Assembly (NCBI GenBank): GCA_015296075.1
Contig: DVDV01000200.1
Coordinates: 1 to 58,723, forward strand
From: Leptolyngbyaceae cyanobacterium M33_DOE_097
GTDB lineage: Bacteria > Cyanobacteriota > Cyanobacteriia > Leptolyngbyales > Leptolyngbyaceae
Reading direction: 5' to 3'
Length of the DNA stretch: 58,723 nucleotides
Made by a program: the position numbers and the translations under genes. This document shows, piece after piece, positions 1 through 58,723 of this stretch (positions are counted from its first letter, which is position 1; every line of letters begins with the position of its first letter). The notes beneath the pieces are model-generated. The model saw only the letters and a list, made by a program, of their open reading frames with translations. It searched no databases and had not been told where the DNA came from.

Positions 1-1
1 A

Positions 2-16
2 TGAGAATAATTCTCA
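2..16. promoter_or_regulatory. Fur-box-like palindrome in the terminal repeat
   Basis: TGAGAATAATTCTCA fits the 7-1-7 Fur box (TGATAAT-N-ATTATCA) with one symmetric change in each half. Whether it works as an iron-responsive operator or is only the palindromic end of a transposable element cannot be told here, because the gene it would control lies outside the window. Confidence 0.4.
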
Positions 17-140
17 CAAAAATATTCATTTTGAACAGCTATCAATGGCTGGAATACCCATTCTGCCGTTCATAAAATTGAGCGCACAAGCCTTTAGAGG
101 CTCTGACTTCAGTACAAATGTTTCAAAATGAGAATTGCTG
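2..140. repeat. Terminal inverted repeat, left copy (139 bp)
   Basis: This segment is the exact reverse complement of the last 139 bases of the window (58585-58723). Identity stops abruptly at base 141, where unrelated flanking sequence begins. The outer edge is a 15-bp palindrome and the inner edge carries the related half-site TGAGAATTGCTG. No transposase fragment is recognisable in its translation. An IS or MITE end is likely, and since both copies are still identical where the window stops, the element is probably longer than shown. Confidence 0.9.
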
Positions 141-320
141 TTACCTGGGGGGAAACTTCCAATTTTGTTTCGGACAGCGAGAAAAAGAATCCATTTTGTA
201 ACAGTCGAAAGTAGAGGGTGAGAAGGGCAGTAACGGGAGAGGTGCAGAGGTCTGGAGGCGAGAGTTGGTTTCTCTGTTTGGATACTTGCTTCGACAGCGA
301 TTGAGCCAGGTGGATGGCAC

Positions 321-545
321 TTAACGGGCAACTTTGCTGACCACCCAAAGCACTAGACTCAGGCTCAGACTGATCAGCAGCATGGTTGTGATCGGCATAT
401 AGAAGCTAAAGCCAGGGCGCTCAACTTTAATATCGCCGGGGAGATTGCCGAGCCAGCCTAATTGATCGCCAAACGCCCACAACACCGCCCCAATGAGAAC
501 TAACAGGCCACCGATCGCCAGGATGAATTTACCAATACTTTCCAT
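321..545 (-). CDS. DUF2905 family small membrane protein
   Basis: A 74-residue protein with two hydrophobic helices (about residues 5-24 and 48-70) joined by a short loop containing WLGNLPGDIKVERPGFSFYM, which is characteristic of DUF2905. An upstream TTG gives a longer frame, but the ATG at 545 is preferred because TAGGAG lies nine bases before it, whereas the TTG would sit only three bases from the same site. The family is widespread in bacteria and has no established role. It is a probable inner membrane protein. The next gene upstream, the PRC-barrel protein, lies 90 bp away on the same strand. Confidence 0.85.
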   Translation of the reverse strand: MESIGKFILAIGGLLVLIGAVLWAFGDQLGWLGNLPGDIKVERPGFSFYMPITTMLLISLSLSLVLWVVSKVAR

Positions 546-635
546 GCCCAATCACTCCTACTGTGATGAAGGATGCACACCTCCTCCTTAAGCTGAGCCT
601 GTTAGTTAAGCCATTTGATCTGGCTAAGGGCGGAT

Positions 636-1517
636 TTATTCAGGGCGATCGCGAGATTCTTTTATGGTGTCCACGGCATCAGTCAGCTTTCCTTTCAATT
701 CAGTTGCCTTATTTTGCAGTGTGTCAGTCACTTTAGATAGCCCTTCTTTGGCCTGCTGCGAGGCACTTTGAGTCGTGTCTTGCACTTGAGCGGCTGCATC
801 TCCTAAGCGATCCTTTACCTGCTCAGTAAGACTTTTGGCCTGCTCTGACACCACTTGGGCTTTTGCCTGCACAGAAGTTGCGGTATCAACCACCTTTTCT
901 TTTGCTTGCTCAGTGATGCTGCGGCCACCCTGCACTGCGCTGGTCAGATCTTCTTTTGTGCGGCGGTAATCATCGCGAACAAATTCTTTCACTTGACCCA
1001 ACTTTTGACTCAAGCCTCCGGCAAATTGCTCGGCTGTTTCGGCGGCATCAGCAGTAACCATCATTCGCTTGCTGCCGACGGTCAAGATTGCCCTCACAGG
1101 CAAGCTATAGATGCCATCTGTGATCCCGCGCCAGCCACTTGAGCTAAACAAGTAATCAGTCACTTCGCCTGTTTCCAGGTCGATCACAAAATCCTTGATA
1201 ACCCCTGCTTGATTGCCTGCATCCGTCCACAGTTCATAACCGATCGCATTATCAATCGCCGTATCCGGCTTTTCAGGCGCAATCTCGTCGGTCACGCTGA
1301 TAACAACACTTTCGCCACCAATTGCTGCGATTTGGTGCCATAAAAAAGCGTGTTTTTCTCTACCCAAAATCCCTGATTTGCAGGTCATCCCAATAATTCT
1401 GTGGGTGTCAGGCTTCAACCAAAGGTGATCAATACGCCCCAACTCTTCGGCATTGACCCGATTGAGCACTGGCTTACCCAGGAGATCGCTTTGCTTAATA
1501 AGGTTGGCAGAGGACAT
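636..1517 (-). CDS. PRC-barrel domain protein with long helical tail
   Basis: This is a 293-residue protein. Residues 1-75 and about 90-160 look like two PRC-barrel units (LLGKPVLNRVNAEELGRID and YELWTDAGNQAGVIKDFVID), the fold first known from the H subunit of the photosynthetic reaction centre. Residues 175-293 form a low-complexity helical tail rich in A, Q, K, T and D with repeated QAKxxV and VKDRLGDAAAQV-like units, resembling LEA or apolipoprotein-type amphipathic repeats. A GAGG motif lies seven bases before the ATG. In cyanobacteria such proteins are usually uncharacterised; a role in membrane or stress association is only an inference. Confidence 0.85.
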   Translation of the reverse strand: MSSANLIKQSDLLGKPVLNRVNAEELGRIDHLWLKPDTHRIIGMTCKSGILGREKHAFLWHQIAAIGGESVVISVTDEIAPEKPDTAIDNAIGYELWTDAGNQAGVIKDFVIDLETGEVTDYLFSSSGWRGITDGIYSLPVRAILTVGSKRMMVTADAAETAEQFAGGLSQKLGQVKEFVRDDYRRTKEDLTSAVQGGRSITEQAKEKVVDTATSVQAKAQVVSEQAKSLTEQVKDRLGDAAAQVQDTTQSASQQAKEGLSKVTDTLQNKATELKGKLTDAVDTIKESRDRPE

Positions 1518-1697
1518 CGCATCACCTCAACTTAAGTTCTTGATAGAGGAATTGTAGTCCTTCTATCCAAAAGCAAGGTGTATTCGAGCGCAAGAGATCG
1601 CTTTACTAAGACGCAAAGAGGTGTCAAGCCACCCTAATTAAGCAAAACAAACTGCAAGATAGTTGAATTAACGCAGCCAAATGTAATGAGAGGCTGA

Positions 1698-2180
1698 TTA
1701 AGCTGGGTTCACCCGCATCAATACTTGCCCATACTCAACTGGCTGAGCATTTTGCACCAGCACCTCAACAATCTCGCCTGATACCTCTGACTCCAACTCG
1801 TTCATCAGTTTCATCGCTTCAATGATGCAAACGGTTTGCCCAACTTGAACGCGATCGCCCACATCAATAAAAGGCGGTTCATCGGGGGCAGGAGAGCGGT
1901 AAAAAGTGCCCACCATGGGAGACGTGATCTCAACCAAACGGCGATCGGCTTTGGCCGAAGTGGGCGGCGTAGTCGGCTCAGCCATTGCCACCTCAACAGG
2001 CGCAACAACCGGAAAATTTGCAATAGGAGCTGCGATCGCGGGGTTCGTCACCGCTGCACCTGAAACAACCCCACGTCGCACGGTTAGCTCAAAATCACCT
2101 TGCTTTAAGACAAGCTCGGCAATGTCTGTCTTGTTCAGGGCTGCTATTAGCTCACGAATTTCGTCTAAGTCCAGTGACAC
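1698..2180 (-). CDS. accB: Biotin carboxyl carrier protein of acetyl-CoA carboxylase
   Basis: AccB carries biotin for acetyl-CoA carboxylase, shuttling carboxyl groups between biotin carboxylase and carboxyltransferase in the first step of fatty acid synthesis. The C-terminal 75 residues are a biotinyl domain with the EAMKLMNE motif whose lysine is biotinylated, and the [17 protein letters not shown] thumb-region signature. An Ala/Pro-rich linker precedes it. The GTG at 2180 ([15 protein letters not shown]) is chosen because homologues begin there; the frame stays open to a TTG at 2207 and no strong Shine-Dalgarno decides it. It lies just downstream of efp, a common pairing in cyanobacteria, and is probably cotranscribed with it. 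Confidence 0.95.
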
Positions 2181-2236
2181 AGTTCTTACAAAATGATGGG
2201 TGATCAAAAAGTTATCAACAGGGAGGCCGCACGCGC

Positions 2237-2794
2237 TTACTCTCGGCCCAGGTAGCTGTCATTGCGGGTGTCAATTTTAATTTTTTCGCCAATTGAGATA
2301 AACAGAGGCACCATCACTTGCGCACCAGTTTCAACGATCGCAGGCTTTGTCCCGCCTGTTGCCGTGTCGCCCTTCACACCCGGATCAGTCTGAGTCACCT
2401 CTAAGACGACCGAGTTTGGCAGTTCTACTTCCATGACTTGCTCGCCCCAGCGCACAACACTGGCTTCCATCCCTTCTTTGAGATACTTAACACGCTCACC
2501 AATTTGAGCAGCTGACAAACGGGCTTCTTCGTAGGTTTCCATATCCATAAAGACGTAATCATCGCCTTCTTTATAGGTATGTTGCATGACGCTCTTCTCC
2601 AGGTTTGCCTGGGGAACCGTCTCACCCGCTCGAAAGGTTCGTTCAACTACGTTGCCTGTTTGCACATTCTTGAGCTTTGTCCGCACAAAGGCAGATCCTT
2701 TACCTGGCTTGACGTGTAAAAATTCCACTACTTTCCACACACCACCATCTAGCTCGATGCTTACGCCCGGTCGAAAATCATTACTGGAAATCAT
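2237..2794 (-). CDS. efp: Translation elongation factor P
   Basis: EF-P binds stalled ribosomes between the P and E sites and promotes peptide bond formation at polyproline stretches. The 185-residue product has the usual length and three-domain layout: an N-terminal KOW-like domain containing the [17 protein letters not shown] loop with its conserved lysine, a central OB domain ([12 protein letters not shown]), and a C-terminal OB domain ending [17 protein letters not shown]. The frame is open nine codons further upstream, but homologues start at [10 protein letters not shown], so the ATG at 2794 is used. accB follows within about 60 bp in the same orientation, suggesting an efp-accB operon. 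Confidence 0.97.
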
Positions 2795-3147
2795 GAAGTA
2801 TCTCGTTGGAAAAATTCTCAACGCCTCATTTTACCCTTCTCGGTGCGTTCTAGCTTGAATGTGTATCAGGAATTCAGAGATCCAACGAATTTAGTCGCCA
2901 AACAAGCCCCTAGCAGCAGATACAGCCCCAGCACAGGGATGCAACCAAGTACCCCCACTCCAGCCTTTGACGGACTACTTCACATAACTCAGTATTTCTA
3001 CAGAGGCTTTCTGCTGGCCCTTGCCAGGGAAAGAGTAAATCCGTAGCCTGCCTATGGCAAGATAAAGAGTTGGGACTGCACGTTCTTTGACAAGCACTCC
3101 TTGATCGAGCGGCGAGTTTGCAATCCATCACCACTTCTAAATACGTT

Positions 3148-4254
3148 ATGAGAATGCATTATTTTCATCCAATTAAACACTGGGTCAAAACAGGCATGAC
3201 CCTGATCTTGCTACTCACCCTCTCAGTGGGTCTTTGTGGTGCAGTCAAGCGCCCTAGCAGCTTACCTGCTGGCAATGCAATCACCGATGGTAAGGCCTTG
3301 TTACGCTACGCCCTACCGATTGATAACAAGCCAGTGCGAGAGCTACAAAAAAGCCTAGAAGATATTTCAGAACAGTTGCGTGCGGCTCGTCGTTGGGGTG
3401 CGATCGCCAGCGACATTAGTAAAGCAAATCGTATTTTGACCAACCCCGCTGCCTTATTAGCGAGCGTCGCACCTGATCAGCAAGCTCATGCTGAAGAAAC
3501 GATTAACGGGATCAAAGCAGGTCTAGTTGATCTGCAAGCCGTGGTTGATGCTAAAGACAAAGAAAGCACTTATCGCTTACGCGCTCAGTTGCTGGATTTA
3601 GTCAGCAGCCTCGAAGAAGACATGGTGCAGGACTTCCCGTTTGAGGTGCCCGCCGAATATAGCAACTTACCCCAACTCAAAGGGCGAGCCGCGATCGAAT
3701 TTAAGACTGACAAAGGCAACATCACCGCTGTTGTAGATGGATACAGCGCCCCTGTCACTGCTGGCAATTTTGTCGATTTAGTCCAGCGGGGCTTCTACAA
3801 CGGATTGTCGTTTACTCGTGCTGAAGACAACTACGTCTTGCAAATCGGGGATCCCCCAGGCGAAGAAGTTGGCTTTATTGACCCCAAAACCAAGCAATAC
3901 CGAGCTATTCCGCTAGAGGTGCTGGTCGAGGGTGATACTGAGCCGACCTATGGCATCACCTTAGAAGATGCCGGCCGTTATAAAGAACTGCCCGTTCTCC
4001 CTTTCTCTGCGTTTGGCGCAATGGCAATGGCCCGTCCCGGTGAGGATCCAAACGGTGGCTCTTCTCAGTTCTTCTTCTTCTTGTTTGAGCCTGAGTTGAC
4101 CCCGGCTGGCTTGAACTTGCTGGATGGCCGCTATTCGGTCTTTGGCTACGTCACAGAAGGCAAAGATGTCTTAGAACAACTGAAAGCAGGCGACACAATC
4201 AAGTCAGCTCGCGTTATTCAAGGTTTAGATAACCTGGTGCAGCCAAAAGGTTAA
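3148..4254 (+). CDS. Thylakoid-lumen-type peptidyl-prolyl isomerase (CYP38/TLP40-like)
   Basis: A 368-residue protein. An N-terminal hydrophobic segment (GMTLILLLTLSVGLCGA) is a likely signal peptide or anchor. About residues 45-165 form a helical PsbQ-like domain with the KPVRELQKSLEDISEQLRAA segment, followed by a cyclophilin domain (FVDLVQRGFYNGLSFTRA, GGSSQFFFFLF, LDGRYSVFGYVTEG). This two-domain layout matches plant CYP38/TLP40, which assists photosystem II assembly in the lumen. In that family the cyclophilin part is often poorly active, so a chaperone role may be more relevant than catalysis. The frame extends upstream to a TTG at 3118; the ATG at 3148 is preferred, though no clear Shine-Dalgarno is visible. 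Confidence 0.88.
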   Translation: MRMHYFHPIKHWVKTGMTLILLLTLSVGLCGAVKRPSSLPAGNAITDGKALLRYALPIDNKPVRELQKSLEDISEQLRAARRWGAIASDISKANRILTNPAALLASVAPDQQAHAEETINGIKAGLVDLQAVVDAKDKESTYRLRAQLLDLVSSLEEDMVQDFPFEVPAEYSNLPQLKGRAAIEFKTDKGNITAVVDGYSAPVTAGNFVDLVQRGFYNGLSFTRAEDNYVLQIGDPPGEEVGFIDPKTKQYRAIPLEVLVEGDTEPTYGITLEDAGRYKELPVLPFSAFGAMAMARPGEDPNGGSSQFFFFLFEPELTPAGLNLLDGRYSVFGYVTEGKDVLEQLKAGDTIKSARVIQGLDNLVQPKG

Positions 4255-4283
4255 GCCATTTTATTTCAGTCGATACCGTTGTT

Positions 4284-4412
4284 ATGCAGCTTCGGCAATA
4301 GTCTTCGGCATGGCTACGCTAACGTCCATCCCCAAAAGTATCGAAGTTATTTAATTTCCATTCCTATAAATGTTTAGGGAATGTCTAGCGTTAGTTTTCG
4401 TCGAAGCTGCAT
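4284..4412. repeat. Inverted repeat with 11-bp perfect arms
   Basis: ATGCAGCTTCG at 4284-4294 is matched exactly by CGAAGCTGCAT at 4402-4412. The enclosed sequence includes a TTCGGCATGGCTACGCTAACG-type stretch, resembling short dispersed palindromic sequences common between cyanobacterial genes. It lies between the cyclophilin gene and the next gene and could be a small non-autonomous element. No target duplication is evident. Confidence 0.5.
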
Positions 4413-4534
4413 TTCAAGGTTAGTCATGGAGAATAAGTGATAGGTTTGTATCAGCTAAACCTGCTTTTAATAGCTTCAGTTATTGAAAGTAAACTGTATC
4501 TGCTGACAGCTGAACCTATCACTAACCTCTCATT

Positions 4535-5239
4535 ATGATTACAGTGATCTTACTTTTCCTAATTGCTCTAAGTGGAGGTTATTGGTTTTACTTTTACCCA
4601 ACTCAGAAAATTAGGAAAATCAAAGATTGTGCTGTTTTAGAGGTTGACGGAGCTGATACTCGCTATTCAGACTTGCCATTGGGCAAGCTAGGTGTATTTT
4701 ATGAGGTTAATGAGAAGCGCAGGATTCGGGTTGTTTTTCCGAAACTGACAGAAGAAGGCGATGTTCAATACATTTACTCATGGCATGACCTTCAATCGAT
4801 TCATATTCCAACCTCAGAGAAAAGTAACGCTCAAAGCAGAGTAAAGTTCAGAGCGGCACAAGAGCTATCTCCGCTGATCAAGGAGCATCTTAAGCTTGAA
4901 TTAGAGATTACAAATCTAAGTGAACAGTGGCAAAAAATTAGAACTTTACTTAGTTTGGTAACTACATCAGACTTTTATTCAAACCAGCAGGAAATCTACG
5001 AAAACGCTTTGTCTCAGGTTGAGAATCTATTGAGTAAAGCAGAAGATTTACAAGCTGTGTATGTTCGTTTAATTAGAGAGTCATTAATTGGTAGTCAAAT
5101 TGTAGGGTATGAACCACCCCTGCTACCCGATGCAACTTTAGGTATTGATAGCCAGTACAACGAGATTAGAGAAGAGTATCAAAGAATGAAAGACACAGCT
5201 AGCGCTTATGCTGAGTTGTTACGTACTCGACAAGTCTAA
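4535..5239 (+). CDS. Hypothetical membrane-anchored coiled-coil protein
   Basis: I do not recognise this 234-residue protein. Residues 2-20 are a strongly hydrophobic N-terminal helix that probably anchors it in the membrane. Residues 28-90 look like beta strands (DCAVLEVDGADTRYSDLP, RRIRVVFPKL), and residues 95-180 are charged and helical with likely coiled coil around KEHLKLELEITNLSEQWQKI. It stands alone between the cyclophilin gene and another unknown gene and ends about 80 bp before a hairpin plus T-run. Codon use is more AT-rich than in its neighbours, so acquisition from elsewhere is possible but unproven. Confidence 0.7.
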   Translation: MITVILLFLIALSGGYWFYFYPTQKIRKIKDCAVLEVDGADTRYSDLPLGKLGVFYEVNEKRRIRVVFPKLTEEGDVQYIYSWHDLQSIHIPTSEKSNAQSRVKFRAAQELSPLIKEHLKLELEITNLSEQWQKIRTLLSLVTTSDFYSNQQEIYENALSQVENLLSKAEDLQAVYVRLIRESLIGSQIVGYEPPLLPDATLGIDSQYNEIREEYQRMKDTASAYAELLRTRQV

Positions 5240-5320
5240 CCTCTGTACATCTCCCATTGAGTCTGCAAAGGTCGGCTCAACGGTTGAGCATTTACAGATC
5301 CAACTTACTAATCACAGTTA

Positions 5321-5345
5321 AAGGAGCAAAATCTCCTTATTTTTT
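5321..5345 (+). terminator. Rho-independent terminator
   Basis: AAGGAG (5321-5326) and CTCCTT (5333-5338) form a short stem, followed by a run of T from 5340. A second perfect hairpin (GCTCAAC-G-GTTGAGC) lies just upstream near 5274-5288. Together they would end transcription of the hypothetical gene that stops at 5239. Confidence 0.65.
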
Positions 5346-5519
5346 GTGGGTCAGCCGTGCTATGTCACCGTCTTTGCCCAGCACTCACCCAGCACGCTGG
5401 ATTTTTTAGGCATTCAGGTTTACCTAAAAGCGCAAAACCTCTTAAGGGCAAGCTCTGTAATCTTGGGTCATGCATTCATGCAGCTTTGCCTACCAACCCC
5501 AAACAGATGAGAGGTTTTT

Positions 5520-6155
5520 ATGCCCCAAAGCTTATCTAATCAAGTGCTCGAAGAAGTGCGATCGCTGCGTCAACAAAAACGTCGATTGGTTCGACGCAAT
5601 GTTCTCTGGTTAGCGGGTTGTGTTGGTGCGATCGCCCTTTTACTACCATTTTGCTCAACGAGTCGGGAAGCTTCAACGACGACAACACCCAACCAAGTTG
5701 CGGCTAGCCCAAAGCCAAAGCCATCCGTCGCAGCCAAACCGAAACCAAGCTTACCTGTTCAACCCTTACCTGCAAATGGTAAAACCCAAAAGTTTTGGCA
5801 GGCTGGCTCTAGCAGTACTTTGGCTCCGCTCAGAATTGAAACCAAAGGACGTAACCATCACTTTGTGAAAGTTGTCAATTCCACCACAGAAAAACCCGTC
5901 CTAACTGTCTTTGTGCAAGCAGGCAAAACCGTTGATACAAAAGTTCCTTTAGGCACTTATAAGATTCGCTATGCTGCCGGGGCAAAATGGTATGGCCAAC
6001 AACACTTGTTTGGTGATCAAACTTTTTTTGGAGAAGCTGATAAACAATTCCAGTTCAAAGTGAAAGGCAATCAAATTTCTGGTTTTCGATTGTCTTTATA
6101 TCAACGTCCCGGTGGCAATTTGAGGACTAAATCGATCGCCCCCACAAATTTCTAA
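5520..6155 (+). CDS. Conserved hypothetical membrane-anchored protein
   Basis: A 211-residue protein. Residues 1-25 are basic and cytoplasmic-like, and a single membrane helix (NVLWLAGCVGAIALLLPFC) follows. A Pro/Lys/Ala-rich spacer with repeated PKPKPS units (about 60-85) leads to a compact C-terminal domain of about 110 residues with HHFVKVVNSTTEKPVLTVFV, VPLGTYKIRYAAGAKWYG and SLYQRPGGNLRTK. I recall this beta-rich domain as recurrent in bacterial proteins of unknown function; the family name is not certain. AGAGG lies close before the ATG. A terminator follows at 6210, so the gene is probably monocistronic. Confidence 0.75.
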   Translation: MPQSLSNQVLEEVRSLRQQKRRLVRRNVLWLAGCVGAIALLLPFCSTSREASTTTTPNQVAASPKPKPSVAAKPKPSLPVQPLPANGKTQKFWQAGSSSTLAPLRIETKGRNHHFVKVVNSTTEKPVLTVFVQAGKTVDTKVPLGTYKIRYAAGAKWYGQQHLFGDQTFFGEADKQFQFKVKGNQISGFRLSLYQRPGGNLRTKSIAPTNF

Positions 6156-6209
6156 ACTGAAAGATTAAGCGATCAACAACAGAATTACGATTTCAACTCG
6201 ACCTCCTGA

Positions 6210-6243
6210 GAGCAAAGATCCAACAAGATTTTTGCTCTTTTTT
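6210..6243 (+). terminator. Rho-independent terminator
   Basis: GAGCAAA (6210-6216) pairs with TTTGCTC (6231-6237), followed by an uninterrupted run of T. It lies 55 bp after the end of the preceding plus-strand gene. Confidence 0.75.
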
Positions 6244-6648
6244 CTGCTGCGTAAGCCGGAATTGCTGAAGCGATCGCGTTGTACTCAACTTGGGGGTAAT
6301 TTATATCTGTTGAAGGATTGATCGACAATTTATAAACAGATGTAATAGAAACACAAAGACTTATTTCCAATCTAAAAATTTGTTTTCTAACATACCAAAT
6401 GATTACCCATTAGCTTTGTGAAACTATTGCTTAAACCTTTTCTACCTTTGTCTTTAGAAGTAATATTTCTGTCGGAAACCAGGAACTAGATGTAAACAAA
6501 GCAATCTTTAGATGCAGTATCCTGAAAAGCGGACTTCTCTTGGTAAAAAGTAAAAAGTGATTCGTTAGAAAAGAAACCAGGAAGACCTTAGTGCCATCGT
6601 GTGTCTAACAAATGATTGGCAATTGTTGGCTTATGTTAGAGTGACCTG
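6244..6648. other. Gene-free stretch
   Basis: About 400 bp, AT-rich, between a terminator and the GT2-GtrA gene. A 61-codon minus-strand frame here has no recognisable features. It probably holds the promoter of the downstream glycosyltransferase, but no convincing -35/-10 pair stands out. Confidence 0.5.
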
Positions 6649-7878
6649 ATGAGTTCTACCCAAACTTCTGATTTAATCCCCGTTCCATCTGGTCAATTAA
6701 ACATTGCAGATGTGTCTAACGAATCACCCGAAGCGGTTGATTGTCCGGTTTGGTTTTCTCTTGTTGTACCAACTTACAACGAAGGGAAAAACGTTGAACA
6801 TTTGGTAGCAGTACTCAGTCATCTCCTCAATGAGGCAGTAGGAGACGACTACGAGCTGATCATCGTGGATGATGACAGTCCCGATGGCACCTGGAAAGAG
6901 GCGCTTGCTCTGACAAATGCCTACCCCCGCTTGCGTGTGATGCGGCGTGAACACGAACGTGGCTTGTCAACGGCTGTCATTCGCGGTTGGCAGGTCGCTA
7001 GAGGTGAAGTTTTAGGGGTAATTGATGGCGATCTACAACACCCACCCGAAACCTTGGTACAACTGCTTAAAGCCATGCGAGATGGAGCTGATTTAGCCGT
7101 TGCCAGCCGCCATATTGAAGGAGGGGGGGTCAGCGATTGGAGCCTGATTCGTCGTTTTTTATCACGGGGTGCCCAATTGCTGGGGTTGGTGATTTGTCCC
7201 GCTGTTGTGGGACGCGTGACTGACCCGATGAGTGGTTATTTCATGGTGCGGCGCAGCGCGATCGCCAACATCTCTCTAGATCCATTGGGCTACAAGATTT
7301 TGCTTGAAGTGTTAGGCCGGGGTCGCATTGATCATGTGGCAGAGGTGGGGTACGTGTTTCAAAAGCGGCAAGAAGGCGAAAGTAAAGTGACCTGGCGACA
7401 ATACATTGACTACATCGGGCATCTGGTCAAACTGCGATCGCGGGGACGCATCAGCCGATTCCGCGAGCAGTTTCCGTTTGCGCGTTTTTTTCGGTTTGGG
7501 GTAGTTGGGTTTAGCGGCGTCTTTGTTGATATTGCCGTCTTTTATTTGCTGCGCTTTCATTTGGGGCTTAACATCTTCCGCAGCACCGCCCTTTCAGCTG
7601 AAGTGGCTGTCATTAATAACTTCTTGTGGAATGACCTGTGGACGTTTGGTGATATTTCTCGCAAACAACCCGGTCAACGACAACGCCTGCTTCGCTTTCT
7701 CAAATTTAACTTCATCTGTTTGATGGGCATTGTGCTGCAAGGCTTAATTGTCAGCCTGGGGCATGACGTGTTTGGGATTAACGAGGTGATCTCAAAACTG
7801 CTTGCGATCGCCATCGTCACCCTCTGGAATTTTTGGGTCAATCTCAAACTCAGTTGGCGCGTCACTCAGGTGAAATAA
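6649..7878 (+). CDS. GT2 polyprenyl-phosphate glycosyltransferase fused to GtrA domain
   Basis: This 409-residue membrane enzyme has two parts. Residues 35-255 are a family 2 glycosyltransferase of the dolichol-phosphate mannose synthase type, with VVPTYNEGKNVEHL, the IIVDDDSPDGT nucleotide-sugar motif and the GVIDGDLQHPPETL metal motif. Residues 280-405 form a GtrA-like four-helix membrane domain (FGVVGFSGVFVDIAVFYLLR). Such fusions transfer a sugar from a nucleotide donor to a polyprenyl phosphate and probably help flip it across the membrane, supplying donors for envelope glycan or protein glycosylation. The sugar cannot be told from sequence. The gene converges on another GT2 gene with a 22-bp gap. 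Confidence 0.9.
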   Translation: MSSTQTSDLIPVPSGQLNIADVSNESPEAVDCPVWFSLVVPTYNEGKNVEHLVAVLSHLLNEAVGDDYELIIVDDDSPDGTWKEALALTNAYPRLRVMRREHERGLSTAVIRGWQVARGEVLGVIDGDLQHPPETLVQLLKAMRDGADLAVASRHIEGGGVSDWSLIRRFLSRGAQLLGLVICPAVVGRVTDPMSGYFMVRRSAIANISLDPLGYKILLEVLGRGRIDHVAEVGYVFQKRQEGESKVTWRQYIDYIGHLVKLRSRGRISRFREQFPFARFFRFGVVGFSGVFVDIAVFYLLRFHLGLNIFRSTALSAEVAVINNFLWNDLWTFGDISRKQPGQRQRLLRFLKFNFICLMGIVLQGLIVSLGHDVFGINEVISKLLAIAIVTLWNFWVNLKLSWRVTQVK

Positions 7879-7900
7879 AGGGGATCGGCACGCTAAAGCC

Positions 7901-9088
7901 TCACCGTAACCCCATCTCTTTGAGCGCGTGCTTGAGCCGATTGGCCTCCGCAGGATTGGTCGTCTCATGCAGCGCGATCGCCTGATTAAACGCGGCGACG
8001 CTCTCACGCACCTGTCCGGCTCGTAGCAACGCGACCGCTAAATTCTGGTGAGCGTCGGCGTAGTTGGGGTTGAGCGCGATCGCTTGCTGGTAGTGGGAGA
8101 TCGCGCCAGCCAAGTCACCTAGTTGCTTCAACGCCAGTCCCAGGTTGTAATGACCAATCGCAAACGTCGGTTCAATTTGCAGACTTTGCTCAAATAGCTT
8201 CTTGGCAGTGGTTGCATCATTTCCGGCGAGCCGCAAACTGCCCCAATTTGTGAGTACGCCTAACTTTAAGCGAGCCTGGATGGGTTGGCTCAAAGCCGCC
8301 TGATAATGGGGTTCTGCTTGAGCCAGTTGGCCCAATTGACGGTAGGTATCCCCCAGGTGATAGTGCAGCTCATAGCTCAACATCGGTGTCAAATCGGGAT
8401 CAGCCAAACCTCTTTGCAATAGCGCGATCGCGGCATCTGTCTCGCCAGAGTCAGCATAGAGCGCGCCTAGTTTATTGCAGAGATAGGCATGATTGGGGTG
8501 AGTTGCTAAATACGTTTCCATAATGCGGCGTGCCCGTTCGAACTTTTGCCGTTGCACAATCGCCCCAGCCGTATAACCCGTATGCCGAATTGCCGGGTCG
8601 GGTAACTCCACCACGCGCCAGTCAGGCTCTCGTTTAAGCAAGTCGGCGATGCTATCGTCAATCAGCTCATGATACGGATAGGCAAAATACACATCCTCCC
8701 GGTTGCGAAACAAACGAGACAGCAATGAGTAAGGGGTTTGTGCAGCTCCTACTTCTTCACGCAGCAAGCTCACCGCTAAAAAATCAGTCACCTCAGTCAT
8801 CTGCCGTAACGTCGGGATCACCTCTGGCACTAGGGTTTCATCCGCATCTAAAACCAGGATCCACTCGCTTTGGGCGTACCGCAGGGAAGCATTGCGTGCA
8901 GCCGCAAAGTCGTCACACCACTCAAACTCAAATACCTGCGCCCCTGAATCAGCAGCAATTTCGGCGGTGCGATCGCGAGATCCCGTATCGACCACAATCA
9001 CCTCATCAACCGCTTCACGCGCACTTGCTAGACAGGCAGGCAAGTTCTCAGCCTCATCGCGCACAATCATGCACAAACTGATCGTCAT
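7901..9088 (-). CDS. GT2 glycosyltransferase with C-terminal TPR repeats
   Basis: A 395-residue soluble protein. Residues 1-110 are a GT2 domain of the short SunS-like type (ISLCMIVRDEAENLPACL, DEVIVVDTGSRDRTAEIA, WILVLDADETL). After a linker come tetratricopeptide repeats from about residue 185 to the end, including AIGHYNLGLALKQLGDLAGA and NYADAHQNLAVALLRAGQV. It probably glycosylates a protein or peptide held by the TPR part, by analogy with GT2-TPR proteins in other cyanobacteria; the target is unknown. The start is the ATG at 9088. It is convergent with the GT2-GtrA gene, so both may serve cell-surface glycosylation without sharing a transcript. Confidence 0.88.
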   Translation of the reverse strand: MTISLCMIVRDEAENLPACLASAREAVDEVIVVDTGSRDRTAEIAADSGAQVFEFEWCDDFAAARNASLRYAQSEWILVLDADETLVPEVIPTLRQMTEVTDFLAVSLLREEVGAAQTPYSLLSRLFRNREDVYFAYPYHELIDDSIADLLKREPDWRVVELPDPAIRHTGYTAGAIVQRQKFERARRIMETYLATHPNHAYLCNKLGALYADSGETDAAIALLQRGLADPDLTPMLSYELHYHLGDTYRQLGQLAQAEPHYQAALSQPIQARLKLGVLTNWGSLRLAGNDATTAKKLFEQSLQIEPTFAIGHYNLGLALKQLGDLAGAISHYQQAIALNPNYADAHQNLAVALLRAGQVRESVAAFNQAIALHETTNPAEANRLKHALKEMGLR

Positions 9089-9564
9089 AGGGCAGCCCTT
9101 TGGTAGTAGTGCATTGGGTGAGATGTCGCAAAGCCAGGAAAGAAAAAGTCTGATCAGCGGCGTGGTTCAGAAGCCGTCCGATTAAGGATAGAAACATCCT
9201 TAATTTTGAACATTCTCCCACACTCATCCTGCACGGCTACTACCGCCTGTAACATGCAGACCTCCCCGAGAAAAACATGATTCAAATCATCTTTTCTCAA
9301 CATTTAGATATCTCTCAGGCCAACCAGCGCTCTTACCTTCTCGCAAGTGGAAAAATCTTGGTACTGTGTTCTTAATGCAGATACTTACAATATCCAAAAA
9401 AATTTGAGTCGCCCCTCTCTTTACTGCTAAAGCTATAGAAGCGCAGTGAAGTCCAAACAGGTCTGTTGAGAAAGCTTGTAATACTTGACCTGGGCGATCG
9501 CTTATATCGTTTGTTCTCTGCACACTCCTGGGAATTCTAAGCGTGTGTCGTCACCAAACCAAAC
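9089..9564. other. Divergent intergenic region with a 9-bp inverted repeat
   Basis: The gap between divergently transcribed GT2-TPR and kinase genes must hold both promoters. The one visible structure is a perfect inverted repeat, ATTAAGGAT (9181-9189) and ATCCTTAAT (9196-9204), with a six-base loop. A T-run follows on the plus strand, so it could be a weak terminator or an operator. A 78-codon minus-strand frame in the gap shows no protein-like features. Confidence 0.5.
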
Positions 9565-11499
9565 ATGACCTGTTGTCTCAATCCTGCTTGCGAACAGCCC
9601 CAAAACCCCGATGATGCTGAGTTTTGCCTGAGTTGTGGCACTCAACTGTTCCCGCTATTACGGAGTCGCTACCGAGTGCTGCGTCCGCTCGGGCAAGGTG
9701 GCTTTGGCAAAACCTATCTCGCGGTTGATGAAGACCGCCTGAGCAGTCGGTGTGTGATCAAACAGTTTTCACCCCAGGTAGAAGGCTCCAAAGCCCTTGA
9801 CAAGGCAATTCGGCTATTTGACCAGGAGGCCGTGCGGCTGCATGAGTTGGGTGAGCATCCTCAGATTCCCGCTTTACTTGCGTATTTTGAGCAAGATAAG
9901 CGCCTCTACCTGGTGCAGCAATTTATTGAAGGGCCAACATTGCTGCAAGAAATGCAACACAGTGGCATGTTCAATGAGCAAAAAGTGCGGGCAGTGCTGG
10001 CCGGAGTTTTGCCAGTTCTCAAATATGTTCACGACCATCAGGTAATTCACCGCGACATTACGCCTTCCAACATCATTCGGCGTAAAACCGACAACAAGCT
10101 CGTTCTGCTTGATTTTGGGGTTGCCAAACTTTTGTCAGCCGAAACTGCGTCCCAACCGGGCACCAAAATTGGTACTGAAGGCTATGCCCCAATGGAGCAA
10201 TTGCGGGGTGGCAAAGCCTATCCTGCTAGCGACCTCTACAGTTTGGGTGTCACGTGCCTGTATTTGATGACTCGCACCAAACCCGATGACCTTTACAATC
10301 CGCTAGAGGGCAAGTGGCTCTGGCGTGACAAGTTGAAAGAACATGGCATGGCAATGAGCGAAGGAATTGCCAACATCCTCGACAAGCTGCTGAAAGACTT
10401 AGTCAGCGAACGCTATCAGTCAGCCGACGCCGTCATGCGCGACCTTCGTATGGCGCTTTCTCAGCCAGTTGCCAACCTGCCGACCACCGCGATCGCGGGC
10501 AATCCAGTCAGCCGAGTGCCCCCCGCGTCGGCATCACTGACGAGCCGCCCCCCTACATCTCAGCCCCGCATGCCGATCTCAAACCCACCTGCATCGAAAC
10601 CACAAATTTCGGGTTCACAACGACGCTGTTTGATGACCTTGACGGGCACTCGTTGGGTGTTGGCAACAGCGGTTAGTCCTGATGGACGGCTTTTAGCCAG
10701 CGCGGGGTTAGACAACAGCATTCGCCTCTGGAATTTTGCCACAGGCGAGTTGATGCAAACCTTAAGCGGACATGTCAAACCGATTAACTGTCTGGCTTTT
10801 AGCCCCGATGGGCAATTTCTCGCAAGCGGCAGTGATGATTACACTGTGCGAGTTTGGCAAGTGCCTGCCGTCAAGATGGTCAAGGTTTTGTCTGGGCATT
10901 CACGCGATGTCACCTCGGTTTGCTTTCATCCAGATGGGCGATCGCTCGTGAGTGGCAGTGAAGACCGCAGTGCCAGGTTATGGACGATTGATAATGGCGA
11001 AACGGTGCGCGTTTTTCCTGAGTTGGCTGGCATTGTGCGCAGTGTGGCAATCAGCCCAAATGGTCAGATCTTGGCCTGTGGCAAGCTCGACAACCAGATT
11101 AAGCTGTGGAATTTAGCAACTGGCGCAACATTGAAAGTATTTGGTAAAGGCCACTTCAATGCGGTCAATGCGGTTTTAATCACACCCGATGGCAAGAGCC
11201 TGATTAGCGGCAGCAAAGACAAAACCATCAAAGTCTGGAATTTGACCACTGGCGAAGTCGTCAATACCCTGGCTGGGCATACAGACTCCGTTAACGCGAT
11301 CGCCCTGAGCAGTGACGGAAAACGGCTCGTGAGTGGCGGTAGCGACAAGACAGTGCGCCTTTGGAACATGAGTACCATGACTCTACTCAATACCTTTAGC
11401 GAACACTCAAACTCGGTTAACACCGTTTGCATCAGCCCCGACGGTTACCTGGCGGCAAGCGGTAGCTCTGATAACACCATCCGGATTTGGCAAATTTAA
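9565..11499 (+). CDS. Serine/threonine protein kinase with zinc ribbon and WD40 propeller
   Basis: A 644-residue regulatory kinase with three modules. Residues 3-24 hold cysteines (C3, C4, C9, C21, C24) forming a small zinc-ribbon-like finger. Residues 36-300 are a Hanks-type kinase domain with GQGGFG loop, ATP-binding K66, IHRDITPSN catalytic loop (D164, N169) and LDFGV (D183). Threonine replaces the usual lysine after HRD, as in many cyanobacterial kinases. A Pro/Ser-rich linker leads to about seven WD40 repeats from residue 355 to the end, each with SPDG and LWNxxTG-like ends. The propeller probably recruits substrates. No membrane segment is seen; substrates are unknown. Confidence 0.93.
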   Translation: MTCCLNPACEQPQNPDDAEFCLSCGTQLFPLLRSRYRVLRPLGQGGFGKTYLAVDEDRLSSRCVIKQFSPQVEGSKALDKAIRLFDQEAVRLHELGEHPQIPALLAYFEQDKRLYLVQQFIEGPTLLQEMQHSGMFNEQKVRAVLAGVLPVLKYVHDHQVIHRDITPSNIIRRKTDNKLVLLDFGVAKLLSAETASQPGTKIGTEGYAPMEQLRGGKAYPASDLYSLGVTCLYLMTRTKPDDLYNPLEGKWLWRDKLKEHGMAMSEGIANILDKLLKDLVSERYQSADAVMRDLRMALSQPVANLPTTAIAGNPVSRVPPASASLTSRPPTSQPRMPISNPPASKPQISGSQRRCLMTLTGTRWVLATAVSPDGRLLASAGLDNSIRLWNFATGELMQTLSGHVKPINCLAFSPDGQFLASGSDDYTVRVWQVPAVKMVKVLSGHSRDVTSVCFHPDGRSLVSGSEDRSARLWTIDNGETVRVFPELAGIVRSVAISPNGQILACGKLDNQIKLWNLATGATLKVFGKGHFNAVNAVLITPDGKSLISGSKDKTIKVWNLTTGEVVNTLAGHTDSVNAIALSSDGKRLVSGGSDKTVRLWNMSTMTLLNTFSEHSNSVNTVCISPDGYLAASGSSDNTIRIWQI

Positions 11500-11610
11500 G
11501 CAGCCAATTTTAGCTCAATTGTTGCCTGCTCAGTCTGCACATTTTTCTGGATCACACCAAACTCTAATCACGCCATCGACCTGCTTAGATTTGTTAACAC
11601 AGCAACTCAA

Positions 11611-11648
11611 TCGAAGGAGCAAATCGCTGTGGCAACCTTCGCTTTTTT
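11611..11648 (+). terminator. Rho-independent terminator after the kinase gene
   Basis: CGAAGG near 11612 pairs with CCTTCG at 11636-11641 and is followed by TTTTTT at 11643-11648. The loop is long (about 18 bases), so the structure is moderate. Its position about 110 bp after the kinase stop fits transcript termination. The remaining gene-free bases up to 11984 show nothing else recognisable. Confidence 0.6.
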
Positions 11649-11984
11649 GACACCCCTACCGTTGTCTTAAATGAGTCGTGAAATGAGAGAGGTGTTGTGC
11701 CCAAGTTGGCCGAGAAAACCGCTTCATAAACCCAGATAGGATCGCTATCGCTCCTCAAAACTCAATGCACTACCAACAACCAATACCATCAGCAAAATCT
11801 TGCGAAAGGCGACTATCTTAAGAGTGATTTAGAATCCCTGCCAACAAGAGTTTGAAGCCTAAGTTTCACAAAGACCCTCAAGAAAAAGGTTTACACGAAA
11901 ATTTGTGTCATTCTTCCCTTAAAATCAAGAACTTTGACAATTTTCTGGGTAGGCTAAACTCACAGCCATTTATTTTTTAGCCCC

Positions 11985-12260
11985 ATGAACAATGCACAAT
12001 ATCCGTTTGGCATGGTTCACTACTTGTTTCGCAAAGCTGACTATACACGCTGGCATCGGCTAGAAAGCAAGCGACATATCCTGCGATCGCAGTTGGGTTT
12101 TGTTGACCACACTCCATCTCGACCCAAAGCCTGTAGCGGCTGTAGCAACTACCATGGTGTCGCTTATGGCACGACTTCTGAGACACGAACCATGCTAGTT
12201 TGCGGGTTGCATCCTTATGGCTGGCAAACAGAAGGAACTTGTCCTGATTGGATTCGCTAG
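11985..12260 (+). CDS. Small Cys-rich conserved cyanobacterial protein
   Basis: A 91-residue protein with a distinctive C-terminal half: C50 and C53 in KACSGCSNYHG, then C73 in LVCGLHPYGW and C86 in GTCPDW, with nearby histidines H57 and H76. This spacing suggests a small zinc- or iron-binding site. I recall similar short proteins in other cyanobacteria but know no function. The N-terminal half is basic and aromatic (YLFRKADYTRWHRLESKRH). It lies alone between the kinase and alaS; no strong Shine-Dalgarno precedes the ATG. Coding confidence rests on the patterned cysteines and ordinary codon use. Confidence 0.7.
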   Translation: MNNAQYPFGMVHYLFRKADYTRWHRLESKRHILRSQLGFVDHTPSRPKACSGCSNYHGVAYGTTSETRTMLVCGLHPYGWQTEGTCPDWIR

Positions 12261-12533
12261 ATTGACTCAAGCGCATATAAAAGCCAAACGATAAGTCAGG
12301 AAAATCCAACTGTTTTTCCCAAGGCTTTCAGAAGAAATCAGAATCCAACGCTTAGCCACAGGGTGCAAAAGGCTTTCCTCTGTGAGAAATTCTGGTTTCT
12401 GGCTCCGCATTGGCATTCATCGCTCATCGTGATTCTTTTGTTTTCTGCGTGCTTTGCTGCACTTCTTCGGCTTGAGCGAAAGCCAAGCATCTATGATTAA
12501 AGAAATGTGAGTTTAATTCGTTAGTCCTGACCC

Positions 12534-15161
12534 ATGCGTACCCCTAAGACTGGTGCTGAAATTCGGCAGACATTTCTCGACTTTTTTGCGGTAAGAGGTC
12601 ACAAGATATTGCCCAGTGCATCGCTTGTGCCTGAAGACCCGACTGTACTGCTAACAATCGCGGGAATGTTGCCCTTCAAACCCATCTTTTTGGGGCAGCA
12701 AGTACCAGAAGTACCCCGTGCTACCACCTCCCAAAAGTGCATTCGCACCAACGACATCGAGAATGTGGGGCGTACTGCCCGACACCACACCTTCTTTGAG
12801 ATGCTGGGCAACTTTAGCTTTGGTGACTATTTTAAGAACCAGGCGATCGCCTGGGCTTGGGAGCTGTCTACCCAAGTCTTTCAATTACCGCCTGAGCGTC
12901 TCGTCGTCAGCGTCTTTGAAGAAGATGATGAAGCCTTCGCGATCTGGCGTGATGAGGTCGGCGTCAACCCGGCTCGGATCAAACGCATGGGAGCCGACGA
13001 TAACTTTTGGGTTTCGGGGCCAACCGGGCCTTGCGGGCCTTGCTCAGAGTTGTACTACGACTTCAAACCGGAACTCGGCGACGCCGACATCGACCTCGAA
13101 GACGACACCCGCTTCATCGAGTTTTACAACCTGGTCTTCATGCAATACAACCGGGATGCAGACGGCAATTTAACCCCGCTCAAGAATAAAAATATTGACA
13201 CGGGCATGGGGTTAGAGCGGATGGCGCAAATTCTCCAGCAAAAACCCAACAACTACGAAACCGATCTGATCTTTCCGATTATCCAAACGGCAGCCGCGAT
13301 CGCAGGAGTTGACTACGAGACAGCCGACGAGTCAACGAAAGTCGCACTCAAGATCATCGGCGACCATACGCGTGCGGTCGTTCACATGATCTCAGATGGC
13401 ATTACCGTTTCTAATGAAGGACGGGGATATGTATTGCGTCGTCTGATTCGCCGCTTGATCCGTTATGGGCGGTTAATTGGCATCGAAAAGGAATTTACGC
13501 CCCAGGTGGCAGAAACCGCGATCGCCCTAGCAGAGTCGGCTTATCCACAAGTGCGGCAGATGGAGTTAACCATCAAAGTCGCCCTGCAACGCGAAGAGGT
13601 GCGCTTCCTCAAGACACTTGAGTTTGGCGAGAAAGAGTTAGCGGCCCTAATTGAGCAAATTGGCAAAGGCGGGCAAATTCCTGGGGAAAAGGCGTTTATC
13701 CTATACGACACCTACGGCTTTCCGCTAGAGTTGACCGAAGAAATTGCTGCTGAGCAAGGCGTCACTGTTGACCTGGCAGGCTTTGAAGCTGAAATGGAAG
13801 CCCAGCGTCGTCGGGCCCAATCGGCTCGCGAAACGATTGACCTGACAGCTCAAAGTACGTTGGCTCAACTCGCCACAGAAATCGAATCGACGGATTTTCT
13901 GGGCTATCAACAGCCTGTCACCTTATCCGAAGTGAAGGCTCTCGTAGTTGGTTCTGCCCCAGTCTCGTCAGCCGAAGCAGGCACAACCGTCCAGATCATC
14001 CTCGACCAAACGCCATTCTATGCAGAATCAGGTGGACAAGTCGGCGATCGCGGCTACCTCTCCGGCGATACCGTTCTCGTACGGATTGAGGATGTCCAAA
14101 AAGAGGCGAGCTTGTTTGTCCACTTCGGCCGTATCGAACGCGGTACGCTGCATGTTGGCGATATGGTTTCGGCTCAGATTGATGTGAGCTGTCGGCGACG
14201 GGCACAAGCGAACCACACAGCAACTCACCTGTTGCAGGCGGCCCTCAAGCAAGTGGTTGATGACAACATTGCGCAGGCTGGCTCACTTGTTGCCTTTGAC
14301 CGTCTCCGCTTTGACTTTCACTGCCCCCGCGCTTTAACCTCTGACGAGATCCGCCAGATCGAAGAACGGGTCAATACTTGGATTGCTGAAGCGCATCCCG
14401 CTCACATATCCACCATGCCGATCGCAGATGCGAAAGCCAAAGGCGCGATCGCCATGTTTGGTGAGAAGTATGGGGCTGAAGTACGAGTCCTTGATGTACC
14501 TGGTGTGTCGATGGAGTTGTGTGGAGGCACTCATGTCAGCAACACCGCTGAAATTGGCCTGTTCAAAATTGTCTCAGAGACGGGGGTAGCGGCAGGCATC
14601 CGGCGGATTGAAGCCGTAGCAGGACCAGCCGTACTGGAATATCTCAACGTGCGTGACGAGATTGTGCGCGACTTGAGCGATCGCTTTAAAGCAAAGCCTG
14701 AAGAGATCCTAGACCGGATCACCACTCAACAAGAAGAGTTAAAAGCGACTCAAAAGCAACTCACCGCTTTAAAGAGCCAACTTGCCCTTGCTAAAGCCGA
14801 TCAACTCTTGAGTCAAGCTGAAACCGTTGGTGAGTTTCAAGTGCTGGTCGCCCAACTCGAAGGGGTCGATGCAGACTCACTCAAAACCGCTGCTGAGCAA
14901 CTCCAGCAGAAGCTGAAGCAGGGGGCTGTGGTGTTAGGTTCTGCCCCAGAACCCGATAAGGTCAGTCTGGTTGCAGCCTTTAGCCCAGCCGTTGTGCAAA
15001 AAGGCTTACAAGCTGGCAAATTTATCGGCGCGATCGCCAAAATTTGCGGCGGTGGTGGCGGTGGTCGGCCGAATCTGGCCCAAGCGGGCGGACGCGACCC
15101 TGGCAAACTGGCTGATGCCCTCGCTCAAGCGAAGCAAGAGCTGCATGACAATTTAGGCTAG
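12534..15161 (+). CDS. alaS: Alanyl-tRNA synthetase
   Basis: AlaRS charges tRNA-Ala and hydrolyses mischarged Ser- and Gly-tRNA. At 875 residues it is full length. The N-terminal class II catalytic core shows [15 protein letters not shown] (motif 2) and DTGMGLERM (motif 3). The editing domain has the zinc-binding HTATHLLQ and CGGTH motifs. A coiled coil (about 725-775) and a C-terminal C-Ala domain with a glycine-rich [16 protein letters not shown] stretch complete the protein. The gene stands alone, convergent with gmk, with a large perfect inverted repeat between the two. No T-box or other leader control is evident. Confidence 0.98.
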
Positions 15162-15291
15162 AGACTGAGGCGGCAATTTCCTAATTTTGTAGCAATCATG
15201 GGGTTCGTGCGTGAAAACGGCTGACCCCATTGCTTCTATTTGTCCAGCTAAAAGTCCCAAAAACAGCATTCAGCAAGCAGAAACACGATCA

Positions 15292-15357
15292 AAGAGTGGA
15301 TTGTCAAGTTCATGGCTCAGGGTAAAACTCAGCTTTTGAACTCATCAATCCACTCTT
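15292..15357. repeat. 12-bp perfect inverted repeat between convergent alaS and gmk
   Basis: AAGAGTGGATTG (15292-15303) and CAATCCACTCTT (15346-15357) are exact complements, and inner AGTTCA/TGAACT arms extend the structure. No T-run follows on either strand, so it is not a classic terminator, though its place between two convergent genes suggests a role in stopping or protecting both transcripts. Confidence 0.65.
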
Positions 15358-15400
15358 AAAGATGTTCTGCCACGCTGGGTAACGTTTTCTCTAACGTTCT

Positions 15401-15964
15401 CTAGCAAGCGGCTGTGGCATACAAGGCGTGTTCGATCGCCTCAAGTGCCTGATCAAAGTCATCATTCACAATTTGAATGTCAAACTCGCTGGCAGCATTT
15501 ACCTCTTCTCGCGCCCGCAGCAAACGACGCGCGATCGCGGCATCACTATCTTGGCCTCGACCTCGAATCCGATGTTCTAATTCTTCTAAGCTGGGCGGCA
15601 GAATAAAGATGAGTGTGGCTCCAGGGTAAGTGTGCCGAATCTGACGGGCACCTTCTAGCTCAATCTCTAAGATGACCCAGTTATCTTGAGCAATCTGCTC
15701 TTCAACCGCCGCTCGTGGCGTGCCGTAATAGTTGCCAGCAAACTCTGCCCACTCAAGCAGCTCACCTTGAGCCACCATGCGCTCAAACTCACCGCGTGAG
15801 ACAAAGAAGTAGTTGCGGCCATGCACCTCACCCGGACGCGGCGCGCGCGTTGTAACCGAGACCGAAAGATACAGTTCGGGATGGTGTTTCAGCAACGCTT
15901 GCAGCAAGGTGCCCTTACCAACGCCACTGGGGCCTGTTAAAACGATCAGTTTGCCTTTTGCCAT
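15401..15964 (-). CDS. gmk: Guanylate kinase
   Basis: Gmk phosphorylates GMP to GDP with ATP. The 187-residue product shows the P-loop GPSGVGKGT at residues 11-19, the GMP-binding [19 protein letters not shown] segment, and the [12 protein letters not shown] and [16 protein letters not shown] lid region, all of normal spacing. It lies downstream of remA and a 48-codon ORF on the same strand. remA-gmk adjacency, with rqcH close by, is also seen in Firmicutes (ylzA-gmk near yloA). About 190 bp separate the small ORF from gmk, so gmk may also have its own promoter. Confidence 0.97.
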
Positions 15965-16153
15965 GAGATTTATCGACAGCCAAATGAAGACGAGTAGTTA
16001 GGGTTAAGTCAATATAACAATCCTGTTTGAGTTGTGAGAGTTTTTCCGGAGAACAGCCTCCCACAACTCTGCCCCAATCTCTATAACTGGTTTAGGATTG
16101 CTATTGTTTCGGCGATCGCGGCAAAACTGGAAAAAATGCGGAACATTGCTTAG

Positions 16154-16300
16154 TCACTGAATAAACAACCCCCTTCTGCGAATCCGATCTGCAATCGTCA
16201 AAACGTCAATGCCAGTCAAGGCAGATACCCTGACAGCAATCGCACTAACTTGTTGCAAAGCGGCAAGAGCTGTGTTCGAGTCTACTTTTCCACTAGACAT
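16154..16300 (-). CDS. Unannotated 48-codon ORF overlapping the end of remA
   Basis: The ATG at 16300-16298 lies inside the last codons of remA (shared ATGTCTAG junction) and the frame runs 48 codons to a TGA at 16154. The product begins [18 protein letters not shown] and ends [13 protein letters not shown]: an amphipathic, Ala/Val-rich helix-like peptide with a basic tail and no membrane segment. The stop-start overlap is typical of translational coupling. I do not recognise a family. It could be a chance frame, but its position in the remA-gmk interval makes it a credible small protein. Confidence 0.5.
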
Positions 16301-16553
16301 CGTTTTCTTTAACGCTCACCATAAACCGATTGGCAACAGTTTCCGGTTGAATCGCCGAAAGCACGACATGCCCTGAGTCCATAATAATAACAGCCCTCGT
16401 CCGTCTGCCGTAGGTTGCATCAATCAGATGTCCAGACTCCCGTGCGTCACTAATAATTCGTTTAATTGGGGCTGACTCTGGGCTAACAATCGCAATCACA
16501 CGATTAGCTGTCACAATATTTCCAAAGCCAATATTGATTAATTTAATTTCCAT
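16293..16553 (-). CDS. remA: DUF370/RemA family regulator
   Basis: The 86-residue product matches DUF370, the family of Bacillus RemA, a DNA-binding regulator of extracellular matrix genes that assembles into rings. Diagnostic segments are [20 protein letters not shown] near the N-terminus and [28 protein letters not shown]. The frame is open 63 codons further upstream, but homologues start at [11 protein letters not shown], so the ATG at 16553 is chosen. In cyanobacteria the targets are not established. The gene is divergent from rqcH with about 155 bp between the starts, and is followed by a coupled small ORF and gmk. Confidence 0.92.
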
Positions 16554-16707
16554 AGAACACACGAAAAGGTAAAGATTGGGAGTGTTACCTCCGCCACATT
16601 TACTGGCAGAGTTTTTGCCGTCAGTGGTGATGGTATAAAACTTACAATTGACCGAAAAGCCGACGAATTCAAGCGAGAAAGTACGAACCCCGCCATAGGG
16701 ATTGATA

Positions 16708-18468
16708 GTGCAACCCGTAGATCTAACGACACTTAACGCCATTTGTGCCGAGCTACGTAGTCAGTGGCTACCCGCAAGGCTCGAGCAAGTTTACCAACGC
16801 GATGCTTTCACTGTATGTCTGGCCTTACGCACGCTAGACCAGCGAGGTTGGTTAACAATTTCGTGGCATCCTCAAGCCGCTCGTCTTTGCATCGAGCCAC
16901 CACCCCCGCGATCGCCCGACACATTCACCTTCAGCCAACAATTACGCCATCAAATTGGTAATCTCGCGCTTGTGGGAATTGATGCGATCGCCCCCTGGGA
17001 ACGAGTTCTCGATCTGCAATTTGGCCAGCGTCCCGGCGATCCACCCATCTGGCACCTCTACGCCGAGATTCAAGGTAAATACAGCAACCTGATCCTGACT
17101 GATCGCGACAATCAGATTGTTACAGCCGCTCACCAAGTTAATCTACAACAGTCTAGTGTGCGTCCCATTCTGACGGGGCAACCCTACGAACCACCACCCC
17201 GGCTCACCACCCCGATTCCTTCCTTACAGGAGCCAAAAGAGCAGTGGCAAGAGCGAATCAGCTTGATTGATGCGCCGCTGAAAAAAAATCTGATGAAAAC
17301 CTACCGGGGACTCAGCTCAGCTCTGGTCTTGGCAATGCTCAGGCAAGCTCAACTAGACCCTGAGCAGACAACATCGAGCCTCACCTCAGATGCGTGGGAG
17401 CGGTTGTATGACACCTGGCAAATCTGGCTCACTCAGCTTGAAAAAGAAACCTTTCACCCAGGTTTTACTCCAAGTGGTTACACCGTTTTAGGGTGGGAGG
17501 TGAGCGAACCAGCCGAAAGTGTTCAGACTGTTGTGAGACACTACTATCAGGAACAACTGAATCGGCAAGAGTTCAGCCAGTTACGGCATCAACTGCTGCA
17601 AAAAGTCAGCAACGTTCTGCAAAAACTCAAGATTAAGGCAGACGGCTTTACCAGTCGCCTCGCGCAGTCCGACCAGGCAGACACTTACCGCATGCAAGCC
17701 GACCTGCTGATGGCGCACCTTCACACGTGGCAAGTTGGTCAGCAAGTCATCAACCTACCGGACTTTGAGACGGGGGAACCGATCGAGATCGCCCTTGCCC
17801 CAACCAAAACCGCCGTGCAAAACGCTCAAACTCTTTACAAACAGCACCAAAAGCTGCGCCGGGCACGGGGTGCGATTGAGCCATTACTTGCAGAAGTCGT
17901 TGAAGAAACTCAATACTTACAGCAGGTTGAAGCCGCCTTACAGGAATTAAGCGAGTATCAGGATCCGGAAGACTTGCAAGCCTTAAAAGAAATTCGTGAA
18001 GAATTGGTGCAACAAAACTACCTCGAAGACCCCGCTTATCGAAGCCGCGAACAACGCGATCGCAGCGAAAGTCAACCCTACCGTTATGCATCTCCAAACG
18101 GACTTGAGGTCTGGGTTGGGCGTAATAATCGACAAAATGATCAACTCACGTTTCGTACGGCCAACGACTACGACATCTGGCTTCATACTCAAGAGATTCC
18201 CGGCAGTCATGTGCTTTTGCGCCTCCCCCCCGGGCAAACCCCTGACCACGAAGACCTGCAGTTTGCCGCTAACCTAGCCGCTTTTCACAGTCGTGCGCGT
18301 GACAGCGAACAAGTGCCTGTGGTTTACACCAAACCTAAAAATGTTTATAAACCCAAAGGGGCCAAACCGGGCATGACTATCTACAAACAAGAAACCGTGA
18401 TCTGGGCGCAACCCGGCCATTTCAGGCAAAAGCCGCCCATTCATTTAGAATCTTTATCGAAAACATAG
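16708..18468 (+). CDS. rqcH: NFACT/Rqc2-family ribosome quality control protein
   Basis: RqcH binds 50S subunits carrying stalled nascent chains and recruits tRNA-Ala to add C-terminal alanine tails. The 586-residue product has an N-terminal NFACT-N domain ([20 protein letters not shown]), a helical middle with coiled coil (about 370-440), and a C-terminal NFACT-R domain ([38 protein letters not shown]). The GTG at 16708 is chosen because AGGG lies seven bases upstream and homologues start (M)QPVDLTTL; a TTG two codons earlier is possible. The nearby remA and gmk echo the Firmicutes yloA-ylzA-gmk order. The cyanobacterial name fibronectin-binding protein is a legacy term. Confidence 0.93.
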
Positions 18469-18537
18469 TAGAAGTTAAAGTCATAAAACCATGAAGTTTC
18501 GTGACAAAAGGAATGTGTATCTTGTTACAATATGACC

Positions 18538-18657
18538 GTAAGGGGGAAAACAAATAGTATGTACCCGCTGCAAGTTTGGGAACGCGCAGATGGGTTCCTC
18601 CAAATAGAGAGAACAACGTGGAAGACTATTAACGACCAGCTACGCTGGTCTTTTTTT
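18538..18657 (+). ncRNA. Candidate intergenic small RNA
   Basis: A TACAAT -10 element preceded by TG (18526-18531), with a weak GTGACA 19 bases upstream, would start transcription near 18538. The transcript would run about 120 nt to a strong terminator at 18634-18657. An internal hairpin, GGAAC with GTTCC near 18580-18598, is visible. It lies after rqcH and well before the next gene. No family (6S, Yfr1, tmRNA) is recognised. A short frame beginning near 18559 crosses the terminator and is unlikely to be the product. Confidence 0.45.
18634..18657 (+). terminator. Strong rho-independent terminator
   Basis: GACCAGC-TAC-GCTGGTC is a perfect seven-pair stem with a three-base loop followed by seven T residues. 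It ends either the rqcH transcript or, more interestingly, a short RNA starting near 18538. Confidence 0.88.
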
Positions 18658-18845
18658 ATCTTTTTGTATAGTCGTACTATTAGCGTATCGAAAACGTTGC
18701 CAGCAAAGACTCTACTTTGGGCAGAAGTTTCCCTGATTGTTCCTGATCGGTCGTGAAAAATGCAGAGGAAAGAGTTGTATTTCTAAAATTTCCCGGTAGG
18801 ATGGCATAGTTATTGAGAGGCTTGAGGTGAACGCGATCCCCGGCT

Positions 18846-20876
18846 ATGACCAAAGAGCAGCAACCTAAGACAAAATCAACGAAACACTCGCAAGAGCCAA
18901 CCAAAAAACCGCGACCCTTCAATCGCTCTGCGGTGCTGCGTCAACGTTCTCACCAAGCGACTCCAAACCAGGCTGCGGCTGAGACCAGCAAACCTCCAAA
19001 AAGCAGATTTCCTCAACAAGTCGCGATCGCAGATAGCAGTGAAGCTGTTGTGTTAAGCGACTCTATAGCCATTCCCCCTCGCTGGAAATGGCTACTCAAT
19101 TGGTACTGGTGGGGTAGTGTTGCTGTCGTTGGCTGTGCTGGAGCCAGTGTAATTGCAGCCAAAGCATTATTAGGGGTCCCCGCTTTACCCAACTGTCCTG
19201 CTATTTTTTGGCCCCTTGCACCTGCATCTCTCCGCTTTGAGTGCGCCCGACTTGCTGCCAGTAAACGCACAGCCAAAAACCTGTTAGAGGCGATCGCCCT
19301 ACTCGATTCTTTACCTAAAAACCACTCACTCCGCGAAGAAGCCGATCGCATGATTGAGGAGTGGGCAACTCAGGTACTCGACCAGACCGAAGAAATCTTT
19401 AACGAAGGGAATTTGAAGGAGGCGATCGCCTCTGCTCGCAAAATCCCTCCTCAGACGAGCGCCTACGAACTCGTAGAAGAGCGGGTAAAACGGTGGGAAA
19501 GTGTTTGGGCAGAAGCCGAAAAAATTCGCCAACAAGCGGCAGCTGATTTGCGTAAACGTCAATATCGACAGGCATTTGAACATGCTGTGCGGTTGCTTAA
19601 CATTGACAACAAATACTGGCAAACAACTGGTTACGACAACCTGATCAAATCCATTGATGTGGCGCGAATCGACGGCAACAAACTGTACGAAGCTGAACGC
19701 ATGGCTGATGCAGGTGGCAGCGATAATTTGCTCAAAGCCCTCAAAATTGCTCAATCGATTAAGCGCGATAGCCTCGTTTACGATGTGGCTCAGCGCATTA
19801 TCCCAACGGTCGGACGCAAAATGCTGACGCAAGCGCAAAGACTGTTAAATCAACGCGATCTCCAGGGTGCCCTGTCCCTGCTAAGCAACGTGCCGAATGT
19901 AGCCAACCTTAAGGCCGAAGCTCAGGATCTCAGCATTCTTGCGAACGCACAGTACCAAGCATGGCAAGGAAATGTGGTCGATTTAGAAGGCGCGATCGCT
20001 GAAGCGCAGCAGATTGCGGGGAACCGTCCCCTGGCGAAGCAAGCTCAGCAATGGATCGCCCGTTGGCGACAAGAAATCTTTGCGATCGGGAAGTTGCAGC
20101 AAGCCAGAGATCTGGCACAGTCGGGCAACACTAACGATCTATCAGCCGCAATTAATCAGGCAAGTCTGGTGACGGCTTCTAATCCTCGCCGGGAAGAGGT
20201 TGAACGCCAGATTAAAGAATGGCGAAGCCAGATCCAGACGATTGAAGATCGCCCGATTCTCGATCAGGCTGACCAGTACGCATCGAGTGGGGATGTAACA
20301 GCCCTGCAAGCCGCCATCACTCAAGCTCAGCAGATTCGTCGGGGCCGTGCCCTTTACTCAGAAGCCCAGACTCGCATTCAAGAATGGAACTGGCAGATCC
20401 AGGCGACTTATAACCAACCGATTCTAGAGCAAGCGCGCCAGTATGCCAGTGTGGGAGACCTTTCAAGCGCCATTCAAGTTGCATCTCAAATTCCAAAAGG
20501 TCAGGCCTACTATCAGGAAGCTCGTACCGAGATCCGCAATTGGCGGAAAACCATTAACGATCAGACGGTGCTGGCTCAATCTCAGGCAGCCTTGAACGAA
20601 GCTCGCCAACTCGCCAACTATGGCAACTCTGACGGTCTAGCCAGCGCGATCGCGGCGGCTGATCGGGTTTCTCCCTCTAGCTCTTTACGAGCTGAAGCTG
20701 ACCAGGCGATCGACCAGTGGAGTTGGCAACTGCTGCAAATTGCAACCGATCGCGCAACAGCGGCTGATTTTGGCCGTGCGATCGCGATCGCCCAACAAAT
20801 TCCTTCTGGTTCAGCCGCCTATTCTCAAGCGCAGCAACAAATTAAGGAGTGGCAGTCCTACTCGGTTTCGCCCTAG
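18846..20876 (+). CDS. Membrane-anchored helical-repeat protein of unknown function
   Basis: A 676-residue protein. Residues 1-75 are basic and disordered (KEQQPKTKSTKH). One membrane helix lies about 88-112 (WWGSVAVVGCAGASVIAAKAL). The rest is a long array of helical TPR-like repeats of 35-45 residues, many ending in QIKEWRSQIQ or RIQEWNWQIQ-like helices and beginning AIAxAQQI. Such proteins are common in filamentous cyanobacteria and sometimes carry misleading chromosome-segregation names; the visible features fit a scaffold protein only. It precedes a GH57 gene by 129 bp in the same direction, but joint expression is unproven. Confidence 0.8.
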   Translation: MTKEQQPKTKSTKHSQEPTKKPRPFNRSAVLRQRSHQATPNQAAAETSKPPKSRFPQQVAIADSSEAVVLSDSIAIPPRWKWLLNWYWWGSVAVVGCAGASVIAAKALLGVPALPNCPAIFWPLAPASLRFECARLAASKRTAKNLLEAIALLDSLPKNHSLREEADRMIEEWATQVLDQTEEIFNEGNLKEAIASARKIPPQTSAYELVEERVKRWESVWAEAEKIRQQAAADLRKRQYRQAFEHAVRLLNIDNKYWQTTGYDNLIKSIDVARIDGNKLYEAERMADAGGSDNLLKALKIAQSIKRDSLVYDVAQRIIPTVGRKMLTQAQRLLNQRDLQGALSLLSNVPNVANLKAEAQDLSILANAQYQAWQGNVVDLEGAIAEAQQIAGNRPLAKQAQQWIARWRQEIFAIGKLQQARDLAQSGNTNDLSAAINQASLVTASNPRREEVERQIKEWRSQIQTIEDRPILDQADQYASSGDVTALQAAITQAQQIRRGRALYSEAQTRIQEWNWQIQATYNQPILEQARQYASVGDLSSAIQVASQIPKGQAYYQEARTEIRNWRKTINDQTVLAQSQAALNEARQLANYGNSDGLASAIAAADRVSPSSSLRAEADQAIDQWSWQLLQIATDRATAADFGRAIAIAQQIPSGSAAYSQAQQQIKEWQSYSVSP

Positions 20877-21005
20877 CCAGTCACTCTTTCGCTGCATTCT
20901 CAACGCCGATTGAAGTTGACGCAAACCTTAGCCTTTCTAAAAGATTAGCCAGATACAACAGGATTGCTGACTAAAATGGGGGCAACCCTTCAGGAGGCTT
21001 TTCCA

Positions 21006-22514
21006 ATGGTTGCGACTTCCGATGCAAAACTTCACCAGTTGGATGTTCTCCGTAACGGTTTGCCCAATTTGTGCGGTTGGGAATCTGAGATCCGGGCGAT
21101 CGCGCACCATACTGACCCGATCTTTCTGCCGACAACTCCATTTCGGCTTGACGAAATCACGGCTGGTTTTGCCTGTGCCCTACACATGCACCAACCCAGT
21201 GTGCCTGCTGGTTGGGAGGGTGCCATGATCAGCAATTTACAGTACATGTTTGAGCACCCCAATGATGGCGACAACCACAACGCCGAAACTTTTGCCTGGT
21301 GCTATAAGCGCATGGGTGACTTTATCCCAGAGTTAGTCCAGAGCGGTTGCCAACCCCGCATCATGTTGGACTATTCGGGCAATCTGCTCTGGGGCTTTGT
21401 GCAGATGCAACGCGATGACATTCTCAACAACCTCAAGCGGCTGGCGTGCGATCCGCAATATCAGCCCTACGTTGAGTGGCTCGGCACGATGTGGAGTCAT
21501 GCGGTGGTGCCCTCCACCCCCATCCCTGACATCAAGTTACACATTCAAGCGTGGCAACACTTCTTTGCCGCGATCTTTGGTACTGATGCTCTGCGGCGAG
21601 TCAAAGGCTTTTCACCCCCTGAGATGCACCTGCCCAATCACCCCGACACCCTTTACGAGTACATCAAAGCCCTCAAGGAATGTGGCTACCGCTGGCTACT
21701 CGTGCAAGAGCATTCGGTGGAACAGTTGGATGGCTCTGGCTTAGCCCAGGACAATAAGTATTTGCCCAATCAATTAGTCGCACGCAACTCCAAAGGCGAA
21801 ACGACTAGCATCACGGCTTTAATCAAAACCCAAGGCTCTGACACGAAGCTAGTGGCGCAGATGCAACCCTACCACGAAGCCAAAAGTCGGGGGCAACAAT
21901 CCCTGGGCGATCGCACCGTACCAGGCTGCGTGACTCAAATCGCCGATGGTGAGAATGGGGGCGTCATGATGAACGAGTATCCACGCGATTTCTTTACTCC
22001 CTGGTATGACATCAAGACCAATGGACGCGGCACAACAGGCGTTGTGGGACTAAACGGCACAGAATACATCGAGTTGTTAGAAGCGGCAGGCATCACTCCA
22101 GACTCTTACCCCGTCTGCCAGGCGGTTGGACAACACAAAATTTGGCAACGCGTCAATCCTGACAATGCCACACCCGAAGCAGTTGAACGGGCGATCGCAG
22201 AACTCAACCAATCGGATCCTCACTTCCACATGGAAGGTGCGTCTTGGACCAACAGTATTAGCTGGGTTCGCGGCTACGAAAACGTTTTAGAACCAATGAA
22301 ACAGCTTAGCGCTCAGTTTCACGCTAAATATGACCCACTGGTGGCAGACAATCCCCAAGTGACTCAACGCCCCGATTACCTCGAAGCCCTGCTCTATAAC
22401 TTGTTGCTGCAAACAAGTTGCTTCCGCTATTGGGGTCAGGGTATGTGGACTGATTACGCCCGTGAAATTTATCGACGCGGCGAAGCCATTTTACAAACGT
22501 CCTATATCTCTTAA
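21006..22514 (+). CDS. Glycoside hydrolase family 57-like protein
   Basis: This 502-residue protein resembles GH57 alpha-glucan-active enzymes: the ALHMHQPSVPAGWEG segment near the N-terminus matches the conserved histidine motif, and GFSPPEMHLPNH and LQEHSVEQL-like segments follow. GH57 includes amylases, 4-alpha-glucanotransferases and branching enzymes. The exact reaction is not clear, and I could not place both catalytic residues with confidence. The frame is open upstream to 20964, but AGGAGG at 20992-20997, eight bases before the ATG at 21006, fixes the start. Its stop overlaps that of the convergent DUF429 gene by three bases. A role in glycogen turnover is an inference. Confidence 0.85.
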   Translation: MVATSDAKLHQLDVLRNGLPNLCGWESEIRAIAHHTDPIFLPTTPFRLDEITAGFACALHMHQPSVPAGWEGAMISNLQYMFEHPNDGDNHNAETFAWCYKRMGDFIPELVQSGCQPRIMLDYSGNLLWGFVQMQRDDILNNLKRLACDPQYQPYVEWLGTMWSHAVVPSTPIPDIKLHIQAWQHFFAAIFGTDALRRVKGFSPPEMHLPNHPDTLYEYIKALKECGYRWLLVQEHSVEQLDGSGLAQDNKYLPNQLVARNSKGETTSITALIKTQGSDTKLVAQMQPYHEAKSRGQQSLGDRTVPGCVTQIADGENGGVMMNEYPRDFFTPWYDIKTNGRGTTGVVGLNGTEYIELLEAAGITPDSYPVCQAVGQHKIWQRVNPDNATPEAVERAIAELNQSDPHFHMEGASWTNSISWVRGYENVLEPMKQLSAQFHAKYDPLVADNPQVTQRPDYLEALLYNLLLQTSCFRYWGQGMWTDYAREIYRRGEAILQTSYIS

Positions 22515-23269
22515 CTTGTCGCCTTTTGCACATCCGGTAATCGGGGTTCTGGCACGATAATATAGCCTTCTGGTAACTCGCCTAACACGACATTACGTGC
22601 TGTGCCCCAGTACCACCAGTGAGCCGCAACATAGGCACAGATCAAGCTGTCGAGCTGGTCTTCAACAGGTTTCAGGTTCTTACCGGGGGGTGGCAGTTCT
22701 GGTAAAGCGCAAGCACTCTGAGTCAGGTCAAGGGGCGGTTCAAGAACTGGCAGGCGATCGCAGATATATGCTCGTAGCTTTGCTAACTCCACCCGCCGCT
22801 CAGCCACACTCCCCTTTTTGTACTTCAAAATTTTCTCTAGATTAAACAGCCTTACCATTGCTGGATGCGGAAAAACTTCAATCTGAAAACGGCAGGGCTG
22901 GCGAGGTTCGATCACGGGCGCATGGCGAAATTCCTGCGCTAACAGACTGTCGCCAAAACCCACTGTCTTAGCGGCAAAGGGGCGGCTTTGGTTCGCCGGA
23001 TAACTGCCTGCATGGTAACGCCCAAACAGCTTATGGGTCAGGCGATCGCAGTGGCGCATCCCAGTTAAATTACCGATTGCGATCGGAGCGTCAACGGCAA
23101 TCCCTCCGTGTTTTCCCAATGGCAACCACTGGTCGATCCAGGCATAAATGAATTGAAATGATTGAACCTGTTGCAGGTCAATCAGAGTCAGCTGGTTCGC
23201 TTGCCACTTTAGGCAACACACTCCACTGATTTCAGAACTCCAACCCAGATCAATTCCCAGAAAATACAT
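22511..23269 (-). CDS. DUF429 domain protein
   Basis: A 252-residue protein of the DUF429 family, predicted from fold comparison to be related to RNase H-like nucleases. Seen here: the N-terminal strand MYFLGIDLGWSS, the IAVDAPIAIGN segment, and a C-terminal QLDSLICAYVAAHWW helix, whose acidic residues could form a metal site. No function is established. It is convergent with the GH57 gene, the two stop codons overlapping, so the transcripts run into each other. Confidence 0.82.
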   Translation of the reverse strand: MYFLGIDLGWSSEISGVCCLKWQANQLTLIDLQQVQSFQFIYAWIDQWLPLGKHGGIAVDAPIAIGNLTGMRHCDRLTHKLFGRYHAGSYPANQSRPFAAKTVGFGDSLLAQEFRHAPVIEPRQPCRFQIEVFPHPAMVRLFNLEKILKYKKGSVAERRVELAKLRAYICDRLPVLEPPLDLTQSACALPELPPPGKNLKPVEDQLDSLICAYVAAHWWYWGTARNVVLGELPEGYIIVPEPRLPDVQKATS

Positions 23270-23657
23270 CTAGTCGTTCAGGAGTTTGATTGCTTTTTCC
23301 TTGATTTTTCTTACCATCTCTTCAATGCGGACTCAGTTCGCCATTGTTGCCTGGGTAAGAGGTCTTGCAAGCGTGAACACGTTGGTTTGCTGGTGTCTGA
23401 GTTGTCCTCACGATTCTGCTATCGCGGATTCAAACCGCTGGCTAGTGTGATTCGGCAGCAACAGATTATGTTACCCAGTCCCTTGAAGGTGTTATTTAAT
23501 CTTATCGGTTACATTCGACATACAACTTAATAACTGGCCTAACCCCTCTTCTCAGCATCCAGATTCAAACTTAAGCTGTCTGGTATCACATTTAACTCAA
23601 CTTTTATCAGTTTATTTGGTAAGAATAAGTCCAAGCTCAGTTCATTCGGTTTATCCC
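23270..23657. other. Gene-free stretch
   Basis: About 390 bp between divergent DUF429 and GT25 genes. A GCGGATTCAAACCGC segment near 23424 recalls a tRNA T-arm, but no acceptor or anticodon arms can be built. Nothing else is recognised. It must hold promoters for both genes. Confidence 0.5.
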
Positions 23658-24377
23658 ATGAAGATCACTAGCTACTTTGAGCGCGTTTACATCATCAACC
23701 TGGCAGAGCGAAAAGATCGGCGCGATCAAATGGTTCGAGAACTAGAGAAGATTCAATTATCTCCATCAGCAGGGCTGGTTGAATTTTTCCCGGCAATTCG
23801 TCCTAGCTCGGCCGGAGAATTTCCTAGCATTGGGGCACGAGGATGCTTTATGAGCCACTTAGCTGTGCTTAAAAAAGCTCAGGCTGACGGTCTCAAAAAT
23901 ATCCTGATTCTCGAAGATGACTTGACTTTCTCAAAAGCATTTATCCAAAATCAGGCTGCTACCCTCCAACATTTGCAAATGACCTCGTGGGATTTTGTTT
24001 TCTTTGGGCACTCAGTTGATGTCCCTGATCAAAAACCTGTTGGTTTTATCCCTTTCCCCAGTCAGTCAACCATGACGTGCCTGCACTTCTATGGTGTTGA
24101 TCAAGCAATTTACAATCCGCTCATTGCCTTCCTCGACGAAGTCCTTCAGCGTCCAGCAGGTCATCCTTTAGGTGGAGCCATGCATCTCGATGGAGCCTAC
24201 AATGTTTTCCGCCACCAAAACCCTTATGTCAAAGCCCTGATTGCCGCTCCAAATCTTGGCTCTCAGCGTAGTTCGCGCAGCGATATCGCTCCGGCTAAGT
24301 GGTATGACCGCACACCTGGCATTCAAGAACTCGCTGGTTTTGCGCGATCGGCAAAAGCGCTTTTAGCAGGCGCGTAA
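23658..24377 (+). CDS. Family 25 glycosyltransferase
   Basis: GT25 enzymes transfer sugars, typically galactose or glucose, onto lipooligosaccharide or protein acceptors. The 239-residue product shows the family signatures: VYIINLAERKDRRDQM at the N-terminus, IGARGCFMSHLAVLKKA, and the metal-binding NILILEDDLTFS. The ATG at 23658 is chosen because it directly precedes the conserved strand; the frame is open 14 codons further upstream. A terminator follows the gene, making it monocistronic. With two GT2 genes elsewhere in the window it may act on surface glycans, but the acceptor is unknown. Confidence 0.88.
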   Translation: MKITSYFERVYIINLAERKDRRDQMVRELEKIQLSPSAGLVEFFPAIRPSSAGEFPSIGARGCFMSHLAVLKKAQADGLKNILILEDDLTFSKAFIQNQAATLQHLQMTSWDFVFFGHSVDVPDQKPVGFIPFPSQSTMTCLHFYGVDQAIYNPLIAFLDEVLQRPAGHPLGGAMHLDGAYNVFRHQNPYVKALIAAPNLGSQRSSRSDIAPAKWYDRTPGIQELAGFARSAKALLAGA

Positions 24378-24425
24378 TTTACTCTCCTTGTTGGCTTAAA
24401 GCAACTTTCTCTCCTGGATTGTAAA

Positions 24426-24455
24426 GTCAGTTCCCGCAAAGAACTGGCTTTTTTT
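24426..24455 (+). terminator. Rho-independent terminator after GT25 gene
   Basis: GTCAGTTC (24426-24433) pairs with GAACTGGC (24441-24448) through eight pairs including one wobble, followed by seven T residues. Confidence 0.85.
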
Positions 24456-24522
24456 GCATCATTCCCAGCTATGCATGGTTCCCAAAACCAGCGAACCTTT
24501 ACAGTGTGGGGCCTTGTAAAAA

Positions 24523-24558
24523 AGTGATTAATTTTAGTTAACCGTCAACTAAATCACT
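24523..24558. repeat. Imperfect palindrome just upstream of the DUF4278 promoter
   Basis: AGTGATT...TAGTT in the left arm (24523-24539, with a five-base bulge) is complementary to AACTAAATCACT (24547-24558). It covers the expected -35 region of the promoter whose -10 lies inside the NtcA-type site. It may be an operator for a further regulator or a structural element. Confidence 0.4.
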
Positions 24559-24563
24559 AAAAC

Positions 24564-24577
24564 GTATACTAATATAC
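24564..24577 (+). promoter_or_regulatory. NtcA-type site GTAN8TAC overlapping a -10 element
   Basis: GTA-TACTAATA-TAC exactly matches the consensus of NtcA, the cyanobacterial nitrogen regulator that responds to 2-oxoglutarate. The site includes TATACT (24565-24570), the likely -10, so bound NtcA should repress rather than activate. A transcript starting near 24578 would begin just before the glutamine aptamer. Repression under nitrogen shortage is inferred from position by analogy with gif genes. Confidence 0.65.
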
Positions 24578-24590
24578 AGACATAGGAGAA

Positions 24591-24679
24591 ATCGTTCATC
24601 TCTTTTGGTGCCAAAAGAAGACGGAAGTAGGGAGTTTTCCCGAAGGAACGCGCCTCTATCTCACCACGCTCAGGAGGCG
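24591..24679 (+). promoter_or_regulatory. Glutamine riboswitch (glnA RNA motif) with RBS-sequestering hairpin
   Basis: The leader shows the three-stem glnA aptamer: P1 CGTTC (24593-24597) with GAACG (24646-24650); P2 CTTTTGG/CCAAAAG (24602-24617); P3 GGGA/TCCC (24630-24641). The conserved GACGGAAGTAGG (24620-24631) and CGAAGGAACG (24641-24650) are present. Immediately after P1, CGCCTC (24651-24656) can pair with GAGGCG (24674-24679), which overlaps the AGGAGG Shine-Dalgarno at 24672-24677. Glutamine binding would compete with or release this hairpin. In known cyanobacterial cases glutamine raises expression. Confidence 0.9.
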
Positions 24680-24685
24680 AAATCT

Positions 24686-24931
24686 ATGAAACTAATGTAT
24701 CGGGGAGTCGCTTATGAATATTCTCCCTACACCGAAACAGTAACCAACGAGTCAACTGTGGCTCAAGTCTCTAGTCTTGAAAAGCAACCCGCTACTGAGT
24801 TGCATTATCGCGGGGCCGCTTACGTCACTCGCTTAGGCAAGCCATCCATCCACGAGTTGCTTTGCTACCCTATTCGTAGACTGTTGTATCGCGGCGCAAA
24901 CTACGATTTGCATCGTTGTGTACCCAACTAA
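24686..24931 (+). CDS. DUF4278 mini-protein under glutamine riboswitch
   Basis: An 81-residue basic protein with three copies of a short motif, MYRGVAY at residue 4, HYRGAAY near 43 and LYRGANY near 70, which defines DUF4278. AGGAGG lies eight bases before the ATG; the frame remains open through the riboswitch upstream, but that part is the RNA element. Its controls (an NtcA-type site over the -10 and a glutamine aptamer) are those expected of a protein made only when nitrogen is plentiful, as with the glutamine synthetase inactivating factor GifB. A role in damping nitrogen assimilation is inference; the biochemical activity of DUF4278 is not known to me. A strong terminator follows. Confidence 0.85.
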   Translation: MKLMYRGVAYEYSPYTETVTNESTVAQVSSLEKQPATELHYRGAAYVTRLGKPSIHELLCYPIRRLLYRGANYDLHRCVPN

Positions 24932-25002
24932 ACAAGTGTTCTTTAACGGCAGGTAAACAGGTATTCCTTGATCCGGCTGATTAGAGTTCTGATTCAGTGG
25001 AG

Positions 25003-25032
25003 AGTGGCATGAAGGATTTCATGCCACTTTTT
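25003..25032 (+). terminator. Rho-independent terminator after DUF4278 gene
   Basis: AGTGGCATGAA (25003-25013) and TTCATGCCACT (25018-25028) form a perfect 11-pair stem with a GGAT tetraloop, followed by a T-run on the plus strand. Confidence 0.92.
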
Positions 25033-25088
25033 CTTGGGAGAGAAAAAGGAAATCGCCAAGCTTAATGGTTGGACTGTTACAAAGCTAC

Positions 25089-25316
25089 CTAGTCATCATT
25101 CAGCATGACCAGTTTGTTTCTGCCTCCAGCACCCGATTTAATCGAGATACACGACTTCGGTAATTTAAACGTCTTCGACAAGAGTTGAATCAACTCTTCA
25201 TTCGCTTTGCCATCAATCGGTGGTGATTTGAGCTGCACAACCCAACTCCCATCCGCTTCTTCTCGAATCTCTTGCTTCCTGGCGTTTGGTTTGACCTTAA
25301 TTCTCAAAACTCTCAT
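25089..25316 (-). CDS. DUF167 (YggU family) protein
   Basis: A 75-residue protein with the full DUF167 pattern: RIKVKPNARKQEI, WVVQLKSPPIDGKANEELIQLLSKTF, SCISIKSGAGGRNKLV. The family has known structures but no established function. It begins with ATG at 25316 and lies about 100 bp beyond the chlN stop on the same strand, so it could be read through from the chl operon or have its own promoter. Its 3' end faces the strong terminator of the DUF4278 gene. Confidence 0.88.
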   Translation of the reverse strand: MRVLRIKVKPNARKQEIREEADGSWVVQLKSPPIDGKANEELIQLLSKTFKLPKSCISIKSGAGGRNKLVMLNDD

Positions 25317-25416
25317 GTGTAGAACGTTTGGCTAAATCTTGCGATCGCCCTTCGCCAAGATCCCCGAAATCCTAAAGACTCCGGGGATCAAAAAACATTT
25401 AGCGGGTCGTTTAGAA

Positions 25417-27317
<1,901 letters not shown>

Positions 27318-27414
27318 GTAGCACCTTAAAAGTTATGAACGTTCGTATTCAAATTTGAGTTGCTCAACTCCATCGATTACTCATAACTCAAAACGTGCAT
27401 CAAAGCATGCTTCT

Positions 27415-28275
27415 TTAGACCATCATTAGATCTAACTCTTCTTCCCTAGCCTTCGGTTCTTTGGGATTGAGATAGAAGTCAGACAGCAAAGCAAACAGGT
27501 CGCGATCGGGTGAATCGTTGGGAACTACGCCTTCTGGGTTTGCCAAAATCTGGTCGGCAATATTGAGGTAATAATCACAAACATAGTTGAGTGACGGATC
27601 AGACTCTGCCATCTCAAATAGCGTCTTGCCTTTAACCCGCGATACCCGAATGTCTTCAATCAGCGGTAACACTTCTAGCACCGGCATGGGCACAGCTTCG
27701 ATGTACTTCTCAATCAAGTCACGCTTAGCCGTACGGTTGCCAATCAAACCAGCCAGACGCAGGGGGTGAGTCCGAGCTTTTTCGCGAACGGAAGCAGCAA
27801 TGCGATTAGCTGCGAACAAGGCGTCAAAACCGTTATCGGTCACAATCATGCAGTAGTCAGCGTAATTGAGCGGAGCCGCAAAGCCACCACAAACCACGTC
27901 ACCCAACACATCAAAAAGAATCACATCGTATTCATCAAACGCGTTGAGCTCTTTTAACAGCTTGACGGTTTCACCCACAACATAGCCACCACAACCAGCA
28001 CCCGCCGGAGGGCCACCCGCCTCAACGCAGTCAACCCCGCCGTAGCCTTTGTAGATCACATCTTCGGGCCAGACATCTTCGTAGTGATAGTCTTTGGCTT
28101 GCAACGTATCAATAATGGTTGGGATGAGAAACCCAGTCAAAGTAAACGTGCTGTCATGCTTGGGGTCACAGCCAATTTGCAACACTTTTTTGCCTCGGCG
28201 AGCAAGTGCAACCGAGATATTGCAACTGGTTGTCGATTTACCGATACCACCTTTTCCATACACGGCAAGTTTCAC
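27415..28275 (-). CDS. chlL: Light-independent protochlorophyllide reductase iron protein
   Basis: ChlL is the NifH-like ATP-dependent reductase that passes electrons to ChlN-ChlB. The 286-residue product has the P-loop GKGGIGKST near the N-terminus and the two cluster-ligating cysteines in [12 protein letters not shown] and [11 protein letters not shown]. The GTG at 28275 is the start: AGGAGG lies eight bases upstream (28284-28289) and the protein then begins [10 protein letters not shown] like its homologues. It is the first gene of chlL-DUF5331-chlN. The enzyme is oxygen sensitive and allows greening in the dark. Confidence 0.98.
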
Positions 28276-28928
28276 GTTGTTCGCCTCCTGAAGGCTGAAG
28301 TGCAAAGGATCGAAAAGTCAATTGGCGATCGCGCTGGGAGATTAGTTGGAGAGCCAAAAAAACGCACTTCGCTAACTGACTTGATGTTTGCCATTGTTGT
28401 CGATGAAGCCAGGAATGAAAAGGGGGCTAGAAAATGAAAAGCTGAGCAAATAAGACTAAATGGAAGCTGAGTTTCCTAAAAGAGGGCGGAACAGTCCAGA
28501 AAACCCAAGGGACAGCTATAAACCTCCAAGTCATTTTTTGTAATTTTGCTTTTATAGAAAGCAGAATAATTCAAAAATTACGAAATCCCTTTTCCAGCAA
28601 GGAGATTTGGCTTTAAGCATGCAGGTGGATGCTGCTAGCAGGGGCATTCACCTATGTAGCTGGAGGCAGCGGCGTTGAAGCGATTGCTCACTAACCTTGC
28701 AAAGCAGACTGAGCAAAGCTTTTGGTGCAATCAAATTGGAGCAAGTTGTGTGGCTTGACTCGACTTTTGATAAGAATCATCAATTTTTGGGTTTACACCT
28801 GGTAGAGCGCATTTATCTCTGCTGAATGTGGAGTTTTTACAGAGAAAGTTGGGTTTACCCATCTAAAAGCAGGCGCAAATTTGACCAGAGGTAGCAAAAA
28901 ACGTTGTTCAAGTCGTCTCTGCCTCTTT
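28276..28928. other. Upstream region of chlL, no gene seen
   Basis: About 650 bp before the MITE-like element. It must hold the chlL promoter, but no clear core elements were found. The frames at 28084-28437 are shadows of chlL and its leader. No RNA gene was recognised. Confidence 0.5.
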
Positions 28929-29043
28929 TATAGCTGTCGCCAGTTGGTTTAGGACATTGAAAATAAAGGGTATGTGGGGGCTGCGCCCCCAGCCAGGGGT
29001 TCCACCCCTGCACCCCGTCCTAATCTAGATGACTACCGCTATA
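28929..29043. mobile_element. MITE-like element with 27-bp terminal inverted repeats
   Basis: The left end (28929-28955, starting TATAGC and ending TTAGGAC) and the reverse complement of the right end (29017-29043) match at 20 of 27 positions, perfectly over the outer six and inner seven bases. Between them are two GC-rich hairpins, GGGGGCTGCGCCCCC (28976-28990) and CAGGGGTTCCACCCCTG (28994-29010). It has no coding capacity. Its overall form resembles non-autonomous repeats I recall from other cyanobacterial genomes. Confidence 0.7.
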
Positions 29044-29135
29044 GAGAGAAGATCGAAGACTTGCTGTATAAACGCCAAAAAGACGCGCAAAAGCCAAAAC
29101 TCTTGCGCATCCTACGGGGTTAATTTTGGGTTGAA

Positions 29136-29720
29136 CTAGGCGATCGGGTTGTTGCTGGTTAACAAGCCATTGGTGGCCGCTTGAGCCGGAGGATTGTCGG
29201 CCACCCAGGTGTAATAGTCAGTCAGCAAGTGGTGCATTAACCGTTGCTTGATTGTGAGCAGCACACTCTTTAGCAAACTGTTGCCCGTTGTTTCGAGAAA
29301 AGCTCGTGGCGTTAAACGCATCGCTGGAGGAATTTCGACTGCAACCGCTAAATCAGCTCGACCTTTTAACAAGGTTTGCGACTGGTGCGACATAGGCTGT
29401 AGCTTACCGACGAGATCAAGAGAAAACCGCTGATTTACGTACTGAAACCCGCGAATTTCACAACCTGTCGAGCGAATTTCAATCGTGCCGTCAGGTTCTG
29501 CCCAAACGCGCATATCCACAATTGGTTGCAAGCTCAGCATCATAAAGGCGATCGGGCGCATTTTCAGGCGATACAAATCACCCCCCATTGCCTCAATCTG
29601 GCTGCTGTGTGCCAGCGCATTCACAACTCGGCGCGGCTGCCGCAAGTAGTGTTGAATCGGAACGGGCTGTTCCGCAACGGAAATTTCGACAATTTGGCAA
29701 GCGTGAAAGCGGAGTTCCAT
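29136..29720 (-). CDS. DUF1997 family protein
   Basis: A 194-residue protein of the DUF1997 family, found in cyanobacteria and plant plastids. Recognisable parts are HYLRQPRRVVNAL near the N-terminus, YRLKMRPIAFMMLSLQPIVDMRVW in the middle, and a hydrophobic LPxxL-like region ending HHLLTDYYTWV. The pattern of strands and a C-terminal helix suggests a SRPBCC-like lipid or ligand binding fold, but that is inference. No signal peptide is present. It stands alone on the minus strand, 350 bp downstream of the M41-like gene. Confidence 0.82.
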   Translation of the reverse strand: MELRFHACQIVEISVAEQPVPIQHYLRQPRRVVNALAHSSQIEAMGGDLYRLKMRPIAFMMLSLQPIVDMRVWAEPDGTIEIRSTGCEIRGFQYVNQRFSLDLVGKLQPMSHQSQTLLKGRADLAVAVEIPPAMRLTPRAFLETTGNSLLKSVLLTIKQRLMHHLLTDYYTWVADNPPAQAATNGLLTSNNPIA

Positions 29721-29913
29721 AGATGTGGGGAAAAATGCTGAGCAAAAAAAATGGTTTTCAACAGACTGTCATAAATCTGCGTACCTTTGACAGTCTTCTG
29801 AAAAACTTCTTAACGATATTCTAATAAAATCTCAGCATTTTTTCTGAGTTATCAGGAAAACAATCCTAGAGGAAGGTTTCTAAATAGGCTAATACACTGG
29901 ATTCAGCGCCTAA

Positions 29914-29943
29914 AAATCCTAGAAATTCAAGGATCTAGGATTT
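29914..29943 (-). terminator. 10-bp perfect hairpin, probable terminator of the dprA/M41 unit
   Basis: AAATCCTAGA (29914-29923) and TCTAGGATTT (29934-29943) are exact complements. Read on the minus strand the stem is followed by further T residues, as expected for termination of the M41-like gene, whose stop lies at 30071. Confidence 0.55.
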
Positions 29944-30070
29944 CCGAAGTCTGCGATCCTAAGCAGAAGTACTGAAGCGATCGCAATCCTGCCTGATTGC
30001 GAAGTAGTTTCCTGGTCAACTCTTCACAACACCGCTCTCACTTCATCAATTGCCCAAGGCTCCTGGAATT

Positions 30071-30763
30071 CTACAGGTTAGCTGCAGCGATCGCTTGCTC
30101 GACCTGAACCACACAGTCACTTACCGGAAGTCGTTGTTGTAGGGCATTGACCAGCACATCGTAGGCTGACTGATTGACCTCCAGCAGCGTTTTAGCCCGA
30201 AGGATAGCTAAACGTTCTTTTTGCTCGCACTCTTGCGGCGAAATACCCAGTTGAATCAGAACACCCCGCAACTTATTGCGGTCATCTGCCCCCCCTTCCA
30301 CATTGCCATAGGTCAGCTTTTCGGCGGCGATGCCCGCCATCCAAACTGTGCAAAAGCGATCGAGCATTTGTCCCGACAATTTGCCAGATTGCAGCTCTGC
30401 CTCTAACTCAGTTGTGTCAAACCGCACTCCTCCCTGACCTGCATGCCCCTGCTTCAGAGCCTCCCAGGCCGTCAGCGCGTAGCCCGTAACCGGAATGTTG
30501 AGTTGCTCTGCCGCGAGAAAGTGTCCGGCTTCGTGGTGAATCACGCGATCGCGATGCTGGCTTGAAAAACCCGCCAGAAAATCTAGCACCAGCGATGCAC
30601 CTTGCCCCTTCCACTGAAAGCTGTCGAGCGTGGCGATGCTCAGAAAACCAAAGGTCGCGATCGCAGGAATGGCCGGCGATAAGTTCACGAGCGGCCCCAA
30701 AAGGCTCGTCATCGTCACTAGAAAGATCGAGATTGCAACCAGATTCAGAGAAAGTTGAGACAT
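30071..30763 (-). CDS. M41-like membrane zinc protease lacking an AAA domain
   Basis: A 230-residue protein. Two hydrophobic segments at residues 8-30 and 33-45 would place it in the membrane. The HHEAGHFLAAEQL segment holds the HEXXH zinc motif of FtsH-type M41 proteases, and GGADDRNKL supplies the likely third acidic ligand. There is no ATPase domain, so it cannot unfold substrates like FtsH. Such stand-alone M41-like proteins occur in cyanobacteria and plants, some perhaps acting with or regulating FtsH. It follows dprA by 49 bp on the same strand and may be cotranscribed with it. Substrate unknown. Confidence 0.82.
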   Translation of the reverse strand: MSQLSLNLVAISIFLVTMTSLLGPLVNLSPAIPAIATFGFLSIATLDSFQWKGQGASLVLDFLAGFSSQHRDRVIHHEAGHFLAAEQLNIPVTGYALTAWEALKQGHAGQGGVRFDTTELEAELQSGKLSGQMLDRFCTVWMAGIAAEKLTYGNVEGGADDRNKLRGVLIQLGISPQECEQKERLAILRAKTLLEVNQSAYDVLVNALQQRLPVSDCVVQVEQAIAAANL

Positions 30764-30812
30764 GGAAGCCAGGAAGAACGCAACAGACAGTCGCAGTCAT
30801 GAAAAACTGTTA

Positions 30813-31964
30813 CTAAACTTTACGATAAAGCATTCCCGGCAGTTGAGCCACTATCTCTAGTAATTCGAGCTGAAGTAACTCAGCCGATAAGATGCTAGCC
30901 GCCAGCTCTGTCTGCTGCACCAAGCGATCAAACGAAACAGCTTCACCCGTTGGAGCCAGCTTGCTGAGCGCCAAAAGAATGTGCTGCTGCTGAGGTGTAA
31001 GCGGGGGCTGGGGAGGCTGGGGTTCCACAGGTTTTGGAAACGGAAGCTCCATTTGGGGCAGCGTACCCAAAAGTTCGAGGAGATGATTTTTGCCCAAAAT
31101 CACCTGTGCCCCCTGGTTGAGCAACGCCAGACAACCATGCGATTGGGGATTATCTAAACTGCCAGGCAAAACGTAAACATCGCGACCATACTCCGCTGCC
31201 ATGTGAGCCGTGATCAGTGCGCCAGAACGGGCCGGGGCTTCCATCACAATGACCGCACGACACAACCCAGCAATGATGCGGTTCCGCCGGGGAAAGTTGG
31301 GCCGATCCGGCTTTGTTCCAGCCGGATACTCACTCAAAGCCAAACCACTTTCAACCAAACGGTGATATAGCTGCCGATTCTGATAGGGGTAGGTGATATC
31401 AAGCCCTGTGCCTAAAACGGCGATCGTTCGTCCTCTGTTTTGCAGGCAGGTGCGGTGAGCATCGGTATCAATCCCTTCTGCTAAACCCGAAACAATCGAA
31501 AACCCCTGCCCAATCAACGCTTCCGTGAGCCATTCAGTCCACTTATGTCCATAGTCTGACGGGGCACGTGTGCCAACAATGCCAATCATCGGCTGTATTC
31601 CCTGGTTTTCAGCCAGGTCTACTTTGCCACGGTAGTAGAGCGTGGCAGGTGGGTCAAAAATCTCGTGCAGCAGTTGGGGATAGTCCGAATCGGCAGGCGT
31701 CCAAAAATGGGGATTTGCTTGCTCGTGCTTTTCTAGCAGGGCGATCGCATCCATTTTTGCGTGGGCATTTGCGATCGCGTCTGCCAGTTGTAAGCCAATG
31801 CCATCCACCGCTAACCAATCAGCAGGACTTGCCTGCCAAGCGGTTTTGAGATCACCAAAAAACTCACGCAAACGCCGCAATGTAATCGGGCCAACCCCAT
31901 CGATTTGCGACCAGGCCAACCAGTAAGCCCGTTCAGAAGACCTGTTATTTTCTAAATGCACCAA
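30813..31964 (-). CDS. dprA: DNA-processing protein DprA
   Basis: DprA protects incoming single-stranded DNA during natural transformation and loads RecA onto it. The 383-residue protein has an N-terminal SAM/HhH-like region (QIDGVGPITLRRLREFFG), a Rossmann domain (IGIVGTRAPSDYGHKWTEWL, FSIVSGLAEGIDTDAHR, NRIIAGLCRAVIVMEAPARSGALITAH), a Pro-rich linker and a C-terminal winged-helix-like domain. The start appears to be TTG at 31964 or the adjacent GTG; no Shine-Dalgarno decides. The M41-like gene follows closely. A ComEA-like gene elsewhere in the window fits with transformation capability. Confidence 0.95.
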   Translation of the reverse strand: MVHLENNRSSERAYWLAWSQIDGVGPITLRRLREFFGDLKTAWQASPADWLAVDGIGLQLADAIANAHAKMDAIALLEKHEQANPHFWTPADSDYPQLLHEIFDPPATLYYRGKVDLAENQGIQPMIGIVGTRAPSDYGHKWTEWLTEALIGQGFSIVSGLAEGIDTDAHRTCLQNRGRTIAVLGTGLDITYPYQNRQLYHRLVESGLALSEYPAGTKPDRPNFPRRNRIIAGLCRAVIVMEAPARSGALITAHMAAEYGRDVYVLPGSLDNPQSHGCLALLNQGAQVILGKNHLLELLGTLPQMELPFPKPVEPQPPQPPLTPQQQHILLALSKLAPTGEAVSFDRLVQQTELAASILSAELLQLELLEIVAQLPGMLYRKV

Positions 31965-32125
31965 TTCAATCGCCTAATTCAAAGTAGAGAGGCGATCTGT
32001 TGAAGCTTGCGATCGCCCCTGTTTAGAGAATGCCCATTTACAGGGTAAGGACGATTCACCAGAGTAAATTTACATTTAGGCGCAAAAAAACCTGCACTGA
32101 ACCCATCTGATGATAGGCTAATACC

Positions 32126-35100
32126 TCAATCAGCTTCTCCAATCAGCGTAAATGCCGCCCAGTCGCGCGGTTTGGGATACTGCTGCTGAGTGGATAGCAT
32201 GGCTTGCCGCAGGGCTTGTGCCTTATCAGGATTTTGCTGCAAGTTCTTGTAAAACTGCACCATCAAAGCAGAGGTTGGGGCATCCGGCACAGCCCAGAGC
32301 GACACAACCATGCTAGGTACGCCAGCGGTGATGAACGATCGCGATAGACCAATCACCCCATCTTCAGTGATTTTGCCACGTCCTGTATCGCAAGCACTCA
32401 GCACCACCAGGTCAGCCGCCAACTTGAGATCCAAAATTTCGTCAGCTTTAAGCAGGCCCGAATCTTTGCCATCGGGAGAGAGCGCGATCGCACCGGGCAC
32501 CCCGTAGTCCTTCCGGTCATCGAGCAAGCCATGTGTCGCCAGGTGAATGATCGGAGCCTGCGAGACTTGTTTCAACACGTTTGCCTTAGTTGCCGTCTCA
32601 CCCAGCATTGGTTGGGTTTTGAATAAACTAGCGGTCGCGCGGGCTTCATTCTCAGCACCCGGTAAAGGAGCAAGCTGCACCGGAGGCGCACCCGGATCAA
32701 GCACAACCTTTGGCATTACAGGATTACCGACAATCAAAGGCGCACCTGATTGAGGTGGGCGGTTTCCCTGTTGTTTTGTTAAGCCTAAAACCTGGATCGA
32801 GGGCGCAGTGAGAATGGTGTGTTTCTCAATTAAGTAGGTGCCCTCTTCATCCTGTAAGGCGGCAAACGGCACCAAAAACAACGCAGCCTGCGGTAAGAAA
32901 ATAACGCGCTCTTCTGGCTTTTTGGGCAACAAATCAGCAATCGGTTGAATCAGCATCTGATGCAGTTGCTTCAGCTCTGACCCATCGCTTTCTTCAGGTG
33001 CCGGAGCAGACTCCGTTCCAACCACAGCCAACCCTCGCACCCCGATGTCATCTCGGGTGAGACGCACGAGACTATCGAGCGATCGCTTCTGCTTCACCAA
33101 CTCTGCCAAACTCACCTGGCGAAACGTCACCGTCCCCGTCGGAGAAACCACCCAAATTAGAATTTGAGTGGCAAGCTGCCGTTCGCGATCGCTGGGAAAC
33201 GGCTGCATATCCTCGTAAATCACCGAATATTCCACCAGGGTTGCCCGATGCTCTTTCGCAATCTGCCGAATTTGGGCTAACGTCAGCGGTTCTACAGGGA
33301 TAGGTTTTGTCTGGTTTGACAAGCGACGCGCCAATAACTCAACAAACGCCCGCGCCCGTGCCCGCTCGGCAACCTCAAGGGCTGCATCTGATTTTTGCTG
33401 AGCGATCAACGCTTGCTGTAACAGGCGATAGGTGCTGGCTTGCTCATCAAACAGCGAAATCTTGTTGATGTCGTTGCTGCCCAAATCAGACCGAATCGCC
33501 TCCTGCACCGCGATCGCCTGACGTAATATTTGCTCAGCCTGAGCCGCCTTGTTATCTGCCAGATACACCTTACCCATTGCCTTTAAGGTGAGACTTTCAG
33601 CCCGGCGATCGCCCGCTTTGCGGCTTAACGTGACCCCCTGCTTGAAATACTCCAACGCCTGAGCCGACTGTTTTTGACTATAGGCAATTAGCCCTAAATT
33701 CGTGAGAATGCCAACTTCTGCGGGTACATCACCAATTTCACGCGCCAGTTTCAAGCCCTGCACATGGTAAGGATCCGCTTCGGCAAACTGCCCTAACTCG
33801 GCGTAAGAACGGCCCAAGTTGCCGAGAATGGTGGCTTCGACATTGCGATCGCCCACTTCACGCGTAATCTTTAAAGCCTGCTTGTAATACTCAATCGCCT
33901 TGGACTGCTGATCTTCAAAAGAGTAGACGGTGCCAATGTTAGACAACGCATTCACCATTTGAGGACGATTACCAGCCGCTTTTGTCAAAGCTAAAACTTG
34001 CTCGTAATACTCAAGCGCTTGCTGACGCTGCCGTAAATAGGTGTAAACCGTACCAACATTATTCAAAACCGTAGCTTCTAACGTGGTTTCGCGTTGGGCA
34101 CGGGTACTTTTGAGCGCCAGGTCAAAATACTCTAGCGCCTGCTGATATTGCCCAATATTGCTGTAAACCAAACCGATATTGTTAAGCGATTTTGCCTCGC
34201 CAGATCGGTTCTCCGTCGATCGCGATAGTTCTAGCCCCTGCTGATAAAACTGCATCGCCAGTGGGTAGTTGCCCAAATCGTTGTACACGCTACCCATGTT
34301 GTTGATCGCGATCGCCTTGCTGCTCAGATCCCCCATCTGATCAAACAGCTTGACTACTTGCTGGTAAATTTCCAGAGCCTTTTGCTTTTCGCCAGTGCGG
34401 TTATAGTCAGTCCCCAAACTCAACAAAATCGCCGCTTCAATCCGCAAACTCCCCGCGTCAGACGGCACCGCTTTGATCACCTTCAACGCCTGCGTGCTGT
34501 AAGAAATTGCCTGCTGCCGTTCACCTAGCTCCGAGTAGGCGGTTGCGAGAGCCAACAATCCAGCGGCTTCAAAGGATGGGTTTTGCAGTTGACGGGCTAA
34601 ATTTATGGCTGTCTCAAACTCCGCGATCGCCTGTTGCTGGGCGGCGGCTGTGCCCTGCTGTTGAATGCTTTGCCCCCGTTTCATCGATTGCCAGTATTGG
34701 TCTTGAGGGTTACTGGCTGACGCAACCTGGAGTTGATCGCGTTGCTTTTGGTAAGCTTGCGCTTTTTCCGTGTTACCCAATCGCTGATGTAACAAGACCA
34801 GTGCATCTAGTGCTTTTGCGACCTTCTCAGTATCTGGAATTTCCTTAGCTACAATTACCGATTGCTCCCAACGGGCGATCGCGGCTTCAAACTCAGCATT
34901 GTTCGCCAACGCATTTGCCAGCGTGCTGAGAGCGTCATACTGCTTGATGTGATCACCCAGTGCCTCAGCCAGTTTGAGGCTGCGCTCTAAATACGCGTTT
35001 CCTTTTTGAAAGTTGCCAGTGCTGGTGCGCAAAATGCCTAAAAAGTAGAGCGAAAACCATTGCCCGTTGCGATCGCCCAGGTCTTCATAAATTTTCAGCG

Positions 35101-35305
35101 CCTTTAGCAAAGCTTCTTCTGACGCGTCAAACTGGCTATTTTGAAAGAGGCTTACCCCATCTTGGATTAATTTCAGCGCTTCTTCACTCGGAGAAGTGGC
35201 CGTTTGAGCCTGAGCCACCGATCCCCCCGCATTAAATGAGCCTAGGCTTGCTCCCATCAGAGTGCCGACCAGTGCTAAGGCAACCCCTCGCTGCTTCCAT
35301 TGCAT
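32126..35305 (-). CDS. CHAT domain protease-like protein with TPR array
   Basis: A 1059-residue protein. Residues 1-35 form a signal peptide (GVALALVGTLMGASLG, cut after AQAQ), so it is probably exported or lumenal. Residues 40-620 contain at least ten tetratricopeptide repeats of the kind AIAINNMGSVYNDLGNYPLA. The C-terminal 300 residues are a CHAT (caspase-like) domain with the catalytic dyad in IIHLATHGLLDD and VVLSACDTGRG. CHAT enzymes include separase-like and Craspase-type peptidases. The upstream FHA-cyclase ends only 29 bp before it, so one operon is likely. Its substrate is unknown; the family is expanded in filamentous cyanobacteria. Confidence 0.93.
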   Translation of the reverse strand: MQWKQRGVALALVGTLMGASLGSFNAGGSVAQAQTATSPSEEALKLIQDGVSLFQNSQFDASEEALLKALKIYEDLGDRNGQWFSLYFLGILRTSTGNFQKGNAYLERSLKLAEALGDHIKQYDALSTLANALANNAEFEAAIARWEQSVIVAKEIPDTEKVAKALDALVLLHQRLGNTEKAQAYQKQRDQLQVASASNPQDQYWQSMKRGQSIQQQGTAAAQQQAIAEFETAINLARQLQNPSFEAAGLLALATAYSELGERQQAISYSTQALKVIKAVPSDAGSLRIEAAILLSLGTDYNRTGEKQKALEIYQQVVKLFDQMGDLSSKAIAINNMGSVYNDLGNYPLAMQFYQQGLELSRSTENRSGEAKSLNNIGLVYSNIGQYQQALEYFDLALKSTRAQRETTLEATVLNNVGTVYTYLRQRQQALEYYEQVLALTKAAGNRPQMVNALSNIGTVYSFEDQQSKAIEYYKQALKITREVGDRNVEATILGNLGRSYAELGQFAEADPYHVQGLKLAREIGDVPAEVGILTNLGLIAYSQKQSAQALEYFKQGVTLSRKAGDRRAESLTLKAMGKVYLADNKAAQAEQILRQAIAVQEAIRSDLGSNDINKISLFDEQASTYRLLQQALIAQQKSDAALEVAERARARAFVELLARRLSNQTKPIPVEPLTLAQIRQIAKEHRATLVEYSVIYEDMQPFPSDRERQLATQILIWVVSPTGTVTFRQVSLAELVKQKRSLDSLVRLTRDDIGVRGLAVVGTESAPAPEESDGSELKQLHQMLIQPIADLLPKKPEERVIFLPQAALFLVPFAALQDEEGTYLIEKHTILTAPSIQVLGLTKQQGNRPPQSGAPLIVGNPVMPKVVLDPGAPPVQLAPLPGAENEARATASLFKTQPMLGETATKANVLKQVSQAPIIHLATHGLLDDRKDYGVPGAIALSPDGKDSGLLKADEILDLKLAADLVVLSACDTGRGKITEDGVIGLSRSFITAGVPSMVVSLWAVPDAPTSALMVQFYKNLQQNPDKAQALRQAMLSTQQQYPKPRDWAAFTLIGEAD

Positions 35306-35334
35306 CGCTCGTATCCCACAACGCTTGCCAGATC

Positions 35335-36324
35335 TTACTCCTTCGCCCTTCGTTGTAAAAAGATATTCAGATCGGCAAACGTACAGGCATAGGTGACTGT
35401 CGGAACTTCGTAGCCCTTAAGGTGAACTGTAAACTGCTTAAACATCGCAGTGGTGTCGTCACTTCCCAACGCGGTGAGCAGGTGCTTATGGGTCATCTCG
35501 CCGATCGCCACATCCAGCCCAATCTGCTTCGTTGAAGTCTCTAACCGAAAGGCGGCATTCACCGTGTCACCTAGGGCTGTGTAATCGGGGCGATCGCTGC
35601 TACCTGCATTGCCCACCATCGCATAGCCGGTATTTACCCCAGCCCCAATTCTGAGCGGAAACGGCAGCGGATAAAGGTTGTACAAATCGGTCGTCATCTT
35701 GTGCAGGGCACTCAACGCTTTGAAGATTTGTGACATCTCCTTCGGTTGAATCTCTTGGGTGCCGTGGATCCACACAGCCATCACCGCATCGCCAATATAC
35801 TTATCGACCCAGCTCCCATGCTCTCGAATAATTTCCCCGGCATGGCGAAACCAGGTGCCAATCATTTCTGAAAGCACCTTTTCATCCATCTGGCGGGTCA
35901 GACCTGTAAAGTTGCGAATATCAATAACCAGCACAGAGATTAAACGACGGACATGCAGAGCAGCCGTCGCTGTAAAATCTTTATCTTCATTTGCCGAACT
36001 CGCCACCGAATTGGGCGCGGGACAGTAAAACTCAACCTCAGTTTGCCCAAACGTCAGGTGATCGCCATTCCGCAACGTCACCGGGATACTCACTCGTCGC
36101 CCATTTACAAACGAGCCATTTCGACTGCCTAGATCAATCAAGTAAAAGTCACCCGTATCCATGCACTGCAACATGGCATGGTTACGCGAAATCCAGCGGT
36201 CTGACAGCACAACATTGTTATCTTCACTGCGACCAATCGTCCAGCAGTTGGTACCTGTTAACGGCACCTGATTAGTGCCCGTTTCCGTTCTTAGGATCAA
36301 ATGGGGGACAGATTGCACAATCAC
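35335..36324 (-). CDS. Class III adenylate/guanylate cyclase with FHA domain
   Basis: A 329-residue signalling enzyme. Residues 20-100 are an FHA phosphothreonine-binding domain (G31-R32, S46-R47-N48-H49, N69-G70). Residues 128-300 are a class III nucleotide cyclase domain with both metal aspartates (D135 in VIDIRNF, D179 in KYIGDA), purine-contacting K175, and N256 and R260 of the transition-state set. Threonine at 249 in DYTALGD replaces the usual aspartate, the class IIIb pattern linked to bicarbonate-responsive adenylate cyclases. It begins with GTG and is followed after 29 bp by the CHAT/TPR gene. It probably makes cAMP when docked to a kinase-modified partner. Confidence 0.93.
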   Translation of the reverse strand: MIVQSVPHLILRTETGTNQVPLTGTNCWTIGRSEDNNVVLSDRWISRNHAMLQCMDTGDFYLIDLGSRNGSFVNGRRVSIPVTLRNGDHLTFGQTEVEFYCPAPNSVASSANEDKDFTATAALHVRRLISVLVIDIRNFTGLTRQMDEKVLSEMIGTWFRHAGEIIREHGSWVDKYIGDAVMAVWIHGTQEIQPKEMSQIFKALSALHKMTTDLYNLYPLPFPLRIGAGVNTGYAMVGNAGSSDRPDYTALGDTVNAAFRLETSTKQIGLDVAIGEMTHKHLLTALGSDDTTAMFKQFTVHLKGYEVPTVTYACTFADLNIFLQRRAKE

Positions 36325-36534
36325 AAAGTTTTGGGCTGATAACTGGAAAAACGATAACTATCCCTATGATGCACTCTGACATAGGTTATTGCTACGCCAG
36401 TGTAAATTCCTGCTAAAGATCTCAGCAATTATATTCAAGCGATTGCAAAGCCTGTTTGAAATCCCACAGATGTGTGAACTTCTCACAAGCATTTTTCGCT
36501 TGCTGATCATCTATACACAGCCAAAGCGGGATTG

Positions 36535-37272
36535 TCAGGCAAAAGCTGCCACTAACCAAAATAAACCGTCCACCAAAATTGTGCTGACAACCGCCCCACT
36601 AAATGCCCACCAGTGAGGTTTACGTCCCTGCAAAGCAAAAACACTGACAGCCAACAGCAGCAGTGCCAGTGAAATTGCGCATGTCAGACCCCAGGGTGTG
36701 TAGATTTGCCCCAAAGCAACATGCAAGATAGAGGAAGCTAGCTCCTGATCGACCCGCATTAAGCTGCGCCAGTAGGGCATTAAACGAGTCAGATAAAAGT
36801 AAACATCAGTAACAACTGTGCCAAACAGAGAGCCAACAAAAAAGAAATTACCTAACAGACTACGCCCACGCCAGATGCTCCACAGGGCAAAAGGTAAACC
36901 GATCGCCTCCATTGGCAAGTGCAAGATCGGCTCCCACCGAAACCAGCCCCAATAGATTGAGCCAGCCAGCCAAGTCCACGCAAACCCTTCTAACAGATCC
37001 CCCCAGTGGGCAAACCTATCACCCTGCTGCCAACGATAGCTCAACCAAAACAACACCGGAGTCAGCAGCAAACTGACCCAGGGGTAAAAGCGCACAAGGG
37101 GAGCCTGAATAAAAACTGGCACCGAAACCAGGAAAATAGCGGCAAAAAACATCGTCAGAGAAAAGGCGACAGCAGATCGAGGCGTTACTGCGGCAACCAG
37201 ACGACGAACCCCATCCTCACCAGTAGCAGGAGGACTAACAGTATCTAAAGCAGAGCGAGTGTAGACGACCAA
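36535..37272 (-). CDS. DUF3120 membrane protein
   Basis: A 245-residue integral membrane protein with about six or seven hydrophobic helices, beginning AVAFSLTMFFAAIFLVSVP and ending GAVVSTILVDGLFWLVAAF. It matches what I know as DUF3120, a family confined to cyanobacteria, with conserved WRGRSLLGNFFFVGSLFGT and VDQELASSILHVALGQIYTPWG loops. No function is established; some members lie near photosynthesis or cobalamin genes. The start at 37272 is TTG without a clear ribosome binding site, so the true start may be slightly downstream. Confidence 0.8.
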   Translation of the reverse strand: MVVYTRSALDTVSPPATGEDGVRRLVAAVTPRSAVAFSLTMFFAAIFLVSVPVFIQAPLVRFYPWVSLLLTPVLFWLSYRWQQGDRFAHWGDLLEGFAWTWLAGSIYWGWFRWEPILHLPMEAIGLPFALWSIWRGRSLLGNFFFVGSLFGTVVTDVYFYLTRLMPYWRSLMRVDQELASSILHVALGQIYTPWGLTCAISLALLLLAVSVFALQGRKPHWWAFSGAVVSTILVDGLFWLVAAFA

Positions 37273-37625
37273 GGTGAGGAACCAAAGAATTGCTTATGCT
37301 TTTCATTTTATTTACTTTATTTAACATATCACAAATTCTCTTGGATGCCCAGGGGGGGGATAAGGAGATAACACTCGTCCCGCCAGACCAACCAGCCCTG
37401 ATCATAGGTGGGAATTGAGGAAACACTTGCTTTTTAAGTTTAATTTCAGGCTAGAGCATCGAAATGCCTGACTAAAACCCAAATTAGAGAGTTGCATTTA
37501 TTGACATTTAATGAACCTTCATACTTTTTACTTGGCAGTGACAACAAGTCCCTTTAGAGTTGGATGAGCATACAGGCTGCCCTTCATTCGGCAGCTATTT
37601 AAAGAGCGTGGCTTGGAGTAAGTGA
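37273..37625. other. Divergent promoter region, no gene
   Basis: About 350 bp between divergent DUF3120 and uppP genes. A GGGGGGGG tract lies near 37352-37359. Nothing else is recognised. Confidence 0.5.
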
Positions 37626-38534
37626 ATGATTGAGGCGGGGTTATCTGGTAGTCATCTAGGGCTAGCGTTTGGGGCAACAGTAAATTACTCCTTAGCCGTT
37701 GCGACTTCAGCTGAAGCACCGAGTCTGATCGCAAGCCTGTTTCAGGCGATCGTGTTGGGTTTAGTTCAAGGCATTACAGAGTTTCTACCAATCAGCAGCA
37801 CGGCTCACCTCATCATTTTTCGGGATATTTTTGGCTGGTCACAGCAAAAGTATTTTGTCGATGCAATTCAGTTTGGCAGCGTCATCGCGGTGATCTTGTA
37901 CTTCTGGAAAGACATTCGCACTGTGCTAACTGGGGGTTGGCAAGCGTTTCAAGCGAAAGATTGGGCGCGAGAAGAGTGGAAGATTTTAGTTGGCATTGCG
38001 GTTGGTACAATCCCCGCTTTGGGTCTGGGCTATATCTTCAAAGATGCGATTACAGAAAGTCCTATCGTGATTGCGATCGCCTCAATTGTGATGGCCCTCT
38101 TACTTGGCCTCGCCGAAAAAATTGGCACCCGCAAACGTGATTTCAATGATTTAGAGATTAAAGATGGCTTTTTGGTGGGCTTGGGGCAAAGTTTAGCTTT
38201 GATTCCGGGAGTTTCTCGCTCTGGCTCAACCCTGACAACCGCCCTCTTTTTGGGACTAGAACGTGCCCCAGCCGCTCGTTTTTCGTTTTTACTGGGCATC
38301 CCTACATTGACGATCGCCACCCTATTTCAGGCTCGCAAAGCCTTTACCAACATTGACAGCATTTTGGCGCTCCTAGCAGGGATTGTGTCTGCCTTTATTT
38401 TTTCGTACTTAGCGATCGCCTGGTTGCTGCGCTACCTCCAACGTAAGAGCACCTGGGTCTTTGTCTGGTATCGCCTCGCTTTGGGTGTGGCAATTTTATT
38501 GGCGGTTGCCACCAATTTCTGGAAAGTCACTTAG
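37626..38534 (+). CDS. uppP: Undecaprenyl-diphosphate phosphatase
   Basis: UppP (BacA) dephosphorylates undecaprenyl pyrophosphate, recycling the lipid carrier for peptidoglycan and other envelope glycans; it also confers bacitracin tolerance. The 302-residue membrane protein shows LGLVQGITEFLPISSTAHL with the conserved glutamates, and the GLGQSLALIPGVSRSGSTLT motif with catalytic arginine. About 25-30 extra residues at the N-terminus form a hydrophobic leader-like stretch. GGAG lies seven bases before the ATG at 37626. The gene stands alone. Confidence 0.95.
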   Translation: MIEAGLSGSHLGLAFGATVNYSLAVATSAEAPSLIASLFQAIVLGLVQGITEFLPISSTAHLIIFRDIFGWSQQKYFVDAIQFGSVIAVILYFWKDIRTVLTGGWQAFQAKDWAREEWKILVGIAVGTIPALGLGYIFKDAITESPIVIAIASIVMALLLGLAEKIGTRKRDFNDLEIKDGFLVGLGQSLALIPGVSRSGSTLTTALFLGLERAPAARFSFLLGIPTLTIATLFQARKAFTNIDSILALLAGIVSAFIFSYLAIAWLLRYLQRKSTWVFVWYRLALGVAILLAVATNFWKVT

Positions 38535-38606
38535 ATCCAGAATCGGCAGTGATAATAGAAGAAAAGCGGTTTGCCTTGCTTGAATTTTGGGTGTTGCTGA
38601 TTGGGC

Positions 38607-38644
38607 GTATGAATTCTGTAAGGGCGTTTCGCGAAAAGCCCCTA
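38607..38644. repeat. REP-like palindromic repeat, copy 1
   Basis: This 38-bp unit begins GTATGAATTCTGTAAGGGCG and ends in a GC-rich hairpin. It matches the reverse complement of 40515-40552 at 35 of 38 positions. Two of the three differences are a compensatory pair in the hairpin stem (T/A versus C/G). It lies upstream of the radical SAM gene. Confidence 0.8.
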
Positions 38645-38841
38645 ACGTAGGAATGTTGATCCAAAAATCATATCTACACTCAGCAGCGCCGAATTTTGAA
38701 AGGATGTGTTTTTGTTAGCTCCCTTCATTCTCCAACCCTGAACGGATTTGTCTCCGGTGATTTGGCTAGAATGTGGGACTGAGAAATTCATTCAGCAATG
38801 CTGCTTTTCTCTAAAACTTCGTTCTGCTAATCCCCTTACCA

Positions 38842-40239
38842 ATGAGCGCTGCTACCATTCGTCCTGCTGTGATTACAGCCGTGTTGCCTGACTCGATCGC
38901 CGCCGAAATTGGCTTTGAACCGGGCGATCGGATCGTCTCGATTAATGGTCAGCAACCCCGAGATCTGATTGACTATCGCTTTCTCTGCGCCGACGAAGTG
39001 CTAGAGCTAGAGATTTTAGGCAAAGACGATAAGACTTACGAGATCGAGATTGAGAAAGACTACGACGAAGACCTGGGTTTAGAGTTTGAGACAGCCCTGT
39101 TTGATGGCTTAATTCAGTGCAATAACCGCTGCCCCTTCTGCTTTATCGATCAACAACCGCCCGGCAAGCGGAGCAGCCTTTACCTCAAAGACGATGACTA
39201 CCGCCTCAGTTTTCTCTACGGGAGCTACCTCACCCTCACTAATTTGACCCAACCCGAATGGGATCGGATCGAGCAACTGCGCCTATCTCCCCTCTACGTG
39301 TCGGTACATGCAACCGAGGTAGAGATTCGCACACGCCTGCTCAAAAATCCCCGCGCCGGGCTGATTCTCGATCAGTTGCGCTGGTTTCAGGAGCGATCGC
39401 TGCAAATTCACGCACAAGTTGTTTTGTGCCCCGGCATCAATGATGGGGAGCATCTCACCCAAACCTTGCTAGATCTGGCTCAATTCCACAAAGGTGAGTT
39501 TCCAGCCGTGGCATCCGTTGCAGTGGTTCCAGTAGGGCTGACCCGTTTTCGTCCCGCAGAAGACGAGCTAGTACCGGTCACGCAAGCGAAAGCCAGAGAA
39601 GTGATTGCTCAGGTGCAAGCTCTGCAAACCAAGTTTCAGCAAGAACTGGGCAGCACCTTTGCCTGGTTAGCCGACGAATGGTTTTTGATTGGGCGCGTTG
39701 ACTTACCGCCCGAAGCCCACTACGAAGACTACCCCCAGATTGGCAACGGCGTCGGCTCGATTCAACTCTTTCTCAAAGAGTTTCACAAAGCGGCCAAAAA
39801 GCTTCCCAAGAAACTAAAACAACCCCGTCGGCTCACGTGGGTCGTGGGTAATGCGGTTGAGTATGCCTTTCAGCCCTTGCTAGCCCGACTCAACCAGGTT
39901 GAAGGCTTAACCGTCGAAATGGCCGCGATCGCGAGTGAATACTGGGGGCAATCGATCAGCGTCACGGGTCTGATTACTGGGCAAGACATCCTGAAAACGT
40001 TGCAGGGCAAAGACTTAGGCGATGCGATTCTGATTCCCTCAGTGATGCTCAAGCACGACGAACCCAAGTTTCTCGATGACATGGCGATCGCCACATTAGA
40101 ACAGCAACTTGGCACCCCCATCATCGCTGTCGATGGGGTCAAAGGCTTAATGGATGCTTGCAGCCTCAAATCGACGAACCCACCCAAGCCGGAACGCGCT
40201 AAAGATCACTACGTGGAGTTAGCCAGCCACAAACCTTAA
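38842..40239 (+). CDS. TIGR03279/DUF512 radical SAM protein
   Basis: A 465-residue protein. Residues 8-60 are a PDZ-like domain (DSIAAEIGFEPGDRIVSINGQ). The radical SAM cluster motif is C-NNR-C-PF-C in QCNNRCPFCFIDQQPPGKRSSL, followed by LSFLYGSYLTLTNL and a barrel-like core. The C-terminal part is DUF512, ending with VDGVKGLMDACSL. This family is widespread and near-universal in cyanobacteria; its reaction is unknown. It is flanked by two inverted REP-like repeats, and the last codons of the gene are partly repeated downstream. Confidence 0.93.
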   Translation: MSAATIRPAVITAVLPDSIAAEIGFEPGDRIVSINGQQPRDLIDYRFLCADEVLELEILGKDDKTYEIEIEKDYDEDLGLEFETALFDGLIQCNNRCPFCFIDQQPPGKRSSLYLKDDDYRLSFLYGSYLTLTNLTQPEWDRIEQLRLSPLYVSVHATEVEIRTRLLKNPRAGLILDQLRWFQERSLQIHAQVVLCPGINDGEHLTQTLLDLAQFHKGEFPAVASVAVVPVGLTRFRPAEDELVPVTQAKAREVIAQVQALQTKFQQELGSTFAWLADEWFLIGRVDLPPEAHYEDYPQIGNGVGSIQLFLKEFHKAAKKLPKKLKQPRRLTWVVGNAVEYAFQPLLARLNQVEGLTVEMAAIASEYWGQSISVTGLITGQDILKTLQGKDLGDAILIPSVMLKHDEPKFLDDMAIATLEQQLGTPIIAVDGVKGLMDACSLKSTNPPKPERAKDHYVELASHKP

Positions 40240-40251
40240 ACAGCTCGAGTT

Positions 40252-40311
40252 CCAGTGATTGCGATCGATGGCATCAAAGGCTTAATGGATGTTTGCAGCC
40301 TCAATTCATAG
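40252..40311 (+). pseudogene. Decayed duplicate of the 3' end of the radical SAM gene
   Basis: Twenty codons translate to PVIAIDGIKGLMDVCSLNS then stop, matching PIIAVDGVKGLMDACSLKS at residues encoded from 40117. Spacing between the copies is 135 bp. The differences are conservative or synonymous, so the segment once evolved as coding sequence. It is either a leftover of a tandem duplication or an old 3' end displaced by an insertion. Confidence 0.75.
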
Positions 40312-40514
40312 CACCGAAGGAATCTACGAGGCGTACCAGCCCCAGCTTTATAGCGATTTGAATCGTTTGGGAGTCTATGCCGCTCATCCCTGAAAAGACA
40401 CTATCACTTGGCTTCTCTAATTCACAGCAAGAGAAAATTATCCCGTCACTACAGGAAAGTTCAGCATTGTTCGAAACTGAATATAGATATGCTTTTGGAT
40501 AAGCATCCTTAGGA

Positions 40515-40552
40515 TAGGGGCGTTTTGCAAAACGCCCTTACAGAATTCATAC
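40515..40552. repeat. REP-like palindromic repeat, copy 2 (inverted)
   Basis: Inverted relative to the copy at 38607-38644. It contains a perfect 20-bp palindrome, GGGCGTTTTGCAAAACGCCC. It lies just downstream of the minus-strand gene at 40563-41513, where it could also act as its 3' end structure. Confidence 0.8.
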
Positions 40553-40562
40553 ACCCGATCGC

Positions 40563-41513
40563 TTATTTTTGAGCGTTTTGTAGAGCGGCTTCGCTGTTTT
40601 GCAGATAGGTCGCAACGCGATCTTGCGCTGTAGCATACCGCTTATCTGTTGCAGGCACCGCCGCCATCAAATCAGAGGCCTGTCGCCAACGAGCGGCAAT
40701 CTCTAACCAGGTCGCAGCAGAGTCTGCTTTTCTGCCCATGGTGGCCGCTTGCTCAGCTAAACGCACCGCTTTGGCAAAAGAGTCGGCTGAGCCCCTGGTC
40801 GGCTGAGCGGCTTTTGTCGGACTCGGCTGCACTGACTTGATAGCACTTGGAGCAACCATCGGCGTTGGAGCAACCATCGGCGATGGTTTTGGCAGCACTG
40901 GCTGAGCCTTCTCCTTAGGTTGTGGCTGAGTCTGAGAGCTAAACGTAGGTTGCGTTTCTGCCAAATCTTTTGGTGCAAACTGCGTATAAGCAGCCCAGGC
41001 AACTAAGCCCAGCAAAGTGACCGTACTCGCACCCAGCAAGCCACCCCGTAACAACTGCTTACGAGCTTTTTGTTGACGAGGAGACTCGCTCTTAATTGCG
41101 GTAGACGTAGGAGCCGTTTTGAGCGACTTCAAGTCTTGCGCCACTTGCTGCAACAGATTGGGCTGATTCAGCGTAATTTCTTTTGACCAAAGTAGTTGGC
41201 CGTCTGGATCGCGACGAATTTCTTGGAGCCAAAGCAATTGTTGCTCTCGAACGATCCGGCTATTGATGTTAACGCGGCGAATATTACGTGGGGCGATCGC
41301 CTCTAAAATCTTGCGAACTCGCTCTGGCAAGGTTGTTATATCTAGTTGCTCTGGCGTTGCGGCTTCACACAGCAGTTGAAGCACACCATTTTCAAAAATG
41401 GCACGCGTTCTAACGCCACAGTCAGACAGACGATCATTCAACACTTGAATAATCGCAGCGACGCTGCCTTGGCTTGCCTGTAAAAAAATGTCGTTTACGG
41501 GGTTGGTCATCAT
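40563..41513 (-). CDS. Conserved cyanobacterial protein with one membrane helix
   Basis: A 316-residue protein. Residues 1-115 form a mixed alpha/beta domain (SVAAIIQVLNDRLSDCGVRTRAIFENGVLQLLCE). A helix at about 157-177 (GLLGASTVTLLGLVAWAAYTQ) crosses the membrane. A Pro/Gln-rich segment with repeated MVAPTPMVAPS-like units follows, and the last 75 residues are helical with AKAVRLAEQAATMGRKADSAATW, a pattern common in cyanobacterial proteins of unknown role. No function is known to me. The start is ATG at 41513; the neighbours give no clue. Confidence 0.75.
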   Translation of the reverse strand: MMTNPVNDIFLQASQGSVAAIIQVLNDRLSDCGVRTRAIFENGVLQLLCEAATPEQLDITTLPERVRKILEAIAPRNIRRVNINSRIVREQQLLWLQEIRRDPDGQLLWSKEITLNQPNLLQQVAQDLKSLKTAPTSTAIKSESPRQQKARKQLLRGGLLGASTVTLLGLVAWAAYTQFAPKDLAETQPTFSSQTQPQPKEKAQPVLPKPSPMVAPTPMVAPSAIKSVQPSPTKAAQPTRGSADSFAKAVRLAEQAATMGRKADSAATWLEIAARWRQASDLMAAVPATDKRYATAQDRVATYLQNSEAALQNAQK

Positions 41514-41889
41514 TTTGCTCTGGCAGATAGTGAATGGAACCCTTTACCACTCGTTGCACCGGGATACTAAATAGATAGAAATAGAATGTTGAATAAAGAC
41601 TAAATTTTACAGGAAAACTCGAACCGAATCCTGATTAAAGATACTGCATGGATCCTATTTAGGATCATATTTGAACCAAAATTTATCAAGTTGGTAGCGT
41701 AGATCACAGATACAGAGAGAGTTAGGTGGCTTATTTCGTTTTCTTATTGCCCTTTACCAGTTAATAAGGTTATCCAAACAAAAGTTAACAATCCCTGGAT
41801 CGCCACCAGTCTCAGGGTAACTCAGTCTTTTTCAATCCCCTTTTGAGCCTGCGTCGGTTACACCGGGCGATCGCTCTAGTCTTCTCGCT
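41514..41889. other. Gene-free stretch with short palindrome
   Basis: About 375 bp between two minus-strand genes. It contains GATCCTA-TT-TAGGATC (41651-41666), a perfect seven-pair inverted repeat that might be an operator. Nothing else is recognised. Confidence 0.5.
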
Positions 41890-42510
41890 TCAATGCCCTT
41901 CCCAGCGATTAAGTGGTACGCAGTCAATCTCAAGCTGGTCGAGCGCTCGCGCCACCACAAAATCCACCAAGTCTTCAACCGTTTGAGGTTGGTGATACCA
42001 GGCTGGAATGGCAGGTACAATTCGAGCGCCCGCCTCTGCCAAAGCCGTCAGATTGCGTAAGTGAATCAGGCTAAACGGTGTTTCACGCGGCACCAAGACT
42101 AACTTACGCCCCTCCTTGAGTTGCACATCAGCCGCCCGTTCAAGTAAGTCAGAACTCAAGCCCGTCGCAATTTTTGCAGCGGTACTCATGCTACACGGCA
42201 TCACCAACATTCCCAACGTGCGAAACGAGCCACTCGCGATCGTCGCCCCCACATCACTCCAGGGGTGACAGGTCAACTTACCACCCACTTCAACCCCCGC
42301 TTGCGATCGCCAAAACTGTTCTTGCTGCATCGGCTCCGCTGGCATGCGAATATCTTGCTCGGCTTGCCAAACCATGTAAACCGCTTTTGAAGCAACTAAC
42401 TCAACAGCATAATCTGCCGCCAGAAGATATTTAAGTGCCCGCACCGCGTAGATTAGACCAGAGGCACCTGTTACCCCCAAAATTAGTGGACGATTTGATG
42501 AATTAGCCAC
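41890..42510 (-). CDS. ubiX: Flavin prenyltransferase UbiX
   Basis: UbiX attaches a dimethylallyl group to FMN to make prenylated FMN, the cofactor of UbiD-type decarboxylases. In cyanobacteria this serves plastoquinone synthesis. The 206-residue protein shows GVTGASGLIYAVRALKYLL, an IASGSFRT phosphate-binding segment, MLVMPCSMSTAAKIATGLS and LVLVPRETPFSLIHLRNL, all diagnostic. It is the last of a minus-strand run with the transglutaminase-like and CrtISO-like genes; a 55-bp gap separates it from the former. Confidence 0.96.
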   Translation of the reverse strand: MANSSNRPLILGVTGASGLIYAVRALKYLLAADYAVELVASKAVYMVWQAEQDIRMPAEPMQQEQFWRSQAGVEVGGKLTCHPWSDVGATIASGSFRTLGMLVMPCSMSTAAKIATGLSSDLLERAADVQLKEGRKLVLVPRETPFSLIHLRNLTALAEAGARIVPAIPAWYHQPQTVEDLVDFVVARALDQLEIDCVPLNRWEGH

Positions 42511-42565
42511 GAAACCTCTAACTTTTCCTACGTGTTAACAAATCGACTCGGCATCTAACCCAGCC

Positions 42566-43183
42566 CTACAGAACCGCGTCTGGCAGACATGTCAGCATCT
42601 CATCCCAGGTTGAGCAGCGTTGCAGGCGATCGACCACAATTGGCAACGGCTCCGCAAAGATCGTCGAAAAATCCATTTCGCCTGCTAAGCGAGGATTAAA
42701 CGCAAGTTGCTCCATGGGTGGTTTGAACTGAGCATCCACGTCGGGACGATTGCCTCTAGGGTCGAGCCGATACCAGCCGTAATCAGGCAAATACACCGCA
42801 TTGAAACCATGCAAGCAGTAGGGCGCACCATCATCATTCACACTCAAGCGCTGGTAACACAACCCCGCTGGAATGTAGTTCGCCCGTAGCAGTGCTGCCA
42901 ACAAGTGGCTTTTGGCATAGCAATAGCCCGTCTGATGGTGCAAGACCTCTGAAGCTTTGCACGGCACGGGATTCATCTGGTAATCTACGCTGTGCTTAAT
43001 CTCATCCCGCACCCACTCAAAACAGGTCTGCGCGATCGCCTCTACCGATGTCTGAGTTGCCGCTAACACCTTTGCCTGAGCCAATACAGCCGGATGCTGC
43101 CAATCAATAATGTCCGTTGATGCAAGATAGGGGGCTAAATTTTCCATACATGATGACCAGGTTATGAGCCGAGAGGGTTTCAC
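42566..43183 (-). CDS. Transglutaminase-like cysteine protease family protein
   Basis: A protein of 205 residues from the GTG at 43183, or 193 from an ATG at 43147. It has the transglutaminase-like catalytic triad: Cys in TGYCYAKSHLLAALLRA, His in CLHGFNAVYL and Asp in WYRLDPRGNRPD. Family members hydrolyse or crosslink amide bonds; this small stand-alone type is common in bacteria without defined substrates. The GTG overlaps the stop of the upstream oxidoreductase gene by four bases (GTGA), suggesting translational coupling. No signal peptide is visible. Confidence 0.88.
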   Translation of the reverse strand: MKPSRLITWSSCMENLAPYLASTDIIDWQHPAVLAQAKVLAATQTSVEAIAQTCFEWVRDEIKHSVDYQMNPVPCKASEVLHHQTGYCYAKSHLLAALLRANYIPAGLCYQRLSVNDDGAPYCLHGFNAVYLPDYGWYRLDPRGNRPDVDAQFKPPMEQLAFNPRLAGEMDFSTIFAEPLPIVVDRLQRCSTWDEMLTCLPDAVL

Positions 43184-44772
43184 CGATCGCCCGACCGATT
43201 AAGGTGCAGCGATTTCAACAATTCAAGGTGCTGACCAACTGGGGCGATCGTATTGGCTGTGATCAAGCCACTCGCCGCGACTGCTGGCAGTCCAATGCCA
43301 GGAAAGGTCGAGTCACCACAACAAAACAAGCCTGCCAACGGTGTGCGACAGCCCGGAAACACACTTTCGCCTGCGCGTAACGCCGGACCATAAGAACCGC
43401 GATCGCGTCGCAAAAATCGAGCATGGGTCAACGGCGTGCCCACCAGAGCCACCTCAGTGCGCTGGCGAATATCTGGAATCACCCGCTCCAGAGCTTGCCA
43501 CATCACCTCAGCCCGCACCTCCTTTTGCTTGGCGTAGGCAGCACTATGCCGATCTAAGCCAGCCCACAGCTCATACGGTTCGTTGCCGGGGGTGTAGACG
43601 TGAATCGCATGTTTGCCGAGAGGTGCCAACTCAGGATCCAATCGGGAAGGAATCGAAATCAACACGACATTCTGAGGGGCAGTTAAATGCTGCCAATCAT
43701 TCACCACGATGTAGTGACACGCCAGATTTTCGGGTAAGTTTGTCGCATCAATGCCCAAGTGCAAATGCATGAAGCTATCACAAGCCGGGGTTGCCTGCCG
43801 CTGCTCAACAAACCGAGAGGGTAAAGCGCCCTGGGGCACCAGTTTGAGCGTATCCCAAATCGATGCATTGGAGATAACCGCCTGTCGCGCCTGCAAAACC
43901 TTGCCATTTCGCAGTTTTACCCCCACCGCGCGATTTGCCTGCACCAACACTTGCTCGACATGAGCGTTGAGCCAGAGCCGCCCGTTAAATTTCTCTACCC
44001 CTCGTACTAACGCCCCCACTAATGCCCCACTTCCCCCAATCGGATAGTCAAGCTGCACACCGGGGCGATACCAATCAGCAAACATAAACGCAACTTCTGC
44101 CGCGCTGGTGCCATCCGCAGGCAACCCCGACAACAAAAAGCAAAGTAAGTTGAGCCAGTTGCGTAAGAATGGATCCTGCACCACATCATCCATCACCCGC
44201 GCAAACGCCCCGGTCAGGCGCATGATTTGCGGAGCGTGCTGCAACATCGACGGGGCAAATGGGCCAACCGACAGCAGCGCACCAACATCCAAACGGAGAG
44301 CCGCAGGTGGTAGGGAGATCGCAGCCTTAGCCAGGGGAGCCATCACCTGTTGCAGCCGCCGCCATTCGGCAACAGCCGTGGAGCCTCGAAACCGCTCAAC
44401 AATCTCGCAAAACTGATCTGCACCAACCGCCGTGTCAAAGTCACCTTCTGGCAAGCAACAGCCCCAGGTATCGTAATTAGCCCAGGTCACATCTTCCGCG
44501 ATCGCATCTAACACCTGCCGCAACGGGTTTGGTGAGGGACTGTAGGACAGCCCAGAATACAGTGAAGGGCCAGAGTCAAAGCGATAGCCCTGATACTTAA
44601 ACGCATGCGCCGCTCCACCCGGAATTGAGTGGCTCTCGCAGACCAGCACCTGCAAGCCATAGCGAGCCAGCAGAGCCGCACTACACAACCCACCTATCCC
44701 ACTGCCGATGACAATCACATCCACAGTCTCAGCAGAATTCGTCAAAGTCTGGGTTGAGTCGAGCGATCGCAT
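43180..44772 (-). CDS. CrtISO/CrtI-family FAD-dependent oxidoreductase
   Basis: A 530-residue flavoprotein with an N-terminal dinucleotide fold (VIVIGSGIGGLCSAALLARYG), a CESHSIPGGAAHAFKYQGYRF segment and the C-terminal GLFCCGDSTFPGIGLPAVAASG motif, typical of the carotenoid isomerase/desaturase superfamily. CrtH isomerises poly-cis lycopene in cyanobacteria; this could be CrtH or a paralogue with a different terpenoid substrate. ATG 44772 is preferred over 44793 because GAGAGG lies six bases before it and the upstream ATG lies within a terminator stem. That hairpin would hide the ribosome binding site. It is followed by the transglutaminase-like gene with a 4-bp overlap. Confidence 0.87.
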   Translation of the reverse strand: MRSLDSTQTLTNSAETVDVIVIGSGIGGLCSAALLARYGLQVLVCESHSIPGGAAHAFKYQGYRFDSGPSLYSGLSYSPSPNPLRQVLDAIAEDVTWANYDTWGCCLPEGDFDTAVGADQFCEIVERFRGSTAVAEWRRLQQVMAPLAKAAISLPPAALRLDVGALLSVGPFAPSMLQHAPQIMRLTGAFARVMDDVVQDPFLRNWLNLLCFLLSGLPADGTSAAEVAFMFADWYRPGVQLDYPIGGSGALVGALVRGVEKFNGRLWLNAHVEQVLVQANRAVGVKLRNGKVLQARQAVISNASIWDTLKLVPQGALPSRFVEQRQATPACDSFMHLHLGIDATNLPENLACHYIVVNDWQHLTAPQNVVLISIPSRLDPELAPLGKHAIHVYTPGNEPYELWAGLDRHSAAYAKQKEVRAEVMWQALERVIPDIRQRTEVALVGTPLTHARFLRRDRGSYGPALRAGESVFPGCRTPLAGLFCCGDSTFPGIGLPAVAASGLITANTIAPVGQHLELLKSLHLNRSGDR

Positions 44773-44812
44773 AAAAAACCTCTCACTATCCATTCGACAG
44801 GATAACGAGAGG
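44773..44812 (-). terminator. Terminator hairpin abutting the CrtISO-like start codon
   Basis: On the minus strand a 13-pair stem (arms 44800-44812 and 44779-44791, with two G-U pairs), an eight-base loop and TTTTTT directly before the ATG at 44772 form an intrinsic terminator. It would end the rnr transcript, whose stop lies at 44862. Its 3' arm contains the GAGAGG that serves as ribosome binding site of the next gene. Confidence 0.75.
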
Positions 44813-44861
44813 AATCTGAAATAGGGAAGGGTTGCTAGAAAAAACCGTTCAAGGCGATCGC

Positions 44862-47312
44862 CTACTCATCCTCTAGCTCATCTTCATCCTCATCATCAAG
44901 ATCTTCGACCTCATCAAGTTCTTCATCATCTTCCACATCAAAGTCATCCAGCACCTCTTCAATTGGCTCCACTTCATCCACACGGGAAAGCAGCACAGGA
45001 GCTTCTGGGGCTTCCTCAATCGCCTCACTGCCAGCGCTGAGAGCAACCAGGTCAATCTGCTGGCGATAGTAGTCAACATCCTTAACTTGCACCTCAATCC
45101 GATCGCCCAGGCGATATTGCTTGCGGTTCTTGCGACCGACCAGCGTTTGTTGGCGCGATCGGTACTCGTACCAGTCATCCTTCAGCGAACTGACGTGTAC
45201 CAGCCCCTCAACCAACAACTCTTCTAACTCAACAAACAGGCCATAGGACTGCACGCCGATGATCAACCCGTGGAAAATCTCCCCAGTGCGTTCCCGCATC
45301 AGTTCAACTTTCTTCAGCTCATCCAGGTCGTCTTCTGCTTCTTTGGCAACTTTTTCGCGCTCACTCAGATGCACCACAACGGCAGCAAAATAACGCTCTA
45401 ACTCTTGATGAATATCCGGTGGCAGCACGTTCCAACTAATGTTGCCGTGGCACGAACTATGGCGCAGATCAACCGTCTCTTTAGAACGCGTCGATTTGCG
45501 ATCGCGACCATGCTCAAACACCGCATGCAGCACCCGTTGCACTAACAGATCCGGGTAGCGCCGCACCGGTGAGGTAAAGTGCGAGTACCCCTGGTCTAAC
45601 GCCAAACCAAAATGGGGTTTTGGCTCGGTGCTGTAGGTCGCAGGCTTCAGCGTCTCCAGCAAGAGGTAGGTCAACACCCGCTCTGCATCCGACTCGGCAA
45701 ACTTTTGAGTAAACCGACGATAATCGCGCGGGTAAACCGTCTCAGGTTCCTCTAGTTGCAGCTCAATGCCCATATTGAGCACCAGCTTGGCAAGTTCTTC
45801 CACATCCTTCGGGTTCGGAGTCGGATGCACCCGATACACACAGGGCACCTCTAACGCCCGTAAATGAGCCGCGACCAGCTGATTCGCCAGCACCACCAAC
45901 TCCACAATCATCGTGTGAATCGGTTCAGACGGCAGCTCAATAATGGCACTCAGGGCACCTTCATCGTCGTAGTGAAACTTAGGCCGAAACGTAATCTGAT
46001 TACCGTCAGGATCATCCTGGGTGCTAGCCAGGGCGCGATCCGGCAGATTTAGCTCAAACGCACCGCGATTATGACGCTGTTCACGCAAAGCTTGGCTCAG
46101 ACGCGCCAGGTGGTGCAGCGTTTCAAACACTTCTTCGAAGGGAGCAATGTCATCTGGCGATTCTGTATCCAGATCGTGCTCTAGGATTGCCTCTGCCTGC
46201 TCGTAGCTGAGTTGATAATCAACATTGATCACCGTTGGTTGAATCTCATATTCAACCACTTCCCCATCTTCATCCAGAGTCACCAGCACCGAAACAGCGA
46301 GACGTTCTTTGCCCACTTGAAACGAGCAGAGATTGTTGGTCAGCTCATCGGGCAGCATTGGCACCACGCGATCGCCCAGATAAACCGACGTGCCGCGCTT
46401 CTTAGCTTCCCGGTCAATCGAAGACTCTGCCTCAACGTAGTACGCAACATCCGCAATGTGAATGCCCAGTTGCACCCTGCCGTCATCAAACTGCTCCAGC
46501 GTGATCGCGTCATCCAGACTGTCGATGCCAGTGCTGTCTGGCTTCAAAGTCAGAGTCGTCACCTTACGAAAATCAATCCGATTTTTTAGCTCTGACTTGG
46601 GAATTTTTGTCGGCAGTTTCTTGATCGCTTCTTGCACGTGCCCCGAAAACTCGTGAGGCAAGTCATATTTGCAATAAACAATATCCATCTCTGAGATGGA
46701 AGTGTCATTTCCCAGAATTTTGGCAATTCGCCCAATCGGCGGATTTTTACCCAAGGGGTAGCGCAAAACTTCTACATGCACGAGCTGGTCGATCGCATCA
46801 GCGGGATCTTCCCCGTTTTGCTTGAGAGCAACCTGAAACCGCAGCCGATCATCCAAAGGTTTCGCCAGGTAGTGACCCTCCTCACCGGGGATCACCTTTG
46901 CCAACACCGAGGGATTCGATCGCTCTAAGATCAGCCTCACTTCCCCTTCAGGGCTTCGCTTTTGATTGCCTTCTTTCGTCACCCGCACCAAAACGCGATC
47001 GCCATTCCAGGCATTGTTGAGCTGGCTCGGCGGAATGTAGACATCCTCCGCATCATCCTCATCTTGAATCGCAAAGCAAAACCCTTTGCTAGAACAGCGC
47101 AGCCGCCCTTCTACCAACCCTTCTTCGGGCAAGCGGCGATAACGGCCCCGGTCTTTTTCTAAGATGCCAATTTTCTCAAGCGCATCTAACGCGATTTGGA
47201 GTTTTCGCAAGCTAGTTTCATCATCGCATTCCAGCTTTTTTTCGAGAATTTTGGGAGCAATGAGCTTGTCATCTGCAAAATTTGCCAGCAACTCGGCGAT
47301 CGAGAATTCCAT
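44862..47312 (-). CDS. rnr: Ribonuclease R / VacB family exoribonuclease
   Basis: A 3'-5' exoribonuclease that degrades structured RNA. The 816-residue protein has an N-terminal winged-helix segment, cold-shock domains, the RNB domain with the four catalytic aspartates in DSTGIDSLDDAITLE, and a C-terminal S1 domain (GEIFHGLIIGVQSYGLFVELEE). It ends in a strongly acidic tail of more than 40 residues rich in D and E, unlike the basic tail of E. coli RNase R. The ATG at 47312 (MEFSIAELLANF) is chosen; the longer frame to 47420 has no homologous features. A terminator follows. Confidence 0.95.
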   Translation of the reverse strand: MEFSIAELLANFADDKLIAPKILEKKLECDDETSLRKLQIALDALEKIGILEKDRGRYRRLPEEGLVEGRLRCSSKGFCFAIQDEDDAEDVYIPPSQLNNAWNGDRVLVRVTKEGNQKRSPEGEVRLILERSNPSVLAKVIPGEEGHYLAKPLDDRLRFQVALKQNGEDPADAIDQLVHVEVLRYPLGKNPPIGRIAKILGNDTSISEMDIVYCKYDLPHEFSGHVQEAIKKLPTKIPKSELKNRIDFRKVTTLTLKPDSTGIDSLDDAITLEQFDDGRVQLGIHIADVAYYVEAESSIDREAKKRGTSVYLGDRVVPMLPDELTNNLCSFQVGKERLAVSVLVTLDEDGEVVEYEIQPTVINVDYQLSYEQAEAILEHDLDTESPDDIAPFEEVFETLHHLARLSQALREQRHNRGAFELNLPDRALASTQDDPDGNQITFRPKFHYDDEGALSAIIELPSEPIHTMIVELVVLANQLVAAHLRALEVPCVYRVHPTPNPKDVEELAKLVLNMGIELQLEEPETVYPRDYRRFTQKFAESDAERVLTYLLLETLKPATYSTEPKPHFGLALDQGYSHFTSPVRRYPDLLVQRVLHAVFEHGRDRKSTRSKETVDLRHSSCHGNISWNVLPPDIHQELERYFAAVVVHLSEREKVAKEAEDDLDELKKVELMRERTGEIFHGLIIGVQSYGLFVELEELLVEGLVHVSSLKDDWYEYRSRQQTLVGRKNRKQYRLGDRIEVQVKDVDYYRQQIDLVALSAGSEAIEEAPEAPVLLSRVDEVEPIEEVLDDFDVEDDEELDEVEDLDDEDEDELEDE

Positions 47313-47902
47313 GAAGCGCTTAATCCTTAATGTCCTTGAACCGTTTATCAACCCAGCTCCAGAGGTCTCGCCGCAAGCACTCGCAACGCTGCCAAATAGC
47401 ACCGAAGAGCAGGCGATCATCCCTCCTTAGATTTGCGTTGTGTTTTCCACAGTCAGCAATTCAGAAAACACACATGCTCATCATTTTGTCACCACTGACT
47501 GCAATCAGCACATTCTGATCAGCAATTCGACCATCTTGAGTAGATGGAAAATCCAGAGTTGGAATCGATCGAGAAAGAAAATAGTAAGGCACAACGCCTT
47601 ATCTAATCTTTATTTTTATCCTGATGTGTCCTTCTTTCTCACGTTTTCCTTAAGAAATCTTTGCAGTCTTGAGTTTTTTTGGCTAGAGAAATCGGGCTAC
47701 TCTGGCTGTCTTTATGAATGTCTGGCGTGAGGACAAATGCGAAATGAGCCGTTGCCTCCGAATTTAAACCGCGCGATCGCCCCTTTTAGCCACTAAGCGA
47801 CGCCTCCCAAACACCGATAAGACAGGACTTTTAACGTTAAGAGAGACTTGACGATTTGAGGTTTTTCGGGTTAACTAAAGCCTCACGTATTGAGATGTTG
47901 TC
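47313..47902. other. Gene-free stretch between rnr and ftsX
   Basis: About 590 bp between divergent genes. Several short frames exist, none protein-like. No structured RNA or repeat was recognised. Promoters of both genes are expected here. Confidence 0.5.
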
Positions 47903-48805
47903 GTGTTTAAGTCCATCACTCATCTTGACTATCTGCTCCGAGAGACACTGCGGGGTTTACGCCGAGGCGGTTGGATGAACTGGGCCGCCGTTAGCACCGT
48001 GACGGTGTTGCTGTTTTTGTTTGGCAGCTATTTGCAGACCTCCTGGCAGTTGAATGGCTTGCTCAATCAGTTTGGCAGCCAGCTTGAGGTTTCAGTCTTT
48101 TTAGGGACAGGGGTACAGGGAGCCGACTTACAACCCACCGTGGCACAACTTCCAGAAGTGGCAGCTGTGCAAGTCATCACTAAAGAAGCAGCCTGGGCAC
48201 AGTTAGTTGACGAGATGGGCGCCTCAGACTTAAAGAATGCGACTCGCCAGCTTGAGGGTAACCCGTTAACCGATGAGTTAAAGGTCAGAGCGCGATCGCC
48301 GCAAGCGGTAGTCACCTTGACTCAAAAACTGGCCAGACTTGATGGAGTTGACGAAGTTCGTTATGCCGATGAGGTCGTGCAGCGAATTTCTCAATTAAAT
48401 CGAGGCTTAAGCTGGCTCAGCATGGTAGTGACCACCTTACTGACCTTGACCGCGATCGCGGTGATCACCACCACAATCCGGCTGATCGTGATGGCACGAC
48501 GACGTGAAATCGAAGTGCTGCAACTCGTCGGAGCCACCACCATTTGGATCTACTTGCCCTTCATCTTGCAGGGCATCATTTTTGGGGGGTTGGGTGCCGT
48601 GATCGCCTGGAGCTTCATTCTCAGCATGCAGCAATTTCTCAAACGGCTGCTGACTCAACAACCTGAGTTTCTCCAGTTCTTATTAAACGGTTTGCAATTA
48701 AGCGCCCAGCAGCAGCTTCTCTTGCCTCTGATTTTGCTGGGCTTTGGCGCGTCGATCGGCTTAATGGGCAGTCTCTTTGCCGTTCGCAAAGCAGCTCTGC
48801 GCTAG
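47903..48805 (+). CDS. ftsX: Cell division protein FtsX
   Basis: FtsX is the membrane part of the FtsEX complex that activates peptidoglycan hydrolases at the division site. The 300-residue protein has the family layout: an amphipathic N-terminal helix (LLRETLRGLRRGGWMNW), a first membrane helix (VSTVTVLLFLFGSYL), a periplasmic domain to about residue 165, and three further membrane helices with RREIEVLQLVGATTIWIYLPF before the third. It starts with GTG. ftsE is not adjacent, as is usual in cyanobacteria. It converges on rnz with only 8 bp between the stops. Confidence 0.95.
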   Translation: MFKSITHLDYLLRETLRGLRRGGWMNWAAVSTVTVLLFLFGSYLQTSWQLNGLLNQFGSQLEVSVFLGTGVQGADLQPTVAQLPEVAAVQVITKEAAWAQLVDEMGASDLKNATRQLEGNPLTDELKVRARSPQAVVTLTQKLARLDGVDEVRYADEVVQRISQLNRGLSWLSMVVTTLLTLTAIAVITTTIRLIVMARRREIEVLQLVGATTIWIYLPFILQGIIFGGLGAVIAWSFILSMQQFLKRLLTQQPEFLQFLLNGLQLSAQQQLLLPLILLGFGASIGLMGSLFAVRKAALR

Positions 48806-48813
48806 GCGATCGG

Positions 48814-49767
48814 CTAAACTGCCGCTAGCGTCTCAGAATTCCGTTTAGGCACTTCATAGGTCCAAAAGTCAGAGGCTAGATCCGTCTTTGGAAAAATCGC
48901 CTTTGCTTCAGCCAATAAATCCTTAATTTCTAGCTCGTTGCCAGGGGCATACCGGGGGCTAAAGTGCGTCATGATCAACTGCTTTACGCCAGCCCCTAAA
49001 GCAACCTGAGCCGCCATTGTGGAGGTTGAGTGCAAGCGTTGATAGGCCAACTCGGCATCCTGATGCGCGAAGGTTGCCTCATGGATTAACACATCCGCAT
49101 CTTGAGCCAGCTCAACCGAGCTATCACAATAAATCGTGTCAGTGCAGTAAACGACCTTACGCCCAATTTGAGTCGGGCCACACAAATCAGCCCCGTTGAT
49201 TCTTCGTCCGTCTGGCAGAGTAACCACCTCGCCTTGCTTGAGTCGCCCATAAATTGGCCCCGGCGGAATGCCTAAAGCCGTTGCACGTTTGACATCAAAG
49301 TGGCCTGGCCGATCCTTTTCAGCGATGCGATAGCCAAAGGCAGGCACCCGATGCTTCAACAAAGCGCAACTGACCACATACTCATCGTCTTCGAACACAA
49401 CACCCGGCTTTACTGTATGAACTTTAACCGGGTAAGAGAAATGCGTTTGTGAATAGCGACGACACGCTTTCAGGTAATCGTCTAAGTCTGGTGGGCCATA
49501 AATATCAATGCGCTGCACATTACCAGCCAAACCACTACTGGCAAGCAACCCCAGCAGCCCAAAGATGTGATCACCATGCATGTGGGTCACAAAAATGCGG
49601 CGCAGTTGGCTCACTCTCAACTCACTCCGCAAGATCTGATGTTGAGTCCCTTCACCACAATCAAACAACCAAAACTCTGCCCGTTGAGGTAAGCGGAGGG
49701 CGACACTTGAGACGTTACGCGACCGAGTTGGCACACCCGAACTCGTTCCTAAAAACGTGATTTGCAA
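48814..49767 (-). CDS. rnz: Ribonuclease Z
   Basis: RNase Z removes the 3' trailer of tRNA precursors. The 317-residue protein is a metallo-beta-lactamase-fold enzyme with [18 protein letters not shown], the zinc motif [11 protein letters not shown], and distal ligands in CTDTIYC and IMTHFSPRY. The start appears to be TTG at 49767, since the conserved sequence begins directly there and no ATG or GTG fits. TTG initiation may keep expression low. It converges on ftsX. Confidence 0.95.
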
Positions 49768-50127
49768 GCTTCTTCAACCAAATCAGCAATCGTTTCCTGA
49801 GTTTATCCTGACATAGAGTGTTTGGCAGCGTCAGAAATGATGGAGTTCGGCAGGGGCGATCGCCCTTGGTAAAACTTCAGAAAACGTTACAAGTCGTCAA
49901 ACACTATATACAATGCCAGCAACAAAATCTTGGCCTTGAACGACTACAGATCTGGTGCAAGGTTCTCTAGATTGAAAGAGTTGCAGATCGAGCTATGTCG
50001 ATTTTTTTCAGAGCTGACGTATAGTGGCTCAGTTAGCAAAATTTCATTCTTTTGAGCTATACCTAATTGGGTATGTAACAGCGATTATTAATCTGATTTT
50101 CTTTACCTTTGGGAGACAATTCTTTAG
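49768..50127. other. Gene-free stretch between rnz and the SpoIID-like gene
   Basis: About 360 bp containing a HIP1-centred palindrome (GGGGCGATCGCCC near 49855) and an AT-rich tail with GGGAGA before the SpoIID-like start. Divergent promoters are expected. No gene is seen. Confidence 0.5.
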
Positions 50128-51318
50128 ATGAAAGTGTTAGCTACTTCACTGATGGCGCTTCTAAAGTCGTCAAAACTTCCCTCTAAGCGCATCGGGTTGT
50201 TGGCGTGCTTTTTCTGGCTGGCACTCCTGACTCCGGCTTGGGCCAAAAAATCGGTTGAGCTACGGGTTGAGATCGAAGATGGCTCGCGTGAAGTCACCAT
50301 TGGTACTTCGACTAAAGCGGTCGTCAAAGACGCAAGTGGCAAAGTTTTGGGCGAACTGACCCCAATGACCTCTTTTGCCGCCCGGTCTGATGAAGGTGCT
50401 GTCTCTCTCGATCAGTGGCGGGTTGGCGCGGTGTTTGTTGAGCCGACAGCCGGGGGTTATGTCTTCATTGGCGATCGCTGGTATCGCGGCAAAGCCCTCG
50501 TGGTTCCCAAAGGTGCAGGCGTGACAGCTGTTAACTACGTTGACCTGGAGCATTACCTCTACAGTGTTTTAGGCGGCGAAATGAATGGCAACTGGCCACA
50601 AGAAGCACTCAAAGCACAAGCCGTTGCAGCTCGATCTTATGCGCTTTACCACCGCGCTAAAGCGACAAACCGAGTTTTTGACGTAGGTGACACTCCCGCA
50701 TGGCAAGTCTATCGTGGTTTGCAGGATGAGTCATCGGGCACGCAAACCGCTGTCAACGCCACTGCAGGACAAGTGCTGACAAGTGAGAACCAAATCATCG
50801 AAGCTGTGTTTCACTCTTCTGCTGGGGGTTGCACCGATAACGTCGAAGAAATCTGGGTGCAAGCCTTGCCTTACCTCCGCTCAGTCCCCGATTATGACCA
50901 GGGCACCCCAGTATATGAGTGGACTAAAACCGTTTCACAATCAGAACTCAATCGTTTGATCCCCGGTATTGGCAATGTCCGATCATTCATTCCTGAGCGT
51001 TCAACCACAACCTGCAAGCGAGTTATCTCAATGCGGGTTGAAGGCGACAAAGGTTCTCGCACTTTGAAGGGCAGCCAGTTGCGCGATATGTTAGGTCTGC
51101 GCAGCACTCTATTTCGGATTGATCCGATCGCCCCTTCCGGTGAAAAAAATCTTGGCTCAGATGCCACTTTTCAAGTAACCGGGCGCGGCTTTGGGCATGG
51201 CCTCGGTTTAAGCCAGTGGGGTGCTTACAATATGGCACTGCGGTATGGTCAAAACTATCGCCAAATTCTGGCGCACTACTATCGCAATACCGAACTTCAG
51301 GAGATTCAACCCCGCTAA
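50128..51318 (+). CDS. SpoIID/LytB domain protein
   Basis: A 396-residue exported protein. Residues 1-39 form a signal peptide (GLLACFFWLALLTPAWA). The SpoIID domain follows, with DLEHYLYSVLGGEMNGNWPQEALKAQAVAARSYALYH, FHSSAGGCTDNVEEIW and GFGHGLGLSQWGAYNMA. In Bacillus SpoIID is a lytic transglycosylase that trims peptidoglycan during engulfment; in cyanobacteria, which do not sporulate like that, homologues probably remodel the cell wall. The catalytic glutamate in GGEMNG is present. It is separated from the TM2/SHOCT gene by about 125 bp. Confidence 0.92.
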   Translation: MKVLATSLMALLKSSKLPSKRIGLLACFFWLALLTPAWAKKSVELRVEIEDGSREVTIGTSTKAVVKDASGKVLGELTPMTSFAARSDEGAVSLDQWRVGAVFVEPTAGGYVFIGDRWYRGKALVVPKGAGVTAVNYVDLEHYLYSVLGGEMNGNWPQEALKAQAVAARSYALYHRAKATNRVFDVGDTPAWQVYRGLQDESSGTQTAVNATAGQVLTSENQIIEAVFHSSAGGCTDNVEEIWVQALPYLRSVPDYDQGTPVYEWTKTVSQSELNRLIPGIGNVRSFIPERSTTTCKRVISMRVEGDKGSRTLKGSQLRDMLGLRSTLFRIDPIAPSGEKNLGSDATFQVTGRGFGHGLGLSQWGAYNMALRYGQNYRQILAHYYRNTELQEIQPR

Positions 51319-51444
51319 TCCAACCTCTGTGATCTCAGTGAAACAGCTCTAGCTCGCTTGCACTAAACTCCAACCAAGCGGACTTAGAGTGGTTATGATA
51401 GATAAGACTTTGAATTGGGCGATCGCCAGAGGATAGCGGCAACC

Positions 51445-51822
51445 GTGACAGCGCAACCCAAAAACCGCAAAATTGCTGCCATCTTAGCGATCGCCAGTGC
51501 GGCTGCCCCAGTTTCGGGGTTTCACAAGTTTTATGTAGGGCAACCCTTATGGGGCACCGTCTACGTGCTGTTGTCCATCACCCCAATTCCACGAGTTGCC
51601 AGCATGATTGAGGCAGCCTGGTACTTGTTTCAAGATGGGGATGAGTTTAATCGTCGGTTTAACGCCGGGGTTGATAGTTCTCCCGTTTCCAGCATCGATC
51701 CAACCAAAGTGGGGGCGATCGCCGATGCACTACGGCAACTCGATCAACTGCGCACTGATGGCTTGATTTCAGAATATGAGTTTGAGCAAAAACGTCGCCA
51801 ACTGTTGGATCAGATTTCCTGA
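51445..51822 (+). CDS. TM2-like membrane protein with SHOCT domain
   Basis: A 125-residue protein with a TM2-like segment (AAPVSGFHKFYVGQPLWGTVYVLLSITPIP), two membrane helices around a short loop, and a C-terminal SHOCT motif (ALRQLDQLRTDGLISEYEFEQKRRQLLDQI) common in short bacterial proteins and thought to mediate assembly. The GTG at 51445 is preferred (GAGG upstream); a TTG at 51415 would add ten residues without obvious homology. Function unknown. The ComEA-like gene follows after about 60 bp in the same orientation. Confidence 0.78.
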   Translation: MTAQPKNRKIAAILAIASAAAPVSGFHKFYVGQPLWGTVYVLLSITPIPRVASMIEAAWYLFQDGDEFNRRFNAGVDSSPVSSIDPTKVGAIADALRQLDQLRTDGLISEYEFEQKRRQLLDQIS

Positions 51823-51880
51823 TTAAAAACCAGACAACCCGCTAGGATAGAGGCTAGGTCTCTTCTCTGGAATCCTGCTA

Positions 51881-52423
51881 ATGGTGCTGCGAAACTGGTT
51901 AAGCACAACGACAAAAGCCGTGCTGGGTCAATCACTCGCTGCAAAGATTAAAAACGACCCGTTCTACCGCTTTCAGACCATCGAAGAATTGCAAATCGCT
52001 GCCCAGTTAGGCATTTCAATTGATGCGAATCAAGCCACCGTCGATGATTGGTTGCGCCTTCCGGGCATATCCATTCATCAAGCCCGCGCTTTGGTTGAAT
52101 TAACCCATTCTGGTGTTCAGTTTCATGCGATTGACGACATTGCGGCTGTGTTAGGAGTCTCAGTCGATCGCCTGAAGCCACTGCAACTTGTGCTGCGCTT
52201 TTGCTATTACGACCCTGAAAGCGTCTGTACTGTTCAACCCGTCAATGTCAACACCGCCAGCCTAGAGATGCTGTTGAAAGTTCCCAAAATCGACCTGCAT
52301 CTGGCCCGGGCGATCGTGGCCCATCGCACAACCAGTCCCTATCGCAACTTACCCCATCTGCAAAAACGGCTGTCACTCCCACCCACTCTAACGGCTGAGT
52401 TAATGCATTACCTGCGATTTTAG
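51881..52423 (+). CDS. ComEA-like helix-hairpin-helix protein
   Basis: A 180-residue protein with two helix-hairpin-helix units: DDWLRLPGISIHQARALVELTHSG around residue 60, and VNVNTASLEMLLKVPKIDLHLARAIVAHR around residue 130. Such motifs bind DNA non-specifically; ComEA is the DNA receptor in natural transformation. There is no signal peptide or membrane helix, unlike true ComEA, so it may be cytoplasmic. With dprA in the same window the organism may be naturally competent, but this gene alone does not show it. Confidence 0.82.
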   Translation: MVLRNWLSTTTKAVLGQSLAAKIKNDPFYRFQTIEELQIAAQLGISIDANQATVDDWLRLPGISIHQARALVELTHSGVQFHAIDDIAAVLGVSVDRLKPLQLVLRFCYYDPESVCTVQPVNVNTASLEMLLKVPKIDLHLARAIVAHRTTSPYRNLPHLQKRLSLPPTLTAELMHYLRF

Positions 52424-52478
52424 GTCAGCCACCTCAAACACTTGACCTTTAGTCAACATCCAATTACGCTTTTAAAGC

Positions 52479-52493
52479 GACTGGTCATATTAA
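52479..52493. promoter_or_regulatory. Putative TetR operator, copy 1
   Basis: GACTGGTCATATTAA occurs here, directly before the tetR start, and again identically at 53121 before ridA. The core GACTGGTCAT is close to a palindrome. A possible promoter (TTGACC at 52442-52447, TACGCT about 17 bp later) would place the operator across the start of transcription, fitting autorepression. Confidence 0.65.
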
Positions 52494-52495
52494 GC

Positions 52496-53077
52496 ATGCC
52501 AAAACCTAATGTTCGCGACAAACTACTCACAAGTGGGCTTGATACAGTTCACCGCTTAGGGTTCAACGGTTGTAGCGTGCAAGACATCACACAAGCTGCC
52601 AGTGTCCCAAAAGGTTCTTTCTACAATCACTTTGAAAGTAAGGAAGCCTTTGGGGTTGCAATTTTAGAGTTGTACTGGCAAAACCTGGCTGATCAAAGCT
52701 TGCAAATTTTGAACGACCCGGCTTTAAGTCCAATTCAACGACTTCAGCAATTTTTTGATGCACTCACTCAAGATTTAGCCGCCCACAACTACGAAAACGG
52801 TTGCTTATTTGGCAATCTAGGAGCCGAAGTCACCAATCACAGCGATTTAGTCCGCGATCGCCTGTCTTCTTTGATCGCCAATTGGACTCACGCGATCGCA
52901 CGCTGTGTGCAAGCCGCTCAGCAACAGGGTGAGTTGCGATCTGATCTTGAAGCCCATACACTAGCGGCGTTTTTGATCAACGCCTGGGAAGGAGCCGTCC
53001 TCCGTTCCAAAATTGATCGCAGTGCCGCCCCGCTTCAACAGTTCAATCAAGTTGTGTTCTTAACCCTTATTTCCTAA
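52496..53077 (+). CDS. TetR/AcrR family transcriptional regulator
   Basis: A 193-residue regulator. The N-terminal helix-turn-helix is clear: RDKLLTSGLDTVHRLGFNGCSVQDITQAASVPKGSFYNHFESKEAF. The C-terminal ligand-binding domain (NYENGCLFGNLGAEVTNHSDLVRDRL) resembles TetR_C regulators that control detoxifying or redox genes. The ATG at 52496 is preferred over a frame starting at 52442. Because the same 15-bp sequence precedes this gene and ridA, the protein probably represses itself and ridA in response to a small molecule, whose identity is unknown. Confidence 0.93.
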   Translation: MPKPNVRDKLLTSGLDTVHRLGFNGCSVQDITQAASVPKGSFYNHFESKEAFGVAILELYWQNLADQSLQILNDPALSPIQRLQQFFDALTQDLAAHNYENGCLFGNLGAEVTNHSDLVRDRLSSLIANWTHAIARCVQAAQQQGELRSDLEAHTLAAFLINAWEGAVLRSKIDRSAAPLQQFNQVVFLTLIS

Positions 53078-53120
53078 CCCTCCCAAAGCTAGACAATAAT
53101 TTTTGTCACCTTTTCAAGAT

Positions 53121-53135
53121 GACTGGTCATATTAA
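53121..53135. promoter_or_regulatory. Putative TetR operator, copy 2
   Basis: Identical over 15 bases to 52479-52493. Here the flank completes a perfect ATGAC-TG-GTCAT palindrome. It lies about 15 bp before the ridA start and would overlap the -10 or the start of transcription. Confidence 0.7.
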
Positions 53136-53149
53136 AGAAGGAGCCTTTG

Positions 53150-53536
53150 ATGTCTAAAACCGTTGTCTATTCACCTGCGGTTGCCATTCCTGTGGAGGCT
53201 TATTCACAAGCCATTGATACCGGAAATCTAGTCTTTTGCTCAGGTCAACTGGCTTACGACGCTCAAACCGATTCAGTGTTATCTGGTTCTGCCGCCGAAC
53301 AAACAGAATACTTGATGAAAAACATTGAAGCCGTTTTGAATGCCGCCCACCTGGACTTCAAACATGTTGTCAAAGCAACCATCTATCTAACGAATATGAA
53401 CGATTTTGCCGCAGTCAACGAAGTTTATGCCCGTTACTTTCCCGACAATCCACCAGCTAGAGCAACGATAGGAGTCGCTGCCCTAGCCAAAGGCGCACAA
53501 GTCGAAATCGAAGTGATTGCCAGTCGAACGGTGTAA
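53150..53536 (+). CDS. RidA family protein
   Basis: RidA proteins hydrolyse reactive enamines and imines, protecting PLP enzymes. The 128-residue product has YSQAIDTGNLVFCSGQLAYD at the N-terminal side, FKHVVKATIYLTNMNDFAAVNEVYARYF and PPARATIGVAALAKGAQVEIEVIA at the C-terminus, with the substrate-binding arginine in PARAT and the glutamate in EIEVIA, so it is a likely active RidA. AAGGAG lies six bases before the ATG at 53150. It is probably under the TetR encoded just upstream. It converges on the ketosynthase fusion gene with a 7-bp gap. Confidence 0.93.
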   Translation: MSKTVVYSPAVAIPVEAYSQAIDTGNLVFCSGQLAYDAQTDSVLSGSAAEQTEYLMKNIEAVLNAAHLDFKHVVKATIYLTNMNDFAAVNEVYARYFPDNPPARATIGVAALAKGAQVEIEVIASRTV

Positions 53537-53543
53537 GGGTTTA

Positions 53544-55421
53544 TTAGAACTCGATTTCCTCAAGCTGTAACCGATACAGTCGCGCTGTTACTCGTGCTGT
53601 TTTCAAAACTCGTTCCGCGATCGCCTGGGTCATCCAATCTGCCTGGGCGATCGCGGTCAGCTTACCCAAGTGAGCTTCATCATTTTCGGCATGGTAGCCC
53701 AAAAAAGAAATTTGCTCATCGCGTAAACCCAATTGCGCCTTGATTTGCGCAGCCCACTTACCCGCCAGCTTTTGGCCCAGCCCTTCGATAATAAACATGC
53801 TCCCGATCAAATCCACCGGATTCTCCCGCGAGGCTTGATGAAAGATAAACGCCGACAAGGCTTCACTCCCCACATTTTTCTCCGCCTGAGTCATCTCTTC
53901 GAGTTGCCCACCAACAGACACGTAGTTGCGGTCTAACATCTGAAAGTCGCGATGCTCATCCTTGGCGTGCCCAATAAAGGTCGATCGCAACTGAAAATCG
54001 GTCATATTTGAAGCAGCGCGGGCAATCCAACGGGCACCTTCAACCACTTGGGGGCGCAGATTGCGAAGCATCGCTTTGTAGTCCTCTAACGTAAACTCAC
54101 CCCGATTTAACTTGCGAATGAGCGGAACAGACTGCAACTCGCGCTCAAACTCAAGCCAGATCAGCGCTAAATTTCGCAGCAAGTAAGCCGAAGCTGTTTC
54201 AGTGACCGCAGGTAACTCTGGCGCGATCGCCTGGTTTGTCTCAACGGGCTCTTGCATCGGCGCTTGATACGGGACAGGTGGCGCGATCTCAGCCCTTTCA
54301 ACCACCCGCAACATCATGTACGCCGTGGTAAAGCGTCCGCTTTCGGGCACAAAGCAAAAGATCGTTTGCCCCGGCTGTAACTTTCCAGAGTTAAACAACT
54401 CCTCCAACATCAGGTAAATCGAGGCACAGCCCGTGTTACCACGCGTATAAAGGTTGGTAAACCAGCGCTCCTCAGGAATCATGCACCCTGCCTGCTCTAA
54501 CAGGTCGATGATTTGCCCACGAAAGAAGTGCGACGAGTAATGGCACAGCAACCAGTCCACCTCGCTGGGAGCTACCCGCCCTGCCTCAATCAGCCGTAAC
54601 CAGCCTTCCACGCCTAGCTTAATCACGTTATCGAGTAGACGAATGTTTTGCCGCAGGTTCAACGCTCCGGCCTGAGCCGCTTCCACGTAGGATGTGTAGT
54701 TCATCCAGCTCTTTTGGGCTGATTCATCAGCGGCTCCAGCATACATACAAACTGGATACGCATTGGCATGAGAAATCAATTCAATCCACTCAATTTGCAG
54801 GCTGATCCCCGACGAATTAGGCTGGTTTTGAACCAGCATCGCACCCGCACCATCCGACAGCATCCAGCGTAGAAATTCAGCATCAAAACCCAGCATTTTA
54901 CCTGCTTGAATCTCAGTTTCAGCTTCAAAGTTAGTGTGGCGAAACAGCCGCGAGGGCTGCTCTGATGCAACAGCGATCGCGCTTGTTTTTTCGCCTAATT
55001 TCACTTGCGAAGCTGCATACTTTAAAGCACCAATTCCAGCACAACAAACCCCCATACTTGTCATCACTTCTAAGGGTGAAAGTTCAGGTAATTCGCCATG
55101 CACCATGTTCGCGAAACCGGGCACCAACAGATCAGCCCAAGTCGTACCAGCCGCGAGCAAATCAACGGCTCGCGGCTCTAAATCTGCTCTCCTCAGCACA
55201 TCTCTCACTGCCAGAGCTGCCATTTGACTGTTGAGATGGGTGGAATTTTGTTGGCGATCTAAAGCATAGTGCCGCCACTGAATTCCATTGTTTCTAAGAA
55301 TGCGGCTTTTTGCTTTTGAGGCCCGACCGTTTACCTTACCTAAATAGTCTTCTAACTCATCATTACCAATCGGTTTGCCTGGAAGAAAGTTGCCAATACT
55401 GTTAATAAATGCTTGATACAT
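53544..55421 (-). CDS. Beta-ketoacyl synthase III-like protein fused to heme-oxygenase-like oxidase domain
   Basis: A 625-residue two-domain enzyme. Residues 1-375 follow the KAS III fold with the complete catalytic triad: C127 in SMGVCCAGIGALKYA, H294 in LLCHYSSHF and N329 in RGNTGCAS. A Pro-rich linker (380-408) leads to residues 410-625, an all-helical heme-oxygenase-like (TenA/PqqC/HDO-type) domain with E461, GHAKDEHRDF, FIIEGLGQ and YHAENDEAHLG, where a diiron site could form. It could condense an acyl-CoA or ACP with an extender and then oxidise the product. The start ATG is at 55421. It converges on ridA. The product is unknown. Confidence 0.88.
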   Translation of the reverse strand: MYQAFINSIGNFLPGKPIGNDELEDYLGKVNGRASKAKSRILRNNGIQWRHYALDRQQNSTHLNSQMAALAVRDVLRRADLEPRAVDLLAAGTTWADLLVPGFANMVHGELPELSPLEVMTSMGVCCAGIGALKYAASQVKLGEKTSAIAVASEQPSRLFRHTNFEAETEIQAGKMLGFDAEFLRWMLSDGAGAMLVQNQPNSSGISLQIEWIELISHANAYPVCMYAGAADESAQKSWMNYTSYVEAAQAGALNLRQNIRLLDNVIKLGVEGWLRLIEAGRVAPSEVDWLLCHYSSHFFRGQIIDLLEQAGCMIPEERWFTNLYTRGNTGCASIYLMLEELFNSGKLQPGQTIFCFVPESGRFTTAYMMLRVVERAEIAPPVPYQAPMQEPVETNQAIAPELPAVTETASAYLLRNLALIWLEFERELQSVPLIRKLNRGEFTLEDYKAMLRNLRPQVVEGARWIARAASNMTDFQLRSTFIGHAKDEHRDFQMLDRNYVSVGGQLEEMTQAEKNVGSEALSAFIFHQASRENPVDLIGSMFIIEGLGQKLAGKWAAQIKAQLGLRDEQISFLGYHAENDEAHLGKLTAIAQADWMTQAIAERVLKTARVTARLYRLQLEEIEF

Positions 55422-56016
55422 AGGGAACCTTTGCTCAATAAGTAACAAAATTCAGAAATAATTGCATGAAAACCCTACCCACAACTGTTGCGTGAGTCTT
55501 AGGTAAGGTTCAAATTTGCAAAAAACTTGAAGCACTTATTTAAGTAATCTCTTGCCAAAAGCGAGATTTCCTCAATTTCGTGCCAGTTTGCTAAGTGCAA
55601 CGCTCTTTTAAGTTGCTATCAGTCTGGTGGCCTTCAACAGGAGCAAACTGATCCGAATTCCCCACCGCGATCGCCATCCAGTTTCCGCAACTGTCTCATC
55701 AAATTGCCCTAACAGACTTTCAGAAAAAGAGAACAGCTTGTCAGCAGTAACGCATTTTTTAGATCTGTTAAGGATGATTCATATCACCACGATCTCTATC
55801 AAAGCTAAAGAAATCCTCTTAAAAAGGCTAAGCAAAACACTTTTCTAGAAGGCATTGCAAGCCAAAAGAGATCGTATTTACTATCAAGAACTCCTCCTAA
55901 AAATGAAGAGTTTCTAATGCAAACTACCGATTTTCATCTGGCACTTAATAAAGCTAGGATGAAAGCATGAAGCTTTTTCAAGTGTTTGGCTAGAGATAAA
56001 TAACTGGGAGGAACCC
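55422..56016. other. Gene-free stretch upstream of the ketosynthase fusion
   Basis: About 595 bp, AT-rich, between divergent genes. A small hairpin, AATCTC with GAGATT near 55545-55568, is the only structure noted. A 73-codon plus-strand frame has no protein-like features. No TetR operator like those at 52479 and 53121 is present. Confidence 0.5.
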
Positions 56017-56778
56017 ATGAAATTGTTTGCTTCTCTTGCCGCGAATCCAGACCCTCCAAAGTCTGGGCTTCGGCTATCTCAACGGTTGGATCGCCATTCT
56101 TTCAAACAGATTATGTATCGAGTTGGCAGCGCTATCGCAGCGGTTTCGCTGCCTTTGATTCTGGCAACTCCCAGTCAAGCGGTGTTAACCCAGTTGCTTA
56201 AGCGGGGTAGTCGGGGTGGCCAAGTCTATGAGCTACAAGAGCAATTGAACCGCCTTGGCTACCGGGTTCCAGTTGATGGAGTGTTTGGCTCAGAAACTGA
56301 GAATGCTGTGCGCCAGTATCAAGAAGCTTGTCGATTGGCAGTTGATGGCATCGTTGGCTCTGATACCCGCACCCGGTTAAATAAGGGCGACACCTGTGGC
56401 CGGAGAGGGTCTTCAGGCTCTTACACAGACGTTTGTATCGGTATTCCCTACGATAGCCGTTACAGCTACAACTCCTATCGTCGCAACTCGTATGCCGACT
56501 CAGACCCATACTTTGATGATTTCAACTCCTATGCCAGTGCAAATTCCAGCTATAGCAGAGCAGGCCTTTGGACTGTTTTAGTGCCAGGCAATGATTTCAG
56601 CAAACTCGATCAAGCCCAACGCTATAACCCTGGTGCATTTATTAACCGTTCTGATCGATTTGGCCCTTACATTCAGGTAGGCGTCTTCGACGACAAATAT
56701 CGAGCTGAATGCGTCTATCGCACATTGCAGAGAAATTACGGCCTGCGTGATGCCCACATGCGTTACGGGTCGTTTTAA
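56017..56778 (+). CDS. Peptidoglycan-binding protein with SPOR-like C-terminus
   Basis: A 253-residue exported protein. The N-terminus contains a basic segment, then a hydrophobic helix at about residues 35-52 (SAIAAVSLPLILATPSQA) that resembles a signal peptide with a likely cut after SQA. Residues 60-120 are a PG_binding_1 domain (LKRGSRGGQVYELQEQLNRLGY, DGVFGSETENAVRQYQ). A Tyr/Ser/Asp-rich linker leads to a C-terminal domain resembling SPOR (WTVLVPGNDF, GPYIQVGVFDDKYRAECVYRTL). Such proteins sit at the cell wall. GGAGG lies six bases before the ATG. Its catalytic role, if any, is not evident. Confidence 0.87.
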   Translation: MKLFASLAANPDPPKSGLRLSQRLDRHSFKQIMYRVGSAIAAVSLPLILATPSQAVLTQLLKRGSRGGQVYELQEQLNRLGYRVPVDGVFGSETENAVRQYQEACRLAVDGIVGSDTRTRLNKGDTCGRRGSSGSYTDVCIGIPYDSRYSYNSYRRNSYADSDPYFDDFNSYASANSSYSRAGLWTVLVPGNDFSKLDQAQRYNPGAFINRSDRFGPYIQVGVFDDKYRAECVYRTLQRNYGLRDAHMRYGSF

Positions 56779-56934
56779 CTGGAGTTTGGACTAATTCCCA
56801 AAATACACCCCATTTAGGAGGGGCACTAGCGCAGCCATGCCGTAAGGCTATACGGCTGTTTGCCCTTACATATAGTGGAACATTGCGTTTAGTCTAAAGT
56901 CCAAGTTTTAATCAATCTCTAACTTAAAGCACAA

Positions 56935-56958
56935 GGGTCTTCCCAATTGGAAAGACCC
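56935..56958 (-). terminator. Hairpin between convergent genes
   Basis: GGGTCTT (56935-56941) pairs with AAGACCC (56952-56958), extended by CC/GG around AATT. It lies between the peptidoglycan-binding gene and fur, which converge; T-richness on the minus-strand side favours ending the fur transcript. A further imperfect palindrome (AGCCATGCC...) near 56834-56858 resembles dispersed intergenic repeats. Confidence 0.55.
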
Positions 56959-57012
56959 TCAATCAAGCTCTATCAATTCTGATCACACCTGAAAATAGCG
57001 TCATTAGTGTAA

Positions 57013-57471
57013 TCAGGTTGGCATCAGCGATCGCTGACAGGTTGGGCAAACCGCGTGAATTGTTAACTGGCAATCCAACAAATAGTAGCCATCCTTCTGA
57101 GCGGCCTTCGAGCCAATCTTCAGAATTTGGTCATTTTTAAACTCAATCGTCTTGCTGCACCGCACACAAATCAGATGATGGTGATGATAGGGATGGGGTT
57201 GGTTTAACTCGTAGTGCTTATGGCCTTCTGCTAGTTCTAATTCGCGTAAAATTCCCATCCGCGCCATCAGCTTCAACGTGCGGTAGATTGTTGAGAGGCT
57301 AATACCAGCTCCCTCTTCTTGTAAAACGTTGTATAAGTCTTCAGCACTGAGATGCTTACCTTTTGGCAAATTCTGAAAAACATTCAGAATCGTCTCGCGC
57401 TGAGGAGTTAAACGCCAACCCTTCTCATTCAGTTCAGCTTTGAGCGACGAAGATGTATAGGTAGCAATCAT
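57013..57471 (-). CDS. fur: Fur family ferric uptake regulator
   Basis: A 152-residue metal-dependent repressor. It has the winged-helix DNA-binding region (GWRLTPQRETILNVFQNLPKG, ISLSTIYRTLKLMARMGILREL), the HKHYELNQPHPYHHHHLICVRC metal-rich segment and two CxxC zinc pairs (CVRC and CPTC). The pattern is closest to the FurA type of cyanobacteria rather than Zur or PerR, though that is judged by eye. The region upstream has GAGAAT-type half-sites (57500-57506 and 57545-57551), compatible with autoregulation. It is divergent from glgA, 568 bp away. The terminal repeats of the window carry an ideal Fur box. Confidence 0.9.
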   Translation of the reverse strand: MIATYTSSSLKAELNEKGWRLTPQRETILNVFQNLPKGKHLSAEDLYNVLQEEGAGISLSTIYRTLKLMARMGILRELELAEGHKHYELNQPHPYHHHHLICVRCSKTIEFKNDQILKIGSKAAQKDGYYLLDCQLTIHAVCPTCQRSLMPT

Positions 57472-58039
57472 TGGTTTATTCTCAACAGTGCTCTATTAAT
57501 GAGAATGTTACACAATAGAATCAGTATTTGCAAGTAAAGCTGCTTATTGAGAATCGTTGTTGAAAAGAAACCTCTTTATTTTATTTATTCAAATATTATT
57601 CTGGTTCATTTAGCTCTTTGGTTGGTTGTTGACCGCGATCGCCTAGCCAGAAATTCCAGTCCCAATAAGGGACTTAAGCATTTCTTAAAGTAAGAGGCAA
57701 TTTACACAACGGTTATCGCAGAAATAAATAGATACACTCCTTTGAGTAACGATACAGCCAATCGCAATTTAAGCGGGCTTTTCAGACAACTTCTAAAGCA
57801 TGCAGATGCAAATAAATAGCAACTAGAAGGTCAATTCCTAGATTTGTTCTTCTACCTATATTGATAGATTTTTATCTATACATTAAGCAGCTAGTGCATT
57901 TTCTGACCCAAGCCGGGGGCTTGATTCGCAATTCAAAAGTTGACTTTGGTTCACCAAACTTTTCTTAGTGGTTTACCGAGATCCTTTATCCTGTAGTGTG
58001 GATGGTTAATAATGAACTTTTGTGAATCGAGGGACAGGA
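57472..58039. other. Divergent intergenic region of fur and glgA
   Basis: About 570 bp, AT-rich. It holds GAGAAT half-sites near 57500 and 57545 that could bind Fur, and the glgA leader with a GAGG ribosome binding site. No gene is recognised. Confidence 0.5.
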
Positions 58040-58586
58040 ATGTACATCGTACAGCTTGCCTCCGAGTGTGCACCAGTCATTAAAGCCGGGGGCTTGGGCG
58101 ATGTGGTGTACGGCCTCAGCCGTGAGCTAGAGATTCGGGGGCATACCGTTGAGCTAATTCTGCCAAAGTATGATTGCATGCGCTATGACCACATTTGGGG
58201 TCTGCACATGGCATATCAGGATCTCTTTGTGCCCTGGTATGGCGGCACAATCCACTGTTCGGTTTATTGCGGCTGGGTACACGGGCAAATCTGTTTCTTT
58301 ATCGAACCCCATTCCCAAGATTGCTTCTTTGATCGTGGCACGGTTTACGGCTGCAACGACGACAACATGCGGTTTGCCTTCTTTAGCAAAGCCGCTTTAG
58401 AGTTTTTATTGCGCACCAATAAACGACCCGATATTATTCATTGCCATGATTGGCAGACGGGCTTAGTGCCAGTGATGCTATATGAGATTTATCAGTGGCA
58501 TGGCATGGAGCGTCAACGCGTTCTCTATACGATCCACAACTTTAAGCATCAAGGCATTGGTGGCGCTGAAGTTCTTTATGCGACCA
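58040..58586 (+). pseudogene. glgA: Glycogen synthase, 5' part, cut off by the terminal repeat
   Basis: About 182 codons of glycogen synthase are present. The start is the ATG at 58040 (MYIVQLASECAPVIKAGGLGDVVYGL; the KAGGL ADP-glucose motif is intact), with GAGG upstream; a GTG 18 bases earlier is in frame. Homology runs through IIHCHDWQTGLVP and YTIHNFKHQGIGGAEVLYAT, then stops abruptly at 58586, where the inverted repeat begins. The expected continuation (ATGLN...) is missing. The frame continues 38 residues into the repeat before a stop. Either the element interrupts the gene or the assembly ends in a repeat copy. GlgA extends alpha-1,4-glucan from ADP-glucose. Confidence 0.85.
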
Positions 58587-58723
58587 GCAATTCTCATTTT
58601 GAAACATTTGTACTGAAGTCAGAGCCTCTAAAGGCTTGTGCGCTCAATTTTATGAACGGCAGAATGGGTATTCCAGCCATTGATAGCTGTTCAAAATGAA
58701 TATTTTTGTGAGAATTATTCTCA
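58585..58723. repeat. Terminal inverted repeat, right copy (139 bp)
   Basis: Exact reverse complement of bases 2-140. It starts CAGCAATTCTCATTTTGA directly after the last glgA-like codon and reaches the end of the window, so its full length is not seen. No ORF with recognisable similarity lies within it. Confidence 0.9.
58709..58723. promoter_or_regulatory. Fur-box-like palindrome at the window end
   Basis: TGAGAATTATTCTCA is the same palindrome as at 2-16, in the second repeat copy. It has the 7-1-7 Fur-box form. Its downstream context lies outside the window. Confidence 0.4.

Follow-up and report, generated by a model that had tools for sequence, protein, structure and literature searches.

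The window analysed here, a stretch of 58,723 nucleotides forming contig C283 of a 6.96-Mb genome of a Leptolyngbya-like cyanobacterium assembled in 437 contigs, contains a short gene whose leader carries a glutamine riboswitch preceded by a putative NtcA binding site and whose product is an 81-residue protein made up of a DUF4278 module only. Comparison with related genomes indicates that this gene most probably goes back to a DUF4278-PirA fusion from which the PII-binding PirA half was lost, while the control region, the N-terminal module and the 3' end were kept. The riboswitch is well supported and the case for NtcA control comes from comparison; the gene variant is new, with a history that appears to be readable from the sequences. 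A sequence-only reading of the locus had described the leader and the small protein and had proposed, by analogy with gifB, a new small regulator of nitrogen assimilation. Our analysis confirms the observation and partly supports the interpretation; the probable ancestry of the gene was absent from that reading. The features of the locus and its surroundings are given in Table 1.

Table 1 Features of the riboswitch-DUF4278 locus and its neighbourhood, in positions of the window
Feature	Position	Strand	Basis and remarks
Glycosyltransferase-25 gene, 5' neighbour of the locus	23616-24377	+	Pfam
Perfect NtcA-type palindrome GTATACTAATATAC (GTAN8TAC)	24564-24577	+	Predicted site; sequence and conserved position; probably over the -10 (repressor position)
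Type 1 glutamine riboswitch aptamer (glnA RNA)	24591-24654	+	RF01739, 52.7 bits (gathering score 35), model 1-53 of 53, E 9.5e-9 in the whole window
P1 stem of the aptamer	24593-24597 paired with 24646-24650		RNAfold
Start (TTG) of alternative longer frame	24605		108 aa
Conserved aptamer box GACGGAAGTAGG	24620-24631		
Conserved aptamer box CGAAGGAACG	24641-24650		
Anti-Shine-Dalgarno strand	24651-24657	+	Directly 3' of the P1 3' strand; pairs with 24673-24679; first four bases within the Rfam match
Shine-Dalgarno GGAGG within GGAGGCG	24673-24679	+	Sequestered by 24651-24657
81-aa stand-alone DUF4278 protein	24686-24931	+	ATG 24686, stop 24929-24931, 81 codons; PF14105 39.2 bits (cut-off 25.3); three YRGxxY motifs; no IF7, no PirA
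Conserved 3' UTR stretch TTAGAGTTCTGATTCAGTGGAG	24981-25002	+	18-nt core common to relatives
Terminator-like hairpin AGTGGCATGAA-GGAT-TTCATGCCACT with T-run	25003-25032	+	Sequence; not listed by the consensus terminator scan
DUF167 gene, 3' neighbour of the locus	25089-25316	-	Pfam
Oxidored_nitro gene near the locus	25417-26940	-	Pfam; looks like chlN by our reading
Fer4_NifH gene near the locus	27415-28305	-	Pfam; looks like chlL by our reading

The glutamine aptamer proposed for the leader was borne out by a covariance-model search, in which RF01739 was matched over the full model well above its gathering score and was the sole Rfam match at gathering threshold in the whole window, with the conserved boxes named in the earlier reading both present. 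The leader fits the type 1 model, and no type 2 (downstream-peptide) glutamine riboswitch was found in the window by Rfam at the gathering threshold. Folding of the leader with RNAfold gave P1, P2- and P3-like stems together with a helix covering the Shine-Dalgarno sequence. Folding energy by itself was rejected as evidence because the leader scored no better than its shuffles (z -0.27), and the case for the riboswitch is therefore made by the covariance model and by comparison and not by stability.

The leader has an expression platform able to hide the ribosome binding site, as the CGCCTC that directly follows the P1 3' strand pairs with the GAGGCG around the Shine-Dalgarno sequence. Across the 68 riboswitch leaders found in related genomes (see below), all of the first six pairs of this hiding helix (G-U allowed) form in 61, against a mean of 0.56 and a maximum of 3 leaders in 200 shuffles of the sequence before the start, and the figure of 61 is on the low side since an incorrect start was used in scoring three leaders (L122, L126, L129); the remaining four of the seven failing leaders are L094, L100, L107 and L133 (five of the six pairs). 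The letters of the two strands change together, with CGCCTC/GAGGCG in 50 of the 68 leaders, CGCTTC/GGAGCG in 6, CGCCTT/GAGGCG in 3 and CGCTTC/GAAGCG in 2. In the predicted fold of the window leader the mean unpaired probability of the GGAGG is 0.05 without constraint, 2% when P1 is held and 16% when P1 is held with the base after P1 unpaired, a small effect by which the modelled fold alone would leave glutamine-driven opening unexplained. P1 and the hiding helix adjoin without overlap, so that the switching step is unexplained by pairing alone. Ren et al. 2015 (Cell Reports) are said to have described a capping G-C pair at the P1 base of the solved glutamine aptamer, which we take as a lead only.

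The second element of control claimed by the earlier reading was a perfect GTAN8TAC site over the -10. The site itself stands, its centre lying 20 nt upstream of the aptamer, and its position is conserved; the -10 is plausible only (TATACT or TAATAT within the site), and the promoter scan listed none. A single GTAN8TAC was rejected as evidence, as the window contains 3 against a mean of 4.17 in shuffles. When position is taken into account, a perfect site centred 12-31 nt before the aptamer was found in 50 of the 68 leaders and in 6 of 544 control bins, these being eight bins of equal width further upstream of each leader. Where the controlled gene is of DUF4278 type the site accompanies 47 of 57 leaders, and for other genes 3 of 11; by class, it accompanies 32 of 35 PirA fusions, 9 of 12 IF7 fusions and all five short genes. 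The site-bearing leaders are kin by descent and not 50 independent events, yet they contain 32 different 14-mers. The gifB gene of Synechocystis combines an NtcA site centred at -7.5 with a glutamine riboswitch (PMC6316151), and with the -10 placed inside the site the geometry in the window would by analogy be similar. The parallel with the double control of gifB drawn in the earlier reading holds in that the same order of elements occurs here and in 50 of the 68 leaders.

The ATG of the window gene is a better start than the TTG of the longer frame, having the GGAGG 9-13 nt upstream. The predicted protein of 81 residues (9.4 kDa, pI 9.0) carries the DUF4278 domain and the three YRGxxY motifs that had been read from its sequence, the former with a PF14105 score well over the cut-off. 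Neither PirA (NF050139) nor IF7 (NF052599) was detected in the protein, its sole NCBIfam listing being a chance match (E 0.14), and neither was found at the window locus in six-frame HMM searches. Truncation by sequencing error or decay was considered and is unsupported: six-frame HMM searches reading through stops show no PirA or IF7 at the window gene or at its four short relatives, and reading of the three forward frames downstream of the short genes revealed neither. AlphaFold2 models from alignments of 13 and 39 rows contain three YRG beta-hairpins at low confidence (pTM 0.26 and 0.27) and were not used as evidence, a Foldseek search of the window-protein model against PDB gave no credible match (best E 2.1), and no solved structure of a relative was found by sequence.

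The terminator-like hairpin and T-run downstream of the gene point to a transcript that probably contains this one gene. The 18-nt core of the 3' UTR stretch preceding it is identical in the relative of the same genus (G002, L110) and differs by 4 letters behind the short gene of G025 (L078) and by 3 behind an intact DUF4278-PirA fusion in G003 (L079); hairpins with altered stem letters occupy the same place in these three, and for the short genes of G014 and G024 a script comparison found no such core downstream. The whole stretch 24981-25032 is thus common to three relatives though the coding part differs, and it could be a terminator region or a small RNA derived from the 3' UTR.

In order to place the gene among its relatives, RF01739 was searched in 42 related genomes of one family, 36 of which were positive with a total of 68 places, the gathering score being exceeded at 63; these figures are lower bounds owing to stricter filters, and a further place in G032 (45.7 bits), before a PirA fusion, lies outside the counts. 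Assigned to classes by HMM places, 35 of the riboswitches precede DUF4278-PirA fusions, 12 precede DUF4278-IF7 (IF17/gifB) fusions, some of them cut or broken (G039, G010), and 5 precede module-only DUF4278 proteins of 73-81 aa, namely the window gene and four relatives, which together span three genera. The rest comprise 4 before DUF4278 proteins with a diverged end (L076, L080, L092, L115), 8 before an unnamed family of 139-145 aa, 3 before an unnamed family of 50-53 aa and 1 before a 59-aa tandem copy (G031). The one diverged-end protein that was tested, that of L076, is weakly IF7-like (19.2 bits, E 0.0011, below cut-off), and none of the four diverged-end genes has a perfect NtcA site in its promoter region.

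DUF4278-PirA fusions extend well beyond this family, with matches at E 1e-15 or better in 57 of the 373 genomes sampled across the phylum (21 family codes), and of the 61 matches 57 extend at least as far as residue 128 in a query of 133 residues. PirA was found in all ten fusion proteins tested from other families, in seven of them over the cut-off. Among 11 fusion loci from the phylum (L174-L184, with L182 from the window's own family, f1) a riboswitch over the cut-off was present in L174, L179 and L182 and a diverged one was recognised by eye in L183; the other seven show none, the leader having been read in 7 of the 11, so that fusions are not always linked to a riboswitch.

A profile of the five short proteins matched at E 1e-8 in 5 of 386 sampled phylum genomes, the window's own included, although this profile reaches close relatives only and divergent short forms could escape it, the sample holding few genomes of family f1. 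The other four matching genomes (G141, G414, G165, G230) belong to family f7, and their five places (L168-L172) encode triple-YRG DUF4278 proteins of 85-106 aa with no riboswitch match in the fetched loci. At L159 and L162 (Xenococcus) and at L166 (Thermosynechococcaceae), leaders recognised by eye as riboswitch-like are followed by shortened DUF4278 proteins, 107 and 74 aa long; these are IF7-like with incomplete ends and look like other routes of trimming the same kind of gene.

The origin of the short form was approached with a tree of 52 N-terminal modules over 75 columns, which left out L124, L132, L119 and L133 of the 56 DUF4278-type proteins; L123 was absent from the input through the ORF filter, and L122 was represented by a fragment lacking part of its N-terminus, a later start having been taken. 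A branch (91/78; 92% of 200 bootstrap trees) sets the five short proteins apart, and they belong to a set of 24 in which the remaining 19 members are PirA fusions of one type, type B (84/83), with neither of these branches starred in the tree. In AU tests a grouping of the short proteins with the type-A PirA fusions of their own genomes was weakly rejected (p 0.044) and a grouping with IF17 modules was not (p 0.278). The tree weakly favours a DUF4278-PirA origin. The second AU result is compatible with another origin, in which the short gene would be a shortened IF17 or would have started as a stand-alone DUF4278 gene and acquired a copied leader, and the window's own genome offers a supply of the latter with 18 DUF4278 places (17 above cut-off), the majority of them small stand-alone proteins. 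Against such an origin, which we hold to be rather unlikely, stand the placement of the short proteins beside the type-B fusions in the best tree and two further lines of evidence from gene order and the 3' UTR.

Downstream of the short gene of G025 lie genes that also follow type-B fusions, 4 of them shared with G033 and with G036 and 2 with G034 and with G037, at 41-72% identity; G024 shares genes upstream of the G025 short copy, and the genes around the intact G003 fusion are those that flank the fusions of G034 and G036. As the 3' UTR and terminator of three short genes (those of the window, G002 and G025) recur behind this intact G003 fusion, the two kinds of transcript agree at either end and it is the PirA part that is missing. 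The window gene and its G002 relative have only a DUF429 neighbour in common and no genes of the G025 or type-B locus, so their lineage has moved or been rearranged. Descent from a DUF4278-PirA fusion, the reading we prefer, involves the loss of PirA from one gene while others persist, and all five genomes with a short gene retain a riboswitch-linked type-A DUF4278-PirA gene (L016, L102, L106, L108, L109). A spare copy alone does not force the loss of PirA, since G029 and G030 each retain two intact fusions. Free pirA genes occur in the window's own genome (G000, C237) and in G002 (C23), G014, G024 and G025 (C127). G031 (L124, contig C100) has a tandem pair of glutamine riboswitches separated by 500 nt, both accompanied by an NtcA site; one leads into the 59-aa DUF4278 protein and the next into a DUF4278-PirA fusion, an arrangement that is possibly an intermediate of domain loss.

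The window's own genome illustrates how the module is distributed, as three riboswitches were found in it and all three lie upstream of DUF4278 genes: the window gene, an IF17-type gene on C326 combining DUF4278 with IF7 (80.9 bits, cut-off 70), and a gene on C216 combining DUF4278 with PirA (47.8 bits, E 9.9e-13, just below the NCBIfam cut-off of 50), the related G036 fusion scoring 55.0 for PirA. Six-frame HMM searches also located a free pirA (C237) and a gifA (C138). Small stand-alone DUF4278 paralogues (e.g. the FLG types on C380, C435, C11, C88, C116 and C393) lie away from the three riboswitch places, the DUF4278 family of this genome being much larger than its riboswitch-linked part.

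We consider it fairly probable that the window gene represents a one-gene nitrogen-excess module, derived from a DUF4278-PirA fusion and now acting alone through protein-protein contact by DUF4278. Under nitrogen shortage 2-oxoglutarate would be high and active NtcA would be bound, with no transcript made; under nitrogen excess NtcA would leave and the transcript would be produced, and with glutamine high the aptamer would fold, the hiding helix open and the ribosome site be freed for synthesis of the protein. The free module may then compete for, or associate with, whatever recognises DUF4278 in IF17 and in the remaining PirA fusion, setting a nitrogen-dependent life-time. That the module works alone by protein-protein contact is the least certain step and the partner step is a best guess. 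The review PMC6316151 states that the N-terminal 82 residues of IF17, covered by DUF4278, carry stability and confer it on IF7 when added, and that this part may be involved in nitrogen-dependent degradation of IF17; given this stability role, the simplest guess would be that a free DUF4278 copy acts on whatever partner recognises the module in IF17.

The main rival to a turnover role is that the short protein is itself an inhibitor, its DUF4278 module binding glutamine synthetase, PII or another enzyme directly. Small size, a basic character (pI 8.7-10.0 for the five proteins) and inferred co-production with IF17 would suit such a role, as would the statements in PMC6316151 that the N-terminal region of IF17 seems to improve inactivation and that PMM1846 of Prochlorococcus, for which an inhibitor-like role is considered there, resembles the inactivating factors. 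However, the locus contains no IF7 or PirA domain and the same text describes the N-terminal part of IF17 as one that the protein can do without, and we regard direct inhibition as possible but unlikely. Of the sequence-only reading, a regulator produced under nitrogen excess is kept as the best guess; a gifB-like role on glutamine synthetase does not follow because the protein is without IF7 and PirA domains. More doubtful is the idea that DUF4278 is a portable turnover tag of the nitrogen-excess response, joined in one gene to the glutamine synthetase inhibitor IF7 and in another to the PII ligand PirA, both under glutamine control, of which the window gene is a free decoy copy that saturates the degradation machinery; if this were true, glutamine would both make the inhibitors and prolong their life.

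That the gene is a functionless relic, a truncated DUF4278-PirA gene still transcribed on its way to loss, is very improbable, for although it has no PirA domain and each of the five genomes still holds another fusion linked to a riboswitch, short genes are retained in five genomes from three genera with riboswitch, NtcA-type site, hiding helix over the Shine-Dalgarno sequence and the three motifs intact, and 22 of the 83 columns in the alignment of their products are invariant. Three short-gene pairs gave dN/dS values of 0.12, 0.17 and 0.18, which lend weak support to constraint, since dS is 2.4-3.2, near or beyond saturation, and is undefined for pairs involving the window gene. The short gene of G024 has a grown loop between the strands of its hiding helix, its aptamer and ATG being spaced by 176 nt.

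Several known systems share part of this design. The gifB/IF17 gene of Synechocystis sp. PCC 6803, which is repressed by NtcA and has a type 1 glutamine riboswitch, shows the same order of NtcA site, glutamine aptamer, ATG and DUF4278 N-terminus (PMC6316151), but the window protein is without the IF7-type C-terminal domain that inactivates glutamine synthetase, and a separate IF17-type gene is present in the genome. PMC11288750 counts DUF4278 homologues as gifB, a rule by which the window gene would be miscounted as gifB. PirA (Ssr0692) is, like the window gene (by prediction here), an NtcA-repressed small protein of nitrogen excess, and the DUF4278-PirA fusions are the nearest relatives of the window gene by tree, gene order and 3' UTR; unlike PirA and its N-extended forms, the window protein has no PirA domain. 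In PMC8092223 'DUF' is absent from the main text and 'riboswitch' appears once, in a cited title, while the question of whether N-extended PirA is real or a false annotation is left open and its function is called elusive. Our comparison argues that N-extended PirA is real and that the extension is DUF4278, as indicated by the 35 of 68 riboswitches and the 57 of 373 phylum genomes described above. In the window's family the PII-arginine branch would then share a glutamine sensor with the brake on glutamine synthetase.

PMM1846 of Prochlorococcus MED4 also resembles the window gene, being by the description in the review PMC6316151 a small stand-alone DUF4278 protein (7 kDa) whose gene combines a glutamine riboswitch and an NtcA motif. 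It differs in that the aptamer here is type 1, whereas those of marine picocyanobacteria are type 2 (PMC6316151), and in the type-B fusion ancestry proposed here. Glutamine aptamers of cyanobacteria are, according to the same review, mainly associated with DUF4278 genes, and the link of riboswitch and DUF4278, repression by NtcA and a small doubly controlled DUF4278 protein are already published there. What is added here is the ancestry. No statement that the PirA extension is DUF4278, that genes of this kind have the glutamine riboswitch or that there are module-only derivatives was found in the searched literature, as far as its available text goes; Klahn et al. 2018 (NAR) lies outside that search and may list some of the genes. 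The module-only genes constitute a natural test of DUF4278 acting by itself.

Two unnamed families also follow glutamine riboswitches in the relatives. Members of the 50-53-aa family begin MKRFN or MKQFN (L094 in G030:C24, L100 in G029:C103, L107 in G008:C49), all three having a promoter site one letter off GTAN8TAC, and the one member tested gave no Pfam or NCBIfam match. The 139-145-aa family (L083, L087, L091 and L126-L130) lies at G011:C1:4650219, G012:C30, G028:C75, G038:C84, G034:C19, G033:C105, G035:C44 and G039:C613, and the two members tested (L087, L126) gave no convincing Pfam or NCBIfam match. Its proteins end in YDPxTGQxxYxESE...WLEE, and in five of the eight cases (L126-L130) the same strand encodes, approximately 0.5 kb upstream, a PirA-like domain scoring below the NCBIfam cut-off.
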